Assembly: GCF_003234965.1 (NCBI RefSeq)
Contig: NZ_QKVK01000002.1
Span: 186,001-250,000 of the forward strand
Length of the DNA: 64,000 nt
Origin: Aestuariivirga litoralis
Lineage (GTDB): Bacteria; Pseudomonadota; Alphaproteobacteria; Rhizobiales; Aestuariivirgaceae
Direction of reading: 5' to 3'
Both the position numbers and the translations under genes were made by a program. How positions within the stretch are numbered: the first letter of the stretch is position 1; each line of letters opens with the position of its first letter. The notes beneath the pieces were generated by a model, which saw only the letters and a program-made list of their open reading frames with translations, ran no database searches and was not told where the DNA came from. Positions 1 through 64,000 of the stretch are shown here, one piece after another.

Positions 1-2
1 TC

Positions 3-419
3 CGCATGCCTTCGCGCAGGCTGCCCGCGGTGGCGCTTTCGCCCCAGGCCGTGGCCCGCGCCTATGAGCAGCTTCCCGCCCACCAGCCGATGAGCCGGGT
101 GAACCGTACGGTGCACGCCGCCGCGTGGTGCTCCGTGGACGGAGAAATCCTGCTCTCGCGCGAGGACGTCGGCCGCCACAATGCGCTCGACAAGCTGATC
201 GGCGCGCTGGCCCGCGAGGGCCGAGACCTCGGACAAGGCTTCGTGCTGATGTCCAGCCGCTGCAGCTTCGAACTGGTGCAGAAATGCGCCATTGCGGGGA
301 TCGGGGCGCTCGCCACCGTTTCCGCCCCCACCGCCCTCGCGCTCTCACTGGCGCGGCAGGCCCACCTCAAGCTCGCGGCGCTTGCCGGCCGCGGCGTCAT
401 GATCTTCGACAGGGACTAG
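3..419 (+). CDS. fdhD: FdhD/FdsC formate dehydrogenase accessory sulfurtransferase, 3' part
   Basis: This is the C-terminal part of FdhD, which passes sulfur from a cysteine desulfurase to the molybdenum cofactor of formate dehydrogenase. The visible part has the family signature [11 protein letters not shown], followed by the SSR-SFELVQK segment and the SAPTALA stretch near the end. The reading frame is open to the window edge, so the N-terminal half, including the usual CxxC loop, lies outside. It ends two bases before fdsD, which fits the end of an fdsGBACD operon; in such operons this gene is also called fdsC. The family assignment is secure and only the start is unseen. Confidence 0.93.
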
Positions 420-421
420 AG

Positions 422-649
422 ATGCAGCACCAGGACATGCTCCGGATGGCGAACCAGATCGCCTCCTTCTTCAATGGCTCCGGCCCCGAAGTGGCGGTGA
501 AGGACGCCGCCGAGCACATCAACAAGTTCTGGGACCCCCGCATGCGCGCCGTGCTGGTGGCGCACCTCGACAAGGGCGGCGAGGGTCTGGACGCGACGAT
601 CGTGAAGGCCGCGAGCCTCATCAAGCGGCCGAAGCCGGCGAACGCGTGA
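422..649 (+). CDS. fdsD: Formate dehydrogenase delta subunit FdsD
   Basis: A 75-residue protein matching the small delta subunit of NAD-dependent, molybdenum-containing formate dehydrogenases. It begins MQHQDMLRMANQIASFF and has the typical stretch HINKFWDPRMR in the middle. The family is needed for an active complex, although it carries no cofactor. The ATG lies two bases after the fdhD stop, so the two are co-transcribed. The larger reading frame that starts upstream at 125 only runs antiparallel to fdhD coding sense in another frame and is not used. The catalytic subunits would lie left of the window. Confidence 0.9.
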   Translation: MQHQDMLRMANQIASFFNGSGPEVAVKDAAEHINKFWDPRMRAVLVAHLDKGGEGLDATIVKAASLIKRPKPANA

Positions 650-702
650 GGCTGCGCCTGACCTTCGCTCTTTTTTGCCGTCACGTACCACCCAAAAACT
701 TC

Positions 703-787
703 GTCATCCCGGCGAAAGCCGGGACCCCGCTTTCTTGCAGAGCCAGTTGACGCAAAGCTGGGCCCCGGCTTTCGCCGGGGTGACGGT
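703..787. repeat. Interspersed inverted repeat family A, copy 1
   Basis: An 85 bp imperfect palindrome that starts GTCATCCCGGCGAAAGCCGG and ends with the matching CCCCGGCTTTCGCCGGGGTGAC. Each arm also contains its own small hairpin. A second copy is at 18254-18339. It fills the gap between the converging fdsD and YcgN genes and reaches the YcgN stop codon, so it may act as a two-way terminator or mRNA-end stabiliser (inference). Confidence 0.85.
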
Positions 788-1251
788 TAGAGTTTTTTCC
801 GCTTCGCCTTCGGCAGCCGCCACAGGTGGTCGACCAGTTCCTCCACCGTGATCCCCTCCTCCGAATAGGCCTCGCCCGCGACCGTGATGCCGGCCTCGGT
901 CACGGTCTCCTGCGTGCCTGACACCAGCGGGTGCCACCACGGCAGCTTCCTGCCCTCGTCCAGCAGGCGATAGGCGCAGGTGGCGGGGAGCCAGCCCAAA
1001 GAGCCGACATTGTCCGGCGTCAGCTGCACGCAGTCGGGCACTTTTGCCTGGCGGTTCGGATAGTCCGTGCAGCGGCAGGTGCCGAGATCGAGCAGCTTGC
1101 ACGCGGCCCGCGTGTAGAGGAACCGGCCGGTATCCTCATCCTCCAGTTTGTTCAGGCAGCAGCGGCCGCAGCCGTCACAGAGCGATTCCCACTCGGCACG
1201 GCTCATTTCGGCGAGGGACTTGGTCTTCCAGAAGGGGGCAGGCTCGGTCAT
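787..1251 (-). CDS. YcgN/UPF0260 family cysteine-cluster protein
   Basis: A 154-residue protein of the UPF0260 (YcgN) family, part of the YkgJ-type cysteine-cluster group thought to bind a metal or zinc. The sequence shows the N-terminal cluster [11 protein letters not shown] at about residue 26, then [11 protein letters not shown] and the [12 protein letters not shown] signature, with WWHPLVSG in the second half. I chose the ATG at 1251 (MTEPAPFW) because homologues start there. Biochemical function is unknown. It converges on fdsD and diverges from the penicillin-binding protein gene. No neighbour suggests a role. Confidence 0.88.
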
Positions 1252-1404
1252 GGCCCCCAATGGCATGGAACCGACACCGAAAGTCAACCTTGTGCTGGCA
1301 TGATGGCTGCCCGCTTGGTAGCTTTTCACCCGGTCCGGTTGGGCGGCGCGTTTTCGTCACAATCGGTCCCTAATCGGCGGCAAGGCTCGAGGTCGGTCAG
1401 AAGC

Positions 1405-3753
1405 GTGTCGAAACTTCCATCGCGTGAATCCCTGTGGGGGCGGCTCTGGCGGGCCGATGGCGCCGTCAGCACAGCCGTGTTCGAGACCTGGGATTTCCTC
1501 AAGCGCTCGCATTCGGCCTATCGCAGCTTCCTGGAGCGCTTCCGGCTGCGCGGGCTGAAGCGCGTCGTCATCGACCTCCTCGATGATGGCCTCACCTTCG
1601 GGGTGATGTTCTGCTTCCTGCTGCTGGCCTATGCGCTGCCGCCCTTCTCCGGAACGGGCGACGTGTGGAACCGCGGCCGCGAATATGCCGTCACCTTCAC
1701 CACGGCCGATGGCGAGATCATCGGGCGGCGCGGCATCCGGCAGGATGACGCCATCCCGCTCGCCGACATTCCGCCCCACATGATCAAGGCGGTGCTGGCC
1801 ACCGAGGACGCCCGCTTCTTCGACCATTTCGGCGTCGACGTGATCGGCACCTTCCGTGCCATCATCCAGAATGCGCGCGCCAATGATGTGGTGCAGGGCG
1901 GCTCGTCGCTCACCCAGCAGGTGGCGAAGAACCTGTTCCTGAGCCCTGAGCGCACCATCCGCCGCAAGGTGCACGAGGCCTTCCTGTCGCTGTGGATCGA
2001 GGCGCGCCTCTCCAAGGAAGAGATCCTCAAGCTCTATCTCGACCGCTCCTATCTCGGCGGCGGCGCCTATGGCATCGAGGCGGCCTCGCAGTTCTATTTC
2101 GGCAAGTCGGTGCGTGACATCACGCTGCCGGAATCCGCCATGCTGGCGGGCCTGTTCAAGGCGCCCACCAAATATGCCCCGCACCAGAACCTGGAGCTGG
2201 CGCGGGCACGCGCCAACACCGTGCTCTACCGCATGCTGGACGCGGGCTTCATCACCCAGGGCGAATTGCTGCAGGCGCGGCGCGAGCCCGCTACCCCCAT
2301 CGAGCAGCGCATCTCCGACAGCCCCAACTGGTTCCTCGATTTCGCCTACCGCGACACGCTGGCGCTGATCGACCAGAAGGGCCTCACCGGCGATTATGTG
2401 CTGGAGGTGAAGACCACCATCAACCTGCCGCTGCAGACGGCCGCGCAGGCCATCATCAACGAGGAGGTGGCGGCGGCGCGCGAGCCCTACCACCTCACCC
2501 AGGGTGCGGCCGTGGTGATGGCCACCGACGGCGCGGTGCGCGCCATCGTCGGCGGCACGGACTACGAGGCCAGCCAGTTCAACCGCGCCACCGATGCGCT
2601 GCGCCAGTCGGGCTCGTCGTTCAAGCCATTCGTCTACATGGCCGCCCTGCTCAAGGGCTACAAGCCGAGCGACACGGTGGTCGACGGTCCGGTCGCGGTG
2701 GGCAACTGGGCGCCGCGCAACTACACCGGAAAATATGCCGGCCGCACGACGCTGACCAATGCGCTGGCGCACTCCTACAACTCGATCCCGGTGAAGCTGA
2801 TGGTCGACATCGGCCGCACCGCCATCATCGAGACGGCCCACCTCGCCGGCATCAAGGGCACGCTGGAGACCTGGGCGCCCATGGTGCTGGGCACCAGCGC
2901 GCTGTCGCTGATGGACCTCACCACGGGCTACATCAGCTTCGCCTCGGGCGGGCTCGCGACCAAGCCCTACACCGTTCTCGAGATCCGCCGCTCCAACGGC
3001 GACGTGCTGTATGAGCGCGCGCGCGATTCGACCGATGCGCCGGTCCGCGTCTTCCCCGAGGAGACGGTGGCGGAACTCAACACCATGCTCAACGCCGTGG
3101 TCCGCCAGGGCACCGGGCGGCGCGCCGACCTCGCCTTCGAGCCGGCCGCCGGCAAGACCGGCACCAACCAGGGCTACCGCGATGCCTGGTACATCGGCTT
3201 CACCGGCAACAACGTGGCGGGCGTCTGGGTCGGCAATGACGACTTCACCCCGATGAAGGAAGTGACGGGCGGCCTCATTCCTGCGCCGATCTGGAAGCGG
3301 GTGATGATGGAGGCCGAGCGGGGCCTGCAGCCCGTGGGCTTCGCGGGCGTGCCCTATGACGAGTCATATGCGCTGGCCGCAGCACAGGCGCCCCAGCCCA
3401 TCGCGCCCGAAACCGTCACCGACGAAACCGACCAGGCCCAGGGCGCAGACACCGACACCCAACAGGCCAGCGCCGGCACGGGCGACGTCAACGGCGTGCT
3501 GAACGGCATGTTCGACCTGTTCGAAACCACGCCGCCGGTGCGGCCCGCCGCCACGGCCGCGAAGGCCGCGCCGAAGACGCAGGAGGCGCTGGTGCTGCCC
3601 AAGGCCAATGTCGACGAGCCCACCTCGAAGAAGAAGAAGCGCAACTTCGTGGAGCAGATCTTCGGCGGCGACGAAAATCCGATCCAGGCCGACGAGGAGA
3701 AAAAGAAGAAAAAGAAGAAGAAGAAAAAGACTCTCTTCGACAGTATCTTCTGA
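1405..3753 (+). CDS. Class A penicillin-binding protein, PBP1A family
   Basis: A bifunctional peptidoglycan glycosyltransferase and DD-transpeptidase of the inner membrane. Counting from the GTG at 1405, one membrane anchor lies at about residues 64-82, the GT51 domain has the catalytic Glu in EDARFFDHFG (E134) and the QGGSSLTQQ motif, and the transpeptidase has SSFK (S404), SYN (S457) and KTG (K584). The C-terminus is odd: about 130 low-complexity residues end in ten consecutive lysines (3700-3729) and TLFDSIF. In-frame ATGs lie further upstream at 1300 and 1303; I prefer the GTG because GAGG sits 12 bases before it, but the start is uncertain. Confidence 0.93.
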   Translation: MSKLPSRESLWGRLWRADGAVSTAVFETWDFLKRSHSAYRSFLERFRLRGLKRVVIDLLDDGLTFGVMFCFLLLAYALPPFSGTGDVWNRGREYAVTFTTADGEIIGRRGIRQDDAIPLADIPPHMIKAVLATEDARFFDHFGVDVIGTFRAIIQNARANDVVQGGSSLTQQVAKNLFLSPERTIRRKVHEAFLSLWIEARLSKEEILKLYLDRSYLGGGAYGIEAASQFYFGKSVRDITLPESAMLAGLFKAPTKYAPHQNLELARARANTVLYRMLDAGFITQGELLQARREPATPIEQRISDSPNWFLDFAYRDTLALIDQKGLTGDYVLEVKTTINLPLQTAAQAIINEEVAAAREPYHLTQGAAVVMATDGAVRAIVGGTDYEASQFNRATDALRQSGSSFKPFVYMAALLKGYKPSDTVVDGPVAVGNWAPRNYTGKYAGRTTLTNALAHSYNSIPVKLMVDIGRTAIIETAHLAGIKGTLETWAPMVLGTSALSLMDLTTGYISFASGGLATKPYTVLEIRRSNGDVLYERARDSTDAPVRVFPEETVAELNTMLNAVVRQGTGRRADLAFEPAAGKTGTNQGYRDAWYIGFTGNNVAGVWVGNDDFTPMKEVTGGLIPAPIWKRVMMEAERGLQPVGFAGVPYDESYALAAAQAPQPIAPETVTDETDQAQGADTDTQQASAGTGDVNGVLNGMFDLFETTPPVRPAATAAKAAPKTQEALVLPKANVDEPTSKKKKRNFVEQIFGGDENPIQADEEKKKKKKKKKKTLFDSIF

Positions 3754-3756
3754 ACC

Positions 3757-4308
3757 ATGCGGCGATTCATCTGGGCCACTGCTTATGTTGCATTCGGCGT
3801 TGCCGCCGGGTGCTTCAGCGCCTTCGCGCTGATCCAGTCGGCCGGCGTGGAGCCGGTGACGGGCGATGAGCCGTGGCAGAGCCGCACGGCCGCCATGGCC
3901 GGCCCCAATGCCTTCTACGTGCGCTCGCATTACCTGCTCGAGGGCCGGCTGCCGCCCGCCCCCAGCCAGCTGGGCGAGGCAACCACCGAAACCGACAGCA
4001 AGGGCCGGCCGCTCACCGGCGGCTGCAGCTATCTCATCACCTCCACCGGCCCGCTGCCGCGCTGGTGGAGCCTCGGCATCGTCGGGTCGGGCAGCGCCGG
4101 CGCGCCGCTGCAGACCACGGCCGACAGTGACACGGCAGTGCGCGAGGCCGATGGCAGCGTGCGGATTTCCGCAGCGCGCGACCCGCAGCCCGGCAACTGG
4201 CTCAAGTCGCCGGACCGCCGCAGCTTCACGCTGATCTATTCGGCGCTTGCCACGGGCACCAGGACGATCGACCCGCCCTTCGCCATCACGCGCGGCATCT
4301 GCTCATGA
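3757..4308 (+). CDS. DUF1214 domain membrane-anchored protein
   Basis: A 183-residue protein with one N-terminal hydrophobic segment (about residues 5-27) and a DUF1214 domain, recognisable from PRWWSLGIVG and QPGNWLKSPDRRSFTLIY. DUF1214 proteins are exported or membrane-tethered and uncharacterised. The gene begins three bases after the PBP1A stop, and its end overlaps the next gene by ATGA, so all three are probably one transcript. DUF1214 usually comes with DUF1254, as here. An envelope location is likely; no catalytic role can be assigned from the sequence. Confidence 0.82.
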   Translation: MRRFIWATAYVAFGVAAGCFSAFALIQSAGVEPVTGDEPWQSRTAAMAGPNAFYVRSHYLLEGRLPPAPSQLGEATTETDSKGRPLTGGCSYLITSTGPLPRWWSLGIVGSGSAGAPLQTTADSDTAVREADGSVRISAARDPQPGNWLKSPDRRSFTLIYSALATGTRTIDPPFAITRGICS

Positions 4309-4874
4309 AGAAGCACCTGTTCTGGTTCCTGGTGGCGGTGGTGGCGGGTGTCATGGCGCACAGCGCCTTCGCGCTCTTCGTGCCGGGCTGGTGGTTCTCG
4401 CGCGAGGTGCGGCAGCTGGCGCGCGAGCACGGCAAGAACAGCTTCTTCATCCTCTCGCCGGAGGAGCAGGCCAAGCTGTTTCCGGGCCTGCCGCGCTTCG
4501 GCGTCACCGGCGTCTGCGTCTTCGACGTGGCCAAGGGCAATGTGACGTTCGCCGCCGACCTTCCGGACGGATTCTGGATCACCACCATCTATACCGACAA
4601 GGCGGAGGCGATCTATTCGGTGAACAACCGCCAGTCGGGCGCCAACAGCTTCACCGTCAGCCTGTCGCGCGCGCCGGGCCTGATCGAGCAGGTCATCAAG
4701 GCGACCGAGAAGGAAGCCATCGCCGAAATCGACTCCGGCTGGACCGTCAACTCGCCCGAACCGCGCGGGCTGGCCGTGGTGTGGTATCCAACGCCTGAAA
4801 TCGGTCTGCGCACCCTCGCCGCCCAGCAGGTGGCAAGGTCGCGCTGCACGGCAGGGCCGGCGGGCGAAGGCTGA
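4305..4874 (+). CDS. DUF1254-like membrane-anchored protein
   Basis: A 189-residue protein with an N-terminal hydrophobic helix (residues 5-27) and a periplasmic domain. The stretch VTGVCVFDVAKGNVTF and the later SPEPRGLAVVWYP match the short DUF1254-type partners found next to DUF1214 proteins in alphaproteobacteria. It starts inside the stop codon of the DUF1214 gene (ATGA), which implies coupled translation. Function is unknown. The family name is from memory of neighbouring pairs rather than a catalytic motif, so it is less certain than the pairing itself. Confidence 0.72.
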   Translation: MKKHLFWFLVAVVAGVMAHSAFALFVPGWWFSREVRQLAREHGKNSFFILSPEEQAKLFPGLPRFGVTGVCVFDVAKGNVTFAADLPDGFWITTIYTDKAEAIYSVNNRQSGANSFTVSLSRAPGLIEQVIKATEKEAIAEIDSGWTVNSPEPRGLAVVWYPTPEIGLRTLAAQQVARSRCTAGPAGEG

Positions 4875-4929
4875 TTTGTCCGTGAACGGATGATCCAGGG
4901 CCGCCGCTTCGGCTGGCCTCGATCCGGAA

Positions 4930-5133
4930 TCACCAGAAGTCGATGTCCATCCGGGCGTTGGACACGTAACCGCTGCGCGCCGGCGGCAGGCGCTCGGCGA
5001 GGTCATACATGCGTTCGACCCGTACCCCCGTGAAGATCAGCACTTCGCCCGCTGCGCGCTGCGGTTCGCCAGTGGGTCGGCGGACGCGGTCCTGCGGGAA
5101 GTCGATGACGGTGCTTGTCCAACGGGCTTGCAT
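4930..5133 (-). CDS. Small conserved-looking hypothetical protein
   Basis: A 67-residue protein beginning MQARWTSTVIDF and ending NARMDIDFW. I chose the ATG at 5133 because AAGG lies eight bases before it; the longer frame to 5172 has no ribosome site. It is basic in the N-terminal half, has no membrane segment and no motif I recognise. It converges on the DUF1254 gene and lies 65 bp downstream of the DUF1491 gene on the same strand, so it may share that transcript. I believe similar short proteins occur in other Rhizobiales, but cannot confirm this. Confidence 0.5.
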   Translation of the reverse strand: MQARWTSTVIDFPQDRVRRPTGEPQRAAGEVLIFTGVRVERMYDLAERLPPARSGYVSNARMDIDFW

Positions 5134-5198
5134 GGCGCTGCCTTCGGGTTGCGGATTACTCCATGTGCCCAAACTTGCGCATCATGGTTAACAAGCCC

Positions 5199-5534
5199 TT
5201 AAGCGGTGATGGTGAGTCCTGCCAAGCCCTTTCGGTCCTCCACCTCGACGATCCACAGGTCGGGGTCGAAGCGCAGGCGGCGATCGAGCAGTGCCATGGC
5301 ATCGGCAGGCGTCTGGGGCGGCGCGACTTCGGCAATCCAGCGCCTGTCACCCTGTTCGTCATAGGCTTCGCCCGGAGCGGGACCGAGCAGATGGCACGTG
5401 CCATCGAGGTGGTTGACGATGACGTGCACGGCACCCGCCTCTTCCGCGCCCTTCCTCACCACCGCGCCGAACACGCCCTCCACCATGCAGCGGCGGAGGA
5501 AGGCAGAGACCCAGATTGCCGATTTGAGGCGCAA
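5199..5534 (-). CDS. DUF1491 family protein
   Basis: A 111-residue soluble protein that fits DUF1491: it opens MRLKSAIWVSAFLRRC, has the AGAVHVIVNHLDG strand region and a C-terminal FDPDLWIVEVEDR. The family is largely restricted to alphaproteobacteria and has no known function. The start is TTG at 5534, four bases after the stop of the peptidoglycan-binding protein gene, with TAAGG just before it, so the two genes form an operon. The start fits the family N-terminus exactly. Confidence 0.83.
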   Translation of the reverse strand: MRLKSAIWVSAFLRRCMVEGVFGAVVRKGAEEAGAVHVIVNHLDGTCHLLGPAPGEAYDEQGDRRWIAEVAPPQTPADAMALLDRRLRFDPDLWIVEVEDRKGLAGLTITA

Positions 5535-5538
5535 GGCC

Positions 5539-6195
5539 TTACTGCACGGCTGCTTCGGACTGGCCGCTGACCCGCGCCAGTTCGGCGATCAGCTCTTCGC
5601 TCACCTCGCCGGTTTCCGGCATCTGGTGATCACGCTGGAAGGCGATGATGGCGTCGCGGGTTTCGCGCGTGAGTTCGCCATTGATCTCGCCCGGGCTGTA
5701 GGCGAGGTCGGCAAGCCCCGTCTGCACGCGGCGAATGGCGGCGCGCTGCTCCGCATCGGGCGCGGCCGCCACGGTGCCGGTGAACAGCGAGGCTTCGGAC
5801 ACCTCCCGGGTGAAGCGGATGTGCTCGGCGAGGTCGCTCGACGGCTGGCCGTCGGCCTCGAGGCCCATGGCCTTCTGATAGGCGGCAACGGCCTGGCGCG
5901 TCTTGCGGCCGTTCACGCCGTCGACCGGGCCCTTGTAATAGCCCGCCGACAGAAGTTCGCGCTGCACCGCCTCGACCACGGGGTCGAACTTGAGCTGGAT
6001 GGTGCGGGCACCCGAAGGCGCGAGGTCGGCGGTTGTCTCGGCGGGGTCGGTGGCGGCCTGCGCCAGGCGGTGCGAGGCGTTCTGCCCGAACAATGCATTG
6101 CCCACGATGGCGGCCGACATCACGGCCGTCAGGGTCCATGCGGCGAGCGGCACGATCCTGACCCTGCGGCCGCCCTTCTCCACCTTCTCACGCAT
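5539..6195 (-). CDS. Membrane-anchored protein with two peptidoglycan-binding domains
   Basis: A 218-residue protein with a basic cytoplasmic N-terminus, one membrane segment (about residues 14-35) and two PG_binding_1 repeats. The first runs from about residue 72 (VVEAVQRELLSAGYYKGPVD) and the second from about 152 (IRRVQTGLADLAYSPGEING). Each ends with the usual TR-AVAAYQ or TRDAIIAFQ helix. It probably holds the membrane close to the cell wall; no enzymatic domain is attached. It heads a short operon with the DUF1491 gene. The 190 bp upstream, up to the divergent DUF5330 gene, should hold both promoters. Confidence 0.85.
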   Translation of the reverse strand: MREKVEKGGRRVRIVPLAAWTLTAVMSAAIVGNALFGQNASHRLAQAATDPAETTADLAPSGARTIQLKFDPVVEAVQRELLSAGYYKGPVDGVNGRKTRQAVAAYQKAMGLEADGQPSSDLAEHIRFTREVSEASLFTGTVAAAPDAEQRAAIRRVQTGLADLAYSPGEINGELTRETRDAIIAFQRDHQMPETGEVSEELIAELARVSGQSEAAVQ

Positions 6196-6384
6196 GACGC
6201 CGACCCGAATTCACTTTCACCGCTGTTGCCGCGAGCCCCGAACTTGCACCCATCGAGGTTAACGCGGCCTTTCCGGGCCACGCAGGGCGGAACAGGCCTT
6301 AACGCAAAATAAGCCCAGTCTTTTCACCGCCCGGTCAACTCTCGGGTGGTAAGGCGTCGAAAACACTGGAGAACACGGCAGGCG

Positions 6385-6801
6385 ATGCGCCTCTTCCGAA
6401 CCATCATTTTGCTCGGTGCCGCGGGGCTGCTGCTGCCTTCGCCGCCGGAGGAACTGGCGAAGGGACCCGATCCCGATTCGCCCAGCACGCTGGACATGCT
6501 GTCCTCCGCCGGCTCGGCGGCCTCCGACGCCTGGGGCTTCTGCAGCCGCCAGCCCGATGTCTGCGGCGTGGCGGGCTATCTCGGCGGCAAGCTGGAGGGC
6601 AAGCTGCTCTATTCCGCCTCCCTGCTGTGGGGCTGGGCGTGGGACGGCAAGCCGGCGGCGCCGGAGGACGGGGGCCCCCGGGCGATGATCACCGTCGAGG
6701 GCGAGGTGCCGCCGCCTGCAACGGACGAGCCGCAGGGAAAGTCGACGCTCAGCCTCGACGATCTGGTACCGCCCTGGCGGGGGCCGGCGAAACAGGGTTG
6801 A
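6385..6801 (+). CDS. DUF5330 family small exported protein
   Basis: A 138-residue protein with an N-terminal hydrophobic segment (MRLFRTIILLGAAGLLLPSP) followed by a region around CSRQPDVCGVAGYLG, the two-cysteine pattern of DUF5330. The start at 6385 is chosen because it gives this signal-like N-terminus; an upstream ATG at 6346 only adds a basic extension. The C-terminal third is proline-rich and poorly conserved looking. The family is known from Rhizobiales and has no assigned function. It diverges from the peptidoglycan-binding gene and precedes sufE by about 50 bp. Confidence 0.75.
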   Translation: MRLFRTIILLGAAGLLLPSPPEELAKGPDPDSPSTLDMLSSAGSAASDAWGFCSRQPDVCGVAGYLGGKLEGKLLYSASLLWGWAWDGKPAAPEDGGPRAMITVEGEVPPPATDEPQGKSTLSLDDLVPPWRGPAKQG

Positions 6802-6854
6802 GCTTCACGGCCCCGCGGCCTATCTCAGGCGCGCAACTGGGAAAGCTCCGCGCC

Positions 6855-7307
6855 TTGACCGCCATTGATGACCTCCTCGCCGACTTCGACGTGATGGACG
6901 ACTGGGAAGACCGCTATCGCCACGTCATCGAACTCGGCCGCGACCTGCCGCCCCTGCCCGATGCGGAGCACACGGCCGAGAACAAGGTGCGTGGCTGCGC
7001 CAGCCAGGTGTGGATCACCTCCTCGGTGTCCGGCACCCCGGATGATCCGGTCATCACCTTTCTCGGCGACAGCGATGCGCTGATCGTCAAGGGCCTCATC
7101 GCCATCGCCTTCATGATCTATTCCGGCAAGCCGGCACGCCAGATCCTGGCGACCGATGCAGGCGAGATCCTCGGCAAGCTGGGGCTCGCAGGGCACCTCA
7201 CCCAGCAGCGCTCGAACGGCTTCGCCTCGATGATCCAGCGCATCAAGTCTGACGCCCAGGCCGCCCTTCACGGCGCGGCGCCGCCGCGGTTGAGCGACGG
7301 GCGGTAA
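6855..7307 (+). CDS. sufE: Cysteine desulfuration protein SufE
   Basis: SufE accepts sulfane sulfur from the cysteine desulfurase SufS and hands it to the Suf Fe-S scaffold. The protein is 150 residues from the TTG at 6855, chosen because TAIDDLLADF matches the usual N-terminus and GGGAAAG-like sequence lies before it. The acceptor cysteine is C48 in VRGCASQVW, and the ENKVRGC and IYSGKPARQIL segments are typical. No other suf gene is nearby, as is common for stand-alone sufE. Its last 40 bases overlap the convergent DUF6456 gene. Confidence 0.93.
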   Translation: MTAIDDLLADFDVMDDWEDRYRHVIELGRDLPPLPDAEHTAENKVRGCASQVWITSSVSGTPDDPVITFLGDSDALIVKGLIAIAFMIYSGKPARQILATDAGEILGKLGLAGHLTQQRSNGFASMIQRIKSDAQAALHGAAPPRLSDGR

Positions 7308-7801
7308 CCGTCAAGCCCCCAGCCGGTGAGGCCATCGCGCCTCGTCGCTTCCGCCATGCCATAGTGGCGGGCGAGGGCGTTGAGGGCGAGGCCCAGCACG
7401 GCACGGCCGCTGCGCGCCGGAAGCTCCAGCACGCGCTCGGCCTGCTCGATCCCGGCGGAAAGGCAGCACACCTGCGCCAGCATGGAGGCAAGCTCCGGCC
7501 CAACGCTGTCGAGCGCCGCGTGGTAGCGCTTGCGGGCGGCAATCGCCCCGTCGCTCAGTTCGGCGGCAGCCCCGGGTGAGCGGCAACCCGTGCCCGCAAG
7601 CTCCCAGTTGAGCGTGGTGCGGCGGGCCAGCATGGCGCGTTCGAAATCCATCCGCAGGCGTTCGCCCGCCAGGTATTGCGCTTTGGAAATCAGCGGCTTG
7701 CCATCCCTGCCGCGGCGGGCGCGCAGCCAGGTGAGCGGGCTTTCGGCATCATTGATGCGCGGGGTGGCGGAAGAGGCAAGTCCGGATGGCAACTCACACA
7801 T
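7268..7801 (-). CDS. DUF6456 domain protein
   Basis: A 177-residue protein matching DUF6456: ESPLTWLRARRGRDGKPLIS near the N-terminus, then AQYLAGERLRMDFE, and DSVGPELASMLAQVCC and LALNALARHYGM in the C-terminal half. These proteins are widespread in Rhizobiales and look like helical, possibly DNA-binding proteins; the function is not established. The ATG at 7801 has a strong AGGAGA ribosome site. The 3' end overlaps sufE convergently by 40 bp, so antisense effects between the two are possible. Confidence 0.85.
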   Translation of the reverse strand: MCELPSGLASSATPRINDAESPLTWLRARRGRDGKPLISKAQYLAGERLRMDFERAMLARRTTLNWELAGTGCRSPGAAAELSDGAIAARKRYHAALDSVGPELASMLAQVCCLSAGIEQAERVLELPARSGRAVLGLALNALARHYGMAEATRRDGLTGWGLDGYRPSLNRGGAAP

Positions 7802-7818
7802 TGACTGTTCTCCTATTG

Positions 7819-7839
7819 TTCCGTATACCTAGGACGGAA
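7819..7839. promoter_or_regulatory. Short inverted repeat upstream of the DUF6456 gene
   Basis: TTCCGT and ACGGAA form a 6 bp inverted repeat with a 9 base spacer about 20 bases before the DUF6456 start. The 95 bp gap is much richer in A+T than its surroundings. It could be an operator or part of the promoter; nothing else supports it. Confidence 0.3.
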
Positions 7840-7895
7840 TTCAAAAGGAATCAATACCTCCGAGAAGGATTTTTTGCGCGGCCGCGGTCGCTGCC

Positions 7896-10328
7896 CTACC
7901 TGCAGCCTTCGACGAAGGGGCCGGAGACCCAGAGCGAACCATTCTCATAGATGGTGGTACCGCTGTCGTCGGTGTAGCCGTGGGAGGCCTTGTCGGCGCT
8001 CAGCCGCGCGGTGGGCACCGCCAGATTGTTCACCTTCACGCTGCGGATGAACAGGTTGCGGTCTCCCGGATTGTCGGGGGTGCCCCAGAGATCGTTGACG
8101 AAGCGGATCTCGATGGCCTGCGGGCTGGTGCCGGCAGGAAGATCGATGGCAAAGGGCCTGGTGCTCGCGGCTGCCGCCTTCATCTCGGCCACGGACTCCG
8201 CGCCCGTCGCGGCGCGGCTCGCCAGTCCCGGAACGTCCACCGACGTGACCCTCTGTCCATCGACATAGACCTCGAAACGGGGTGGGGCCAGATATTGCGT
8301 GCCGCCGGCCTCGACCACCAGCGAGTCAATGGCGCAACCGGCCGGGGCCTTGGCGCCATCGTCGATCAGGCGCGCGATGCGGCGCTTCTGCGACTGCACC
8401 CAGCCGGCGATGGGCTGCAGCAGGGCCGTGGCGTCGCTGCTGCCCTCGACGTAGAGGTTCTTCGCTTCGCCCGGGTCCGCCGCGAGGTCATAGACCTCGA
8501 TGGCCCCGGTGTTGGCATTGAACATGACCTTGCGGTCGCCCTCGCGGTAGCCGAACTGCACGCCGCGCCAGGGGGCGAAGAAGAAGGTCTTGTCGGGCCT
8601 GTCGCGGCTGAACAGGCTGCGCCCCTGCCACTGCCCGGGCATCTTCAGCCCGAGAATGTCGAAGATGGTGGGCGCAATGTCGATGACGCCGCCCACCTTG
8701 CCATCGGTCTCGCCGTGGAACAGGTGGCGGTTGATCATGATCAGCGGGATATGGACGTTCTCGTCATAGATGGCGCTGGCGTGGCTGTAGGTGCCGTGCT
8801 CGCCGAAGGCCTCGCCATGGTCGCCCATGATGACGACCAGCGTCGAGTCGAGCCTGCCGGTGCGCTTCAGGTCGTCCAGCACCTTGCCCAGGGCCAGGTC
8901 GCCGATGCGGAGCGCGTTGAGGTAGGAGTTGAACTTCTCGTCATCCGAATAGTGGACGAGTTCCATGGCCTTGGCATCGCCGGTCTTGGCGGGGTCCTGC
9001 TCGGTGAAGGTCACCTGGTAGGGGTAGTGCGTCATGGCCGTGAACATCATCGCGAAGAAGGGCTTCTGCGAATCCTGGTTGATCCAGTCGACCGTCTGCC
9101 CGGCGGTGCACAGGTCGTTGTTGTAGTCGGCGTTCTGCCAGTCCTTGGTGCTCAGCCGGTAGGTGGGCAGGTCGCAGACCTGGCCGCGGAAATCCTGGAT
9201 CGCATCGAAGCCCTTGTTGAGCAGGAACTCGTCGACCCGCTGGAAGCGCGAATCCGCGCTCCAGAAGAAGCCGGTGCGGAAGCCGTTGCGCGCCAGCATG
9301 TTGGACAGCGAGTCGAGCCGCAAATAGGGATTGCTGCCGGTCATGCCGTGATAGGAGATGTCGTTGTACATCGACGCCAGCAGCGAGAACATGGTGTAGT
9401 TGGTCGATGGCGCGTGGGCGTAGATCTTGCTGAAGCGGATGGACTCCGCCGCATAGCTTGCGATGGTGGGCGTCACCGGATACTTGCCGCCGTAGGTCTC
9501 GACGTATTTCGCCGGCACCGACTCCATGATGTAGAGCAGCACGTTCTTCACCGGGTTGGGCGTCGGGGCCACGAAGGTCGAGCTTTCCGGCGGCCGCTCT
9601 TCGACGCTGGCAACGTCCGGATCGTTTGGATCGGCGGGCATGGTCAGCACCACCGGGGTGGGACTGAGCAGGGCCGACTCGACGAAATGCACCACCGGAT
9701 TCTGCAGCTTGTTGACCGGCAGCGCGCTGGCCTCCACGTGATAGCCAGAACCGACGGCGGCAATCCCGACACCGAGAACGACTGCGCCCAGTGCAATGCG
9801 ATGGCCCGTCGCGCCCAGGCCGTGCCACAGCCGGGCCGCGCCGAAGCCCAGCGCCAGCACCGCGACGATGGCCCCGGTGAGGATCGAGAAATCACGCAGG
9901 TTGAAGGCGTCCGACATGGCGTTGCGGGCATCGGCGTTCTGCAGGAAGTCGCCATAGACCAGCCACTGGAAGGTGAAGGGCTCGCCCAGCACCCGGACGA
10001 GGTTGATGTTGGCGAAGCCCCAGGCCAGCGCCACCGCCAGGGTGACGTAGAACAGCACCGCGACCAGGCCGCGGGCCAGCCGGTTCCGCCGCAGGAGCGC
10101 CAGGAGCGCCAGCGCCACCGCCGTCACCGAGGCGATGAACACGAGATCATAGAAACTGGCGGCAATCCCCGCCGGCACCGACTGGATCAGGCCCGCCGCA
10201 TCGTCCGGCGGTGCGATGATGACACCGCGGTAGGCCGACAGCACGAGCCATGCCAGGACGCCGGTGCAGATGAACTGCAGCGACATGTGGCGGGCACGGC
10301 GGTCGGGAGATGGGGATTGGCCAGTCAT
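7896..10328 (-). CDS. Membrane sulfatase/phosphoglycerol-transferase family protein with a carbohydrate-binding-like C-terminus
   Basis: An 810-residue protein with about five membrane segments in the first 200 residues, an alkaline-phosphatase-superfamily catalytic domain at about 260-600 and an extra C-terminal domain. The catalytic part shows YIMESVP (metal-binding Glu), STNYTMFSLL (probable Thr nucleophile) and MGDHGEAFGEHG (metal-binding Asp-His). This is the LTA-synthase/phosphoethanolamine-transferase layout, so it probably modifies a glycan or lipid in the periplasm. The C-terminal part contains FVNDLWGTP and RNLFIRSVKVNN, resembling the calcium-dependent CBM60/CBM36-type module. The ATG has AAGG upstream. 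The substrate is unknown. Confidence 0.85.
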   Translation of the reverse strand: MTGQSPSPDRRARHMSLQFICTGVLAWLVLSAYRGVIIAPPDDAAGLIQSVPAGIAASFYDLVFIASVTAVALALLALLRRNRLARGLVAVLFYVTLAVALAWGFANINLVRVLGEPFTFQWLVYGDFLQNADARNAMSDAFNLRDFSILTGAIVAVLALGFGAARLWHGLGATGHRIALGAVVLGVGIAAVGSGYHVEASALPVNKLQNPVVHFVESALLSPTPVVLTMPADPNDPDVASVEERPPESSTFVAPTPNPVKNVLLYIMESVPAKYVETYGGKYPVTPTIASYAAESIRFSKIYAHAPSTNYTMFSLLASMYNDISYHGMTGSNPYLRLDSLSNMLARNGFRTGFFWSADSRFQRVDEFLLNKGFDAIQDFRGQVCDLPTYRLSTKDWQNADYNNDLCTAGQTVDWINQDSQKPFFAMMFTAMTHYPYQVTFTEQDPAKTGDAKAMELVHYSDDEKFNSYLNALRIGDLALGKVLDDLKRTGRLDSTLVVIMGDHGEAFGEHGTYSHASAIYDENVHIPLIMINRHLFHGETDGKVGGVIDIAPTIFDILGLKMPGQWQGRSLFSRDRPDKTFFFAPWRGVQFGYREGDRKVMFNANTGAIEVYDLAADPGEAKNLYVEGSSDATALLQPIAGWVQSQKRRIARLIDDGAKAPAGCAIDSLVVEAGGTQYLAPPRFEVYVDGQRVTSVDVPGLASRAATGAESVAEMKAAAASTRPFAIDLPAGTSPQAIEIRFVNDLWGTPDNPGDRNLFIRSVKVNNLAVPTARLSADKASHGYTDDSGTTIYENGSLWVSGPFVEGCR

Positions 10329-10453
10329 TCATCAGCCTTCGCTTGCTGCCCGGAATGTAAGGAGCCGCTGCTTGGGTGCAAAGCATTGCGGTCAATCTCC
10401 GTTAATTGCTTGCCGGGGTGTACCCTCACCGGTCCGCGTTCTGCGACCCAGTG

Positions 10454-10482
10454 TTGCAAACCATTTCACGAGCCCCTATGCT
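10454..10482 (+). promoter_or_regulatory. Candidate sigma-70-type promoter for the 10529 membrane protein gene
   Basis: TTGCAA (10454-10459) and TATGCT (10477-10482) are separated by exactly 17 bases, about 47 bases upstream of the start codon. The spacing and position are good, and the hexamers are moderate matches. It lies in the 200 bp divergent gap with the sulfatase gene. Confidence 0.38.
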
Positions 10483-10528
10483 CTCCCCGCCGAAGAATGC
10501 TGAGGTTGCAGGGAGTTAGGGGCACACC

Positions 10529-11248
10529 ATGACAGGACCGAACCCGCAGGCGGAATACCTTGAGCTGAGGCGACTCCCGGAGAGCGTGCTGATCGCCCTC
10601 CTCTCCGTGGCGGCCGTGCTGGTCGTGGTGCACAGCGTGGTGAACTACTGCTGGGTCACCCAGGCCTGCGGCCCGCTGACGGCGCTCGACAACGCGTATG
10701 GCTACCTGTTCAACCTCAGCAACGAGACCAATGTGCCGACGTGGTTCTCGATCATCATCCTGTTCCTCGTGTCGCTCTGCACCCTGCCGATGATCCTCGA
10801 TTGCCGGCGCAAGGGCATTCCGGCGCTGGGCTGGTGGGGACTGTTCTTCATCTTCCTGCTGCTCTCGCTCGACGAGGAATCGGACCTGCATGGCATGCTG
10901 AAGGGGCTGGTGAAGGACCCCGGCTCGTTCGGCCTGCACAATGCGCTGTTCGCCTGGGTCATTCCCGGCGCGGTGATCGTGCTGGTGGTGGGCCTTGTCT
11001 ATCTGCGCTGGGTGTGGCGCCTTCCGGCGCGCACGCGCTGGCTGATCATCGCGGCCGGCGTGCTCTATGTGGGCGGCGCCCTGGTGATGGAACTGCTGGG
11101 CGGCATGATCGCCGACGACACCTACATGAAACCCGGTTACCTGGTGGTCTCGACGCTGGAGGAGTCCCTCGAAATGACCGGCGTGGTGGTGATGATCTAT
11201 GCCCTGCTCGATTACGCGCGGCAGCTCGGCATCGCGTTCCGCTTCTAG
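10529..11248 (+). CDS. Six-helix integral membrane protein, unknown function
   Basis: A 239-residue protein with about six predicted membrane helices: roughly 19-41, 70-90, 103-120, 145-165, 178-200 and 215-235. The loop after the third helix is strikingly acidic (LDEESDLHG). I recognise no family signature, although glutamates and histidines near membrane ends could bind a metal. It starts with ATG at 10529, its own candidate promoter lies upstream, and its stop codon abuts the stop of the convergent PAS gene with no base between. It is divergent from the sulfatase gene; no link between them is shown. Confidence 0.7.
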   Translation: MTGPNPQAEYLELRRLPESVLIALLSVAAVLVVVHSVVNYCWVTQACGPLTALDNAYGYLFNLSNETNVPTWFSIIILFLVSLCTLPMILDCRRKGIPALGWWGLFFIFLLLSLDEESDLHGMLKGLVKDPGSFGLHNALFAWVIPGAVIVLVVGLVYLRWVWRLPARTRWLIIAAGVLYVGGALVMELLGGMIADDTYMKPGYLVVSTLEESLEMTGVVVMIYALLDYARQLGIAFRF

Positions 11249-11821
11249 CTAGCCGGCGCTGGCCTGGCGCTGCTCGTCCTCGAGGCCGGAGAGGAAATAG
11301 TCGAGCCCCAGGATCATGCGGATGCCGGAACCGCTGGCGGCGGCGAGCGGCAGGCGGATCCAGTATTGCACCAGGTGTTCCTTGTTCACCCTGGGGCCGC
11401 GCACGATGCCCTGGGTCGGCTTGCCGTCGACCGCGGTGTGGCGGTAGGCTGTCATCCAGTAGTCACGCTTGGGGCCGAGGTCGAGATCGTCGATCATCAG
11501 GCCGGTGATCTCGCGGTCGAAGACGTCGCGCAGCCTGGTGCCGGCCAGCCGGATGCGGGAGGCCTCCAGCCGGTCGCTCACGTCGATCAGGCTGATATAG
11601 GGAAGCAGCCTCGGAATGTCGGCGGGGTTGATGTCGGACCGGCCGGGCAATGCGCCCTTTGCAGCCCGCGACAGCCAGTAGTCATAAAGCTGCCTTTGCT
11701 CGGGCACCACCAGCTGTGCCCTGAACGCTATGTTGACCGAACCTGTAGCCAACGCCGCCCCTTGCGAATCGATGCCCTGCCCAAACGAGTCGTTTATGAA
11801 TCGTGAACGGCTGATCCGCAA
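11249..11821 (-). CDS. PAS_5 domain protein
   Basis: A 190-residue protein belonging to the PAS_5 (PF07310) family of alphaproteobacteria. Recognisable parts are LYDYWLSRAAKGALPGRSD, the ADIPRLLPYISLIDV core and the central RIRLAGTRLRDVFDREITG. The family has a PAS-like fold with no attached output domain and no known ligand. The first 40 residues are not part of the domain. It is co-directional with mucR just upstream (34 bp gap to the mucR stop) but the mucR transcript would run into it. The stop codon directly abuts that of the convergent membrane protein gene. Confidence 0.82.
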   Translation of the reverse strand: MRISRSRFINDSFGQGIDSQGAALATGSVNIAFRAQLVVPEQRQLYDYWLSRAAKGALPGRSDINPADIPRLLPYISLIDVSDRLEASRIRLAGTRLRDVFDREITGLMIDDLDLGPKRDYWMTAYRHTAVDGKPTQGIVRGPRVNKEHLVQYWIRLPLAAASGSGIRMILGLDYFLSGLEDEQRQASAG

Positions 11822-11855
11822 GAGTCAGGCACGGCAAAATCCTTGATACGATCGC

Positions 11856-12260
11856 TCAGCGTGCCTTGCGCTGCCCGAGCCCCATGTTCTTGGCCAGCTT
11901 GGAGCGCGAATTGGCATAGTTCGGCGCCACCATGGGATAGTCCGCCGGCAGGTTCCACTTCTCGCGATACTGTTCGGGCGTGAGGTTGAAGTGGGTGCGC
12001 AGGTGGCGCTTCAGCGACTTGAACTTCTTGCCGTCCTCGAGGCAGATCAGGTAGTCCGGCGTGATCGACTTCCTGACGTTCACCGCCGGCTTCGGCTCAT
12101 GGGCGTCGTCCTTGCGGGCCGGCGTGCCGGCAACCTGTTCCAGCGCCTTGTGCACTTCGGTGATGAGCCTTGGCAGGTCCGCCTGTTCCACCCCGTTGCG
12201 CCCGACATAGGCGGCCACGATCTGGGCTGCCAGTTCGATGAGCGAGGTCTTGTTGTCCAT
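11856..12260 (-). CDS. mucR: MucR/Ros family zinc-finger transcriptional regulator
   Basis: A 134-residue member of the MucR/Ros family, which binds AT-rich DNA and represses exopolysaccharide, motility or virulence genes in Rhizobiales. The finger is CLEDGKKFKSLKRHLRTH, giving a C-x2-D-x9-H-x3-H ligand set with aspartate in place of the second cysteine, as in other MucR proteins. After it come LTPEQYREKW and the MVAPNYA segment. The ATG at 12260 is the family start; a longer frame upstream would overlap the DUF2336 gene. Alphaproteobacteria often carry several paralogues, so this need not be the main MucR. Confidence 0.92.
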   Translation of the reverse strand: MDNKTSLIELAAQIVAAYVGRNGVEQADLPRLITEVHKALEQVAGTPARKDDAHEPKPAVNVRKSITPDYLICLEDGKKFKSLKRHLRTHFNLTPEQYREKWNLPADYPMVAPNYANSRSKLAKNMGLGQRKAR

Positions 12261-12333
12261 GTGCGGCCGGCCTTCCCGATTCAGGCCATAGTGTTTAGGC
12301 GAGCGCCGCGGCTTCAACAAGGCCCGGGCGGCG

Positions 12334-13536
12334 TCAGGCGGGCTGGACATAGGGCCCTGCCCTGCGGGCGAACCAGTCCCAGTAGATCAGCAGGACCCGC
12401 GCCTTGCTGAAGGACAGCGCATCGAACACCGCCTTCAGCTCCGCCTGCGGGCGGTCCTCACGCAGCAGGCCGGTGCCGGTGCGGATGCGGTCCAGCGCCT
12501 CGTCGAAGCGGGCGCGGCTGAGCCCCAGGGCCTTCAGCAGCACCACCAGCGCCTCGCCCTCGGCATCGGCGAAGATGCGTTCCACCGTCTCCACCTCGGC
12601 GCCCGCAAGCCCGGCGAGGCGGCGCACCGTCAGGTCGCGCTTGCCGGTGAACAGGGGCCCGAGTGCCGCATCGAAATCGGCGGCGGAAACCGGCCCCTCC
12701 GGCAGCGCCGGCGCCTGGGTGGCGGCGGTCCCGATCGACAGGATGCGGCCGAGCGTGACGGAATCCGACAGGAAGCGCGCGGTAATCACCCGGCGCAGCT
12801 CCGGCGGCAGCCGCCAGAACAGGTCGAGCGCCACGGCGAGAGGCAGGTCGGTGCGCATGGCCAGCGGCGCCTGCAGGCCGGGATGCTCCCCCGCCAGCCG
12901 CGAGATGCCGAGAAAGGCCTGGAACGACAATTCGGCGCCCGGGTTGCGCAGCAGCGCCAGCAGGCTCAGTAGGTCACCGGAGGCCACGATGTGGTCGGCC
13001 AGCGCCGATGACACGCTGCGGCGCTTGGCGAGCAGGCGCAGCCGCTCCGGCCCGGCGCCCCCGTGGCAGGAGGCGAGCAGGTCGCCCTCGGCGACATGGG
13101 CGCTGCGCTCCAGCACCACGCCGCCCACGTCCGGCCGCGGGTCCCGCACCAGCCGCGACACCAGGAGGGCGGGCGGCGAATCCATGGCGGCGATGCGTTC
13201 GGCCAGGGTAACGAGGCTCCGATGGGAGAGGCGGGGCAGCAGCAGGAGCAGCGTATCACCCGCGAGGCTGCGCTCCTGTGGCGGCAGGTCCACCGCGCCC
13301 CACATGATGTCGAGCAGCGCCACCGCGGCATCGCCGGCATCGGCCGGAGGGGGCGGCGTGGCGGGCGGGGGCGGCGCAGGAGCCGGGCCCGCCAGCGGCG
13401 ATTCCGGCTCCCCGGGCCCTTCGGGCATGGTGCCGGGAGAGGCCCGGCGCAGCCGGGCCGTGAGCAGCCGGAAAGACTGCACCGTCCCGCGGCGCGGGGA
13501 TGGTTCTCCTTCCAGGATGGGCGCTTCGGGCTGCAT
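12334..13536 (-). CDS. DUF2336 domain protein
   Basis: A 400-residue cytoplasmic protein with a proline/alanine-rich region (about residues 40-70) followed by helical repeat-like sequence that fits DUF2336. The C-terminal part (TGKRDLTVRRLAGLAGAEVE and LVVLLKALGLSRARFDEALD) is the most typical. DUF2336 proteins occur next to signalling genes in alphaproteobacteria, and their role is unknown. The gene lies just upstream of mucR on the same strand with a 73 bp gap. The ATG at 13536 is the first good start after the 197 bp divergent gap. Confidence 0.78.
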   Translation of the reverse strand: MQPEAPILEGEPSPRRGTVQSFRLLTARLRRASPGTMPEGPGEPESPLAGPAPAPPPPATPPPPADAGDAAVALLDIMWGAVDLPPQERSLAGDTLLLLLPRLSHRSLVTLAERIAAMDSPPALLVSRLVRDPRPDVGGVVLERSAHVAEGDLLASCHGGAGPERLRLLAKRRSVSSALADHIVASGDLLSLLALLRNPGAELSFQAFLGISRLAGEHPGLQAPLAMRTDLPLAVALDLFWRLPPELRRVITARFLSDSVTLGRILSIGTAATQAPALPEGPVSAADFDAALGPLFTGKRDLTVRRLAGLAGAEVETVERIFADAEGEALVVLLKALGLSRARFDEALDRIRTGTGLLREDRPQAELKAVFDALSFSKARVLLIYWDWFARRAGPYVQPA

Positions 13537-13732
13537 GTGATCCTCGCCCGCCCACTCAGCACCCGAGACTTGAGGATTTTGTTAAAACTTGAGGTTTTGT
13601 CTTTCGCCACATCCGGCGACGTGGCGGCATGCTTAACCGGAGCTTTCCGCCGGCGGCCGCTACGGGCAGGAGCTTCACTTTTGGCCGGCGATCGCCCACA
13701 TTGCCGGGCGAAACGAGCCACGAAAGCTGATC

Positions 13733-15820
13733 ATGACGAATATCCCGAAGCCGCCGCGGGCGGAAAAGCGCCCGCGCGTGGAAACCTGGCACGGCTACGA
13801 AAAGCGCGACGACTATCACTGGCTCAAGGCGCCGAACTGGCAGGAGGTGATGCATGATCCCTCCGTGCTGCCGGCCGAGATCCGCGCCTTCCTCGAGGGC
13901 GAGAACGCCTACCACGAAGCCGTCATGGCCGACACCGTGGCGCTGCAGGATAAGCTCTTCGCCGAGATGAAGGGGCGCATCAGGGAGGACGATTCCTCGG
14001 TGCCCGCCCCCGATGGCGCGTGGGATTACTATTCGAGCTACGTCACCGGCGGCCAGCATCCGCGCTATTGCCGCAAGCCGCGCGGCAAGGACGGGCCGGA
14101 ACAGGTGCTGCTCGATGGCAATGAACTCGCCAAGAGCCGCGACTACTTCCGCTTCGGCGGCATCGACCTCTCGCCGGACCAGGGCCTCATCGCCTGGTCC
14201 TTCGACGGCAATGGCTCGGAGTTCTACGAGCTCCATGTGCGCGATGCCGCCACGGGCGCCGAGCACAAGGACGTGCTGGAGAACACCGCCGGCGAGGCGA
14301 CATGGACCGCCGACGGCAAGAGCTTCTTCTACACGCTGCAGGACGAGAACCACCGGCCGCTCAAGACCTTCCGCCATGTTCTGGGGACGGAGCAATCCGC
14401 CGATGAGCTGGTCTACGAGGAGAAGGACACCGGCAAGTTCACCGGCCTGGGCAAGACCAATTCGGAGAAGTGGATCACCATCGACATCCACGACCATGAC
14501 ACCTCCGAGATCTGGCTGATCGACGCGGAGAAGCCGGACGCGAAGCCACACCTCGTGGCGCCCCGCGTCGAGGGCCTCGAGTATGACATCGAGCACAGGG
14601 GCGGGCAGTTCATCATCCGCACCAACGAGGGCGGGGCCGAGGACTACAAGCTGGTCACGGCACCCGTCTCGAACCCTGCCAGGGAGAACTGGGCCGACCT
14701 GATCCCGCACCGGCCCGGCATCTTCATCGTCTCTTACATCGTGCTGAAGGACTGGCTGATCCGCATGGAGCGCGAGAATGCGCTGCCGCGCATCGTGGTG
14801 CGCAACATGACGAGCGGCGAGGAACACGCCATCGCCTTCGCCGAGGAGGCCTATTCGCTGGGCTTCGGCGAGATGCGCGAGTTCGACACCGACACGCTGC
14901 GCTTCACCTATTCCTCGCCCACCACGCCGGCACAGGTCTTCGACTACGACATGAAGACCCGCACGCGCGTGCTGCGCAAGACGCAGGAGGTGCCGAGCGG
15001 GCACGACCCGTCGCACTACGTGACGCGCCGCCTGATGGCGCCCGCGCATGACGGCGAGACGATCCCCGTCACGCTGCTCTACCGCAAGGGCACGAAGCTC
15101 GATGGCTCCGCCCCCCTGTGGCTCTATGGCTATGGCTCCTACGGCATATCCATTCCGGCGGGCTTCAACACCAACATCCTGTCGCTCGTCGACCGCGGCT
15201 TCATCTATGCCACCGCGCATATCCGCGGCGGGCAGGAAAAGGGCCGCCGCTGGTACAAGACCGGCAAGATGGAGATGAAGCAGAACAGCTTCCGCGACTT
15301 CATCTCGGTTGCCGAATTCCTGATCAGGGAGAACTTCACCCGCAAGGGCAACATCGTGGCGCAGGGCGGCAGTGCCGGGGGCATGTTGATGGGGGCTGTC
15401 GCCAACATGGCGCCGGACCTGTTCCGCGGCGTGATCGCGGAGGTGCCTTTCGTCGACGTGCTGACCACCATGCTCGACGACACGCTGCCGCTGACGCCTC
15501 CGGAATGGCCCGAATGGGGAAATCCGATCGAGTCGAAGCAGGCCTACGAGAACATCATGGCCTATTCCCCTTATGACCGGGTGGAGGCCAAGGCCTATCC
15601 CAACATCCTCGCGGTCGGCGGCCTCACCGACCCGCGCGTCACCTACTGGGAGCCGGCCAAGTGGGTGGCACGCTTGCGTGAACTGAAGACCGACGACAAC
15701 CTGCTGCTGTTCAAGACCAACATGGGTGCCGGCCACGGCGGCGCCTCGGGCCGCTTCGACCGGCTGAAGGAAGTGGCCTTCGTCTATGCCTTCGGGCTGA
15801 AGGTGGCGGGGCTGGCTTAG
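13733..15820 (+). CDS. ptrB: Oligopeptidase B-like prolyl oligopeptidase family peptidase (S9A)
   Basis: A 695-residue cytoplasmic serine peptidase. It has an N-terminal beta-propeller domain (to about residue 410) and a C-terminal alpha/beta-hydrolase domain. The nucleophile is the Ser of GGSAGG, the Asp is in GLTDPRVTYWEP and the His in GAGHGGASGR. The segments RGGQEKGRRWY and YGSYGISIPAGFN are typical of oligopeptidase B, which cleaves short peptides after basic residues. The start has the expected PKPPRAEKRPRVE N-terminus. The following gene is separated by an inverted repeat, so the gene is probably transcribed alone. Confidence 0.92.
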   Translation: MTNIPKPPRAEKRPRVETWHGYEKRDDYHWLKAPNWQEVMHDPSVLPAEIRAFLEGENAYHEAVMADTVALQDKLFAEMKGRIREDDSSVPAPDGAWDYYSSYVTGGQHPRYCRKPRGKDGPEQVLLDGNELAKSRDYFRFGGIDLSPDQGLIAWSFDGNGSEFYELHVRDAATGAEHKDVLENTAGEATWTADGKSFFYTLQDENHRPLKTFRHVLGTEQSADELVYEEKDTGKFTGLGKTNSEKWITIDIHDHDTSEIWLIDAEKPDAKPHLVAPRVEGLEYDIEHRGGQFIIRTNEGGAEDYKLVTAPVSNPARENWADLIPHRPGIFIVSYIVLKDWLIRMERENALPRIVVRNMTSGEEHAIAFAEEAYSLGFGEMREFDTDTLRFTYSSPTTPAQVFDYDMKTRTRVLRKTQEVPSGHDPSHYVTRRLMAPAHDGETIPVTLLYRKGTKLDGSAPLWLYGYGSYGISIPAGFNTNILSLVDRGFIYATAHIRGGQEKGRRWYKTGKMEMKQNSFRDFISVAEFLIRENFTRKGNIVAQGGSAGGMLMGAVANMAPDLFRGVIAEVPFVDVLTTMLDDTLPLTPPEWPEWGNPIESKQAYENIMAYSPYDRVEAKAYPNILAVGGLTDPRVTYWEPAKWVARLRELKTDDNLLLFKTNMGAGHGGASGRFDRLKEVAFVYAFGLKVAGLA

Positions 15821-15830
15821 TCGCATTGAG

Positions 15831-15948
15831 TTTCCCTCCCCCTTGTGGGGAGGGATCAAGGGTGGGGTTGGCGCCGGGTGACGGATGTATGAGTTCGGCC
15901 ACTGGCATCACCCCCACCCCTACCCCTCCCCACAAGGGGGAGGGGAAA
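15831..15948. repeat. Interspersed inverted repeat family C, copy 1
   Basis: A 118 bp element whose ends are inverted copies: TTTCCCTCCCCCTTGTGGGG at the left and its complement at the right, with a second inner pair (AGGGTGGGG and CCCCCACCCC). A second copy at 58900-59018 is almost identical in the arms but differs in the central loop. It fills the gap between two genes on the plus strand, so it may act as terminator or mRNA-processing site (inference). Confidence 0.88.
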
Positions 15949-15974
15949 CATGATCGATATGTGAGAACACGCCG

Positions 15975-16526
15975 ATGCTCGTCGAAACCCAGAAATCCAC
16001 CCTGCTCCTCGTGGACATGCAGGAGCGCCTGCTGCCCGCCATGACGGGCGGCGCGGAGGCGGAGGCGCGCTGCGCGATCCTGCTCAAGGCGGCGAAGGCG
16101 CTCTCGGTGCCCGTCACCGTCTCCGAGCAGTACCCCAAGGGCCTCGGCCGCACCGTGCCGGGCCTTGCCGCCGAAATCGGCAATGCGCCGGTCTTCGAGA
16201 AGACCGCATTCTCCTGCTGGCGCGACCAGGGGCTGAAGGACCACCTGATCGTGCACCACGAGGCGGGCCGGCCGCTGGTCATCCTCGCGGGGATCGAGGC
16301 CCATGTCTGCGTCATGCAGACGGCGGCTGATCTCTCGGCTGCCGGATTTGGGGTGATCGCGGTGGCGGATGCCATGGCCTCGCGCGCGGCCTCATCCCAC
16401 AACCTGGCGCTGGAGCGCATGCGCCAGCACGGGGTTCAGGTGGTGAACACCGAAATGGTGGTGTTCGAACTGCTGGGCCGGGCCGGGACGGCAGAATTCA
16501 AGGCCCTGTCGGCACTTGTGCGCTGA
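15975..16526 (+). CDS. Isochorismatase-like cysteine hydrolase
   Basis: A 183-residue member of the isochorismatase-like hydrolase superfamily. The catalytic triad is visible: Asp in LLLVDMQERLLPA, Lys in VFEKTAFSC and Cys in GIEAHVCVMQTA, with a cis-peptide Ile-Glu just before. The family includes amidases, nicotinamidase and unassigned housekeeping hydrolases; the sequence resembles the short YcaC-like type more than nicotinamidase, but the substrate cannot be told. It follows an inverted repeat and is followed by glutaryl-CoA dehydrogenase 84 bp later on the same strand. Confidence 0.85.
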   Translation: MLVETQKSTLLLVDMQERLLPAMTGGAEAEARCAILLKAAKALSVPVTVSEQYPKGLGRTVPGLAAEIGNAPVFEKTAFSCWRDQGLKDHLIVHHEAGRPLVILAGIEAHVCVMQTAADLSAAGFGVIAVADAMASRAASSHNLALERMRQHGVQVVNTEMVVFELLGRAGTAEFKALSALVR

Positions 16527-16609
16527 GCGCAAAGTGATCCGTCATTTCGCCGAATTGACAATTCCATCGGGCGTTGCTCTCTAGGCCGCCAGAAAAGGGG
16601 AGTTTCACG

Positions 16610-17788
16610 ATGGCTGCTGCCGAATTCAACTGGGAAGACCCGCTCGACCTCGAATCCCAGCTCACCGACGAGGAACGCATGATCCGCGACGCCGCCCGCG
16701 CCTTCGCGCAGGACAAGCTGCTGCCGCGCGTCAAGTCCGCCTTCCGCGACGAGCGCTTCGACCGCGAGATCATGAACGAGATGGGCGAGATGGGCTTCCT
16801 CGGCGTCATGACCTCCACCGATTTCGGCGGCTCGGGGCTGGGCTATGTCGCCTATGGCCTGGTGGCGCGCGAAGTGGAGCGCGTCGACTCGGGCTACCGC
16901 TCGGCCATGAGCGTCCAGAACTCGCTCGTCATGCACCCGATCGAGGCCTATGGCTCCGACGCCCAGAAGAAGAAGTATCTGCCCAAGCTCGCCACCGGCG
17001 AATGGGTGGGCTGCTTCGGCCTCACCGAGCCCGATGCCGGCTCCGACCCCGGCGGCATGAAGACCCGCGCCAGGAAGGTCGATGGCGGCTACGTGCTGAA
17101 CGGCGCCAAGATGTGGATCTCCAATTCGCCGATCGCCGATGTCGCGGTGGTGTGGGGCAAGACCGAGGACGGCACCATCCGCGGCTTCATCGTGGAGCGC
17201 GGCATGAAGGGCTTCTCGACGCCCGTCATCGAGGGCAAGATTTCGCTCCGCGCCTCGATCACCGGCGAGATCGTGCTCGACAATGTGGAAGTGCCGGATG
17301 CCAACATGCTGCCCAACGCCAAGGGCCTGGGCGGCCCCTTCGGCTGCCTCAACAAGGCGCGCTATGGCATCGCCTGGGGCGTCATGGGTGCGGCGGAAGA
17401 CTGCTGGCACCGCGCGCGGCAATACACGCTCGACAGGAAGCAGTTCGGCAAGCCGCTGGCGGCGAACCAGCTCGTCCAGAAGAAGCTCGCCGACATGCAG
17501 ACCGAGATCGCGCTGGGGCTTCAGGGCTGCCTGGCGCTGGGCCGCGGCCTCGAGCGCGGCACGGTGGCGCCGCCGGCCATCTCGCTGATGAAGCGCAACA
17601 ACTGCGGCAAGTCGCTGGAGATCGCCCGCATGGCGCGCGACATGCACGGCGGCAACGGCATCTCGGAAGAATATCACGTCATCCGCCACATGGTGAACCT
17701 CGAGACGGTGAACACCTATGAGGGCACCCATGACGTCCATGCGCTGATCCTGGGCCGCGCCCAGACGGGCATCCAGGCCTTCCAGTGA
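16610..17788 (+). CDS. gcdH: Glutaryl-CoA dehydrogenase
   Basis: A 392-residue FAD-dependent acyl-CoA dehydrogenase that converts glutaryl-CoA to crotonyl-CoA plus CO2 in lysine and tryptophan breakdown. The N-terminus [17 protein letters not shown], the [16 protein letters not shown] flavin segment and the catalytic Glu in [12 protein letters not shown] (E371) are those of GcdH rather than a fatty acyl enzyme. The ATG at 16610 has AAAAGGGGAG before it. The stop overlaps the following acetyltransferase gene by GTGA. No other lysine-degradation gene is in the window. Confidence 0.94.
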
Positions 17789-18249
17789 CCACCGTCATCA
17801 TCACCATCGCCGACCCGGCACATCCGCCGGTTCGGGCGATGGTGGAGGAACTCGACGCCTATCTCGTGCCGCTCTACCCGGCCGAGTCGAACCACCTGCT
17901 CGACATCGAAACCCTGCGCCAGCCCGAGATGCGCTTCTTCGCCGCCCGCCGTGGCGAAGAGGTGCTGGCCATCGGCGGCTGCTGGCTGCATGGCGATTAT
18001 GCCGAGGTGAAGCGCATCTACGTGACGCCTGCGGCCCGGGGGCTCGGGCTGGCGAAGCGCATCATGCAGCGGATCGAGGACGAAGCGCGCGGCTGCGGAC
18101 GGATGATCGCAAGGCTCGAGACGGGCATTCACCAGCCGGAGTCGCTGGGGCTTTATCGTCGCCTTGGTTACGTGGACCGCGGCGCATTCGGAGATTACCC
18201 GGCGGATGATCCGAACAGCGTGTTCATGGAGAAGGTGCTCTCTGCCTAG
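17785..18249 (+). CDS. GNAT family N-acetyltransferase
   Basis: A 154-residue GNAT acetyltransferase. The acetyl-CoA loop is [20 protein letters not shown], and the last strand region has [19 protein letters not shown]. It starts with GTG at 17785 inside the gcdH stop codon and so is translationally coupled to gcdH. The substrate is unknown: members with this short layout acetylate small amines, amino acids or antibiotics. The coupling to gcdH could mean a role in lysine metabolism, but this is only context. Confidence 0.85.
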
Positions 18250-18253
18250 AGCC

Positions 18254-18339
18254 GTCATCCCGGCGAAAGCCGGGACCCCGCTTTCTCACCGCATATGTTG
18301 AACCAAAGCTGGGCCCCGGCTTTCGCCGGGGCGACGGTT
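18254..18339. repeat. Interspersed inverted repeat family A, copy 2
   Basis: An 86 bp copy of the element at 703-787. The first 34 or so bases and the last 36 or so match the other copy almost exactly; only the middle differs. It sits between the convergent acetyltransferase and cupin genes and again touches the stop codon of the minus-strand gene. Confidence 0.87.
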
Positions 18340-19076
18340 CAGGGGGATGGCTGGAAGATCACGAAGATCTTCCTCAGATACCCTTCCGACTTCCAGCTGT
18401 TCGGCGTGCCCAACGGCACGAAGAAGGTGTCGCCCGCCTTGAAGCGCTGGGTCACGCCCTTGTCGTCCTCGAACTCCACGCTCCCTTCCAGCAGGCACAT
18501 CAGCTCATGGCGCGGGAAGTCGATGAGCTTGCGGTGATAGCCCGTCGTGTCCCACACGCCGATGTTCAGCTGCCCGGTGGCATCGCTGAAATAGTCATGC
18601 GCGTGCTGCGTGGGCACGGGTGACAGCAGCATGGCAGCGGCAGGTGGTGTCGACGGGGCAAGCTTCACCGCGGGGTCGATCTTGATGGTGTGCAGCGGCC
18701 CCTGGTTCTTCAGCCCGGAGGCATCTTCGAAGATGACGAAGAACTTCTTCACATGCCCCGGCTGCGTCCAGCGGCAGCGCAGGCCCTTGGGGATGATGAA
18801 ACTCTCGCCCGCCCTGATCGAGACCGTGCGGTCTTCCTCGACGATCACCACCTCGCCCTCGAGCACGGTCATGAACTCGTTCACCGGATAGTCCAGCCAG
18901 CGGCTCTCGTTCGCCCCCTGTTCCCAGACGCCGGCAGAAAGCCCCAGCGCCTTGTCCTCGAACAGGGTGAGGCCGTTGTGCTTGCGGGTGCCCGCAACGA
19001 TCTCCTCGGCGGGGAAATCCTCCCACGGCACGAGGGGCGCATTGGGGTCGAAGGGGATGATCTGCGGTTTTGCCAT
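18339..19076 (-). CDS. Two-domain cupin protein (DUF861 type)
   Basis: A 245-residue protein with two tandem cupin domains of the Cupin_3/DUF861 type. The first is around residues 50-115 (NEFMTVLEGEVVIVE and AGESFIIPKGLRCRW) and the second around 180-240 (RHELMCLLEGSVEFED and AGDTFFVPLGTPNSW). Metal-binding histidines are sparse, so it may be a sugar- or ligand-binding rather than enzymatic cupin. The family includes (S)-ureidoglycine aminohydrolase relatives, but the residue pattern does not prove this. The gene converges on the acetyltransferase and diverges from sodB. Confidence 0.82.
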   Translation of the reverse strand: MAKPQIIPFDPNAPLVPWEDFPAEEIVAGTRKHNGLTLFEDKALGLSAGVWEQGANESRWLDYPVNEFMTVLEGEVVIVEEDRTVSIRAGESFIIPKGLRCRWTQPGHVKKFFVIFEDASGLKNQGPLHTIKIDPAVKLAPSTPPAAAMLLSPVPTQHAHDYFSDATGQLNIGVWDTTGYHRKLIDFPRHELMCLLEGSVEFEDDKGVTQRFKAGDTFFVPLGTPNSWKSEGYLRKIFVIFQPSP

Positions 19077-19112
19077 GAATTCACCTCACGCAACTGATCC
19101 TAGCGGGGTTCC

Positions 19113-19141
19113 TTGCACGTTCAAGCGGCACGGACTAGATA
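19113..19141 (+). promoter_or_regulatory. Candidate sodB promoter
   Basis: TTGCAC (19113-19118) is followed at 16-17 bases by CTAGATA (19135-19141), close to the alphaproteobacterial CTTGAC/CTATAT type. It lies 30 bases before the sodB start and just before a strong TGAGGAGG ribosome site. Confidence 0.42.
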
Positions 19142-19170
19142 GTGCCGACAGCTTTTGAGGAGGAACGACA

Positions 19171-19770
19171 ATGGCTCTCGAACTGCCCGCCCTGCCCTAT
19201 GCCTATGACGCGCTCGGCCCCTACATGTCCAAGGAGACGCTTGAGTACCACCACGACAAGCACCACATGGCTTACGTGACCAACGGCAATGCCGCGTTGA
19301 AGGACAGCCCGCTGGCCGACAAGTCGATCGAGGAGATCTGCAAGATCGCCTATGCCGACAAGATCGCGCCGCTCGTCAACAACGTGGGCCAGCACTACAA
19401 CCACCTCCACTTCTGGAACTGGATGAAGCCCAACGGCGGCGGCAAGAAGATCCCCGCCCGCCTGCAGGCTGCGATCGACGCCGACCTTGGCGGCTATGAC
19501 AAGATGCGCACAGACTTCATCCAGGCCGGCGTCACCCAGTTCGGTTCCGGCTGGGCCTGGATCGCCAAGAAGGATGGCAAGCTCGCCATCATGAAGACCG
19601 CCAATGGCGAAAACCCGCTGATGCACGGCGCCTCGCCCATCCTCGGTTGCGACGTGTGGGAGCACAGCTACTACATCGACTACCGCAACCTGCGGCCCAA
19701 GTATCTGGAGGCCTTCGTCGACAACCTGGTCAACTGGGATTACGTCGACGAGATGTTCTCCAAGGCGTGA
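19171..19770 (+). CDS. sodB: Superoxide dismutase (Fe type)
   Basis: A 199-residue cytoplasmic superoxide dismutase. The metal ligands are visible in YHHDKHHMAYV, QHYNHLHFWNWM and DVWEHSYYIDYRN. The DVWEHSYYIDYRN signature and the FGSGWAWI segment fit the Fe/Mn superfamily; the pattern suggests Fe or cambialistic use. The ATG at 19171 has a near-perfect ribosome site (GAGGAGG). A clear intrinsic terminator follows, so the gene is transcribed alone. This is the only obvious oxidative-stress enzyme here apart from the universal stress protein. Confidence 0.95.
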   Translation: MALELPALPYAYDALGPYMSKETLEYHHDKHHMAYVTNGNAALKDSPLADKSIEEICKIAYADKIAPLVNNVGQHYNHLHFWNWMKPNGGGKKIPARLQAAIDADLGGYDKMRTDFIQAGVTQFGSGWAWIAKKDGKLAIMKTANGENPLMHGASPILGCDVWEHSYYIDYRNLRPKYLEAFVDNLVNWDYVDEMFSKA

Positions 19771-19795
19771 TCGCCTGCTAGAGTCCAGGACAACG

Positions 19796-19825
19796 AACGG
19801 CCGGGTTTCGCCCGGCCGTTTTCTT
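19796..19825 (+). terminator. Intrinsic terminator after sodB
   Basis: A perfect 10 bp stem (AACGGCCGGG / CCCGGCCGTT) with a 5 base loop is followed by TTCTT. It lies 26 bases after the sodB stop and 17 bases before the dipeptidase start, so it separates the two transcription units. Confidence 0.85.
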
Positions 19826-19841
19826 AGCGAGGGATGATATC

Positions 19842-20885
19842 TTGGTTCCAGTCTTCGACGGCCACAATGACGTGCTGCTCCGCCTGTGGAGCAAGAAGGG
19901 TGGCGACCCGGTCGCCGACTTCCTGAACGGCGACACGGGCGGCCATCTCGACCTGCCGCGCATGATCAAGGGCGGCTTCCAGGGCGGCTTCTTCGCCATC
20001 TTCGCGCCGAGCCCCGAAGACGCCGACCTCGACGACGACGAGGACATGAACCCGCCTCCCGCCAACACCGTTGGCCAGATCGGCGCGCTCAACGCCACGG
20101 TCGGCATGGCCTCGCTGCTCTACCGCATCGAGGAACGCTCCGAGGGGCGCTTCAAGGTCTGCCGCACGGTGGCGGACATCCGCGAGGCGGTGGCCGCGGG
20201 CAAGGTCGCCGCGATCTTCCACATCGAGGGAGCGGAGGCGATCGACCCCGAGCTCAAGTCCCTCGACATCCTGCACCAGGCGGGGCTGCGCTCACTGGGC
20301 CTGGTGTGGAGCCGCGACAATGCCTTCGGCCATGGCGTGCCCTTCCGCTTCCCGTCCTCGCCCGATACGGGCCCGGGCCTCACCGAGGCCGGAAAGGCGC
20401 TGGTGCGGCGCTGCAACGAGCTGAAGATCATGGTCGACGTCTCGCACTTGAACGAGAAGGGCTTCTGGGACGTGGCGCGCCAGTCCACCGCGCCCATCGT
20501 CGCCACCCATTCCAACGCCCATGCGCTGTCCAATTCCTCGCGCAACCTCAGCGATGACCAGCTGAAGCTCATCGGCAAGACCGGCGGCATGGTGGGGCTC
20601 AACTTCGCCAATGGCTTCCTGCGCGCCGACGGCCGCTGGCAGAGCGAGAACGGGCTCGACACCATGCTCCGCCACCTCGACCACCTGATGAAGATGGCGG
20701 GCGAGGACCATGTGGGCCTCGGCTCCGACTTCGACGGGGCGCGAATCCCCTCGCAGATCGGCGACGTCACCGGCCTGCCCCGGCTGGTCGAGGCCATGGC
20801 GGCGCATGGTTATGGCGAAGAGCTCGCCCGCAAGCTGTGCTCCGGCAACTGGATGCGGGTGCTGGAACGCACCTGGGGCGCATAA
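19842..20885 (+). CDS. Membrane dipeptidase (peptidase M19 family)
   Basis: A 347-residue zinc dipeptidase of the M19 (renal dipeptidase) family. Metal ligands appear as DGHNDVL at the start, the bridging Glu in IFHIEGAEAI, and His residues in VDVSHLNEKGFWDV and IVATHSNAHALS, with the HVGLGSDFDG motif near the C-terminus. The start is TTG at 19842, chosen because it gives the family N-terminus and has GAGGGA before it. Bacterial members hydrolyse dipeptides, including D-amino acid ones. It lacks an obvious signal peptide and is likely cytoplasmic. Confidence 0.92.
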   Translation: MVPVFDGHNDVLLRLWSKKGGDPVADFLNGDTGGHLDLPRMIKGGFQGGFFAIFAPSPEDADLDDDEDMNPPPANTVGQIGALNATVGMASLLYRIEERSEGRFKVCRTVADIREAVAAGKVAAIFHIEGAEAIDPELKSLDILHQAGLRSLGLVWSRDNAFGHGVPFRFPSSPDTGPGLTEAGKALVRRCNELKIMVDVSHLNEKGFWDVARQSTAPIVATHSNAHALSNSSRNLSDDQLKLIGKTGGMVGLNFANGFLRADGRWQSENGLDTMLRHLDHLMKMAGEDHVGLGSDFDGARIPSQIGDVTGLPRLVEAMAAHGYGEELARKLCSGNWMRVLERTWGA

Positions 20886-20898
20886 CCGCAACAGGGCT

Positions 20899-20930
20899 TT
20901 GCAGAAGGCTATTAGCGGTGCTAATAGCCT
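20899..20930 (+). promoter_or_regulatory. Perfect palindrome overlapping a candidate promoter of the HTH-RibBA gene
   Basis: Two 11 bp arms (AGGCTATTAGC at 20906-20916 and GCTAATAGCCT at 20920-20930) form a perfect inverted repeat with a 3 base centre. A third half-site, GCTAATAGC, occurs at 20955-20963 inside the gene. A candidate -35 (TTGCAG, 20899-20904) and -10 (TAATAG, 20922-20927) lie 17 bases apart, with the -10 inside the right arm, placing transcription start close to the ATG at 20935. An autoregulatory operator for the HTH domain is the natural reading (inference). Confidence 0.6.
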
Positions 20931-20934
20931 CTCC

Positions 20935-22212
20935 ATGAAACTTTCCGAGTGGCTCGCTAATAGCGGCACGTCGCAATCCGAACTGGCACGCCGGCTGGGG
21001 GTCACCCAGGGCCGGGTGTCGCAGCTCGTGGCGGGGGCACTCCCCTCCCTCGATCTCGCCAACAAGATTGCCGCCGCCACGGGCAACAAGGTGCGCGCAA
21101 CCGATTTTGGAGACCAGACCATGCCGAACCAGCAGAAGCTCGACCTCGTCGAGGATGCGATCAAGGCCATTGCCGCCGGCGAAATGGTGGTCGTCGTCGA
21201 CGATGACGACCGCGAGAACGAGGGCGACCTGATCGGGGCGGCCGCCAAGATCACGCCGGAGCAGATGGCCTTCATGGTGCGCCACACCTCCGGCATCGTC
21301 TGCACGCCGATCACCGCGGAAGACGCCAAGCGCCTGAAGCTCGACCCCATGGTGGCGCTCAACGATGCGCCGATGGGCACCGCCTTCACCGTCACCATCG
21401 ACTACAAGGAAGGCCTGACCACCGGCATTTCCGCCAAGGAGCGCGCCGCCACCTGCCATGCACTCGCCAACCGCAACGTGGTGGCCGATGACTTCGTGCG
21501 CCCCGGCCACATCTTCCCGCTGGTTGCCAAGTCCGGCGGCGTGCTGATGCGCTCGGGCCACACGGAAGCGGCCGTCGACCTCGTGAAGCTTGCGGGCCTG
21601 CACCCCGCCGGCGTGATCTGCGAACTGGTGAACGACGACGGCTCGGTGAAGCGGGGCCCGCAGGTCATGGCCTTCGCGCGCGAGCACGGATTCAAGATCA
21701 TCTCGGTCGCCGACCTCATCGCCTATCGCCAGCGCCGCGAGCGCCTGGTCGAGCAGACCGCGCAGTTCGACGTCGAGACCGCCATCGGCAAGGCCCGGGG
21801 CTATTCCTTCGTCACCCCCTTCGACCAGGTGGAACAGCTGGCGCTGGTGTTTGGCGACGTGTCGTCCGGCAAGGCTGTCCCGGTGCGGCTGCACCGCGAG
21901 AACGTGCTGGAGGACGTGTTCGGCACCCGCACCACGCTGAGCAAGGTGTTCGAGGTGTTCAAGCGTGAGGGTGCGGGCATCCTCGTCTACCTGCAGGAGG
22001 GTGCTGCCGGTGTTCCGGCAGGCCAGCTCGCCCAGGAGAAGACGGGAAGTGCCGCCCAGCGCCAGCAGTCCTGGCGGGACGTGGGGCTCGGCGCCCAGAT
22101 CCTGCGCGACCTCAATGTCAGCTCGATCCGGCTCGTCTCGTCCTCGAACCGCCATTACGTCGGCCTCTCCGGCTTCGGCATCGAGATCGCCGAGACGATC
22201 AAGCTCGACTAA
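20935..22212 (+). CDS. ribB: HTH domain fused to 3,4-dihydroxy-2-butanone 4-phosphate synthase with degenerate GTP cyclohydrolase II domain
   Basis: A 425-residue protein with three parts. Residues 1-60 are a Cro/CI-like helix-turn-helix (SQSELARRLGVTQGRVSQLV at 13-32). Residues 63-270 are the RibB domain making the four-carbon riboflavin precursor, with DDDDRENEGD, TGISAKERAAT and RPGHIFPL. The C-terminal 140 residues align with GTP cyclohydrolase II but lack all three zinc cysteines (HRENVLEDVFGTRTTL), so that activity is probably lost. The ATG at 20935 has no ribosome site and may be leaderless; a second ATG at 21121 has GGAGA seven bases ahead and would give an HTH-free 363-residue enzyme. 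Confidence 0.9.
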   Translation: MKLSEWLANSGTSQSELARRLGVTQGRVSQLVAGALPSLDLANKIAAATGNKVRATDFGDQTMPNQQKLDLVEDAIKAIAAGEMVVVVDDDDRENEGDLIGAAAKITPEQMAFMVRHTSGIVCTPITAEDAKRLKLDPMVALNDAPMGTAFTVTIDYKEGLTTGISAKERAATCHALANRNVVADDFVRPGHIFPLVAKSGGVLMRSGHTEAAVDLVKLAGLHPAGVICELVNDDGSVKRGPQVMAFAREHGFKIISVADLIAYRQRRERLVEQTAQFDVETAIGKARGYSFVTPFDQVEQLALVFGDVSSGKAVPVRLHRENVLEDVFGTRTTLSKVFEVFKREGAGILVYLQEGAAGVPAGQLAQEKTGSAAQRQQSWRDVGLGAQILRDLNVSSIRLVSSSNRHYVGLSGFGIEIAETIKLD

Positions 22213-22240
22213 GCCCGCGCGCCCAGCCTAAGTTGGGGCC

Positions 22241-22693
22241 ATGCAGACGGCGCGGCCAAAGCACGACAGGGACGACCAGCCGATGATCATCGGCTGGCGC
22301 GAGAAGGTGAGCCTGCCCCGGCTGGGGGTGGGCACCTTTTCGGCCAAGATCGACACGGGCGCCTATTCCGCGGCACTCCACGCCACCGACATCGAGCGCG
22401 ACGATTTCCACGTGAAGTTCGTGCTGCCACTGCCCAGGCGCAAGCACCACTGCCGCCTGCCGCTCAAGGGCATGCGTCGCGTCAAGAGTTCCAACGGCCA
22501 GATCGAGACCCGCGCCGTGGTCGAGACCGACGTGAAGATCGGCAAGATCACGCTCAGGATCGACGTGACGCTGACCGACCGCACCGACATGGGCGTCGCC
22601 ATGCTGCTGGGCCGCAGCAGTCTCGGCCACGACTTTCTCGTCCATCCGACCAAGACCAACATCCTCTCGCCCAAGAAACGCAAGACGCCATGA
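22241..22693 (+). CDS. rimB: RimB-like retropepsin-type aspartic protease
   Basis: A 150-residue protein of the family once called ATP-dependent zinc protease, now seen as retropepsin-like. The catalytic DTGA motif is in [14 protein letters not shown], and [16 protein letters not shown] is the conserved end. Members are encoded beside RimK ligases; in pseudomonads the trio is named rimABK. An alternative start is the ATG at 22283, which gives MIIGWREKV. The stop overlaps rimK by ATGA, so the two are coupled. It may trim or regulate the glutamate tails made by RimK (inference from the family). Confidence 0.85.
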
Positions 22694-23595
22694 AGATTGC
22701 GCTGCTGACCCGCAACCCGAAGCTCTATTCGCACCAGCGCCTGATCGAGACGGCAGCGAAGCGCGGGCACCAGATGGTGCCGATCGACTATCTCAAATGC
22801 TACATGAACATCACGTCGAAAAAGCCGGAGCTGCGCTACCTCGGCGAAAAGCTGGAAGGCTTCGACGCGGTGATCCCGCGCATCGGCGCCTCCCACACCT
22901 TCTACGGCATGGCGGTGCTGCGCCAGTTCGAGATGATGGGCGTCTATCCGGTCAACGAATCGGTGGCGATCGGCCGCTCGCGCGACAAGCTGCGCTCGCT
23001 GCAGTTGCTGGCGCGCGACGGCGTGGGGCTTCCCGTCACCGCCTTCGCGCATGACTCGAAGCGCACCGATGACCTGCTCGACATCGTCGGCGGCGCGCCC
23101 GTCGTCATCAAGCTGCTGGAAGGCACGCAGGGAATCGGCGTGGTGCTGAGCGAAACGCACAAGTCGGCGAAATCCGTCGTCGAGGCCTTCCACGGCGCCA
23201 ATGTCGCCATCCTCGTGCAGGAATTCATCAAGGAGGCGGAAGGGAGCGACATCCGCGCCTTCGTGGTCGGTCGGTCGCTCGTTGCCGCGATGGAGCGCAA
23301 GGGGGCCAAGGGTGACTTCCGCTCCAACCTGCACCGCGGCGGCACGGCCAGCATGATCGAACTGACGCCGCTGGAGAAGGCCACCGCGCTGAAGGCCGCG
23401 CGCTCCATGGGCCTCAACGTGGCGGGCGTCGACATGCTGCGCTCATCGCACGGGCCCACGGTGATCGAAGTCAACTCCTCGCCCGGCCTCGAGGGCATCG
23501 AGAAGGCGACGGGCGTCGACGTGGCCCAGAACATCATCCGCTTCGTCGAGCGCCACGCCAAGCCCGGCCGCACGCGCACGCGGGGCAAGGGATGA
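22690..23595 (+). CDS. rimK: RimK family ATP-grasp alpha-L-glutamate ligase
   Basis: A 301-residue ATP-grasp ligase. RimK adds glutamates to the C-terminus of ribosomal protein S6, and relatives make other poly-amino-acid tails. The N-terminal part has [16 protein letters not shown] and [12 protein letters not shown]; the ATP-grasp core has [14 protein letters not shown], the [16 protein letters not shown] strand and [14 protein letters not shown] with the metal-binding Glu and Asn. It overlaps the genes before and after by four bases. The close link with the protease and a desuccinylase-like peptidase suggests a make/trim system. Confidence 0.93.
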
Positions 23596-24602
23596 AGCTG
23601 TTCTCGATCGGCGAGGTGGGCGTGCAGCCGGGCCGCCGCATCACCGTGGACCTGCCCGTCAGCACGCTTTCCAACCACACCCATGTGACGCTTCCCGTGC
23701 ATGTGGTGCATGGCGAGGAAAAGGGCCCGGTGATGTTCCTCTCGGGCGCCATCCATGGCGACGAGATCCAGGGCGTCGAAATCATCCGCCGCATCCTCAC
23801 GCACCCTGCCCTTCAGACGCTGCGCGGCACGCTGCTGGCGGTGCCCATCGTCAACAGCTTCGGCTTCCTCAACCACACGCGCTACATGCCGGACCGGCGC
23901 GACCTGAACCGCTCCTTCCCCGGCTCCGACCGCGGCTCGCTCGCAAGCCTCGTGGCCGACATCTTCTTCCGCGAGGTGGTGCTGAGAAGCCAGTATGGCG
24001 TCGACTTCCACACCGCAGCGCTGCACCGAACGAACCTGCCGCAGGTGCGGCTTGCACCGGATGAGCCGGAACTTCTCAAGATGGCGCAGGCCTTCGCGCC
24101 GCCGGTGATCCTCGTCTCCAAGCTGCGCGAGCGTTCCTTGCGGCTCTCGGCCGGTGAGGCGGGCGTCAAGGTTCTGCTCTACGAGGGCGGCGAGGCGCTG
24201 CGCTTCGACGAGGTGGCGATCGACGCCGCCGTGCGCGGCACGCTGCGCGTGATGGCGCATCTCGGCATGGTGGAGCCGACATCGCGTCCGGTGGGACAGA
24301 CGGTGTTCTCGGATGCCAGCTCATGGGTGCGGGCACCCGAAAGCGGCATCCTGCACACCACGCGCCGCATCGGCGACCGCGTGGGCAAGGGGGAGGTGGT
24401 GGGGGTGGTGGCCGACCCGCTGGGCCAGGCGTCCCTGCCGCTGTTTGCCGAGTTCGACGGCATCATCGTGGGCCGCACCAACCTGCCGCTCGTCAACCGC
24501 GGCGACGCGGTGTTCCACATCGCGCGGGCAACGCCGCTCGCCACCATTCGTCAGCACCCGGATGACGCCGTGGCGCTGGCGGATGAAGACGAGATCATTT
24601 GA
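23592..24602 (+). CDS. M14-type succinylglutamate desuccinylase/aspartoacylase family protein
   Basis: A 336-residue zinc hydrolase related to AstE and aspartoacylase. The zinc ligands are His and Glu in [12 protein letters not shown] and the His in [11 protein letters not shown]; the substrate Arg-like motif is [11 protein letters not shown]. Proteins with this layout have a C-terminal beta-barrel (here from about residue 235). It is translationally coupled to rimK by ATGA. A role in cleaving an amide or a glutamate tail produced by RimK is plausible, but AstE activity in arginine catabolism is not supported since no ast gene is nearby. Confidence 0.88.
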
Positions 24603-24620
24603 AGGGACGTGCTTCCTTTC

Positions 24621-24705
24621 CACTCATCATGCGCGGGCCTGTCCCGCGCATCCTTTGTTGCGGCGACCAAAAAGATGGCCGGGACAAGCCCGGCCATGAT
24701 GAGTG
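24621..24705. repeat. Interspersed inverted repeat family B, copy 1
   Basis: An 85 bp palindromic element: CACTCATCATG at the left is the exact complement of CATGATGAGTG at the right, and each half holds a GCGCGGG/CCGGGACAAG-type hairpin around a CAAAAA centre. Similar copies are at 30129-30204 and 44973-45053. It lies between the converging M14 and DUF853 genes. Confidence 0.83.
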
Positions 24706-24727
24706 CTTGTGATGGAGAGAACCCTCC

Positions 24728-26194
24728 TCACCACTTCTTCAACCCGCCCAGGATCCCGCGGATCAGCATGTTGCCGATCTGCCTTCCGGCGGTGCTCGCC
24801 ATGTTCTTGACGAAGCGGTCGGTCGCCGTTTCGCGGGTCGGTGTGCGGGCCTGGGCCCTGGCCTGCTGGTCCGCTTCCTTCTGGGCCTTGGCCTGCTCGG
24901 CCGCCGCACCACGCTCCTCGGCGCGCTTCATCAGGATCTCGTAGGCCGACTCGCGGTCCTCGGCTTCCTCGTAATTGCCATAGACCGGCGAGTTCCTGAT
25001 GATCTTCTGGCGCTCCTCCGGCGTGATGGGCCCCATGCGCGAGGATGGCGGGCGGACCATGGTGCGTTCCACCATGGTGGGCACGCCCTTGAGGTCAAGC
25101 ACCGAGACAAGCGCCTCGCCCTTGCCCAACTGGGTGATCGCCTCCTCCGTCTTGAAGGCGGGATTGGGGCGGAAGGTGGAGGCTGCGGTGGCCACCGCCT
25201 TCTGTTCGCGCGGGGTATAGGCACGCAACGCGTGCTGCACGCGGTTGCCCATCTGGGCGAGCACGCTTTCCGGCACGTCGAGCGGGTTCTGCGTCACGAA
25301 ATAGATGCCGATGCCCTTGGAGCGGATGAGCTTCACCGTCTGCTCGATCTTCTGCACGAGGCCGGGAGGCGCCTCGGAGAACAGCAGATGCGCCTCGTCG
25401 AAGAAGAAGACGAGCTTCGGCTTCTCGGGATCGCCCACCTCGGGCATGCGCTCGAAGAGTTCCGACATCATCCACAGGAGGAAGGTGGCATAGAGCTGCG
25501 GCGAGTTGATGAGCTTGTCGGCGGCGAGCACGTTCATGTAGCCCTTGCCGGCGGGCGTGGTGCGCATGAAGTCATGGATGTCGAGGGCAGGCTCGCCGAA
25601 GAAATTGTTGCCGCCCTGCTCCTCCAGCACCACGAGGCGGCGCTGGATGGCGCCGATGGTGGGCGCTGCGAGGTTGCCGTATTCGGTGGTGAGTTCCTTG
25701 CCACGGTCGCCCAGCTCTTTCAGCAGTGCCCGCAGGTCCTTCAAATCGAGCAGCGCCAGGCCCTCCTTGTCGGCGAGCTTGAAGGCGATGTTGAGCGCTC
25801 CCTCCTGCGCATCCGTCAGCCCCATCAGGCGCGACAGCATCAGCGGGCCCATGTCGGAGATCGTGGTGCGGATCGGGTGGCCCTGCTGGCCGAAGAGATC
25901 CCAGAAGATGGTCGGGATCGACTCGAAGCCATAATCGTCGAAACCCATGGACTTGGCACGTTCGACGAGGGCCTCCTTGGGTTCGCCCTCCATCGAGATG
26001 CCGGAGAGATCGCCCTTCACGTCGGCCGCGAAGACGGGAACGCCCGCGTCGCAGAAGCCTTCCGCCAGGATCTGCAGCGTCACCGTCTTGCCGGTGCCGG
26101 TGGCGCCGGTGACGAGGCCGTGGCGGTTGGCCATGGCGAGGAACAAATCCTCGCGCTTGGTGCTTTGGCCGATGAACACGGTCTGGTCGGACAT
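24728..26194 (-). CDS. HerA/VirB4-like ATPase, DUF853 family
   Basis: A 488-residue P-loop ATPase of the DUF853 (YjgR) family, related to HerA-type helicases. Walker A is GATGTGKTVT, Walker B is LVFFFDEAHLLF, and the sensor region is GIYFVTQNPLDVPE. The C-terminal part (about residues 410-475) is rich in Glu, Ala, Gln and Arg and probably coiled. The start at 26194 (MSDQTVFIGQS) is the family start; longer starts lack support. Cellular role is not known; a DNA or RNA translocase activity is implied only by homology. Confidence 0.87.
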   Translation of the reverse strand: MSDQTVFIGQSTKREDLFLAMANRHGLVTGATGTGKTVTLQILAEGFCDAGVPVFAADVKGDLSGISMEGEPKEALVERAKSMGFDDYGFESIPTIFWDLFGQQGHPIRTTISDMGPLMLSRLMGLTDAQEGALNIAFKLADKEGLALLDLKDLRALLKELGDRGKELTTEYGNLAAPTIGAIQRRLVVLEEQGGNNFFGEPALDIHDFMRTTPAGKGYMNVLAADKLINSPQLYATFLLWMMSELFERMPEVGDPEKPKLVFFFDEAHLLFSEAPPGLVQKIEQTVKLIRSKGIGIYFVTQNPLDVPESVLAQMGNRVQHALRAYTPREQKAVATAASTFRPNPAFKTEEAITQLGKGEALVSVLDLKGVPTMVERTMVRPPSSRMGPITPEERQKIIRNSPVYGNYEEAEDRESAYEILMKRAEERGAAAEQAKAQKEADQQARAQARTPTRETATDRFVKNMASTAGRQIGNMLIRGILGGLKKW

Positions 26195-26278
26195 GCGCTG
26201 TGAATCCCTGATCATTCGCTTTCGACAACCCTTTCTTGCTATAAGCAGCCACAATTCGCAATGAGGCAGGATTCGAGA

Positions 26279-26674
26279 ATGCAGGAACTGATCGACCGCA
26301 TCGTGACGGCCAGCGGCCTCTCGCCCGAGAAGGCGGAAAAGGGGCTCGGCATCATGCTGAACCTGATCCAGACGCAGGGGAACCAGAACAAGGTGCAGGA
26401 GCTCTTCGACAAGCTGCCCGGTGCCGCAGAACTGGCGCGCGCGCAGGGCGGCGACGGGGCGGGCAAGGGCGGCGGCGGCCTGCTCGGCATGCTGGCCGGG
26501 GGCATGATGGGCGGCCCCCTGGCGGCCATCTCGAAACTCAGCGCGGCGGGCCTGTCCATGGACCAGATCAAGGCGCTGGGCACCACGACGCTGGATTATG
26601 CCAAGGAGAAGGCTGGTGCCCCTCTCGTCAAGGAGGTGGCGGGCTCCATTCCGGGACTTTCCGGCTACGTCTGA
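26279..26674 (+). CDS. DUF2267-like small helical protein
   Basis: A 131-residue protein. The N-terminal 45 residues (MQELIDRIVTASGLSPEKAE) form a helical domain, a glycine-rich linker follows (GKGGGGLLGMLAGGMMGG), and the C-terminal helices end GSIPGLSGYV. Proteins of this shape are annotated as DUF2267/DUF2780-like in Rhizobiales and have no known role. I chose the ATG at 26279, which has AGGA eight bases before it; an ATG at 26261 is the alternative. It is divergent from the DUF853 gene, with starts only about 85 bp apart. Confidence 0.72.
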   Translation: MQELIDRIVTASGLSPEKAEKGLGIMLNLIQTQGNQNKVQELFDKLPGAAELARAQGGDGAGKGGGGLLGMLAGGMMGGPLAAISKLSAAGLSMDQIKALGTTTLDYAKEKAGAPLVKEVAGSIPGLSGYV

Positions 26675-26758
26675 TGGCAGCCGATTAGACCAAGGGCGGT
26701 TTGCGGCGGCACCCTGTCTTCGCTAGTGTTTTCGCAGTTGCAAAAGACTGGGTTTGCC

Positions 26759-27954
26759 ATGGGTGATCTAAAGCTGGCCGCCGACTTCCCGGCGGTGAAC
26801 CGGGCCGAGTGGATGAAGCGCGTCGAGGCGGTGCTGAAGGGCGCCGGCTTCGAGGAGAAGCTGGTCCGCACATCTCCCGACGGGATCCGGCTGGAGCCGA
26901 TCTATGGCCAGCTCGCCGCCCCCCGCGCCGCACGCGCGGCCCAGGTGCCGTGGACGCTGTTCCAGCGCGCCGACCACCCTGATGCGGTGCGCGCCAATGA
27001 GCAGGCGCTCGACGACCTCGCCAATGGCGCCACCGGCCTCGTGCTGGTGACGCAGGATGCAGCCACCGCGCGCGGCCACGGCCTCGACCCGGCACGGCTT
27101 GCCCGCGTGCTGCAGGGCGTGCACCTTCATGCGGTGGCGCTGCGCGTCGAAGGCTCTGGCTCGATGGCGCTGGCCGAACTCATCGCCAAGGAACCCATCG
27201 ATCCGGAGCGGCTCAACGTCTCCTTCGCGCTCACCTCGCCCGCCGATGCGGCGGAGCTCGCGCGGCGCGGCTACACCGGCCCCTACATGGAGGCCGATGG
27301 CCGCAGCTGGCACGAGCAGGGTGCGACGGACGCGCAGGAGCTGGGTGCGACGCTCGCCACCGCCGTGGCCACGCTGCGCGCGCTGGAGAACCTCAACGAC
27401 GCACATCTTGTCCGCTCCACCGGCATCACGCTGGCGGCGAACCAGGACATGTTCGCGACGCTGGCCAAGTTCCGGGCGATCCGCCTCCTCTGGCGGCGCG
27501 TGCTGCAGGCGGCGGGGCTGCCGGATGCGCCGCTCCGGCTCCACGCCGAAACCTCCTGGCGCATGATGGCGGTGAAGGATCCGCACACCAACATCCTGCG
27601 CGCCACGGCAGCGGTGTTCGGCGCTGGCCTTGGTGGCGCCGATTCGATCACGGTGCTTCCCTTCTCGCTGGCGCAGGGGTTGCCGAATGCCTTCGCCCGC
27701 CGCGTCGCGCGCAATGTGCAGAACGTGCTGGCGGAGGAGTCGAACCTCTGGCGCGTCGCCGACCCCGCACTCGGTGCGGGCTATATCGAGACCTATACGC
27801 AAGGCCTAGCGCAAGCCGCGTGGAAGGTGTTCCAGGCGGCGGAGGCCGGTGACTGGCCGGTGCCCGATCCGGACTCGAAGGCGAGCCTGCCGATCATCGG
27901 CACGACCGCCTATCCCTTGAAGCAAGAATATGCCCCCGAAACGGAGGCCCTGTG

Positions 27955-27955
<1 letters not shown>
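26759..27955 (+). CDS. mutA: Methylmalonyl-CoA mutase, small (beta) subunit
   Basis: A 398-residue homologue of the large subunit that has lost the B12-binding domain and active-site residues; it forms the heterodimer with MutB. The N-terminus [20 protein letters not shown] and the later [21 protein letters not shown] segment are typical. It starts at the ATG 26759; no strong ribosome site is visible. The stop overlaps mutB by one base (TGATG). The pair converts (R)-methylmalonyl-CoA to succinyl-CoA for propionate and branched-chain carbon entry. Confidence 0.93.
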
Positions 27956-30105
<2,150 letters not shown>

Positions 30106-30128
30106 CTTCTGAAACTTGTCTCGACTCT

Positions 30129-30204
30129 TCATCATGCCCGGGCTTGTCCCGGGCATCTGCTTTGCGGCCGTCAAAAAAGGTCGCCGGAACAGGCCCGATG
30201 TTGA
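30129..30204. repeat. Interspersed inverted repeat family B, copy 2
   Basis: A roughly 76 bp element beginning TCATCATGCCCGGGCTTGTC with a nearly perfect left hairpin, a TTTGCGGCC-x-CAAAAAA centre and a decayed right half. It lies between the convergent mutB and small membrane protein genes. The same element occurs at 24621-24705 and 44973-45053. Confidence 0.78.
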
Positions 30205-30219
30205 ATCTGCAAGATATGG

Positions 30220-30408
30220 TCAGCCGTGAATCGCATTGCGGATCGACTTGCTCACCAACCAGGCGACCGGCAGCGCAATCACGAATCCGGCCAGCGTGCC
30301 GCCGATCAGCATGCGGTTGTCGACGCCCATGGTCAGCAGCGCCACCATGATCGAACCGGCAATCGTTGGGGCCGCCAGAACATAGGTCAGCAGCGGAAGC
30401 CATTTCAT
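30220..30408 (-). CDS. Two-helix small membrane protein (often mis-named CTP synthetase)
   Basis: A 62-residue protein with two membrane helices (about residues 4-26 and 34-54) and a basic C-terminus ending RNAIHG. Proteins of this size and pattern (APTIAGSIMV and ALPVAWLVSK) are commonly annotated as CTP synthetase in Rhizobiales genomes, which is an error: no amidotransferase or synthetase domain could fit. The start at 30408 has GGAGTGTGGG upstream. Function is unknown. It converges on mutB across a repeat and follows an EEP-family gene on the same strand. Confidence 0.72.
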   Translation of the reverse strand: MKWLPLLTYVLAAPTIAGSIMVALLTMGVDNRMLIGGTLAGFVIALPVAWLVSKSIRNAIHG

Positions 30409-30496
30409 GTCCCACACTCCTTCGGGTTGTTTTTCGAAGAATCGGACAGGCGGCAGTCGCAGGCCTTGACCTATCTCAAGCTGCGGCAACGTGTGG

Positions 30497-31444
30497 TCAG
30501 AACTTCACCTTCGCCATCGTCGCGCGGTGGTCGCTGGGCCAGGGGGTGACCACGATGTCGGCTTCGGGCGCCTTCTCGCCGACGATGCCGGCGGAGAGCA
30601 CCTCGAGGTCCTTCGCGCGGGCCAGCGCGAAGTCGATGCGGTCGTGGTGGTCGTCCTTGGCAGTGGGCTCGCTGGTGGGCGTCCAGGTCATGCCGGGCTT
30701 GGCACCCGCATCCGGGTAGACGGCGCGGAAGGTGTCGACGAAGCCCTTGTCCTCGATCGCCTTCACCGTCGGGAAGGGCACCACCATCGGCTGGTTGCCG
30801 GCCTTGACGGCGGCCTCCGTCCAGTCGCGGTGAGAAGGCTCGTTGAAGTCGCCGAAGACGAAGGCCGCATCCGCCTCGCCCGCCGCCGCCATGTCGTCGA
30901 ACAGCAGCTTGAGGGCGGGGCCGCGCGTCGCTTCGGCAGCCTTCACCGCCTCCTCCGCCGTCTTGAGGAAGGGGAAGTCGCCGTATTCGATGCCGAGCAG
31001 CTGGTAGGGCTGGTAGGGCGAGTCATCGAGGTGGATGTTGAACACCTGCACCTTGCGGCCATCGACCATGATCTCGACGCCCGTGTCGTTGGGTGTCGCC
31101 TTGCCGATCGGATAGCGGCTGAGGATGGCGTTGGCCCACAGCGCGTCGTTCTGCTTCGCCTGGTCATAGTAGTGATAGCCCAGCGCCGCGGCGAGCTTGG
31201 GCGCCACACTGTCGCCCACCGGCGGGCAGACGTCGGCGGTGCAGGGATCGCTTTCGAGCCGGGTTTCCTGGATGCCGATGATGTCGGGGTTCACCGCCTT
31301 GATGACGGCTACCGTCTCGTCCACCGGCTTCTTCTCGTTGGCGCCACCGCCCCAGACGTTGAAGCTCATGATGGTGAGGTCGGTCGCCTGGGCGGCACCG
31401 GTCCCGGCGGCGAGCAGAAGGGCGGCAAGCAGCGGCAGTTTCAT
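30497..31444 (-). CDS. Secreted endonuclease/exonuclease/phosphatase family protein
   Basis: A 315-residue protein with an N-terminal signal peptide (MKLPLLAALLLAAGTGAAQA, cut after the last Ala) and a DNase I-like fold. Active-site elements are SFNVWGGG, the metal-binding Glu in IGIQETRLE, GDFNEPSHRDW and the C-terminal SDHRAT His-Asp pair. Secreted members can be nucleases, sphingomyelinases or phosphatases that supply phosphate. The sequence does not tell which. The ATG at 31444 is used because it starts the signal peptide; the gene stands alone between the asparaginase and the small membrane protein. Confidence 0.87.
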   Translation of the reverse strand: MKLPLLAALLLAAGTGAAQATDLTIMSFNVWGGGANEKKPVDETVAVIKAVNPDIIGIQETRLESDPCTADVCPPVGDSVAPKLAAALGYHYYDQAKQNDALWANAILSRYPIGKATPNDTGVEIMVDGRKVQVFNIHLDDSPYQPYQLLGIEYGDFPFLKTAEEAVKAAEATRGPALKLLFDDMAAAGEADAAFVFGDFNEPSHRDWTEAAVKAGNQPMVVPFPTVKAIEDKGFVDTFRAVYPDAGAKPGMTWTPTSEPTAKDDHHDRIDFALARAKDLEVLSAGIVGEKAPEADIVVTPWPSDHRATMAKVKF

Positions 31445-31496
31445 GATGGTCCCCCACGGTTTCACGCAACCTTGGGAGGACTATGTGACGGGCCGG

Positions 31497-32474
31497 TTAC
31501 AGCCGCAAGCCCCGCACCTCGCCCACCTCGATCCTGCGCCAGTTGGCGAGGTCGTGGTGGCGGAAGCGTTCGAGCGCCGCCTTTTCCTCCGGCGTCCACA
31601 CGTCGAGGCCTGCCAGCACCGCGGCGATGCCGACCTCGGCGGCGCGTGCGGCACCGTCATCGACCTTGAGGGCGATGCCGAGCCCGGCATGCGGGATCGC
31701 CGCGCAATAGACGCCCTCGGCCCCCGTCTTGATGAAGAGGCGCGGCACGGCTTCCATGATCAGCGTGTCGAAGTCGCCGGTGCCCGCCACCATGAAGGGA
31801 TGCGCCCGCACCGCCTCGATGATGCGGCGCGCGGCCTTGTTCTGGGGGTCCGAGAAGCGCGCGAAGGCCAAAGCCAGGTTCTTCAGCGGAATGGCCCAGG
31901 TTGGTACCGAGCAGCCATCGACGCCGACCGGCTGCTGCGAAAGGTCGATGTCGCAGAGTTCGCCAATGCGCTTCGCGATCGCCTGCTGCACCGGGTGGTC
32001 GAGACCCACATAGCCATGGGGATCGGCGCCCAGCTGGCGGGCCAGGGCCAGCATGCCGGCATGCTTGCCGGAGCAGTTGTTGTGGACAGCGGCGCAGGGC
32101 TCGCCATGGCGGACGAGAGCGAAGCGCGCCTCCTCGAAATAGGGCCAGTGCGCGCCGCATTCATAGAGGCTCTCGGCATTGCCGCCCTTGGCCAGCATGG
32201 AGCGTGCCACGCGCACATGCTCCGGCTCGCCATTGTGGGACGAGCAGCACAGCGCGATCTCCTCATCCGTGAAGCCGAAGTGATCGGCCGCACCGCTCTC
32301 GATCACGGGCAGGCACTGGAAGGCCTTGATCGCCGAGCGCGGGTAGACCGCGGCGGCGATGCCGCCTTCGGCCGCCACCACGTGGCCCGCGCGGTCGACC
32401 ACGGCATAGGCGCCGCGGTGGCGGCTTTCCACGATGTCACCCCGGGTGACTTCGGCGATCACGGGATTGATCAT
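31497..32474 (-). CDS. L-asparaginase, R. etli AnsA/asparaginase II type
   Basis: A 325-residue enzyme of the Asparaginase_II family (PF06089), the type first described in Rhizobium etli and unrelated to the E. coli enzymes. Signature parts are RGDIVESRHRG, SSHNGEPEHVR, NNCSGKHAGML and DGCSVPTWA. It hydrolyses asparagine to aspartate and ammonia. The ATG at 32474 overlaps the stop of the upstream MFS gene (ATGA), so transporter and enzyme are translated together, which suggests the transporter carries a linked substrate. Confidence 0.9.
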   Translation of the reverse strand: MINPVIAEVTRGDIVESRHRGAYAVVDRAGHVVAAEGGIAAAVYPRSAIKAFQCLPVIESGAADHFGFTDEEIALCCSSHNGEPEHVRVARSMLAKGGNAESLYECGAHWPYFEEARFALVRHGEPCAAVHNNCSGKHAGMLALARQLGADPHGYVGLDHPVQQAIAKRIGELCDIDLSQQPVGVDGCSVPTWAIPLKNLALAFARFSDPQNKAARRIIEAVRAHPFMVAGTGDFDTLIMEAVPRLFIKTGAEGVYCAAIPHAGLGIALKVDDGAARAAEVGIAAVLAGLDVWTPEEKAALERFRHHDLANWRRIEVGEVRGLRL

Positions 32475-33694
32475 GCACTTCTCTCCTTGTGCGGCGAGGC
32501 CGCGAGGTACCAGCCATAGGCCACGAATTGCGCCAGCAGGAAAACGCCGATGGCCCAGCTGTAGCCTTGCGCGCTGTAGCCCGTCGCCGAGGCCGGGAAA
32601 AGCCCGATGATGAAGCCTACCAGATATTGCGATACGAAGGCGCAGACGAAGAGCGTGAAATTGATGGCGGCATTGGCACGGCCTGCAACGTCGCGCCCGA
32701 GATGCGCCTCGAACCAGGGATAGGCCAGCACCGCCACCTGCCCCAGCGCGCCGACGACCAGCCAGGCCGGAAGGGCGAGAGAGGTGATGCGCAGCACGAT
32801 GATGATCTGCGCGGCAAAATAGAACAGGTTCGCCCCCAGCATCACCTGCATGGGCGAGATGCCGCGCCGCCCCAGCCTGTCGGCGACGACGCCCACCGAC
32901 AGGATGCCGACCATGAAGGCGACGGCAAGATAGAGCAGGTGGCGTGCCACCTCCTCCCGCGAATGTCCCATCACGTCGCGAAACCAAGGGCCGGTCCACA
33001 AGGTGGAGATGCCGATCTGCACGCCGGAGGTGAGCCCCAGCAGCGGTGCGAGCCGCCAGAACACCGGCGTCTTGAGGATGGCCAGCATCTGGCCGAACTG
33101 GCGGCGGAGCGGCGATGGCTCGACGAAGGTATCCGCCCGCGGGGCCGCGGCAAAGACGAGGACGGCCGAAACGAGGATGACGCCGGCGAAGACGGCGAAG
33201 GCGCCGCGCCAGCCGATCAGCCCCACGAGATATTCCGTCGGTTCACTCGCCACCACCATGCCCAGCGCACCGACCGACATGACGGCCGTATTGGCCAGCG
33301 AGCGCCGTTCCACCGGCACCCACATGGCGGTGGATTTGTAGCTGGCCATCAACCCGGCCGAGAAGCCGAGGCCCACGACCGCACGGGCAATGAAGAGCAC
33401 GAGGAAATTGGGCGCGAAGGCAAAGCCCAGGCAGCCAGCCGCCGCCACGGTGAGAAGCGCGGCCTGCACCTTGCGCGGCCCGTAGCGGTCGAGCAGCACG
33501 CCCAGTGGCAGCTGGAACAGCGCGAAGGCCCCGAGATAGGCGGCAGTGAGAAGGCCCAGCTGGGCGGGGGTGAGCCCCAGGTCCTTCACCAGGTCGGGCG
33601 CCACCACGGCGTTCACCGCGCGCAGCAGGTAGGACATGAAGTAGCCGATGGCGAAGGGCAGCAGTGCGGAGAGGATCAGGCGAAGGCGTGTCAT
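32471..33694 (-). CDS. Major facilitator superfamily transporter
   Basis: A 407-residue membrane protein with the twelve-helix MFS pattern. The loop between helices 2 and 3 has GVLLDRYGPRKVQAAL, the MFS signature A motif, and the loop between 8 and 9 has GVVADRLGRRGIS as its second copy. The substrate is not evident; the coupled asparaginase gene downstream makes an amino acid or amide possible. It is the first gene of the operon, and the 126 bp between it and the divergent GATase gene should hold the promoter. Confidence 0.87.
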   Translation of the reverse strand: MTRLRLILSALLPFAIGYFMSYLLRAVNAVVAPDLVKDLGLTPAQLGLLTAAYLGAFALFQLPLGVLLDRYGPRKVQAALLTVAAAGCLGFAFAPNFLVLFIARAVVGLGFSAGLMASYKSTAMWVPVERRSLANTAVMSVGALGMVVASEPTEYLVGLIGWRGAFAVFAGVILVSAVLVFAAAPRADTFVEPSPLRRQFGQMLAILKTPVFWRLAPLLGLTSGVQIGISTLWTGPWFRDVMGHSREEVARHLLYLAVAFMVGILSVGVVADRLGRRGISPMQVMLGANLFYFAAQIIIVLRITSLALPAWLVVGALGQVAVLAYPWFEAHLGRDVAGRANAAINFTLFVCAFVSQYLVGFIIGLFPASATGYSAQGYSWAIGVFLLAQFVAYGWYLAASPHKERSA

Positions 33695-33820
33695 GGGCGC
33701 AACACCATCGTCGCAATTCCCCGTTAAGGCAACCGTGGGAAAGAAAGCCCTTGTGAATCGCGCAGGATTGCTTATGTGCGCGCCTTCACACCCTCACCGC
33801 CCTTCCGAAGGATTTTGCCC

Positions 33821-34558
33821 GTGATCCGTCGCGCCCTTGCCTTCCAGCACATGGATGACGAACCGCCCGGCCTGTTCGGCCGCTTCCTCGCCGAACAGGG
33901 CGTGGAGCTCGACGTGGTGATGCTGCACAGGGGTGAGGCGATTCCGTCGCTCGCCCCTTATGACTTTCTGCTGGTCATGGGCGGCGCCATGGATGTGTGG
34001 GAGACGGATGCCCACCCCTGGCTGACGCCCGAGATTGCCGCCATCCGCGAATGGACGCTGAACCGTAACCGCCCCTACATGGGCGTGTGCCTGGGCCTGC
34101 AGCTGCTCGCCGTCGCGCTGGGCGGCGAGGTGGGGCTGGCGCGCGCGGCCGAAGTCGGCTTCGGCAAGGTGGAGCTCAATGCGCTGGGCCATGCCCATCC
34201 GCTCACCCGCGGGCTGCCATCCGCCTTCCGCATCATGCAGTGGCACCATGCCGAGGTGACCAAGCTTCCAGAGGGTGCGGAGGTGCTCGCCTCCTCCGCC
34301 GTGAGCCCGGTCCAGATCATGTCGGTCGGGCGCGAGATCATGGCGACCCAGTTCCATGGCGAGCTGACCCCGGCGCTGATCGACCGCTGGGCGCAGATCC
34401 CGCAATATCTCGAGTGGCTGGACCAGGCCATGGGCCCCGGCGCCTATGGCCGTGTCAGGGCACAGGCGCGGCTGCAGCTGCCGAAATGCGAGCGCGTGAG
34501 CCGCACCATGTTCGGGAACCTGGTGGCCAGCCGACGCCTCGTTCGCGCCGCCGCGTGA
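33821..34558 (+). CDS. Class I glutamine amidotransferase-like protein
   Basis: A 245-residue stand-alone GATase1 protein. The nucleophile lies in YMGVCLGLQLLAVAL and the His-Glu pair in ATQFHGELT; an oxyanion segment is VMGGAMDVWET. Members resemble the GMP synthetase amidotransferase domain but act alone, as gamma-glutamyl hydrolases or on unidentified partners. The start is GTG at 33821, with AAGGA eight bases before it. It is divergent from the MFS/asparaginase operon. Confidence 0.87.
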   Translation: MIRRALAFQHMDDEPPGLFGRFLAEQGVELDVVMLHRGEAIPSLAPYDFLLVMGGAMDVWETDAHPWLTPEIAAIREWTLNRNRPYMGVCLGLQLLAVALGGEVGLARAAEVGFGKVELNALGHAHPLTRGLPSAFRIMQWHHAEVTKLPEGAEVLASSAVSPVQIMSVGREIMATQFHGELTPALIDRWAQIPQYLEWLDQAMGPGAYGRVRAQARLQLPKCERVSRTMFGNLVASRRLVRAAA

Positions 34559-34692
34559 GGCTTCACAAGACGTAAGATCTAACTGGCCCGGGCCCGGGCC
34601 AGGACGCCCTGCACTCAAGGCGTTCGCCTTCGCAGCTTTGCGCAAGGCCAACTTCCCGCACCCTTCGCCAAGCTGAGAAATTTACACCTAAA

Positions 34693-34729
34693 GTTGACCT
34701 CCTTACGGTTGCACTTACCGGAGGTCAAC
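34693..34729. promoter_or_regulatory. Perfect 10 bp inverted repeat upstream of a small unknown gene
   Basis: GTTGACCTCC (34693-34702) and GGAGGTCAAC (34720-34729) are exact inverted copies with a 17 base spacer. The left arm includes TTGACC, like a -35 element. It lies about 50 bases upstream of the 34780 gene. It is either an operator or a stem-loop in its leader RNA; the absence of a T-run after it argues against a terminator. Confidence 0.5.
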
Positions 34730-34779
34730 GGGATGGGAGCCCCGCACTGCCTCTGAGAAAACTGGGGAAGAAACATAAA

Positions 34780-35082
34780 ATGAGTAACGTGAGTTCAAAA
34801 ACAAAAACAGAAAAGGACGTTGTGGACGCTGCGGCGACACGCACGCGCCTGGAGTTGATGATGAACAGGGCTTTCGACCCTGAATCGCTGGGTTCGCACC
34901 GTCTGCATCCGGCAGAGACGGCGCGCTTCATCGCCGAGCAAACACGCAAGCTGCGGCTGGCGGCGCTGCGTTCAGGCCATTCCGCCCTCGTCTGGATGAT
35001 CGAGAGTGTTTATTACGAAGCCTATACCGTGGGTTGCGGCAAATATGGGCTGGAGCCGGAAGGACCCCGGCGCCGCGCCTAG
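34780..35082 (+). CDS. Hypothetical 100-residue protein
   Basis: A 100-residue soluble protein, rich in Arg and Ala, with a likely two- or three-helix region (TRTRLELMMNRAFDPESLG and HPAETARFIAEQTRKLRLAA). I know no family for it. The first 20 residues are lysine- and serine-rich. It starts with ATG at 34780, after a short AGAAAACTGGGGAAGA leader. Its end overlaps the convergent XRE regulator gene by four bases. The upstream inverted repeat suggests that it is regulated. Confidence 0.6.
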   Translation: MSNVSSKTKTEKDVVDAAATRTRLELMMNRAFDPESLGSHRLHPAETARFIAEQTRKLRLAALRSGHSALVWMIESVYYEAYTVGCGKYGLEPEGPRRRA

Positions 35083-35942
35083 ACCGAGAGGCGCCGCACG
35101 CGCAGCGCCTCGGGAAGATCGGAACCTCCGGACAATGGCTCCGCCCGGAGGTTCCTTTCATTGAAGGAACTCATCCAGTTGGGGCCCGCGGCCGCCGCCG
35201 CGCCCATCATGCGGACCACCACGGGATCAGCTGCCGGATCATCGAGGCGCATGACGCCCATTCCCGCAAGCGCCGCACGCCCCGTGCAACCGTCGCCGAG
35301 GAACTGCATGACGCCCGACAGGGCGACCGGGCCATCCGGACGGCGCGTGAGCACGATGGCAGAGAGATAATCCGGGCCGGCCGCAGGGCGCAGATCGACG
35401 CGGATGATGCCGTGAAGGGGCTGCGCCAGCAGGGCGGTCCCGATCAGGAAGGCCTCGTCGGGCGCATAGCGCACAGGCCCGCGATAGCGGATGTGATTGG
35501 CTGCAAAGCCCAAGGCGGACGCATCCTCAAAGTGGTTGCGGCAGGTATGGAACTGGCCGCCTCCGGTGCCGGGGGTGACGTGCACCAGCCAGCAGGCAAC
35601 CACGCCCGGCGCCCGGTGAACCGGGAAGACGGCGCGGTAAAAACCATTGCGCAGCACTTGATGCGGCGGGTCGGCCGGCGGAGTGGCCGGCGGAGAATCG
35701 AAATCGATTTCTGATGGGGCGGAAAGCTGTTTTTCTGCAAGGGTTTTGCCGGAAAGAAGCTGCTCCTCGGTCACACCGAGATAGGCGCAGATCTTGCGCA
35801 TGGTGCGGGCGCCGGGAAGGATCTGGCCGGCGAGATACTTGTTGAACTGCTGACGGTTGATGCCTGTGGCCTTGCAAAGCTGCGCGATGGTGCCTTTCCG
35901 AGCACAGTGGTGCCGCAATGCGCTTGCAAAATCATTCATCAC
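35079..35942 (-). CDS. XRE family transcriptional regulator
   Basis: A 287-residue regulator with a Cro/CI-type helix-turn-helix at about residues 17-60 (IAQLCKATGINRQQFNKYL and MRKICAYLGVTEEQLL), then a proline-rich linker and a C-terminal 170-residue region that may bind a ligand (PVRYAPDEAFLIGTALLAQ and YLSAIVLTRRPDGPVALSG). No known sensor domain is recognised in the latter. The gene is downstream of the Mo-hydroxylase operon on the same strand, with its own AT-rich promoter region holding several inverted repeats. It could regulate that operon or itself (context only). Confidence 0.75.
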   Translation of the reverse strand: MMNDFASALRHHCARKGTIAQLCKATGINRQQFNKYLAGQILPGARTMRKICAYLGVTEEQLLSGKTLAEKQLSAPSEIDFDSPPATPPADPPHQVLRNGFYRAVFPVHRAPGVVACWLVHVTPGTGGGQFHTCRNHFEDASALGFAANHIRYRGPVRYAPDEAFLIGTALLAQPLHGIIRVDLRPAAGPDYLSAIVLTRRPDGPVALSGVMQFLGDGCTGRAALAGMGVMRLDDPAADPVVVRMMGAAAAAGPNWMSSFNERNLRAEPLSGGSDLPEALRVRRLSV

Positions 35943-35964
35943 GGACCTGCTACCCAGATAGGCC

Positions 35965-36053
35965 GAAATCGTTTTACAAAAATACGTTAATCGATTCCCG
36001 TAGAGGTTACAATATGTATCCTCTAGAGTTACAATCGGTACGTTAACGATTTC
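35965..36053. promoter_or_regulatory. AT-rich regulatory region with nested inverted repeats
   Basis: GAAATCGTT (35965-35973) and AACGATTTC (36045-36053) are inverted copies 71 bases apart. Between them lie TAGAGG/CCTCTA (36001-36006 and 36020-36025), the palindrome CTCTAGAG (36021-36028) and two direct copies of GTTACAAT. The region is the promoter of the XRE regulator gene, and its low GC stands out. These repeats look like operators. Confidence 0.45.
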
Positions 36054-36091
36054 AGGCTGGTTCAGCCGCAGATTGAAGTAATTTGCAGCCC

Positions 36092-36697
36092 TCAGCGAAG
36101 TCCGTCTTCTCCTTTTATTTCAGAGACTTGCAGGCCACCAACGCGGGGCAGCGGGCGGCCGCCGGTGGTGACGGCGACCGCAACCACGATCTCGTTTGCA
36201 CGCGGAGCGTCAGTGACGCGGACCTCCATTCCGTCGAAATGGCTCCTGACGAAGGCGGCGTCCTTGTGGCCGAGCGGAATGTCCAGCACCACCCCCATGC
36301 CGCCGCGCTTCTTGGAGGACGGGATCAGGGCGGCGCCCCTGCCCAGCACCTTGCGGAACGGCGCGCCGAGCTTGGGGTGGAGGATGGCGGCTGCATGTTC
36401 GAGCTCGCCGTTCTCGCCCACCGCAGCGGCCTTGCCGTAGCTTTCGACATGGATTTCGTTGCCATTCGGTGTGCCGCCGATGCTGCCCAGTGCGGCAACC
36501 GCACGCTCCGCCAGGAGTTGCCCAAGCTCCTCGCCGATGTCGATCAGCTCGGTGAGGTCCTCCTGGTAGCGGCCGGCGAAGGGGTTGGCGATGACGGCAA
36601 TGGCAGCCGCCCGGCGGATGGGGGGTGTGACCTGCCGGTCCTGCTCGGTGAGCACTTCGTCCACCACGGTCATGATCTTGCGGATCTTCGCCTTCAT
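36092..36697 (-). CDS. Amino acid synthesis family protein (DUF1185), copy 1
   Basis: A 201-residue protein of PF06684 (DUF1185, 'amino acid synthesis'). It shares with the neighbour the pattern VIANPFAGRY...ELGQLLAERAVAALG, YGKAAAVGENGELEHAAAI, VRSHFDGMEVRVTDAPRANE. A structure of a Bordetella member has a chorismate-mutase-like fold, but the reaction is unknown. The ATG at 36697 overlaps the stop of its paralogue (ATGA). It is the last gene of a five-gene operon. The 150 bp after it belong to the XRE regulator promoter. Confidence 0.87.
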   Translation of the reverse strand: MKAKIRKIMTVVDEVLTEQDRQVTPPIRRAAAIAVIANPFAGRYQEDLTELIDIGEELGQLLAERAVAALGSIGGTPNGNEIHVESYGKAAAVGENGELEHAAAILHPKLGAPFRKVLGRGAALIPSSKKRGGMGVVLDIPLGHKDAAFVRSHFDGMEVRVTDAPRANEIVVAVAVTTGGRPLPRVGGLQVSEIKGEDGLR

Positions 36698-37278
36698 CGC
36701 AGTCCATCCTCTCCCCTGATCTCGGCCGCCGCCAGCCCGCCCGCCCGGGCATGGACGCGCGGGCCTGTTGTCATGACCAGGCCCAGCACCAGCTCGTTGG
36801 CGCGCGGGGCATCGGTGATGCCAGCCTCGACCGAGTCGAAATGGCTCCTCACATAGGAGGCGTTGATGTGGGTGACCGGAATGTCGAGCCTCGTGCCGGG
36901 GCCGCCGACCTTCTTGGCGGAGGGTACGATGGCCTTGGCGCCACCCAGCACCTCGCGCATGGAATAGCCGCCGGGGGCGTGCCACAGGGCGGCATGTTCC
37001 AACTCGCCCGCCTCGCCGGTGATGGAGCCCTTGCCATATCCCTCGATCGATTTCGGGTCGCCGCCCAGCGCGGCGAGCAGGCGGCGGGCCATCTCGAGGC
37101 CCAGCGGCTTCAGGTCTTCCATGAAGGGCAGTATGTCGGTGTGGTACTGCCCGGCATAGGGGTTCTCGACCACGGCGAGGATCAGCCCGCGCTTCGGGGG
37201 CACCGCGGCGGGCGGACCGCCCTCATGGAAGATCTCCTCGACCGAGACGAGGAACTTCCTCACTTTCACTTGACCCAT
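36694..37278 (-). CDS. Amino acid synthesis family protein (DUF1185), copy 2
   Basis: A 194-residue paralogue of the next gene with the same core: AVVENPYAGQYHTDIL, YGKGSITGEAGELEHAALWH, HINASYVRSHFDSVEAGITDAPRANELVLGLV. Both end in EIRGEDGLR or EIKGEDGLR, so the pair probably arose by duplication and may form a hetero-oligomer (inference). The ATG at 37278 has a strong GGGAGG five bases ahead. It starts inside the UPF0280 gene, which ends at 37223, an overlap of 56 bp. Confidence 0.87.
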   Translation of the reverse strand: MGQVKVRKFLVSVEEIFHEGGPPAAVPPKRGLILAVVENPYAGQYHTDILPFMEDLKPLGLEMARRLLAALGGDPKSIEGYGKGSITGEAGELEHAALWHAPGGYSMREVLGGAKAIVPSAKKVGGPGTRLDIPVTHINASYVRSHFDSVEAGITDAPRANELVLGLVMTTGPRVHARAGGLAAAEIRGEDGLR

Positions 37279-38110
37279 CGATCCTCCCAAGCGTGCGGGT
37301 CTCCCCCGCGAGATGCAGCGCCGCGGCGATGATGCGCCCCTCGGCCAGCAATGTTCCGGCGAAGGCTACACCAGCCGCGAGGGCGGCGGCAATTTCATCG
37401 CGCGTGAGGGGCCCCACGGCACGGGTGACGAGGCGCGAGCCAAGGTCGCTGTCGGGCTGGAGCGCGACGGCGGGCACGCGGGTGACGGCGGGGTGGGCGG
37501 TGAGGTCCACCGCATTGGCGACGAGGGTTGCCGCGGCATCGGCCTCGGAGGGCCGGGCCGCCAGCACGGTGACGGCATCGGCGATGCCGAGCGAGAAGGA
37601 GCGCCCGCGCCAGCCGCTGGTGGCGATGCCGCGCACCGGGCCGGCGGCGGCAATGCGGGCGGTGGAAAACAGCGATGGCCGGTCGGGCCGGTCCACCAGC
37701 CCCACCTCGAAGGACTGGCCCGCGGCAAGATGGAGCGCGATGTCGCCGCCGTTGTTGACGAAGGCGCGGGTGATCGGGGCCGCCCCGCACATGGCGGCCA
37801 GCACTTCCTCCGCCACGCTGCCGGCCACGGCGGCCATGGGGGTGATGAAGGCGTGAGGCGCCAGCGCCAGTGTGGCACGCCACATGCGCCGGGCAACCGG
37901 GCCTGAGGGCTCCGGCCCCGCCGGCTGGCGCAGCAAGGGCAACTCGGCACAAAGCTCGTCCAGCACGGTGGCAAAGCGGGCATGGGCGGCGGCATAGGCC
38001 AGCCCGACGCTCTCCGCCTCGCCGTCGGCACCGATGATGAGGTCGATGGGGCCGTCACTGAGGTGCAGCCTGCGGCCATCCGGCAGCATGCGCGCCTGCA
38101 GGCGGGTCAT
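37223..38110 (-). CDS. UPF0280 family protein
   Basis: A 295-residue protein of UPF0280 (ApbE-like fold). It shows RRLHLSDGPIDLII at the N-terminus, the MAAVAGSVAEEVLAAM helix, the FVNNGGDIALHL strand and RGIATSGWRGRSFSLGIADA, which are the hallmarks of the family. UPF0280 genes are often found with 6-hydroxynicotinate reductase-type genes or flavin enzymes, and a role in flavin transfer or cofactor repair is only conjectured. It overlaps the Mo-hydroxylase gene by four bases (ATGA) and the downstream DUF1185 gene by 56. Confidence 0.87.
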   Translation of the reverse strand: MTRLQARMLPDGRRLHLSDGPIDLIIGADGEAESVGLAYAAAHARFATVLDELCAELPLLRQPAGPEPSGPVARRMWRATLALAPHAFITPMAAVAGSVAEEVLAAMCGAAPITRAFVNNGGDIALHLAAGQSFEVGLVDRPDRPSLFSTARIAAAGPVRGIATSGWRGRSFSLGIADAVTVLAARPSEADAAATLVANAVDLTAHPAVTRVPAVALQPDSDLGSRLVTRAVGPLTRDEIAAALAAGVAFAGTLLAEGRIIAAALHLAGETRTLGRIDGSSESEEVPRLGRGDLP

Positions 38111-40836
38111 GCGATGCGCGCCTTCAGCGCCGCGAGCACGCGGTCTGGCGTGGCCGGAACCTGCATGAGGCGCGCACCCGTGGCATGGTGGATGGCGTTG
38201 AGGATGGCCGGGGCGGTGGGGATCAGCGCCTGCTCGCCGATGCCCTTGGCGCCGAAGGGGCCAGCGGACGAGGCGCGCTCGACGAGGATCGATTCGATGG
38301 GCGGCACGTCGCCGATCGTCGGGATCAGGTAGTCATGCAGGTTCTCACCACGGCCCGGGGTGAATTCCTCCATCAGCGCCATGCCGATGCCCTGCGCCAC
38401 GCCGCCTTCGATCTGGCCCTCGACCAGGATCGGGTTGATGGCGCGGCCCACGTCATGCGCGGCGACAATGCGCAGCACGCGGACGCGGCCCAGCCGCGTG
38501 TCGACCTCGACCTCGGCCAGATGGGCGCCATAGCCATAGACGGCATAGGGTTTGCCCTGGCCATGGCCATCGAGCGGCGACGTCGGCGGATCGAATGTTT
38601 CCTCCGTACACTGAACATAGCCATGGGCATCGCGCGGCAGGGCAGCGAGATCGACGCTGCGGACCACCGTGTCCTCACGCACCACGAGCCTGCCATGCTC
38701 GAGCGACAGCATGGCCCCCTCGCCCGCATTGGCCAGCCGCAGCAGCCTGTGGCGCAGCGCGCGGCCCGCCCGCTCGGCTGCCGTGCCGGTGACGAAGGTC
38801 TGGCGCGAGGCGGAGGTCTTGCCGCAATCGGGCGTGAGGTCCGTATCCGGCGAGACGAGATCGATGAGGGCGAGCGGCAGGCCCACGGCATCGGCCGCGA
38901 TCTGGGCGATCACCGTGTTGGCGCCCTGCCCGATGTCGACCGCGCCCTGGTGCAGCGACAGGCGGCCATCGGGCTTCAACCCGAGGCGGATGGTTGAGGG
39001 GTTGGGCAGCGAGGTGTTGCCGCAGCCATAGAACATGCCGGCGACGCCGACGCCGCGCTTCACGCGCTTGGCCGTGCGGTTGAAATCCTCCGCCGCGCGG
39101 CGCAGCGCCTGCCAGTGCGGCTTCAGCGCCTCGAAGCAATCACGGATGCCAACGCCATCGCCCATCACCTGGCCCGTCACCGTGGGCGCCGTGTCGGTCA
39201 AGGCATTGCGGATGCGGAAGTCGAGCGCGTCGAGGCCGAGCCTTTCGGCCAGCATGTCCAGCATCTGCTCCTGCGCCACCACGGTCTGCGGCACGCCGAA
39301 GCCGCGGAAGGCGCCGGAGGGCACGCAATGGGTGAGCACGGCGCGGGTGTTGGCGCGGTAGTTGGGCACGACATAGGGGCCCGAGGCATGCACCGGCACG
39401 CGGTTCGCCACCGTGGGACCCCAGGAGGAATAGGCCCCGGTGTTGAAGTCGCCCTCGAAATCCATGGCCAGCAACTGGCCGTCGCGCGTCGCTGCCATTT
39501 TCGAGCGCATGATGGCGGGGTGGCGCTTGGTGGTGGATTGCAGCGATTCCGGCCGCGTGTAGACCATGGCGGCGGGCCGCCCGGTGAGCCAGGCAGCAAG
39601 CGCCACATAGGGCTGCACCGAGAGATCGAGCTTGGAGCCGAAGCCGCCGCCGCAGGCGGAGGGAATGATGCGGATCGCCTCCGGCGCGAGGCCCATGATG
39701 GCGGCGGTATCGTCGCGGTCCATGTAGGGTGCCTGGGTGGAGGCGGTGATCTCGATCCTGTCACCCACGCGCCGCGCCCAGCCGGCCTCCGGCTCGATAT
39801 AGGCATGTTCCACGAAGGCGGTTACGAACGTGCCTTCGACGGTGACGGCACCGCCGTTCAGGGCGGCCTGCACATCGCCCGTCTCGACATGGCCGCGCAC
39901 GAGGATGTTGCCGGGGCGCCTGGCCTGCAGCTGCGGGGCTGCCGGATCGAGCGCGGCGGCGATGGTGAGCACCGGTTCGCGCTCCTCCCACATCACGGGG
40001 AAGGTTGCGAGGTCGAGCGCCGCGATGACGCTGCGCTCGCCCACCAAGGCCGCGACGGCCTCGCCGCGGAAATGCGCTTCATCCTCGGCGAAGACCGGCT
40101 GGTCGGCAAAGGGCGGAATGACGCCGAAGATGTTGCGGCCGGGAATGTCCTTCGCGGTCAGCACACGGATGACCCCCGGATGGGCCGCGATGAAGCCGTC
40201 AATGTCGCCGAAGCGGAAGCCGGCACGGTGGTGCGGCGAACGGATGGCCCGCACCCAGAGTGCATCCGGCGGAATGGCATCGGCGCCATAGGCCTCGGTG
40301 CCGGCGATCTTGGGAACGCCATCGAGCCTCGCGATGCGGGCGCCCACGGCGTGGCCCTGTTCCGGCCGCGGCGTGGTGTCGATGCGCCCCAGGGCTGCGT
40401 CTTCCACCGCGTCGATGATCTTGGCATAGCCGGTGCAGCGGCAGAGCACGCCACCCAGTGCATCGGCGATCTCGTGCCGCGTGGGCTGTGCCGCACGCTC
40501 CAGCAGCGCCAGTGCCGCCACCAACATGCCGGGCGTGCAGATGCCGCACTGCGCGGCCCCGCGGGCAAGGAAGGCCTGCTGCAGCAGGCGGCCGCGCGGC
40601 GAGGCTTTCAGGCCCTCCACCGTGGTGATGCGTGCAGCCTCGGCCTGGGCCGCCGGCACGAGGCAGGCGCAGGCGGGCTCGCCGTCGATGAGCACGGTGC
40701 AGGCGCCGCAGTCGCCCGCGTCACAGCCGCTCTTGGTGCCCTTGTGGTTCAGGTGATCGCGCAGCACGTCGCTGAGGCGCGTGGCGGGTGCGGCCTCGCA
40801 ATGGACGGGAGTGCCATTCAGCTCGAATGAGATCAT
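38107..40836 (-). CDS. Molybdopterin hydroxylase with fused 2Fe-2S domains (xanthine oxidase family)
   Basis: A 909-residue protein joining two modules that are usually separate. Residues 1-160 hold two 2Fe-2S centres (GCDAGDCGACTV and a second set in CGICTPGM...CRCTGY). Residues 180-900 are the Mo-binding domain, with AYIEPE, RGFGVPQTV and the catalytic Glu in FGAKGIGEQA. It hydroxylates a carbon next to nitrogen or an aldehyde. Its sequence is distinct from XdhB in this window, so the substrate is not simply xanthine. Together with the FAD subunit downstream-coupled gene (40833-41663) it makes a complete enzyme. The substrate is unknown. Confidence 0.9.
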   Translation of the reverse strand: MISFELNGTPVHCEAAPATRLSDVLRDHLNHKGTKSGCDAGDCGACTVLIDGEPACACLVPAAQAEAARITTVEGLKASPRGRLLQQAFLARGAAQCGICTPGMLVAALALLERAAQPTRHEIADALGGVLCRCTGYAKIIDAVEDAALGRIDTTPRPEQGHAVGARIARLDGVPKIAGTEAYGADAIPPDALWVRAIRSPHHRAGFRFGDIDGFIAAHPGVIRVLTAKDIPGRNIFGVIPPFADQPVFAEDEAHFRGEAVAALVGERSVIAALDLATFPVMWEEREPVLTIAAALDPAAPQLQARRPGNILVRGHVETGDVQAALNGGAVTVEGTFVTAFVEHAYIEPEAGWARRVGDRIEITASTQAPYMDRDDTAAIMGLAPEAIRIIPSACGGGFGSKLDLSVQPYVALAAWLTGRPAAMVYTRPESLQSTTKRHPAIMRSKMAATRDGQLLAMDFEGDFNTGAYSSWGPTVANRVPVHASGPYVVPNYRANTRAVLTHCVPSGAFRGFGVPQTVVAQEQMLDMLAERLGLDALDFRIRNALTDTAPTVTGQVMGDGVGIRDCFEALKPHWQALRRAAEDFNRTAKRVKRGVGVAGMFYGCGNTSLPNPSTIRLGLKPDGRLSLHQGAVDIGQGANTVIAQIAADAVGLPLALIDLVSPDTDLTPDCGKTSASRQTFVTGTAAERAGRALRHRLLRLANAGEGAMLSLEHGRLVVREDTVVRSVDLAALPRDAHGYVQCTEETFDPPTSPLDGHGQGKPYAVYGYGAHLAEVEVDTRLGRVRVLRIVAAHDVGRAINPILVEGQIEGGVAQGIGMALMEEFTPGRGENLHDYLIPTIGDVPPIESILVERASSAGPFGAKGIGEQALIPTAPAILNAIHHATGARLMQVPATPDRVLAALKARIA

Positions 40837-41663
40837 GCTGCCCCCGCCGCCATGTCCAGTGCCTCGCCGATGGCGGAGAGGGCGGCCTCCAGCCGGTAGG
40901 CCGCCGTGGCGCGCACGTCATCGATGGGGGACAGGCCAAGGAGATGGCGCGGCGCCACGAGGGCCGACGGCGTGCCGGCAAGGCCGCGCAGGTCGGCCTC
41001 GAGCTCCGGCAGCCTCTGCGCCACGGGCGATGCGGCGCCGACGGCCACGGCGGCACGCAGGATGCGGCCCCCGGCATCCTTTTCCACCACCGCCGCCGCC
41101 ATGAGGATGGAGATCACCAGGTAGCGCCGCGCGCCGAGCTTGACGAAACCCGCTCGCGCCGCGGGCGAAGGCTTCGGCACCAGCACGGCGGTGACGATCT
41201 CGCCCGGCGCCAGCGCGGTGCGGCGATAGCCGGTGATGAAGGCGGAAAGCGGCAGCACCCGCCTGCCGCCTTGTGCTGCAAGTTCGACCCGCGCATCGAG
41301 GCTCAGCAGCGGCGGCACGCCATCGGCGGCGGGCGAGGCGTTGCACAGATTTCCGGCAATGGTGCCGCGGTTCTGGATCTGCACCGATCCGACCTCGCGC
41401 GCCGCGGCCTTCAGGCCGTCGAAAGCCGCTGGCAAGGGGGCGCGCAGGATATCCGACCAGGTGGTGGCCGCGCCGAAGCGGAACACATCACCCGCATCGC
41501 CGATTCCGCGCAGGCCCTCGATGCGTGACAGGTCCACCAGCGGGCGGGACAGCGGCCTTCCCACATGGGCGGGATAGACATCGGTGCCGCCGCAGACCGC
41601 CAATGCCCCTTCGGCGGCCATGGCGCGCGTTGCTTCCTCGATCGTCCTCGGCCGGGCATACAC
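40833..41663 (-). CDS. FAD-binding subunit of Mo-hydroxylase (CoxM/XdhA-FAD type)
   Basis: A 276-residue FAD-binding protein of the CO dehydrogenase medium-subunit family. FAD contacts are visible in AVCGGTDVYPAH, GTIAGNLCNASPAADG and the later YLVISILMAAAV. I chose the GTG at 41663 because it has AAGGAA at a good distance and gives the family start (YARPRTIEEA); the ATG at 41765 would add 34 residues without support. It is the first gene of a five-gene operon with overlaps at every junction. It diverges from the cyclase gene. Confidence 0.87.
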   Translation of the reverse strand: MYARPRTIEEATRAMAAEGALAVCGGTDVYPAHVGRPLSRPLVDLSRIEGLRGIGDAGDVFRFGAATTWSDILRAPLPAAFDGLKAAAREVGSVQIQNRGTIAGNLCNASPAADGVPPLLSLDARVELAAQGGRRVLPLSAFITGYRRTALAPGEIVTAVLVPKPSPAARAGFVKLGARRYLVISILMAAAVVEKDAGGRILRAAVAVGAASPVAQRLPELEADLRGLAGTPSALVAPRHLLGLSPIDDVRATAAYRLEAALSAIGEALDMAAGAA

Positions 41664-41766
41664 GCCTGCGTTTCCTTGCTTGATCCTTGGGCAGATTGTG
41701 TGGCCCGGCCCTGACCCTGTCAAGGACGGGAGGCTGCTACAACCCGATTCATCATGCGAAATCAAA

Positions 41767-41795
41767 TTGCTAAGATCGTTCCTTCACCGTAACTT
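41767..41795 (+). promoter_or_regulatory. Candidate promoter for the cyclase gene
   Basis: TTGCTA (41767-41772) and TAACTT (41790-41795) are separated by 17 bases and lie about 36 bases before the cyclase start codon at 41832, in the divergent gap with the FAD-subunit gene. The hexamers are partial matches. Confidence 0.33.
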
Positions 41796-41831
41796 GTTCG
41801 CTTACAGTGAATCCCAGCGGAGTTGGCCCAC

Positions 41832-43679
41832 TTGGAACGGCGCCTCACGACCATTCTTTCGGCCGATGTCGCGGGCTATTCGCGGCTGATGGAGCGCGAC
41901 GAGGCGGGCACGCTGGCGGAGCTGATGGAACGCCAGACCGCCATCATCAACCCGCTGATCGACCGCGGCGGCGGGCGCATCGTGAAGACGCTGGGCGATG
42001 GCTTCCTTGCCGAGTTCGGCAGCCCGGTCAATGCCGTGACCTTCGCGGTGGACATGCAGCAGGCGTCCGAGGCGCGCAACGCCAACCTGCCGGAAGACCG
42101 GCGCATGAGCTTCCGCATCGGCATCAACCTCTCGGATGTGATCGTCGAGCAGAACGATGTGTTCGGCGAGGGCGTGAACGTGGCGACAAGGCTGCAGGCG
42201 GTGGCGGAACCGGGCAGCGTGTTCATTTCCGACAGCCTCCACCAGCAGGTGGAGCGCCAGCTGCCGTTCAACTTCGAGAATGCCGGAAAGCGGCAGCTGA
42301 AGGACACCTCCGGCCTCACCCAGGCCTGGCGCGTGGCGGGCAGCAGCACCCACGGGCACGGGCGGCGACGCGGCGGCGACGGGCACCAGGCCTCGATCGC
42401 GGTGCTGCCCTTCGTCAACATGTCGGGCGACCCGGAGCAGGATTATTTCAGCGACGGCATCACCGAGGACATCATCACCGATCTCTCCAAGATCTCCGCC
42501 CTCTTCGTGGTCTCGCGCAACACCGCCTTCACCTACAAGGGCACGACCGAGGACCTCGACCGCGTGGCCTCGAGGCTCGGGGTGCAATACCTGCTCGAGG
42601 GCAGCGTGCGGAAGGTCAATGACCGGGTGCGCATCACCGCGCAGCTGATCGACGGGCGCACCAACGGGCACGTGTGGGCCGAGCGCTATGACCGCAAGTT
42701 CGAGGACATCTTCGAACTGCAGGACGACATCTCGCATGCCATCGTCGACGCGCTGCGCCTCAAGATGCTGCCCAACGAGCGCGAGACGATCACCCAGCGC
42801 GCCACCTACAACAGCGAGGCCTATCGCTTCTACCTGATGGGGCGGAGCTTCTTCCACCGTGGCCACACGCGGCGCTTCCTCAGGCTGGCGAAGCAGATGT
42901 TCCAGCGCGCACTCGACCTCGAGCCGGACTACGCGGCGGCCCATGCCGGGATTGCCGACTGCAACTCGCATCTCCTCGACGCCGGCGATACCTCGATCAC
43001 GACGAACGAGATCTTCGAGCAGAGCGAGCGGGCGCTGGCGATCGATGCCAACCTGGCGGAGGCCCATGCCTCGAAGGGCCTCGCCCTCTACACGGCGGGC
43101 CGCTACGAGGAGGCGGAGGCCAATTTCGAGCGCGCCATCGCGCTGAAGCCGGACCTGTTCGAGGCCTATTTCTTCTATGGCCGCAACTGTTTCAACCGCG
43201 GGCAATATGGCAAGGCGGCAGAGCTGTTCGGCAAGGCGGCGGAGCTGAAGAGCGACGACTTCCGCTCGCTCGGCCTGCAGTCCATGTGCTTCCAGTCGCT
43301 CGGGCGGCTGGACGAGATGCGCAGCTCCGCCAAGGCGGCGCTGGCGCGCACCGAGGCCGCCGTGGCCGAGCGGCCCGACGATGCCGATGCCCTGGCCTTC
43401 GGCGCGGGGCTGCTGGCGGCGCTGGGCGAGAGCGACCGCACGCGCGACTGGGCGGAGCGCGCCTCGATCATCGAGCCCGATGATTTCTACATGCACTACA
43501 ATATCGCCTGCGCCTTCGCGATCCTGGGCGAGAAGGAGCTGGCGCTCGACCGGCTGGAGCGCATCATGGGGCCCACGACGCTGCGCTCGCTGCAGGAGTT
43601 CATGCTGCATGACAGCGACCTCGACGTGCTGCGCGAGCACCCGCGCTTCGCCGAGATCCTGAAGAAGCTTGGAGACTGA
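41832..43679 (+). CDS. Class III adenylate/guanylate cyclase with TolB-like and TPR domains
   Basis: A 615-residue protein. The N-terminal cyclase domain (residues 1-170) has both metal Asp residues (LSADVAGYSRLM and KTLGDGFLAEF) and the transition-state Asn-Arg pair in EGVNVATRLQAVAEPG, so it should be active. A TolB-N-like region (SIAVLPFVNMSGDPEQDYFS) follows, then about six TPR repeats (to the end). No membrane segment is obvious. The start is likely the TTG at 41832 (LERRLTTILSA), with GGAG nine bases ahead. Proteins of this type are plentiful in Rhizobiales; signals and targets are unknown. Confidence 0.87.
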   Translation: MERRLTTILSADVAGYSRLMERDEAGTLAELMERQTAIINPLIDRGGGRIVKTLGDGFLAEFGSPVNAVTFAVDMQQASEARNANLPEDRRMSFRIGINLSDVIVEQNDVFGEGVNVATRLQAVAEPGSVFISDSLHQQVERQLPFNFENAGKRQLKDTSGLTQAWRVAGSSTHGHGRRRGGDGHQASIAVLPFVNMSGDPEQDYFSDGITEDIITDLSKISALFVVSRNTAFTYKGTTEDLDRVASRLGVQYLLEGSVRKVNDRVRITAQLIDGRTNGHVWAERYDRKFEDIFELQDDISHAIVDALRLKMLPNERETITQRATYNSEAYRFYLMGRSFFHRGHTRRFLRLAKQMFQRALDLEPDYAAAHAGIADCNSHLLDAGDTSITTNEIFEQSERALAIDANLAEAHASKGLALYTAGRYEEAEANFERAIALKPDLFEAYFFYGRNCFNRGQYGKAAELFGKAAELKSDDFRSLGLQSMCFQSLGRLDEMRSSAKAALARTEAAVAERPDDADALAFGAGLLAALGESDRTRDWAERASIIEPDDFYMHYNIACAFAILGEKELALDRLERIMGPTTLRSLQEFMLHDSDLDVLREHPRFAEILKKLGD

Positions 43680-43681
43680 GC

Positions 43682-44461
43682 ATGACGGACTTCGACGCCG
43701 CGGCGAGCCTGCTGCTGCGCAACTGGGCGGCCACGACGCGCATCGTGGAACTGCCGGAAGCGATGCGACCCCGGACGCGCGCCGAAGGCTATGAGGCCGC
43801 CGCGGCAGTGGCGGCAGCGAGCGGCAGTGCCGTCGCCGGATGGAAGATTGCCGCCACCAGCGAGGCCGGGCAGAAGCACATCAATGTCGACGGGCCCATC
43901 ATCGGGCGCATCCTGACGAGCCGGCTGTTGCCGCAGGAATCCGCGGTGACGCTGGGGGACAACATCATGCGCGTGGCGGAAGCCGAATTCGCCTTCGGCT
44001 TCGCGAAGGACCTGCCCCCGCGCGACCAGCCCTATTCGCAGGCGGAAGCGCTCGATGCAGTGGGTTCGCTGCACCTGTCGATCGAGGTGCCCGACAGCCG
44101 TTACCAGGACTTCACCAGGGTGGGAGCCGCGCAGCTCATCGCCGACACGGCCTGCGCATCATGGCTGGTGCTCGGGCCCGCGGTGGACCGCCCGTGGCGG
44201 GAGCTCGATCTTTCGGCCCATGCTGTGAAAGGATTACTGAACAGCGCGGTGAAGGCCGAGGGTACGGGCGAGGCCGTGCTGGGCGATCCGAAGAGGGCGC
44301 TGACCTGGTTCGTCAACGAGGCCGCCACCTATTGCGGCGGGGTAAAGGCGGGTCAGTTCGTCACCACCGGCACCTGCATCGTGCCCATGGCAGTGGCGCC
44401 GGGTGACGAGGTGACGGTGGATTATGGCGTGCTCGGCACCATCTCCTGCCGGATCATCTGA
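43682..44461 (+). CDS. 2-keto-4-pentenoate hydratase-like protein (FAH superfamily)
   Basis: A 259-residue protein in the 2-oxopent-4-enoate hydratase/decarboxylase (FAH) superfamily. Typical segments are VAGWKIAATSEAGQ, the metal Glu pair in RVAEAEFAFGF, LHLSIEVPDSRY and TTGTCIVPMAVAPGDEV. It starts two bases after the cyclase stop (TGAGCATG) and its stop overlaps allA (TGATG). Members act in aromatic meta-cleavage routes; being next to allA, it may instead act on a purine or ureide derivative (inference). Confidence 0.85.
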   Translation: MTDFDAAASLLLRNWAATTRIVELPEAMRPRTRAEGYEAAAAVAAASGSAVAGWKIAATSEAGQKHINVDGPIIGRILTSRLLPQESAVTLGDNIMRVAEAEFAFGFAKDLPPRDQPYSQAEALDAVGSLHLSIEVPDSRYQDFTRVGAAQLIADTACASWLVLGPAVDRPWRELDLSAHAVKGLLNSAVKAEGTGEAVLGDPKRALTWFVNEAATYCGGVKAGQFVTTGTCIVPMAVAPGDEVTVDYGVLGTISCRII

Positions 44462-44952
44462 TGACGCGCATATTCCCAGAGCCCCTGACGCGCGAGGCCT
44501 TCCGCCCCTTCGGCGAGGTGATCGAGATGGCGGGCGCGGCGCACTACACCATCAACCAGGGCTTCACCGAGCGCTTCAACGATCTCGCCTTCGCCGACGT
44601 GGCGATGGAGGGCGGCGCCACCAATGTCAGCCTGTTCCTCGGCCAGCCGCGGCCGGCACCCATCGAGATCAGGCTCATGGAGCGCCACCCGCTGGGGTCA
44701 CAGGCCTTCATTCCGCTGCAGGACCGGCCCTGGCTGGTGCTGGTGGCGGGGGACGTGCATGACGCCGCCAGCTACCGCGCCTTCACCTGCACAGGCCAAC
44801 AGGGCGTCAATTATGCGCGGAACGTCTGGCACCATCCGCTGCTGGTGCTCGATGCCGACAGCCGCTTCCTGATCATCGACAGGAAGGGGCCGGGGAACAA
44901 TCTGGAAGAGGTGTGGTTCGCAGAAGACAAGGTGCTCGGGCTGTCGGTCTGA
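44461..44952 (+). CDS. allA: Ureidoglycolate lyase AllA
   Basis: A 163-residue ureidoglycolate lyase, which releases urea and glyoxylate in the last steps of allantoin breakdown. The N-terminus EPLTREAFRPFGEVIE, then LMERHPLGSQAFIPL, RPWLVLVAGD and the GVNYARNVWHHPLL segment are clear family features. It overlaps the hydratase gene by one base, so both are co-translated. It converges with guaD across a repeat. It fits the purine-degrading genes on the other strand. Confidence 0.92.
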   Translation: MTRIFPEPLTREAFRPFGEVIEMAGAAHYTINQGFTERFNDLAFADVAMEGGATNVSLFLGQPRPAPIEIRLMERHPLGSQAFIPLQDRPWLVLVAGDVHDAASYRAFTCTGQQGVNYARNVWHHPLLVLDADSRFLIIDRKGPGNNLEEVWFAEDKVLGLSV

Positions 44953-44972
44953 GAACATTGCTTTCCAAACCC

Positions 44973-45053
44973 CTCATGCCCGGGCTCGTCCCGGGCATCC
45001 TCTCTGGTCACGCAAAAAGGATACGCGGGACGAGACCGCCTATGATGCGAGTG
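44973..45053. repeat. Interspersed inverted repeat family B, copy 3
   Basis: An 81 bp element beginning CTCATGCCCGGGCTCGTCCC, with the central GTCACGCAAAAA and a right half that mirrors the left with mismatches (GCGGGACGAGACCGCCTATG). It lies between the convergent allA and guaD genes, as with copies at 24621-24705 and 30129-30204. Confidence 0.8.
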
Positions 45054-45085
45054 GGAGGGAAGGCCAGGCTCGCCAAAGGCTTATG

Positions 45086-46369
45086 TCACGCTCTCTCATG
45101 CACCTTGCGGCCCTTGACATAGGTCGCCGTCACCGCGCGGTCGCCACCCAGGATCATCAGCGAGAACAGCACGTCCTCGAGCGAGGATGACAATTCGTGG
45201 CGGCTGGCCAGCACCGGGGTCGCCTCCGGATCGAGCACCACGATGTCGGCGAACTTGCCGTGCTCCAGCGCGCCCGTCTCGTGATCGATCTTCAACCGCC
45301 CGGCATTGCCGCGCGTGGCCATGCGGAAGAGTTCGTGCGCGGTGGGCTTGTAACCGGTGAGCATCTGCACCTTGTAGGTCTCGCCGAGCGTCGCCAGCAT
45401 GGAATAGCTGGTGCCGCCGCCCACGTCGGTGGCAACACCGAGATGGACGGGCCTGTCCTGCTCGCGCAGCCAGCGCATGGACATGAGGCCGGAGCCGAGG
45501 AAGGTGTTGGACGTTGGGCAATGAACGACGGTCGAACCCGACTCCGACAGCCTGGCGCATTCGCGGTCCGACAGATGGATGCCATGGGCGAAGAGGCTGC
45601 GGTCGCTCAACAGGCCGTAATGGTCATAGACGTCGGTATAGTCCTTCGCCCTCGGGAAGAGCTCCTTGACGAAGGCGATCTCACCCGGGCTCTCCGAGAG
45701 ATGCGTCTGCATCAGCGCGCCGGGGAGTGATGACAGCAATTCGCCCGAGACCTTCAGCTGCGCATCCGACGAGGTGATGGCGAAGCGCGGCGTCACGGCA
45801 TAGCGGAGGCGTCCCTTGCCGTGCCACTTCTCGTAAAGCTCCACCGTCTCGCGGGCACCCGTCTCGGGCGTGTCCTCGACAGCAGGGATGGCGTTCCGAT
45901 CCATCATGGTCTTGCCGGTGACGAGCGCCATGCCATGGGCCTCGGCCGCGGCGAAGAGCGCCTCGGCGCAGGTCTTGTGCACGGAGCAGAAAGCGAGTGC
46001 GGATGTCGTCCCGTGGGCGAAGAGGCGCTTCAGGAAGATAGCGGCCGCGGCCCGCGCGTAAGCCGCATCGGCATAGCGGCTCTCCTCCGGGAAGGTGAAG
46101 CGGGTGAGCCAGTCGAGCAGGTCCTTTCCCGGTGCGGCGAGCATGCGGTATTGCGGGAAGTGGATGTGCGCGTCGATGAAGCCCGGCATGACGAGCTTGT
46201 CGCCATAGTCATCGACCTCCGCCTGGGCAAAGCCCTGCGGCAGCAGCGACTGCGGGCCGGCCCAGAGGATGGTGCCGTCATCACCCACGGCGACGGCACC
46301 CCTGCTCTCGTGCACGGCCTTGCCGTCGGCCGCGAAGCTCAGCGTCTGGCCCCTGATGACGCGCGTCAT
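45086..46369 (-). CDS. guaD: Guanine deaminase
   Basis: A 427-residue zinc amidohydrolase that turns guanine into xanthine. Signatures: PGFIDAHIHFPQYRML (zinc His pair), QTHLSESPGEI, ATDVGGGTSYSML (zinc Asp), and the C-terminal GKFADIVVLDPE. The ATG at 46369 overlaps the uraD stop (ATGA). As the last gene of the long purine operon, it feeds the xanthine dehydrogenase encoded further upstream. A 100 bp repeat region separates it from allA. Confidence 0.94.
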   Translation of the reverse strand: MTRVIRGQTLSFAADGKAVHESRGAVAVGDDGTILWAGPQSLLPQGFAQAEVDDYGDKLVMPGFIDAHIHFPQYRMLAAPGKDLLDWLTRFTFPEESRYADAAYARAAAAIFLKRLFAHGTTSALAFCSVHKTCAEALFAAAEAHGMALVTGKTMMDRNAIPAVEDTPETGARETVELYEKWHGKGRLRYAVTPRFAITSSDAQLKVSGELLSSLPGALMQTHLSESPGEIAFVKELFPRAKDYTDVYDHYGLLSDRSLFAHGIHLSDRECARLSESGSTVVHCPTSNTFLGSGLMSMRWLREQDRPVHLGVATDVGGGTSYSMLATLGETYKVQMLTGYKPTAHELFRMATRGNAGRLKIDHETGALEHGKFADIVVLDPEATPVLASRHELSSSLEDVLFSLMILGGDRAVTATYVKGRKVHERA

Positions 46370-46863
46370 GGCGACACCCTGTCCTCGAGCCGCAAGCGGA
46401 AGATGCGGCAGACCTGCTGCAGCGCCGTTTCGAATTCGGCGTCGCGGTCGTTGCCGACGCGCGCCGCGAAGCTGTCGAGGATCATGTGCTTGGTGGCGCC
46501 CTTCACCGCGAAGATGAAGGGGAAGCCGAAGCGTTCGCGGTAGCGGGTGTTGAGGTCGGTGAAGCGGGCGAACTCATCGGCGGTCAGCGTGTTGAGCCCG
46601 GCCCCGGCCTGTTCCTTCGTCGAGTCATCGGTGAGCTTGGCGCGGCCGGCGAGATCCGGATGGGCGCGGACGAGCGCCAGCTGTGCATCGCGGTTGGCGC
46701 CACGGATCGCCGTCTCGAACTGCCTGACCAGCGCCTCGCGGCTGGCGAAGGGGCGGAAGGCATCCGCCTCGCGCGCCACCCAGGGGGAATGTTCGGCCAC
46801 GTCGCCGAAGGTCTCGATGAAGGCCTTCGGGCTCATGGCGTTGACGTCCGCGATGCTGATCAT
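46366..46863 (-). CDS. uraD: OHCU decarboxylase
   Basis: A 165-residue 2-oxo-4-hydroxy-4-carboxy-5-ureidoimidazoline decarboxylase, giving (S)-allantoin from OHCU. The catalytic region HSPWVAREADAFRPF, then LALVRAHPDLAGRAKL and YRERFGFPFIFAVKG, are diagnostic. I chose the ATG at 46863, overlapping the puuD stop (ATGA); an ATG at 46878 would add five residues. It follows puuD and precedes guaD, so pathway neighbours are co-translated. Confidence 0.92.
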   Translation of the reverse strand: MISIADVNAMSPKAFIETFGDVAEHSPWVAREADAFRPFASREALVRQFETAIRGANRDAQLALVRAHPDLAGRAKLTDDSTKEQAGAGLNTLTADEFARFTDLNTRYRERFGFPFIFAVKGATKHMILDSFAARVGNDRDAEFETALQQVCRIFRLRLEDRVSP

Positions 46864-48938
46864 TGCCTGGCGATCCATGTTCCGAGCTTGGCGCGTTCCT
46901 CGTCCAGCATGCCGGTGCGGTTGGCGAGCGGCATGGCCTTGTTCTGCACGGCCTGCACCTCGATCTGGGCGGCATAACGCTTCAGCTGATCGAGTGTTTC
47001 GAGATGCACGCCCTTGGGCGCCACCTTGATGGTGGCATCCGTCGGGTGCTCGGCATGGCAGGCGGCACAGCGCGTCTGGACGATGGAGAGTGCCTCTGCA
47101 TCCGACACCTCGCCCTGGAACAGCACCAGCTTCGAGGGCTGGGTGATGATGAGGCCGAAGGCCAGCGCCGTGCAGATGAGCGGGATCGTCCAGGCCAGGT
47201 CGGCATGGCGGTCGCCCACCTCGGTGCGCACCAGGAAGTGGCGGGCAAGCCCGCCGGCGAGGATGATGAGGCCCGCCAGCACCCAGGCATGGGCATTGTC
47301 GGTGATCATCGGGAAATGGTTCGACACCATCATCGCCAGCACCGGCAGCGTGAGATAGGTGTTGTGCAGCGAGCGCTGCTTGCCGATGGCGCCGAGGCGC
47401 GGGTCCGGCTTCTCGCCCTTCAGCAGGGCCGCGGTGATCTTGCGCTGGTTCGGAATGATCACCATGAAGACATTGGCGGCCATGATGGTGCCGATCAGCG
47501 CGCCGATATGGATGAAGGCGCCGCGGCCGGAGAAGAGGTGCGTGTAGCCATAGGCGAAGGCGAGCAGCATGGCGAAGAGGCAGGCGGCGAGAAGCCCGGT
47601 GCTGCGGCCGACCGGTGACTTGCACAGCGCGGTGTAGAGCACCCAGCCCAGGACGAGGCTCGCGACCGAGATGCCGATGGCCTGCCACTGGGTGAGCGGC
47701 ATCACGTTGGGGTCGATCAGGTAGCTGTCCGCCTGCAGGTAATAGAGGACGACGAGCAGCAGGAAGCCGGTGACCCAGGTGAGATAGGCCTCCCACTTGA
47801 ACCAGATGAGGTCCTTCGGCAGCGTTTCGGGCGCGGTGAGGTATTTCCGCACGTGGTAGAAGCCGCCGCCATGCACCTCCCACGCCTCGCCGCCGACGCC
47901 GGGCGGCATGCCGGGTTCCTTGCGGAGTGAGAAGTCGAGCGCCACGAAATAGAAGGAGGTGCCGATCCAGGCGATGCCCGCGATCATGTGGCCCCAGCGG
48001 ATGAAGAGGTTCGCCCAGTCGAGCGAGAGAAGCGGCGGGGATGACAGCAGCCAAGCACCGCCAAGCGACAGGAAGATGACCGGCAACGTCCAGGCGATCT
48101 TCGACAGCGGGTCACCCACCTCGTGCCGCACCAGGAAATGGCGGAGTGCGGCGCCGCCGATGAAGATCAGGCCCACCAGCAACCATGCATTTGGCGCGTT
48201 GGTGAGCATGGAGAAATGGTTCGACACCATCATCAGCAGCACGGGCAGCGTGAGGTAGGTGTTATGCAGCGAGCGCTGCTTGCCGATGGCGCCGAGCCGC
48301 GGGTCCGGCGTCTCGCCCCTGAGCAGCGCCGCCGTGATCTTGCGCTGGTTCGGGATGATCACCATGAAGACATTGGCCGCCATGATGGTGCCGACGATGA
48401 CACCGACATGGATGAAGGCGCCGCGGCCCGAGAAGAGATGCGTGAAGATGTAGGCGAAGCCGAGGATCAGCGCGAAGACGCAGGCCGCGAGAAGGCCTGT
48501 CTTCTGCCCGATGGGTGAGCGGCAGAGCCCGTCATAGATGGCCCAGCCCGCCACGATGGAGACGAGCGAGATGGTGATCGCCTGCCAGGGGGCAAGGTTC
48601 GCCACGGCCGGGTCGATGAGGTTGGCGCTGGCATTGACGTAATAGACGACGGCCAGCAGGAAGAAGCCCGTGACCCAGGTGAGATAGGCCTCCCACTTGA
48701 ACCAGGTGAGGTGCTCCGGGAGCGTTGACGGTGCGGAGAGGTATTTCTGCACATGGTAGAAGCCACCGCCATGCACCTCCCAGGCCTCGCCGCGCACGCC
48801 CTCCGGCAGGCCGTCCCGCGTCTTCAGCGAGAAATCGAGCGCCACGAAATAGAAGGACGTGCCGATCCACGCGATGCCGGCGATCATGTGCCCCCAGCGG
48901 ATCACGAAGTTCAGCCAGTCGGCGATGAAAGGCTCCAA
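46860..48938 (-). CDS. puuD: Urate hydroxylase PuuD with duplicated membrane domain and C-terminal cytochrome c
   Basis: A 692-residue membrane urate-oxidising protein, far longer than the usual 400 or so. Residues 1-300 and 301-600 are two full copies of the multi-helix urate hydroxylase domain, aligned with no gap at a 300-residue period; for example residues 13-38 and 313-338 are identical, and 173-276 and 473-576 differ at about a quarter of positions. One cytochrome c domain follows, with CAACH at C624-H628. Electrons from urate probably pass to it and then to the respiratory chain. The start is TTG at 48938, with GAGGAG six bases ahead. The stop overlaps uraD. Confidence 0.93.
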   Translation of the reverse strand: MEPFIADWLNFVIRWGHMIAGIAWIGTSFYFVALDFSLKTRDGLPEGVRGEAWEVHGGGFYHVQKYLSAPSTLPEHLTWFKWEAYLTWVTGFFLLAVVYYVNASANLIDPAVANLAPWQAITISLVSIVAGWAIYDGLCRSPIGQKTGLLAACVFALILGFAYIFTHLFSGRGAFIHVGVIVGTIMAANVFMVIIPNQRKITAALLRGETPDPRLGAIGKQRSLHNTYLTLPVLLMMVSNHFSMLTNAPNAWLLVGLIFIGGAALRHFLVRHEVGDPLSKIAWTLPVIFLSLGGAWLLSSPPLLSLDWANLFIRWGHMIAGIAWIGTSFYFVALDFSLRKEPGMPPGVGGEAWEVHGGGFYHVRKYLTAPETLPKDLIWFKWEAYLTWVTGFLLLVVLYYLQADSYLIDPNVMPLTQWQAIGISVASLVLGWVLYTALCKSPVGRSTGLLAACLFAMLLAFAYGYTHLFSGRGAFIHIGALIGTIMAANVFMVIIPNQRKITAALLKGEKPDPRLGAIGKQRSLHNTYLTLPVLAMMVSNHFPMITDNAHAWVLAGLIILAGGLARHFLVRTEVGDRHADLAWTIPLICTALAFGLIITQPSKLVLFQGEVSDAEALSIVQTRCAACHAEHPTDATIKVAPKGVHLETLDQLKRYAAQIEVQAVQNKAMPLANRTGMLDEERAKLGTWIARQ
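47139..48938 (-). repeat. Two tandem 900 bp copies inside puuD
   Basis: Bases 48039-48938 and 47139-48038 encode the two membrane domains of PuuD. Aligned by a constant shift of 900 bases with no insertion, they remain close at DNA level: positions 48841-48900 and 47941-48000 match at 56 of 60. Elsewhere they have diverged further. The exact period and the mosaic of near-identical and diverged parts suggest gene duplication followed by local gene conversion (inference). Confidence 0.9.
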
Positions 48939-49007
48939 GTCACGCTCCTCAAGAATACGCCTGCCGGGGATTGCTCCCGCGGCAGGCGCTGGTTTCGTGG
49001 TCCGCGC

Positions 49008-50075
49008 TTACTGCGGCAGCTTGTCGTCGATGCCCTTGATGTAATAGTTCATGCCAAGGAGCTCGCCATCGGGCAGCGGCTTGCCGGCTTCGCCGACCGT
49101 CGTGCCGTCCTGCTTGGTGATGACGCCGGTGAAGGGATGGAACTCGCCGGACTTGATCTTGGCGACCGTGTCCTCGGCCATCTTCTTCACGTCGTCGGGC
49201 ATGTTGGTGAAGGGCGAGAGGACGACCATGCCGTCCTTCATGCCACCCCAGGTGTCATCCGACTTCCAGGTGCCGTCGAGAACGGCCTGCACGCGCGCGA
49301 TGTAATAGGGATCCCAGTCATCCGTGTTGGACGTGAGCTGGGCCTTGGGCGCGAACTTGATCATGTCGGAGGACTGACCGAAGCCCAGCTTGCCGGCCTT
49401 CTCGGCCTCCTGAAGGGGTGCTGTCGAGTCAGTGTGCTGGACGAGGATGTCCGCACCCTGGCCCAGGAGCACCTTGGCGGCGTCGGCTTCCTTGCCCGGA
49501 TCATACCAGGAGTTGACCCAGATGATCTTGACCTTGAAGTCCGGGTTCACCGACTGGGCGCCGAGCATGAAGGCGTTGATGCCCATGACGACTTCCGGTA
49601 TCGGGAAGGACACGATGTAGCCCGCCGTACCGGTCTTCGACATCTTGGCGGCGATCTGGCCCATCACGTAGCGGCCTTCATAGAAGCGCGCATTGTAGAT
49701 GCCCACGTTGTCGGCCTTCTTGTAGCCGGTGGCGTGCTCGAACTTGATGTCCGGATACTTGGCGGCGACCTTGATGGTCGGGTCCATGAAGCCGAAGGAG
49801 GTGGTGAAGATGATCTTGCAGCCTTCGCGCGCCAGGCGCTCGATGGCGCGCTCGGCATCGGGGCCCTCGGCCACGTTCTCGAGATAGGCCGTCTCGACCT
49901 TGTCGCCCAGCGCCTTCTCCACCGCCTTGCGGCCGAGGTCGTGCTGGTAGGAATAGCCGAAGTCACCCACGGGGCCGACATAGACCCAGCAGGCCTTCAG
50001 CTTGTCGGCTGCGTTCGCAGCACCCGCCGAGACGCCGAGCGCCAGGGCTGCTGCCAGTGCCATCCATTTCTTCAT
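49008..50075 (-). CDS. BMP family ABC transporter substrate-binding protein (purine/nucleoside)
   Basis: A 355-residue periplasmic binding protein. A signal peptide (MKKWMALAAALALGVSAGAA) is followed by the BMP/PnrA domain: GPVGDFGYSYQHDLG, FTTSFGFMDPTIKVA, GYIVSFPIPEVVMGINAF and ILVQHTDSTAPLQ. BMP proteins bind nucleosides or purines. The start at 50075 has AAGGAG nine bases ahead. Together with the two permeases and the ATPase upstream it forms a complete importer, embedded between xdhC and puuD, which points to uptake of purines. Gaps of 96 bp before it and 69 bp after may allow differential expression. Confidence 0.9.
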   Translation of the reverse strand: MKKWMALAAALALGVSAGAANAADKLKACWVYVGPVGDFGYSYQHDLGRKAVEKALGDKVETAYLENVAEGPDAERAIERLAREGCKIIFTTSFGFMDPTIKVAAKYPDIKFEHATGYKKADNVGIYNARFYEGRYVMGQIAAKMSKTGTAGYIVSFPIPEVVMGINAFMLGAQSVNPDFKVKIIWVNSWYDPGKEADAAKVLLGQGADILVQHTDSTAPLQEAEKAGKLGFGQSSDMIKFAPKAQLTSNTDDWDPYYIARVQAVLDGTWKSDDTWGGMKDGMVVLSPFTNMPDDVKKMAEDTVAKIKSGEFHPFTGVITKQDGTTVGEAGKPLPDGELLGMNYYIKGIDDKLPQ

Positions 50076-50171
50076 TCTCGTTTGCTCCTTGTTCAAAACC
50101 CATTTCCCTGCAGCCGTTTTTCTGTTCGCTTGCGATGCCGGCTGCAGGCCGTCATCAAGCTTCCTAAAGGC

Positions 50172-51095
50172 CTAACGGTCAGGCACGAAGGGCTGACCGA
50201 GGCAAGCCGGCGTATTGGCCCGCATGAGGGCCCGGTTCCGCGATATGAGGACCAGCACGAGGACGGTCACCACATAGGGGAGAGCCGAAAGTAGCTGGGA
50301 CGGGATGCCGATGCCATAAGCCTGCAGCGAAAATCCCATCACCGTAATTGTACCGAAGAGATAGGCCCCCGCCACGATGCGCCAGGGCAGCCAGGATGAG
50401 AAGACGACGAGCGCCAGCGCGATCCAGCCGCGGCCGGCCGTCATGTTCTCCACCCATTGCGGGGTATAGGCGAGCGAGAGATAGCCCCCCGCCAGGCCTG
50501 AGCAGGCGCCGCCGAACATGACGCAGAGGTAGCGCACGCCGACCACCGAATAGCCCAGCGCATGGGCCGACTGGTGGCTGTCGCCCACAGCCCGGATGAT
50601 GAGCCCGGTCCTGGTGCGGAACAGCGTGTAGGACACGGCCGCCACGATGACGAGCGAGAGATAGACGAGGAAGTCCTGCCCGAACAGGATGGGGCCGAGG
50701 AAGGGAATGTCGGAAAGACCCGGGATGTGCAGACGCTCGAGATGGACACCCGGCTGGCCCACGAAGGCCTCGCCCATCAGCCCCGAGACGCCGAGGCCCA
50801 GCAGCGTGAGTGCGAGGCCCGTGGCCACCTGGTTTGCCACCATGGTGAGGGTGAGGAAGCCGAAGAGCAGCGACAGCAGCGCGCCTGCGACCAGCGCCGC
50901 CAGCACGCCGACGTAAGGATTGCCCGTCGTCAGCGCCGCGCCGAAACCGGAGACGGCGCCCACCGCCATCATGCCTTCGACGCCGAGGTTGAGCACGCCT
51001 GAGCGCTCCACCACCAGTTCGCCGATGGCGGCGAGCAGCAGCGGCGTCGAGGCCGTGATGATGGTGAGGATGATGGAGAGGAGCTGCTCGTTCAT
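50172..51095 (-). CDS. ABC transporter permease, nucleoside/purine type
   Basis: A 307-residue inner-membrane permease with about eight to ten helices. The segments ERSGVLNLGVEGMMAVGAV and GRGWIALALVVFSSW are typical of the BPD_transp_2 family used with BMP-type binding proteins. It overlaps the previous permease gene by four bases (ATGA). It probably pairs with that permease to form the channel. The stop is 96 bp before the binding-protein gene, where a stem or processing site may lie, though I see no clear terminator. Confidence 0.9.
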   Translation of the reverse strand: MNEQLLSIILTIITASTPLLLAAIGELVVERSGVLNLGVEGMMAVGAVSGFGAALTTGNPYVGVLAALVAGALLSLLFGFLTLTMVANQVATGLALTLLGLGVSGLMGEAFVGQPGVHLERLHIPGLSDIPFLGPILFGQDFLVYLSLVIVAAVSYTLFRTRTGLIIRAVGDSHQSAHALGYSVVGVRYLCVMFGGACSGLAGGYLSLAYTPQWVENMTAGRGWIALALVVFSSWLPWRIVAGAYLFGTITVMGFSLQAYGIGIPSQLLSALPYVVTVLVLVLISRNRALMRANTPACLGQPFVPDR

Positions 51096-52198
51096 GCCTT
51101 GCCCTCCGCCAGCTGCGGCCTGCGCCCGATGAGCTTGAGCCGATAGAGGATCAGCGAGTCGCAGGCGAGGATGTAGAACAGCAGGATGCCCTGGAAGACG
51201 CGGGCCGTCTTGTCCGAGATGCCGAGCGCCACCTGTGCCGATTCACCGCCGAGATAGCTGATCGCCAGCGCAAAGGCCGCGACCAGCGCGCCGATGGGGT
51301 TGAGGCGGCCGAGGAAGGCAACGATGATGGCCGTGAAGCCATAGCCGGGCGAGATGCCGGGCTGGAGTTGCCCCACCGTGCTCATCACCTCGCAGATGCC
51401 GGCAAGCCCCGCGAGGCCGCCAGACAGCAGGAAGCAGAACCACACGGTCTTCTCGCGCGAGAAGCCGGCGAAGCGGCCGGCACGCGGGGCCACGCCTTGC
51501 ACGCGGAGCTCATAACCCTTGAGCGTGCGGCCCATCATGAAGGCCAGCGCCACGACGGCGATGACGGCGAGCACCGCGCCGAGATTGATGTAGATGGGCC
51601 CGATCGAGTCCGGGATCAGCTTGAACTGCGGCAGCAGCTGCCAGTCGGTGAAGGCGATGGTCTTAGGGAAGTTATAGCCCTTGGGATCGCGCCAGGGGCC
51701 GCGCACCAGCCAGTCGAGCACCAGCTGGATCACATAGACCAGCATCAGGCTCGTGAGGATCTCGTTGGTGCCGAAGCGGTTCTTGAGGTAGGCGGGGATC
51801 GAGGCCCAGGCCATGCCGCCGATGACGCCGAGCCCCAGCATGAGCACCAGCGTGAGCGGTGACTGGAATTCGGGAAAGAAAACCGGGATGGCGGAGCCGA
51901 GGATGGCGCCCGCCGTGAGCTGGCCCTCGGCACCGATGTTCCAGACATTGGCCATGTAGGACACGGCAAGCCCCGCGCCGATCATGGCCAGCGGCGCGGC
52001 CTTGACGATCAGCTGCTCGATCGACCAGGAGGTGGTGAGCGGCTCGATGAAGAACACGTAGAGGGCGGAGAACGGGTTCAGCCCGCGCAGCGCGAAGATG
52101 ATGCCGCCCGTCACCAGCGTGAGCACGATGGCGATGAGGGGCGAGAGATAGGCCATGCGCGCCGAGGCTTCCGCCCGCTTCTCAAGCACGAGCCGCAT
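51092..52198 (-). CDS. ABC transporter permease, nucleoside/purine type
   Basis: A 368-residue permease of the same BPD_transp_2 family. Typical parts are MANVWNIGAEGQLTAGAILG near the N-terminal third, NRFGTNEILTSLMLVYV, and GFTAIIVAFLGRLNPIGALVA. It starts 17 bases inside the ATPase gene and ends inside the start of the next permease. It is longer at the N-terminus than its partner, as is usual for this pair. Confidence 0.9.
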   Translation of the reverse strand: MRLVLEKRAEASARMAYLSPLIAIVLTLVTGGIIFALRGLNPFSALYVFFIEPLTTSWSIEQLIVKAAPLAMIGAGLAVSYMANVWNIGAEGQLTAGAILGSAIPVFFPEFQSPLTLVLMLGLGVIGGMAWASIPAYLKNRFGTNEILTSLMLVYVIQLVLDWLVRGPWRDPKGYNFPKTIAFTDWQLLPQFKLIPDSIGPIYINLGAVLAVIAVVALAFMMGRTLKGYELRVQGVAPRAGRFAGFSREKTVWFCFLLSGGLAGLAGICEVMSTVGQLQPGISPGYGFTAIIVAFLGRLNPIGALVAAFALAISYLGGESAQVALGISDKTARVFQGILLFYILACDSLILYRLKLIGRRPQLAEGKA

Positions 52199-53717
52199 GG
52201 GCTGTCTCCTTCAGTTCATGCGCGCCGGCCATGAGGAGGCCGATCTTCTCGGAGGTGAGTTCGGAGGCCGGATAGGCCTCCGACAATTCGCCGCGCGAGA
52301 TGACGGCGATGCGGTCGGCGATCTCGAAGATCTCGTCGAGGTCCTGGCTGATGACGAGCACGGCCGAACCCTGCCGCGCGAGGTCCACGATGGCCTGGCG
52401 GATGGTGGCCGAGGCGCCAGCATCCACCCCCCAGGTCGGCTGGTTGATGACGAGCACGCCGGGCCTCCGGTCGAGCTCGCGGCCCACCACGAATTTCTGC
52501 AGGTTGCCGCCCGAAAGCGAACGCGCCTCGGGGTCGGGCTTTCCTTTCCGCACGTCGAAGTCCTTGATGACGCGCTGGCTCACGCCCTCGGCCCCGCCGC
52601 TGCTCACCATGCCGGACTTCACCAGCGCCTGGTCGGAGGAATGGCGCGTGAGCACCACGTTCTGGGAGAGCGTGAAGCCGGGAACGGCGCCATGGCCCAG
52701 CCGCTCCTCCGGCACGAAGGCAGCACCGGCATTGCGCCGCGTGTTCACGCCGTCATGGCCCATGGGCTTGCCGTCGAGCACCAGCATGGAGGCGCTGCTC
52801 AGCGAGCGTTCGCCCGACACTGCATCGAAAAGCTCCGACTGGCCATTGCCGGCGACACCGGCGATGGCAACGACCTCGCCCGCCTTGACGTCGAGCGAGA
52901 CGTTCTTGAGCTCGACCGCGAAGGGGCCGTCGGCGGGAAGCTTCAGGTGGTCGAGCTTGAGGCGCGTTGCACCCTGCACGTCACGGCTCGCGGCGCGCAC
53001 CACGTGGATGTCGCCGCCGACCATGAGCCTGGCGAGGCTCGCCGCCGTCTCCTGCGTCGGGTCGACATTGGCGACCACCTTGCCATGGCGCAGGATGGTG
53101 GCGTTGTGGCAGAGCCGCTTCACCTCCTCGAGGCGATGACTGATGTAGATCACCGCGCAGCCCTCGGAGGCGAGGCGCGCCAGTGTGACGAAGAGCTGGT
53201 CGGCTTCCTGCGGGGTGAGCACGGCGGTGGGCTCATCCATGATCAGGAGCTTCGGCTCCTGCAAGAGGCAGCGCACGATCTCGATCCTCTGGCGCTCGCC
53301 CACCGAGAGGTCGGCCACCACGGCGGTCGGCTCCAGCGGCAGGCCATAGTCGCGCGACACGCGCGCGATGCGCTCGGAGAGCTTCTTCATGTCGAAGGCG
53401 CCCGGCATGGCGAGCGCGATGTTCTCGGCCACCGTGAGGGCCTCGAACAGGGAGAAGTGCTGAAACACCATGCCGATGCCGAGCCTGCGCGCCGCGGCGG
53501 GGCTGGGGATGGTCACCGTCTTGCCCATCCAGCGGAACTCGCCGGAGGTGGGCTGCAGCGCGCCATAGATCATTTTCACGAGGGTGGACTTGCCCGCCCC
53601 GTTCTCGCCCAGGAAGGCATGGATCTCGCCCGGCTTCACCTTCAGAGTCACGTCGTCATTGGCCTTCAGGGTTCCGAAGACCTTGGTGACGTGGAGTGCC
53701 TCGAGCAGGTAGTCCAT
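52182..53717 (-). CDS. ABC transporter ATP-binding protein with two nucleotide-binding domains
   Basis: A 511-residue ATPase with two ABC domains. The first has Walker A GENGAGKSTLV, signature LSVGERQRIEI and Walker B LLIMDEPTAVL. The second has GVAGNGQSE, signature LSGGNLQKFVVG and an unusual Walker B end (VLVINQPTWGVD, Asn-Gln instead of Asp-Glu), as in many nucleoside importers, where the second site is weak or dead. It starts three bases after the xdhC stop. It powers the BMP-type importer encoded just downstream. Confidence 0.92.
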   Translation of the reverse strand: MDYLLEALHVTKVFGTLKANDDVTLKVKPGEIHAFLGENGAGKSTLVKMIYGALQPTSGEFRWMGKTVTIPSPAAARRLGIGMVFQHFSLFEALTVAENIALAMPGAFDMKKLSERIARVSRDYGLPLEPTAVVADLSVGERQRIEIVRCLLQEPKLLIMDEPTAVLTPQEADQLFVTLARLASEGCAVIYISHRLEEVKRLCHNATILRHGKVVANVDPTQETAASLARLMVGGDIHVVRAASRDVQGATRLKLDHLKLPADGPFAVELKNVSLDVKAGEVVAIAGVAGNGQSELFDAVSGERSLSSASMLVLDGKPMGHDGVNTRRNAGAAFVPEERLGHGAVPGFTLSQNVVLTRHSSDQALVKSGMVSSGGAEGVSQRVIKDFDVRKGKPDPEARSLSGGNLQKFVVGRELDRRPGVLVINQPTWGVDAGASATIRQAIVDLARQGSAVLVISQDLDEIFEIADRIAVISRGELSEAYPASELTSEKIGLLMAGAHELKETAHAARA

Positions 53718-53720
53718 TGA

Positions 53721-54623
53721 TCAGCCAGCGTTCCTTGCCGGCAGAATGCCGTGGGTTGCGGAGGCTGACAATGCCTCATCGAGGGTTATGAGCTGTGCGG
53801 CAACCGATACCGCAATCGCCGCTGGCAACTTGGACCGGATGCCGCCGATGCCGATGGGGCAGATCATCGCGTCGATCCGGGCACGATCCACACCTGCCTC
53901 GCGCAGCCGTCGCTCGAAACGGGCCCGCTTGGTGGCGCTGCCGATGACGCCGACATGGGCGATGGCGGGGTTGCGGAGCGCGGCATCGGCAACTGCCAAA
54001 TCGAGTGCGTGGGAATGGCTCATGATGAAGGCGAGGCTGCCCTGGGGTGCCGCCGCCACGGCTGCCAGCGGATCGCCGGAAAAGCCCGTCACGTTCTGCG
54101 GCATGGCGCCGGGGAAGCTCTCGGGCCGCGGGTCAACCCAGGTGACATCGAATGGCAGGGAGGCCAAGGACAGGATCAGGGCGCGGCCGACATGCCCCGC
54201 GCCGAAGACCAGCACGGCGCGGCGGCACTCGCCGAAGTTTTCCGTGACGCCGGGCAGCCGGTTGGAGAGGGTGAAGGGACCTTCCGCCTCGCGCGCCGCC
54301 AGATCCCTGGCTTCCGGCAGCGCGGCGGCATCGAAGCTCTCGATCGCCAGCGTCACCCGTCCGCCGCAGCACTGGCCGAGGTCCGGGCCCAGCGACTGGG
54401 TGAGCATCTTGACCTGGCGTGGCGTTCCCAGCAGGCGTTGCGCCTGGGCCAGCGCCTTCCACTCCAGCGTGCCGCCGCCGATGGTGCCGTGGAAGCCGTT
54501 GCGGGTGACCACCATGCGGGCCCCCTCCTCGCGCGGCACGGAGCCCTCGGCACGCGTGACGGAGACCAGCGCACAGGTGCCCTCGCTCTCCAGCAGCCGC
54601 GCGATGAGGCTCCAGACCTTCAT
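53721..54623 (-). CDS. xdhC: Xanthine dehydrogenase accessory protein XdhC
   Basis: A 300-residue chaperone that inserts the sulfurated molybdenum cofactor into xanthine dehydrogenase. The N-terminal XdhC_CoxI domain is seen in VTRAEGSVPREEGARM and GQCCGGRVTLAIE; the C-terminal Rossmann-like domain begins at VLVFGAGHVGRALILSL. It overlaps xdhB by four bases (ATGA) and precedes the ABC ATPase by three. The xdhABC set is therefore complete. Confidence 0.93.
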   Translation of the reverse strand: MKVWSLIARLLESEGTCALVSVTRAEGSVPREEGARMVVTRNGFHGTIGGGTLEWKALAQAQRLLGTPRQVKMLTQSLGPDLGQCCGGRVTLAIESFDAAALPEARDLAAREAEGPFTLSNRLPGVTENFGECRRAVLVFGAGHVGRALILSLASLPFDVTWVDPRPESFPGAMPQNVTGFSGDPLAAVAAAPQGSLAFIMSHSHALDLAVADAALRNPAIAHVGVIGSATKRARFERRLREAGVDRARIDAMICPIGIGGIRSKLPAAIAVSVAAQLITLDEALSASATHGILPARNAG

Positions 54624-56929
54624 GCAAGCATCCCTTTTGCCGCGCGCAGGATGGCCTCCGGCGTTGCCGGCGCATCGAGCTGCGGGATCACCCCCGGCTT
54701 GAGGCTCGCCACCGCGTCGAAGATCGCCGTCCAGACGGAAATGCCCAGCATCAGCGGCGGTTCACCCACCGCCTTGGAGCGGTAGATCGTGTCTTCCTTG
54801 TTGCCCTTCGACTCGAACAGCTTCACGCGGAAGTCGGCCGGCACGTCGGAGGCGCAGGGAATCTTGTAGGTGGAGGGCGCATGGGTGCGGAGCCTGCCCT
54901 GATCGTCGAAGACCAGCTCCTCCGTGGTGAGCCAGCCCATGCCCTGCACGAAGCCGCCCTCCACCTGGCCGGTGTCGAGGCCCGGGTTCAGCGAGCGGCC
55001 GACATCATGGAGGATGTCCACGCGCCCGACCTTCATCTCGCCGGTCAGCGTGTCGATGGTGACCTCCGAGCAGGCCGCGCCATAGGCGAAGTAGAAGAAG
55101 GGCCGGCCCTTGGCCTTGGGCCGGTCCCAGCTGATCTTGGGGGTGGCGTAGTAGCCCGTCGAGGACAGCGAGATGCGGGCGATGTGGGCCTGGCGCGCGA
55201 GGTCGCCGAAGGGGATGGAGCGGTTGCCGATGAGCACGCGGCCGTCCTCGAACCTGATGCGGTTCTTCGGCACCTTCCACTGCTTCGCCGCGAAATCGAT
55301 CAGGCGGTTCTTGATGGTGGAGGCCGCGGCCTTGGCGGCCATGCCGTTCAAGTCGGCACCCGAGGAGGCCGCGGTGGCCGAGGTGTTGGGCACCTTGCCC
55401 GTCGTCGTCGCGGTGATGCGCACGTCAGCCGCGGCGAGGCCGAATTCCTCCGCCACCACCTGCGCCACCTTGGTGTAGAGGCCCTGCCCCATCTCGGTGC
55501 CGCCATGGTTCAGGTGTACCGAGCCATCGGTGTAGACATGGACGAGCGCACCCGCCTGGTTGAGGTGGGTGAGCGTGAAGGAGATGCCGAACTTGACGGG
55601 GGTGAGCGAGATCCCCTTCTTCAGCACCGGGCTCTTCGCATTGAAAGCCACGATGGCCCTGCGCCGCGCGCGGTAGTCGGAGCTCTTCTCCAGAGCGGCG
55701 ATGATGTCGGGCGCGATATTGTCCTCGACCTTCATGCCATAGGGCGTGGTGTCGCCCTTCACGCCATAGAGATTGGCCTTGCGCACGTCGAGCGGGTCCT
55801 GGCCCGTCCGGATGGCGATCACCTCCATCAGCCGCTCGGCAAACAGCATGCCTTGCGGGCCGCCGAAGCCGCGGAAGGCGGTGTTGGAGACGGTGTTGGT
55901 GCGAAGCCGCCGCGTGGCGATGCGGGCGGCCGGATAGAAATAAGCATTGTCCGCATGGAACATGGTGCGGTCGCAGATGGCGTTGGAGAGATCCGCCGAA
56001 TAGCCGCAGCGCGCGAGGAAATCGACGTCGACCGCCGTGACGCGGCCCTTGGCGTCGAAGCCCGCGCGATAGTCGACGCGGAAGTCATGGCGCTTGCCGG
56101 TCAGCATCATGTCCTCGTCGCGGTCGAGGCGGCACTTGGCGGGCCTGCCCGTGAGGCGTGCGGCCAGCGCCGACAGGCATGCCCATTGCGCCGCCTGGCT
56201 TTCCTTGCCACCGAAGGCGCCGCCCATGCGGCGGCACTCGACCGTCACCAGCGCTGCCGGAATGTGCAGCATGTGGGCGACGAGGTGCTGGACTTCGGAC
56301 GGATGCTGCGTCGAGCAATGCACGGTGACCGCGCCATGCTCCTCCGGCACGGCGAGGCTCACCTGGCCTTCAAGATAGAAATGCTCCTGCCCGCCGATGC
56401 GGAAGCTTTCGGAGACGGAGTGCTTTGCTGCGGCGATGGTCCTGGCCGGGTCGCGGCGCAGGAACTGGTAGGGCTCGCCCACATCGCTGGTTTTCGCCGC
56501 CAGCGCATCCTCGACGGTGACGGCGGGGGTTTCCGCCGCGATCTCGACCTTCGCCAGTTTCGCGGCGCGGCGTGCGGCCTCGCGGGTGTCGGCCACCACG
56601 GCGAAGATCACCTGGCCGTGGAACATGATGCGGCCATCGGCGAGGATCGGGTCGCCGCCGAAGACCGGCGCGCAGTCGTTGAGACCCGGCACGTCCCTCG
56701 CGGTGAGCACGCGGATGACGCCCGGTGCGGCGATGACGGCGGAAAGGTCGAGCGCCTTGATCTTGCCCAGCGCGCCATCCTTGGCGAAGCCGGGATAGAC
56801 ATGGACGAGGCCCTCGGGCTCGCGCATGTCGTCGATATAGGTGGCCGCCCCCTGCACATGGAGTTCGGCACTGTCATGCGCCAGGGTGCGGCCTACGGTC
56901 CTGGTTTCGATCATGCGGCGGTCAGCCAT
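54620..56929 (-). CDS. xdhB: Xanthine dehydrogenase, molybdopterin-binding subunit
   Basis: A 769-residue large subunit. The molybdopterin part shows VEARRMGGAFGGKE-type sequence (VECRRMGGAFGGKES), RGFGGPQGML, and the catalytic Glu in YRSKAVGEPPLM. It ends with the usual PATPEAILRAAKGML. I use the ATG at 56929, one base overlapping the xdhA stop; a GTG one codon earlier is also possible. Substrate residues fit xanthine dehydrogenase, and the purine genes on both sides support it. Confidence 0.94.
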   Translation of the reverse strand: MADRRMIETRTVGRTLAHDSAELHVQGAATYIDDMREPEGLVHVYPGFAKDGALGKIKALDLSAVIAAPGVIRVLTARDVPGLNDCAPVFGGDPILADGRIMFHGQVIFAVVADTREAARRAAKLAKVEIAAETPAVTVEDALAAKTSDVGEPYQFLRRDPARTIAAAKHSVSESFRIGGQEHFYLEGQVSLAVPEEHGAVTVHCSTQHPSEVQHLVAHMLHIPAALVTVECRRMGGAFGGKESQAAQWACLSALAARLTGRPAKCRLDRDEDMMLTGKRHDFRVDYRAGFDAKGRVTAVDVDFLARCGYSADLSNAICDRTMFHADNAYFYPAARIATRRLRTNTVSNTAFRGFGGPQGMLFAERLMEVIAIRTGQDPLDVRKANLYGVKGDTTPYGMKVEDNIAPDIIAALEKSSDYRARRRAIVAFNAKSPVLKKGISLTPVKFGISFTLTHLNQAGALVHVYTDGSVHLNHGGTEMGQGLYTKVAQVVAEEFGLAAADVRITATTTGKVPNTSATAASSGADLNGMAAKAAASTIKNRLIDFAAKQWKVPKNRIRFEDGRVLIGNRSIPFGDLARQAHIARISLSSTGYYATPKISWDRPKAKGRPFFYFAYGAACSEVTIDTLTGEMKVGRVDILHDVGRSLNPGLDTGQVEGGFVQGMGWLTTEELVFDDQGRLRTHAPSTYKIPCASDVPADFRVKLFESKGNKEDTIYRSKAVGEPPLMLGISVWTAIFDAVASLKPGVIPQLDAPATPEAILRAAKGMLA

Positions 56930-58395
56930 CACGCCACCGCCTTGCGGTTCGCCAGCACGCGCGTTTCAGCGGCACCGGCCAGTTCCAGCAGTGCCTTCCT
57001 GAGAAGGCCTTGCGCCACCTCGATGCGATAGGCGGCAGAGGCGCGCATGTCGGAGATGGGCTGGAAGTCCTTCGCGAGTGCTGCGATGGCGGCGTCCCAC
57101 GTGGCAGGCTGGTCCAGCGAGACACCCTGAAGTGCGGCTTCCGTCTCCCTGCCCCGCTTGGGCGTGGCCGCCATGCCGCCGAAGGCGATGCGGGCGGCGG
57201 ACAGCTTGCGGCCCGCGAGCGTGAAGCTGAAGGCGGCCATGACGGCAGAGATGTCCTGGTCGAAGCGCTTGGAAATCTTGTAGGCGCGGAAAGCCTCGTT
57301 GGGCTTCAGCTTCGGCACGTCGATGCGCCAGACGAGCTCGCCGGGCTTCCGGTCCTGCTTGCCATAGGCGATGAAGAAATCCTCCAGCGGCAGCGAGCGC
57401 TCGGTGTCTCCATGGCGCAGGGTGAGCGTGGCGCCGAGTGCGATGAGCATCGGCGGCGTGTCGCCGATGGGCGAGCCATTGGCGATGTTGCCGCCCACGG
57501 TCCCCGAGGCGCGCACCTGGGTGGAGCCGAGGCGGCGCAGCACCTCCGCGAGGTCCGGATCGATGGCGGAGAGCGCAGGTGTCGCCTCCGCATAGGTGGC
57601 CGCCGCGCCAAGTGTCACGCGGTCTTTGCCATCCTCAACCTTGTGCAGATCCTTCACGCCGCCTGTGAGGATGATCTTCGGCAGCTGCCGCATCTGCTTG
57701 GTGATCCACAGCCCGACATCGGTGGCACCCGACACGATGGTGGCGTCCGGGTTTTCCGCCGCGAGCCGTGCCAGCGTTGCGGCCTGTGCGGGCCGCGCGA
57801 TGAAGCTCTCGGCGCTGCCGACGAAAACATCGGCACCATCATCCAGCGCCGCGAGCCGGCGCGCCGCTTCCTTCGCACCCTTGGCCCAGCGATCCGCTGC
57901 CTTGCCGGTGCAGCAGGCCTGGGCGGCGTCGATGATGGGGCGGTAGCCGGTGCAGCGGCAGAGATTGCCGGCGACGTGGGTGGCGATCTCGTCCCGCGTG
58001 GGGGCGCCACCCTGCTGGTAGAGCGTGAAGAGCGACATGACGAAACCGGGCGTGCAGAAGCCGCATTGCGAGCCATGCGTGTCGACCAGCGCCTGCTGCA
58101 CCGGGTGCAGCGTGTGGCCATCGGCGAGGTCGTCGACCGTCACCAGCTCCTTGCCATCCAGCTGGCCCACGAGCAGGATGCAGGCATTGACCGGCTCGTA
58201 GACGAGCTTGCCGTGCTTGAGCGAGCCAACCGCCACGGTGCAGGCGCCGCAGTCGCCCTCGTTGCAGCCTTCCTTGGTGCCGCGGGCGCGTTCGTCGAGG
58301 CGCAGGTAATCGAGCACCGTGCGCATGGGCGGCACGTGCGTGAGCTCCACGATATGGCCGTTGCGCAGGAAGCGGATGGAGGCACGGGTGGTCAC
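56929..58395 (-). CDS. xdhA: Xanthine dehydrogenase, 2Fe-2S/FAD small subunit
   Basis: A 488-residue subunit with the N-terminal 2Fe-2S domain (EGDCGACTVAVG and CGFCTPGFVMSLF...CRCTGYRPI), then the FAD domain (about 180-360, with SGATDVGLW and GTVGGNIANGSPIGD) and the CO-dehydrogenase flavoprotein C-terminal domain. The start is GTG at 58395, six bases after uraH. The N-terminal MTTRASIRF-like sequence is typical of XdhA. It receives electrons from XdhB and passes them to NAD. Confidence 0.94.
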   Translation of the reverse strand: MTTRASIRFLRNGHIVELTHVPPMRTVLDYLRLDERARGTKEGCNEGDCGACTVAVGSLKHGKLVYEPVNACILLVGQLDGKELVTVDDLADGHTLHPVQQALVDTHGSQCGFCTPGFVMSLFTLYQQGGAPTRDEIATHVAGNLCRCTGYRPIIDAAQACCTGKAADRWAKGAKEAARRLAALDDGADVFVGSAESFIARPAQAATLARLAAENPDATIVSGATDVGLWITKQMRQLPKIILTGGVKDLHKVEDGKDRVTLGAAATYAEATPALSAIDPDLAEVLRRLGSTQVRASGTVGGNIANGSPIGDTPPMLIALGATLTLRHGDTERSLPLEDFFIAYGKQDRKPGELVWRIDVPKLKPNEAFRAYKISKRFDQDISAVMAAFSFTLAGRKLSAARIAFGGMAATPKRGRETEAALQGVSLDQPATWDAAIAALAKDFQPISDMRASAAYRIEVAQGLLRKALLELAGAAETRVLANRKAVA

Positions 58396-58401
58396 GAAGG
58401 G

Positions 58402-58749
58402 TCAGCTCCCTCTGTAGGTCGAATAGCCATAGGGCGAGAGCAGCAGCGGCACGTGATAATGCGCCGCAGCATCCGCGATGCCGAAGCGGATGGGGATCAC
58501 GTCGAGGAAGGCGGGCTCGGGCAGCTTCGTTCCGAGGTCGCGGAGATAGGCTCCGGCATGGAAGCGCAGTTCATATTTCCCGGCGGCGAAGTCGGCGCCC
58601 TCGAGGATCGGGCCATCGGCGCGGCCGTCGGCATTGGTATGGATGGTCTTGAGGGGGGTGGCTTCGCCCAGGCGGAAAAGCTCGATCTTCAGACCTGCCG
58701 CGGGCTTGCCCGAGGCGGTGTCCAATACATGCGTCGTCAGGCGGCCCAT
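58402..58749 (-). CDS. uraH: 5-Hydroxyisourate hydrolase
   Basis: A 115-residue transthyretin-like hydrolase that turns 5-hydroxyisourate into OHCU. The N-terminal signature is [18 protein letters not shown] and the family-defining C-terminal YRGS is present. The ATG at 58749 starts the long purine operon, with GGAACGGAG just before it. It is separated from the LysR gene by 294 bp that contain a family C repeat and a GCGCGCGCG run. Confidence 0.94.
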
Positions 58750-58899
58750 GCGCGCTCCGTTCCTCTGCTTTCCCCTTGGTTCGGGCTCTCGTGGCCCTGA
58801 TTGGGGAAAAAGCTAGCATCGCGCGCGCGTTCGCAAAAGCAGAATAAAGGACACGGAGTGTGCGGATTCTGCGATGTATGAGGGGTTTGTCCCATGGCA

Positions 58900-59018
58900 T
58901 TTCCCTCCCCCTTGTGGGGAGGGATGAAGGGTGGGGGTGGCGCCGGGTGACGGCTTACTTGAAATCTGGTTCCTGCATCACCCCCACCCCTGCCCCTCCC
59001 CACAAGGGGGAGGGGAAA
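58900..59018. repeat. Interspersed inverted repeat family C, copy 2
   Basis: A 119 bp copy of the element at 15831-15948: the arms and inner GTGGGGG/CCCCCAC pairs match closely, while the central 40 or so bases differ. It lies between the co-directional LysR and uraH genes, upstream of the purine operon promoter region. Confidence 0.88.
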
Positions 59019-59043
59019 TTGACGAGGCCCGGTGTCGCTGCCT

Positions 59044-59952
59044 CTAAAGCTTGCGCAGATACTGCTGCACGATCTCCATGAATGCCTCCACCGTGGGCCG
59101 CGGGCCCGCCCCGGCGCGGGCGACCAGCCGCAGGCGGTCGACCGGGAGGCGCTTGTCGGAGAGGGGGACGAAGACCAGCTCCCCGGCTGCAAGCTCGCGC
59201 TCGATGCCGATCACCGTCTGGAAGGCGATGCAGCTGCCGCGGCTGGCGAGCGACGCCATGAGGCGGAGCGAGTTGCATTCGAAGGCGGGCCTCACCTTGC
59301 GCGCGGTGGGCACGCTGTCGAGAATGGCGCGAAGGCTGAGTCCCGCCGAGGGCCAGGCCAGCGGATGCTCGGCACACTCCGCCAGCGAGAGCTTCCTCAC
59401 CCTGGCCAGCGGATGGTCCGGCGCCATGATGGCGCCCAGGTCGAGGTCACGCGAGGCCAGCGCCTCCAGACCGTCGAGCGAGGACGGGTTGAAGGTAAAG
59501 GCGAGCTCCGCCTGGTGCTCGCGCACCAGCTGGGTGACGGCCTCCGACCCCGCCACGGTGACCTGCACCTGGATGCCGGGATAGGCATCCATGAAATGCT
59601 CCAGCATGTCCGGCAGTACAGCGGCCGAGACGCTTTCCACCGTGGCGATGCGCAACAGGCCGCGCGTGAGGCGGCGCAACGCCGCCAGCTCGTCGAGCGT
59701 GTTCTCGTGGCTCTGTGCGGCGCGGCGGAGCCCGTTCAGCAGGATTTCGCCCGCAGGCGCCAGCTTCAGGCCACGGCCCGAACGGTCGAAGAGGCGGTTG
59801 CCGAGGGCCGATTCCAGCAGGATCAGCTGGCGGCTGATGGCGGAGGCCGCAACATTGAGATCGCGCGAGGCGGCGCGCACCGAGCCCAGCTCCGCCACCG
59901 CCATGAAATAGCGGTAGGAAATGGCGATCAGCGCGGGTTCGCTCTTGGCCAA
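59044..59952 (-). CDS. LysR family transcriptional regulator
   Basis: A 302-residue LysR regulator. The winged helix (about residues 14-72) has GSVRAASRDLNVAASAISRQ and the ALGNRLFDRSGRGLKL recognition/wing region; the effector domain runs from about 95 to the end. It starts with TTG at 59952, three bases after the glycerate kinase stop, with AGG just before it. Lying directly upstream of the purine operon, it is the likely regulator of it, with a purine intermediate as ligand (context only). Confidence 0.9.
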   Translation of the reverse strand: MAKSEPALIAISYRYFMAVAELGSVRAASRDLNVAASAISRQLILLESALGNRLFDRSGRGLKLAPAGEILLNGLRRAAQSHENTLDELAALRRLTRGLLRIATVESVSAAVLPDMLEHFMDAYPGIQVQVTVAGSEAVTQLVREHQAELAFTFNPSSLDGLEALASRDLDLGAIMAPDHPLARVRKLSLAECAEHPLAWPSAGLSLRAILDSVPTARKVRPAFECNSLRLMASLASRGSCIAFQTVIGIERELAAGELVFVPLSDKRLPVDRLRLVARAGAGPRPTVEAFMEIVQQYLRKL

Positions 59953-59955
59953 GGC

Positions 59956-61203
59956 TTACCTGATCAGGATGCCGCGGAAGTCGTTGACGTTGGTGTGGGT
60001 GGGGCCGGTAATCACCTGGTCGCCCAGTGCCTCGAACAGTGAATGCGCATCATTGTTCTCAAGGAAGGCCATGGGATCGAGGCCCAGCGCGCGGGAGCGG
60101 TCAAGGCTCGTCGGGTCGATCACCGCGCCGGCGATCTGCTCCATGCCGTCGATGCCGTCCGTATCGCCGGCGAGCGCCGTGATGCGTTTGTCGCCGCCCA
60201 GCGCGATGGCCAGCGCCAGCAGAAACTCGACATTGCGCCCGCCCCTGCCCTTGCCGCGCACGGTGACGCCCGTTTCGCCGCCTGAGAGCAGCAGGCAGGG
60301 CTTCTGCGCCGGCGCGTCGCGGTCGGCGATTTCGAGCGCGATGGCGGCATGGACCTTGGCCACCTCGCGCGCCTCACCCTCGATGCGATCGCCCAGATAG
60401 AGCACGTTGAGGCCAAGTGCCTCTACCCTGGCGCGCACGGCGCGGAAGGATTCATGCGGCGAGACGATGACGCGCGTCTCGATCGATGGGCTGAGGATCG
60501 AGCGGTCCTCGTCGGGGCTGTTGAGCCAGGCCGCGATCGATGGCGGCACCGGTACGCCATAGCGCGCGAGGATGGCGCGTGCGTCCTTCTTGCGCGTCGG
60601 GTCCGGCACGGTGGGGCCGGAGCCGATGATGGCGGGATCGTCGCCCGGCACGTCGGAGAGCGCCAGCGTCCAGATCGCCGCCTTGCCCGCCGCGCGCGCC
60701 AGCCTGCCGCCCTTCACGGCGGAGACCTGTTTCCGGACGCAGTTGAGTTCGGCGATGTTGGCGCCGCATTTCAGCACCGCCTTCACCAGCCCGAATTTCT
60801 CTTCGATGGTGATGCCCGGAACCGGCTTCGACATCAGCGCCGAGGCGCCGCCGGAGATGAGCGCGATGAGGAGATCGTCGGGGCCGAGCGTCGATGCGAG
60901 GGCCAGCGCCTGTTCCGCCGCGGCGAGGCTGGTTTCGTCCGGCACCGGGTGGCGGCCATGGACGAGCTTCAGGCGCTTCAGGTCATGTGCATAGCCGTGG
61001 GGGGCGATGACGAGGCCCTCGAGCGGGCCGTCCCAATTGTCTTCCACGGCCTTGGCCATGGGCACGGCGGCCTTGCCCACCGCGATGACCACGCTGCGGC
61101 CCCTGGGCCTTTCGGGAAGGTTGCGGATCACCGCCTTCACCGGATTGGCGGCTTCCACCGCGGCATCGAAGAGGCCGCGCAGGATTGTCCTGTCGTCAGT
61201 CAC
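59956..61203 (-). CDS. Glycerate 2-kinase (DUF4147/GckA family)
   Basis: A 415-residue kinase of the MOFRL/DUF4147 type. Typical segments: VVIAVGKAAVPMAKAVED, GRHPVPDETSLAAA, ALISGGASALMSKP, LSDVPGDDPAIIGSGPT and the C-terminal LAGDTDGIDG. It phosphorylates glycerate to 2-phosphoglycerate. Glyoxylate from ureidoglycolate is turned to glycerate by carboligase and reductase, so it closes the purine-carbon route; those two genes are not seen here. It starts with GTG at 61203 and is co-transcribed with the LysR gene. Confidence 0.9.
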   Translation of the reverse strand: MTDDRTILRGLFDAAVEAANPVKAVIRNLPERPRGRSVVIAVGKAAVPMAKAVEDNWDGPLEGLVIAPHGYAHDLKRLKLVHGRHPVPDETSLAAAEQALALASTLGPDDLLIALISGGASALMSKPVPGITIEEKFGLVKAVLKCGANIAELNCVRKQVSAVKGGRLARAAGKAAIWTLALSDVPGDDPAIIGSGPTVPDPTRKKDARAILARYGVPVPPSIAAWLNSPDEDRSILSPSIETRVIVSPHESFRAVRARVEALGLNVLYLGDRIEGEAREVAKVHAAIALEIADRDAPAQKPCLLLSGGETGVTVRGKGRGGRNVEFLLALAIALGGDKRITALAGDTDGIDGMEQIAGAVIDPTSLDRSRALGLDPMAFLENNDAHSLFEALGDQVITGPTHTNVNDFRGILIR

Positions 61204-61275
61204 GTAAAGCGAACTCCCTGGCTCATGGCCTTTTGCGCCATGCCAGGGAGATGCACAAGTGAGCCTATGGCTGGA

Positions 61276-61686
61276 TCAGCGGGCGACCAGCACGCTGCAG
61301 TGGGCGCGGCCCGCCACGTCGGCGGCGACCGAGCCGAGGACGAGGCGGGAGACGCCGCGCTTGTCGCCGGTGCCGACGACGATCTGGTCGTAGCCGTTTT
61401 CCTCCGCATACTGAACGATGGCGGCGGCGGCCTCGCGGCTCCTCAGCGCCAGTTCGTCGACATGCGTCACGCCCATCTTGCGGGCGACGGAGGCGGCGGC
61501 GTCCAGCACCTTCTTCACGTCATCGTCTTCCATGGTGTAGATCAGCGGGCCACGGCTTCCGCCATGCGCCACGTTGACCACGCAGATCGACAGGTGCGCG
61601 CCAAGCTTCTTGGCCATTTCTGCGGCGATCTCGACGGCATGCGCCGAATGGGCCGTGCCGTCCGTGGCACAGAGAATCTTCTTCAT
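61276..61686 (-). CDS. Universal stress protein (UspA family)
   Basis: A 136-residue single-domain Usp. It starts KKILCATDGTAHS, with the Asp of the ATP pocket, and its ATP-binding loop is VVGTGDKRGVSRLVLGSVA, the expected G-x2-G-x9-GS pattern, so it probably binds ATP. The ATG at 61686 has GGAG and GATGGAGG before it. Function is general stress or regulation. It stands alone, 72 bp upstream of the glycerate kinase gene on the same strand. Confidence 0.88.
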   Translation of the reverse strand: MKKILCATDGTAHSAHAVEIAAEMAKKLGAHLSICVVNVAHGGSRGPLIYTMEDDDVKKVLDAAASVARKMGVTHVDELALRSREAAAAIVQYAEENGYDQIVVGTGDKRGVSRLVLGSVAADVAGRAHCSVLVAR

Positions 61687-61791
61687 CTTCACTCCCTCCA
61701 TCTCATCACGATTTCTAGCTGTCGCGGATGATTAGGGAGGATACTGCCGCGAAACCTTGATTTCGGTCAACAATCAGGCACGCCTGCGAAG

Positions 61792-62769
61792 CTACAGGTT
61801 ATTCGCCGAGAACGTGTCACAATCCTTCAGGCTCTGGGCATTGAGGCCCTTCTTGAACCAGTTCACGCGCTGCGCGGAGCTGCCATGCGTGAAGGATTCC
61901 GGCACCACATAGCCCTGGGACTGCTTCTGCAACCGGTCGTCGCCGATGGCGGCCGCCGCGTTGAGACCCTCCTCGATGTCGCCATCCTCGAGGATCTTCG
62001 CCGAGGCATTGGCCTCCTGCGCCCAGATGCCGGAGAAGCAATCGGCCTGCAGTTCCATGCGCACGGAAAGCGCATTGGCCTCGGCCTTCGAGGCGCGCAT
62101 GCGGGCCTGCTGCACCTTGTCGGCGATGCCGAGCAGGTTCTGCACGTGGTGGCCCACCTCGTGCGCGATGACATAGGCCTGGGCGAAGTCGCCCGGCGCA
62201 CCCAGCTTATTCTTCATGTCCTGGTAGAAGGAGAGGTCGATATAGACCTTCTGGTCGGCCGGGCAGTAGAACGGCCCCATGGCCGCCTGGGCATTGCCGC
62301 AGGCCGACTGCACGAAACCGGAGAACAGCACGAGCTTCGGCTTCTGGTAATTGCTGCCGAGAATTTCGCCCCACACCCGGTTGTTGGAGCCAAGCACGCG
62401 CGCCACGAATTCCTTGCCCGCGTCGGAATTGGCCGAGGGGACATTGGGGTTCTGCAGCCCGCCGCCGGAATTGTCCGTCACCTCGGTGCGCTTGTCGGGG
62501 AGGGTGTACTGGGTGTCCTGCCCGCCGCCCGGAACCGACATTCCGCCGCCGTTCAGCACCTGGAGGAGGTCGAGACCGAACACGAACTTGAAGATGAAGT
62601 AGAGGACGATCAGGAACAGGATCGTCTTGAAGCTGAAGCCGCCGCGCCCCATGCCGATCGGGATGTTGACGCCGCCGCGCCGCCCGCCACCCGGAAAGCC
62701 GAAGCCGCCGCCCTGGCCGCGCCGGTCCTCGATCGAGTCATAATCGGGCTTTTCATTGTCGAGGCGCAT
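61792..62769 (-). CDS. Neutral zinc metallopeptidase (YpfJ/KPN_02809 family)
   Basis: A 325-residue protein with a glycine-rich, basic N-terminus, one membrane helix (about residues 48-66) and a Zn-peptidase domain with the HEVGHHVQNL motif (third ligand probably the Glu in AEANAL) and the family-typical AMGPFYCPADQKVYIDLSF. It is anchored in the inner membrane with the catalytic part outside. The family is common in Gram-negatives and of unknown substrate. The gene is preceded by panE on the same strand. Confidence 0.9.
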   Translation of the reverse strand: MRLDNEKPDYDSIEDRRGQGGGFGFPGGGRRGGVNIPIGMGRGGFSFKTILFLIVLYFIFKFVFGLDLLQVLNGGGMSVPGGGQDTQYTLPDKRTEVTDNSGGGLQNPNVPSANSDAGKEFVARVLGSNNRVWGEILGSNYQKPKLVLFSGFVQSACGNAQAAMGPFYCPADQKVYIDLSFYQDMKNKLGAPGDFAQAYVIAHEVGHHVQNLLGIADKVQQARMRASKAEANALSVRMELQADCFSGIWAQEANASAKILEDGDIEEGLNAAAAIGDDRLQKQSQGYVVPESFTHGSSAQRVNWFKKGLNAQSLKDCDTFSANNL

Positions 62770-62790
62770 GGCGGCCGTCCTTAAATCGTC

Positions 62791-63762
62791 TCAGGGTTGT
62801 CGGCTGCGGAATTTGCAGAGATCATAGACCAATTGCAAGCTCGGCGTGCCGATTTGAACGATGCGGCCAAGCTCGATCACAACTCCAAGCAATGCATCGA
62901 GTTCCGTGGGGCGGCCTGCCTCCACATCCTGCAACATGGAGGTGCGGTGGGCACCCACTTTGGCCGCCATGTCCATGCGTTCGTCGGCGTCGACGGCAAA
63001 GCTGATGCCCAGCCTCTCGGCCACGGCGCGCGCCTCCTCCATCATGGTGCGGATGACGCGGCGGGTGCCGGGGTCGGTCGCAAGCTCCTGCAGCGTGCCA
63101 AGGGTCAGCACGCTCACCGGGTTGAAGCTGAGGTTGCCCCACAGCTTGAGCCAGATCTCGTTCCGGAGGTTCGGCCGCACCGGGCTTTTCACGCCGGCCG
63201 AGGTGAGCAACCTGCTCAGCACCAGCGCCCGCTCCGTCTTCTCGCCGGTCGGCTCGCCGATCGGCATGCGGTCGCCATAGTGGTGCGCGATGACTCCCGG
63301 CGCCTCGATCTCGGCGGCCTGCCAGACGACCGTGCCCAGCGCGCGCTCCGGCCCGATGCGGTTCCAGATCACGCCACCCGGATCGACGCTGTCGAGCCGT
63401 GTTCCTTCGAGAGGCCCGCCGACGCCGTGGAAGTACCACCACGGAATGCCGTTCTGCGCGAAGAGGATGGCCGTGTCCTTGCCGATCAGCGGCATCAGCT
63501 GGTCGATGACGCCGGCGAGCCCATGCGCCTTGAGCGTGAGGATGATGTAGTCCTGCGGGCCCAGCTCCTTCGGGTCTGCGGTGACGCGCGGGTGCACCAC
63601 ATGGGTCTCGCCATCCTGCTTCAATGTCAGGCCATTGGCCTGCATTGCGGCCAGATGCGCGCCGCGGGCGACGAGCGAGACGTCCGCCTCGCCCTTGATT
63701 GCCAGCCTGGCGCCCACATAGCCGCCAATGGCACCAGCACCGAAGACGCAGATCCTGGTCAT
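62791..63762 (-). CDS. 2-Dehydropantoate 2-reductase family protein
   Basis: A 323-residue NADP-dependent reductase of the ketopantoate reductase family. The Rossmann motif is ICVFGAGAIGGYVGARLA, then ILTLKAHGL and NGIPWWYFHGVGG, with the catalytic Lys in RNEIWLKLWGNLSFNP and the DVEAGRPTELDALLG end. It may be panE, but its coupling (ATGA) to an acyl-CoA ligase gene suggests a catabolic paralogue acting on another 2-oxo acid (inference). Confidence 0.9.
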   Translation of the reverse strand: MTRICVFGAGAIGGYVGARLAIKGEADVSLVARGAHLAAMQANGLTLKQDGETHVVHPRVTADPKELGPQDYIILTLKAHGLAGVIDQLMPLIGKDTAILFAQNGIPWWYFHGVGGPLEGTRLDSVDPGGVIWNRIGPERALGTVVWQAAEIEAPGVIAHHYGDRMPIGEPTGEKTERALVLSRLLTSAGVKSPVRPNLRNEIWLKLWGNLSFNPVSVLTLGTLQELATDPGTRRVIRTMMEEARAVAERLGISFAVDADERMDMAAKVGAHRTSMLQDVEAGRPTELDALLGVVIELGRIVQIGTPSLQLVYDLCKFRSRQP

Positions 63763-64000
63763 GCCAGCCCCAGCTTCTGGGCAAGGCCGATGCGCTGCAG
63801 CTTGCCGGTGGCACCCTTGGGGATCTCGTCGAGGATCATGATCTTCTTCGGCACCTTGAAGGCGGCGAGCCTGCCATTGGCGAAGTCCTGCAGTTCGCGC
63901 TCGGTGACAGTCTTGCCCTCGCGCAGCACCACGGCCGCGGCAACCTCCTCACCCAGCTTGTCATGCGGCATGGCGAAGGTGACGACCTGCGCCACGGCCT
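63759..64000 (-). CDS. AMP-forming acyl-CoA synthetase, C-terminal end
   Basis: The final 80 or so residues of an adenylate-forming ligase; the rest lies right of the window. The sequence LGEEVAAAVVLREG, RLAAFKVPKKI and the catalytic lysine in PKGATGKLQR are the C-terminal subdomain signature of acyl-CoA or oxalyl-CoA synthetases. Its stop overlaps the reductase start (ATGA). Whether it is oxalyl-, fatty acyl- or another CoA ligase cannot be told from this piece. Confidence 0.88.
   Translation of the reverse strand, partial: AVAQVVTFAMPHDKLGEEVAAAVVLREGKTVTERELQDFANGRLAAFKVPKKIMILDEIPKGATGKLQRIGLAQKLGLA

Follow-up and report, generated by a model that had tools for sequence, protein, structure and literature searches.

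Control of riboflavin supply in bacteria is mostly described as the work of the FMN riboswitch (RF00050), which is RNA-based. The lambda repressor, a DNA-binding protein, recognises a 17-bp operator, and the first residue of its helix 3 is a glutamine that contacts an outer adenine; at its own promoter, lambda CI combines activation with repression, depending on concentration. Metabolic enzymes that also regulate genes have been described as well. PutA is a proline catabolic enzyme doubling as a regulator, BirA is biotin ligase and repressor in one chain (PMC5343134), and the archaeal RbkR, an N-terminal helix-turn-helix (HTH) domain joined to riboflavin kinase, is listed as both gene regulator and enzyme (PMC8305020). 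Here we analyzed a gene in a 64-kb stretch of DNA (the whole stretch is called the window) and conclude, by comparison of sequences, that its HTH-RibBX product is very probably both a DHBP synthase and a DNA-binding repressor of its own leaderless promoter, acting through a 7+3+7 operator. As in BirA and PutA, a metabolic enzyme and a DNA-binding regulator would thus share one chain, which we deduce for HTH-RibBX from sequence comparison only; the enzymes and the pathways are different. As in RbkR, so far as the source describes it, a riboflavin-pathway enzyme carries an N-terminal HTH, but RbkR is archaeal and a riboflavin kinase, whereas HTH-RibBX has RibB instead. With enzyme-regulators already known, including RbkR of the archaeal riboflavin pathway, we filed the RibB-based one as a new variant. 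No HTH-RibB or HTH-RibBX fusion was named in those portions of the literature that a full-text search returned, and two papers dealing with the control or transport of riboflavin (PMC12542839, PMC4418817) do not contain the term helix-turn-helix.

The fusion gene (positions 20935 to 22212, forward strand) encodes HTH, RibB and RibX parts in 425 amino acids. The first-pass annotation had read an HTH ahead of the riboflavin enzyme RibB, and profile searches bore out the order of the domains. The N-terminal Cro/CI-type HTH domain (20935 to 21121, forward strand), found by Pfam and by structure models, matched HTH_3 (PF01381) over residues 1 to about 60 with 34.8 bits against the Pfam cut-off of 23. 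It is followed by a DHBP synthase domain (21151 to 21726, forward strand) with the intact RibB motifs DDRENEGDL and GHTEA, which matched DHBP_synthase (PF00926) with 283.1 bits over residues 73-264 and, in NCBIfam, TIGR00506 with 243.8 bits against a cut-off of 177.45. The third part (21754 to 22200, forward strand) matched the GTP-cyclohydrolase-II domain (PF00925; 104.3 bits, residues 274-422) but is degenerate, since alignment with 4i14 (M. tuberculosis RibBA) and 6mnz showed that the CDC zinc motif is lost. Among the relatives compared, RE(N/G)EGD and GHTEA were present in all 100 fused proteins, and the CDC motif in 0 of these 100 vs 6 of 55 unfused ones. A GTP-cyclohydrolase-II domain without CDC makes the protein a RibBX; the RibB domain had thus been named rightly, but judged by its sequence the protein is not plain RibB but RibBX with an extra HTH.

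The same combination of RibB and a degenerate GTP-cyclohydrolase-II domain occurs in RibBX of Shewanella oneidensis, Aeromonas salmonicida and Acinetobacter baumannii (6mnz). In a structure search with the window protein 6mnz was row 3, and its alignment began at its residue 3, indicating that 6mnz is without such an HTH. The Aeromonas ribBX lies in a rib operon, whereas no riboflavin gene was recognised by eye among the ORFs neighbouring the window gene. No kinase family was found among the Pfam and NCBIfam matches of the window protein, unlike RbkR. A protein query that included the X domain had a single matching place in the window's genome, and no second place, possibly a separate RibA, was found with it.

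Structure modelling gave the HTH five helices (residues 3-10, 14-21, 25-32, 39-48 and 55-58), with a mean pLDDT of 89.6 for the domain modelled alone and 76.6 for the full protein. In a Foldseek search with the HTH, the top rows were mostly Cro/C1-type HTH proteins, at a weak level (best E 5e-3), and its best sequence matches among solved structures, 8co2 and 8c7k, are titled YdaS of a prophage. A five-helix HTH and a 17-bp 7+3+7 operator are what the window protein has in common with lambda CI, Cro and YdaS; the difference is that it is fused to a housekeeping enzyme and dimerises presumably through RibB. If translation started at Met63 (21121-21123), which lies at the beginning of the RibB part, about where the matches of unfused relatives begin, the HTH would be an untranslated relic. 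We consider this hardly credible, because the amino acid sequence of the HTH is conserved (32-98% identity to 25 relatives) and the reading frame runs without a stop from the HTH past the RibB motifs in all 100 fused loci.

A perfect 11+3+11 palindrome, AGGCTATTAGC-GGT-GCTAATAGCCT, occupies positions 20906 to 20930 and ends four bases before the ATG at 20935, as had been noted in the first pass. We propose it as an operator whose 17-bp core (7+3+7) is TATTAGC-GGT-GCTAATA at 20910 to 20926. Two perfect palindromes with arms of at least 11 and a gap of at most 6 were found in the window, this site being one of them. The other, CCAGCCGATGATCATCGGCTGG, lies at 22276-22297 inside the start of the next ORF. 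The motif GCTAWTAGC occurs 3 times in the window, always at ribB (mean of 0.08 in shuffles; 3 reached in 0 of 100), and the genome as a whole (4.23 Mb) has 4 copies, of which 3 lie within 57 bp at ribB (9 for the reversed-pattern control). Its doubled form, GCTAWTAGC-nnn-GCTAWTAGC, had one genomic place at up to 3 mismatches, at ribB (reversed control 3), and the core of the palindrome, TATTAGC-nnn-GCTAATA, has no second copy in the genome. By the test at up to 3 mismatches, ribB is the only target in the window's genome. A larger regulon in that genome, also considered, was rejected on the same single place.

A third half-site, GCTAATAGC, lies in codons 8-10 of the gene (20956 to 20964, forward strand). 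In a comparison of 17 rows, comprising 15 of the window's genus together with L197 and L154, it was kept in 14, as xxT-AAT followed by AGC (13 rows) or ACC (1), and was absent in L149 and L150 of the window's genus and in L154. These near relatives keep it at synonymous positions while residue 8 varies (Ala, Ile, Val, Thr) and the flanking codons vary too. The window gene uses AAC 10 times vs AAT twice, and AGC for 3 of its 24 serines. The third half-site that had been pointed out earlier is therefore retained, as a feature seen only in near relatives.

We then compared the upstream regions of 100 fused and 55 unfused ribB loci, a non-redundant set without near-identical upstream regions (>85% identity) and without loci having less than 60 bp upstream. 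Within 110 bp upstream of the gene, 49 of the 100 fused loci had a perfect 7+3+7 palindrome, with 0.8 expected from dinucleotide shuffles, as did 2 of the 55 unfused loci, with 0.7 expected; six of seven pairs were matched in 38 fused (14.2 expected) and 12 unfused loci (9.4 expected). A conserved-core 7+3+7 site was found in 95/100 fused vs 4/55 unfused loci, counts that are of related sequences with few independent changes behind them, and none of the 4 unfused loci closely matches the TATTAGC or the TTTCAGT form of the site. The site test was failed by L056, L070, L232, L156 and L022. At L232 the wrong start had been picked, and inspection by eye of the corrected start shows a site; the palindrome of L156 is deviant, and no clear site was seen at L022. 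On the tree set with a stricter threshold, the operator was present in 47 of 52 fused vs 0 of 40 unfused rows, being absent also from four unfused members of the window's own family (L012, L289, L290, L291). In six independent pairs across well-supported branches, the operator went with the fusion in 4.8 pairs on average, against 0.0 (sign test, median p 0.0625, six pairs being too few for p <0.05). Most of the window's family has TATTAGC-nnn-GCTAATA about 25 bp before the ATG, and the other families share the 7+3+7 frame but fill it with TTTCAGT-nnn-ACTGAAA, placed at about -42 or -69. The expectation of the first-pass annotation that GCTATTAGC-type palindromes would accompany such fusions thus holds for the co-occurrence, while the exact motif is confined to the window's family.

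The letters of the site change with the HTH. The recognition helix of the window protein (residues 25-32, QGRVSQLV; 21007 to 21030, forward strand) contains three residues, 25, 27 and 30, that co-vary with operator bases 2, 7 and 4, respectively. Gln25/Arg27/Gln30 goes with TATTAGC, and Pro/(Ala,Ser,Thr)/Ala with TTTCAGT. The left arms of 95 loci were tallied, and the site test had used these bases only through their pairing. When residue 25 is Gln, base 2 is A in 25 of 28 loci, and when it is not Gln, base 2 is T in 67 of 67; when residue 30 is Ala, base 4 is C in 55 of 55, and when it is Gln, base 4 is not C in 35 of 37; when residue 27 is Arg, base 7 is C in 22 of 31, and when it is another residue, base 7 is T in 60 of 64. 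Helices of an intermediate type are paired with sites of intermediate sequence: Ala25/Arg27/Gln30 with CTTTAGC (L008, L160, L162), Ala25/Ala27/Gln30 with ATTTAGT (L048, L055), and Pro25/Ala27/Gln30 with TTTTAGT or TTTAAGT (L165, L166). Two exceptions, L068 and L069, keep TTTCAGT despite Gln30, and on the tree the recognition-residue changes amount to 1 to 3 independent pairs each. The predicted register of helix on operator agrees with that of the lambda repressor. Because the DNA site changes in step with the HTH, it is very probable that the gene is controlled by its own product.

It is conceivable that the palindrome serves a separate, unfused regulator and that the fused HTH has another DNA target or none, given that direct binding by the fused HTH is so far deduced from comparison. 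We consider this very unlikely, because the site varies together with the recognition helix, unfused ribB genes on the tree set are without the site, including the four in the window's family, and most sites in fused genomes are at ribB itself. For the last point, we searched 37 fused genomes outside the window's family for TTTCAGTNNNACTGAAA with at most 1 mismatch and obtained 42 sites (reversed control 5), of which 33 are at ribB (in 32 genomes), 3 at FMN riboswitches that precede RibN-like genes, and 6 elsewhere. At the same tolerance, a TTTCAGT-type site at ribB was absent in 5 of the 37 (G065, G170, G133, G039, G076). In 37 unfused genomes, TTTCAGTNNNACTGAAA had 13 sites in 11 genomes, none of them perfect (reversed control 23), and comparison of coordinates placed none of them near ribB. 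No riboflavin link was recognised by eye among the ORFs neighbouring the six extra sites of the fused genomes. One perfect TTTCAGT-nnn-ACTGAAA (L124; G296:C8:567212-567228) lies within an ORF near an ORF that, by eye, resembles a phage head protease. When 14 genomes of the window's family were searched for TATTAGCNNNGCTAATA with at most 2 mismatches, the matches were in most genomes no commoner than the reversed control, which was mostly the higher of the two, and unfused members of the family also had 2-mismatch matches; matches with 0-1 mismatches occurred in the family only at ribB of fused genomes.

The position of the operator bears on what binding would do. In the window, a candidate -10 (TAATAG, 20922 to 20927, forward strand) lies inside the right arm of the palindrome, an overlap already seen in the first pass, and a candidate -35 (TTGCAG, 20899 to 20904, forward strand) is 17 bp before it, so that the transcript would start near the ATG and be leaderless. 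An automatic promoter scan favours an overlapping pair, TTTGCA/GCTAAT. We counted promoter features from start codons chosen by script, in 97 of the 100 fused loci (L056, L070 and L232 excluded). TTG starting at -37 to -34 was present in 80/97 fused vs 3/55 unfused loci, and the best sigma-70-like promoter had its -10 between -14 and -11, counted from the start codon, in 73/97 fused vs 5/55 unfused loci and in 4/97 shuffled fused regions. Shine-Dalgarno-like cores, which rest on the same script-chosen starts, were found in 5/97 fused vs 25/55 unfused loci. A -10 at -14 to -11 implies a transcript starting at or near the ATG, and the fused ribB promoters look leaderless by these counts. The operator covers the -10 in the window's family and the -35 in family f18 and, as proximal copies, elsewhere, and an operator over the -10 or -35 of a leaderless promoter points to repression.

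A perfect inverted repeat right before an ORF could also fold as RNA, and the repeat might work as a hairpin, a leader attenuator or terminator, rather than on DNA. With transcription starting at or near the ATG, as the promoter geometry indicates, the repeat would be untranscribed; many loci have it at about -69, upstream of the -35 candidate, and the window has no Rfam match. We therefore give this explanation next to no weight. RNA-level control was likewise rejected as a candidate, because the window has no Rfam match, the genome no RF00050, and the palindrome is untranscribed by the predicted geometry.

A more serious alternative is that the fused HTH is an activator, or a dual regulator dependent on concentration, in which a strong distal site at about -69 would serve activation and a weaker proximal one over the -35 repression. 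Of 95 loci, 41 have a best site that starts at -71 to -67, and in our own count 17 of those 41 show a second, weaker one at -42 to -39, where the TTG of the -35 sits; activation would also be compatible with a strongest site at about -69, as many loci have. The strong site itself, however, lies over the -10 or -35 in the window's family and in f18, which fits repression. We consider the activator or dual reading rather unlikely, and because it overlaps with autorepression, the odds of the two are not exclusive.

The first-pass annotation had seen no riboswitch upstream of the gene, and the searches agreed: no Rfam match at gathering scores was found in the 64-kb window, and no FMN riboswitch (RF00050) in the window's genome; the same search was positive in 7 of 14 control genomes. 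The FMN riboswitch is present in relatives within the window's genus, where it was found in 0/15 fused vs 11/14 other genomes (Fisher p 1.05e-5, with kinship ignored). Five of the 14 other genomes have an unfused RibB, and each of these five has a riboswitch; the remaining nine have no RibB match, and six of them have a riboswitch. Those riboswitch loci of the genus that were read by eye lie before a ribD-like (L137, L138) or a RibN-like gene (L139, L140). The latter two (G223 and G063, respectively) have no RibB match and a riboswitch before the RibN-like gene, which suggests riboflavin auxotrophy. Elsewhere in the family, two fused genomes have a riboswitch (G291, G317), and in the order a riboswitch was found in 10 of the at least 57 fused genomes listed and in 99 of the other 240. 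Because fusion and riboswitch coexist in the order, exclusion is not general.

In all 10 of the fused genomes with a riboswitch, the riboswitch is on another contig than ribB. Five of the ten have it before a RibN-like gene, and all five carry the operator there, two of them in addition to the three sites counted above; their family, f38, is probably Stappiaceae. The operator in the leader is at -72 or -71 in three of them (L121, L122, L132), at -27 in L131 and at -14 in L123, where it overlaps the beginning of the riboswitch match. Tests on two of the five RibN-like proteins identified them as EamA transporters; the remaining genes were named by eye. In the five other fused genomes (L130, L133, L134, L135, L136), the riboswitch precedes a gene that is ribH-like by eye, and no operator was found at it, suggesting that the two controls may govern separate genes within the pathway.

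A protein search of 297 genomes of the order (Hyphomicrobiales) found the HTH-RibBX fusion in at least 57. Named loci put the window's family near Aestuariivirga, Taklimakanibacter and Thermopetrobacter, and the same fusion occurs in Roseibium, Stappia, Labrenzia and Hongsoonwoonella. On a tree of the RibBX domain with 94 rows, kept from 140 with the motif after rows more than 90% identical and 15 motif-less rows had been dropped, the fused state is scattered with 9 changes of label, which fit both an ancestral fusion with losses and transfer. A profile of the HTH matched in 38 of 385 genomes of the class; among 30 profile loci tested, RibB follows the HTH in five, namely G000, G039 and G076 of the order and two genomes of family f90. 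At one of the profile loci (L176; G347:C6:31834-33550), four small HTH matches stand in tandem over about 1.7 kb. In L056 (G026) and L070 (G231), RibBX is fused to different HTHs, apparently by separate fusions, and both were left out of the pair tests while being counted among the 100 fused loci. L056 has a perfect palindrome of its own, GTTGCCA-AAA-TGGCAAC, at -36.

Taken together, the co-occurrence of operator and fusion, the overlap of operator and promoter and the linkage of site to helix support the earlier reading of an enzyme that represses its own gene; from these we infer direct binding, repression as its direction and the geometry of the dimer. Catalytic and DNA-binding domains were found in one chain, and a predicted operator at the promoter of the same gene. 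RibB is a homodimer. In the mechanism we propose, the RibB homodimer would bring two Cro/CI-type HTHs to the 17-bp 7+3+7 operator, and the bound HTHs would block the leaderless promoter at the -10 in the window's family or at the -35 in other families, so that the enzyme would set its own synthesis, and hence the supply of riboflavin, through its amount and perhaps through its ligand state. As a guess only, the effector may be a flavin or nucleotide that the degenerate X domain senses, or else the occupancy of RibB by its substrate. Going further, HTH-RibBX may be a flavin-sensing protein counterpart of the FMN riboswitch, with the X domain as sensor, paired unequal operators, a lambda-like homeostasis that includes import in some lineages, and lineages switching between it and the riboswitch; we offer this wider reading tentatively, as possible rather than probable.

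If autorepression by HTH-RibBX is true, riboflavin supply in these bacteria would have a widespread transcription-factor route, in which a phage-type repressor domain was fused onto an enzyme. The fused loci offer a natural series in which to study the joint evolution of operator and recognition helix, and the system makes the role of the X domain of RibBX testable; were the flavin-sensing reading true, the purpose of the X domain in RibBX proteins would be explained. In family f38, the finding also proposes a regulator for the gene of a RibN-like importer.
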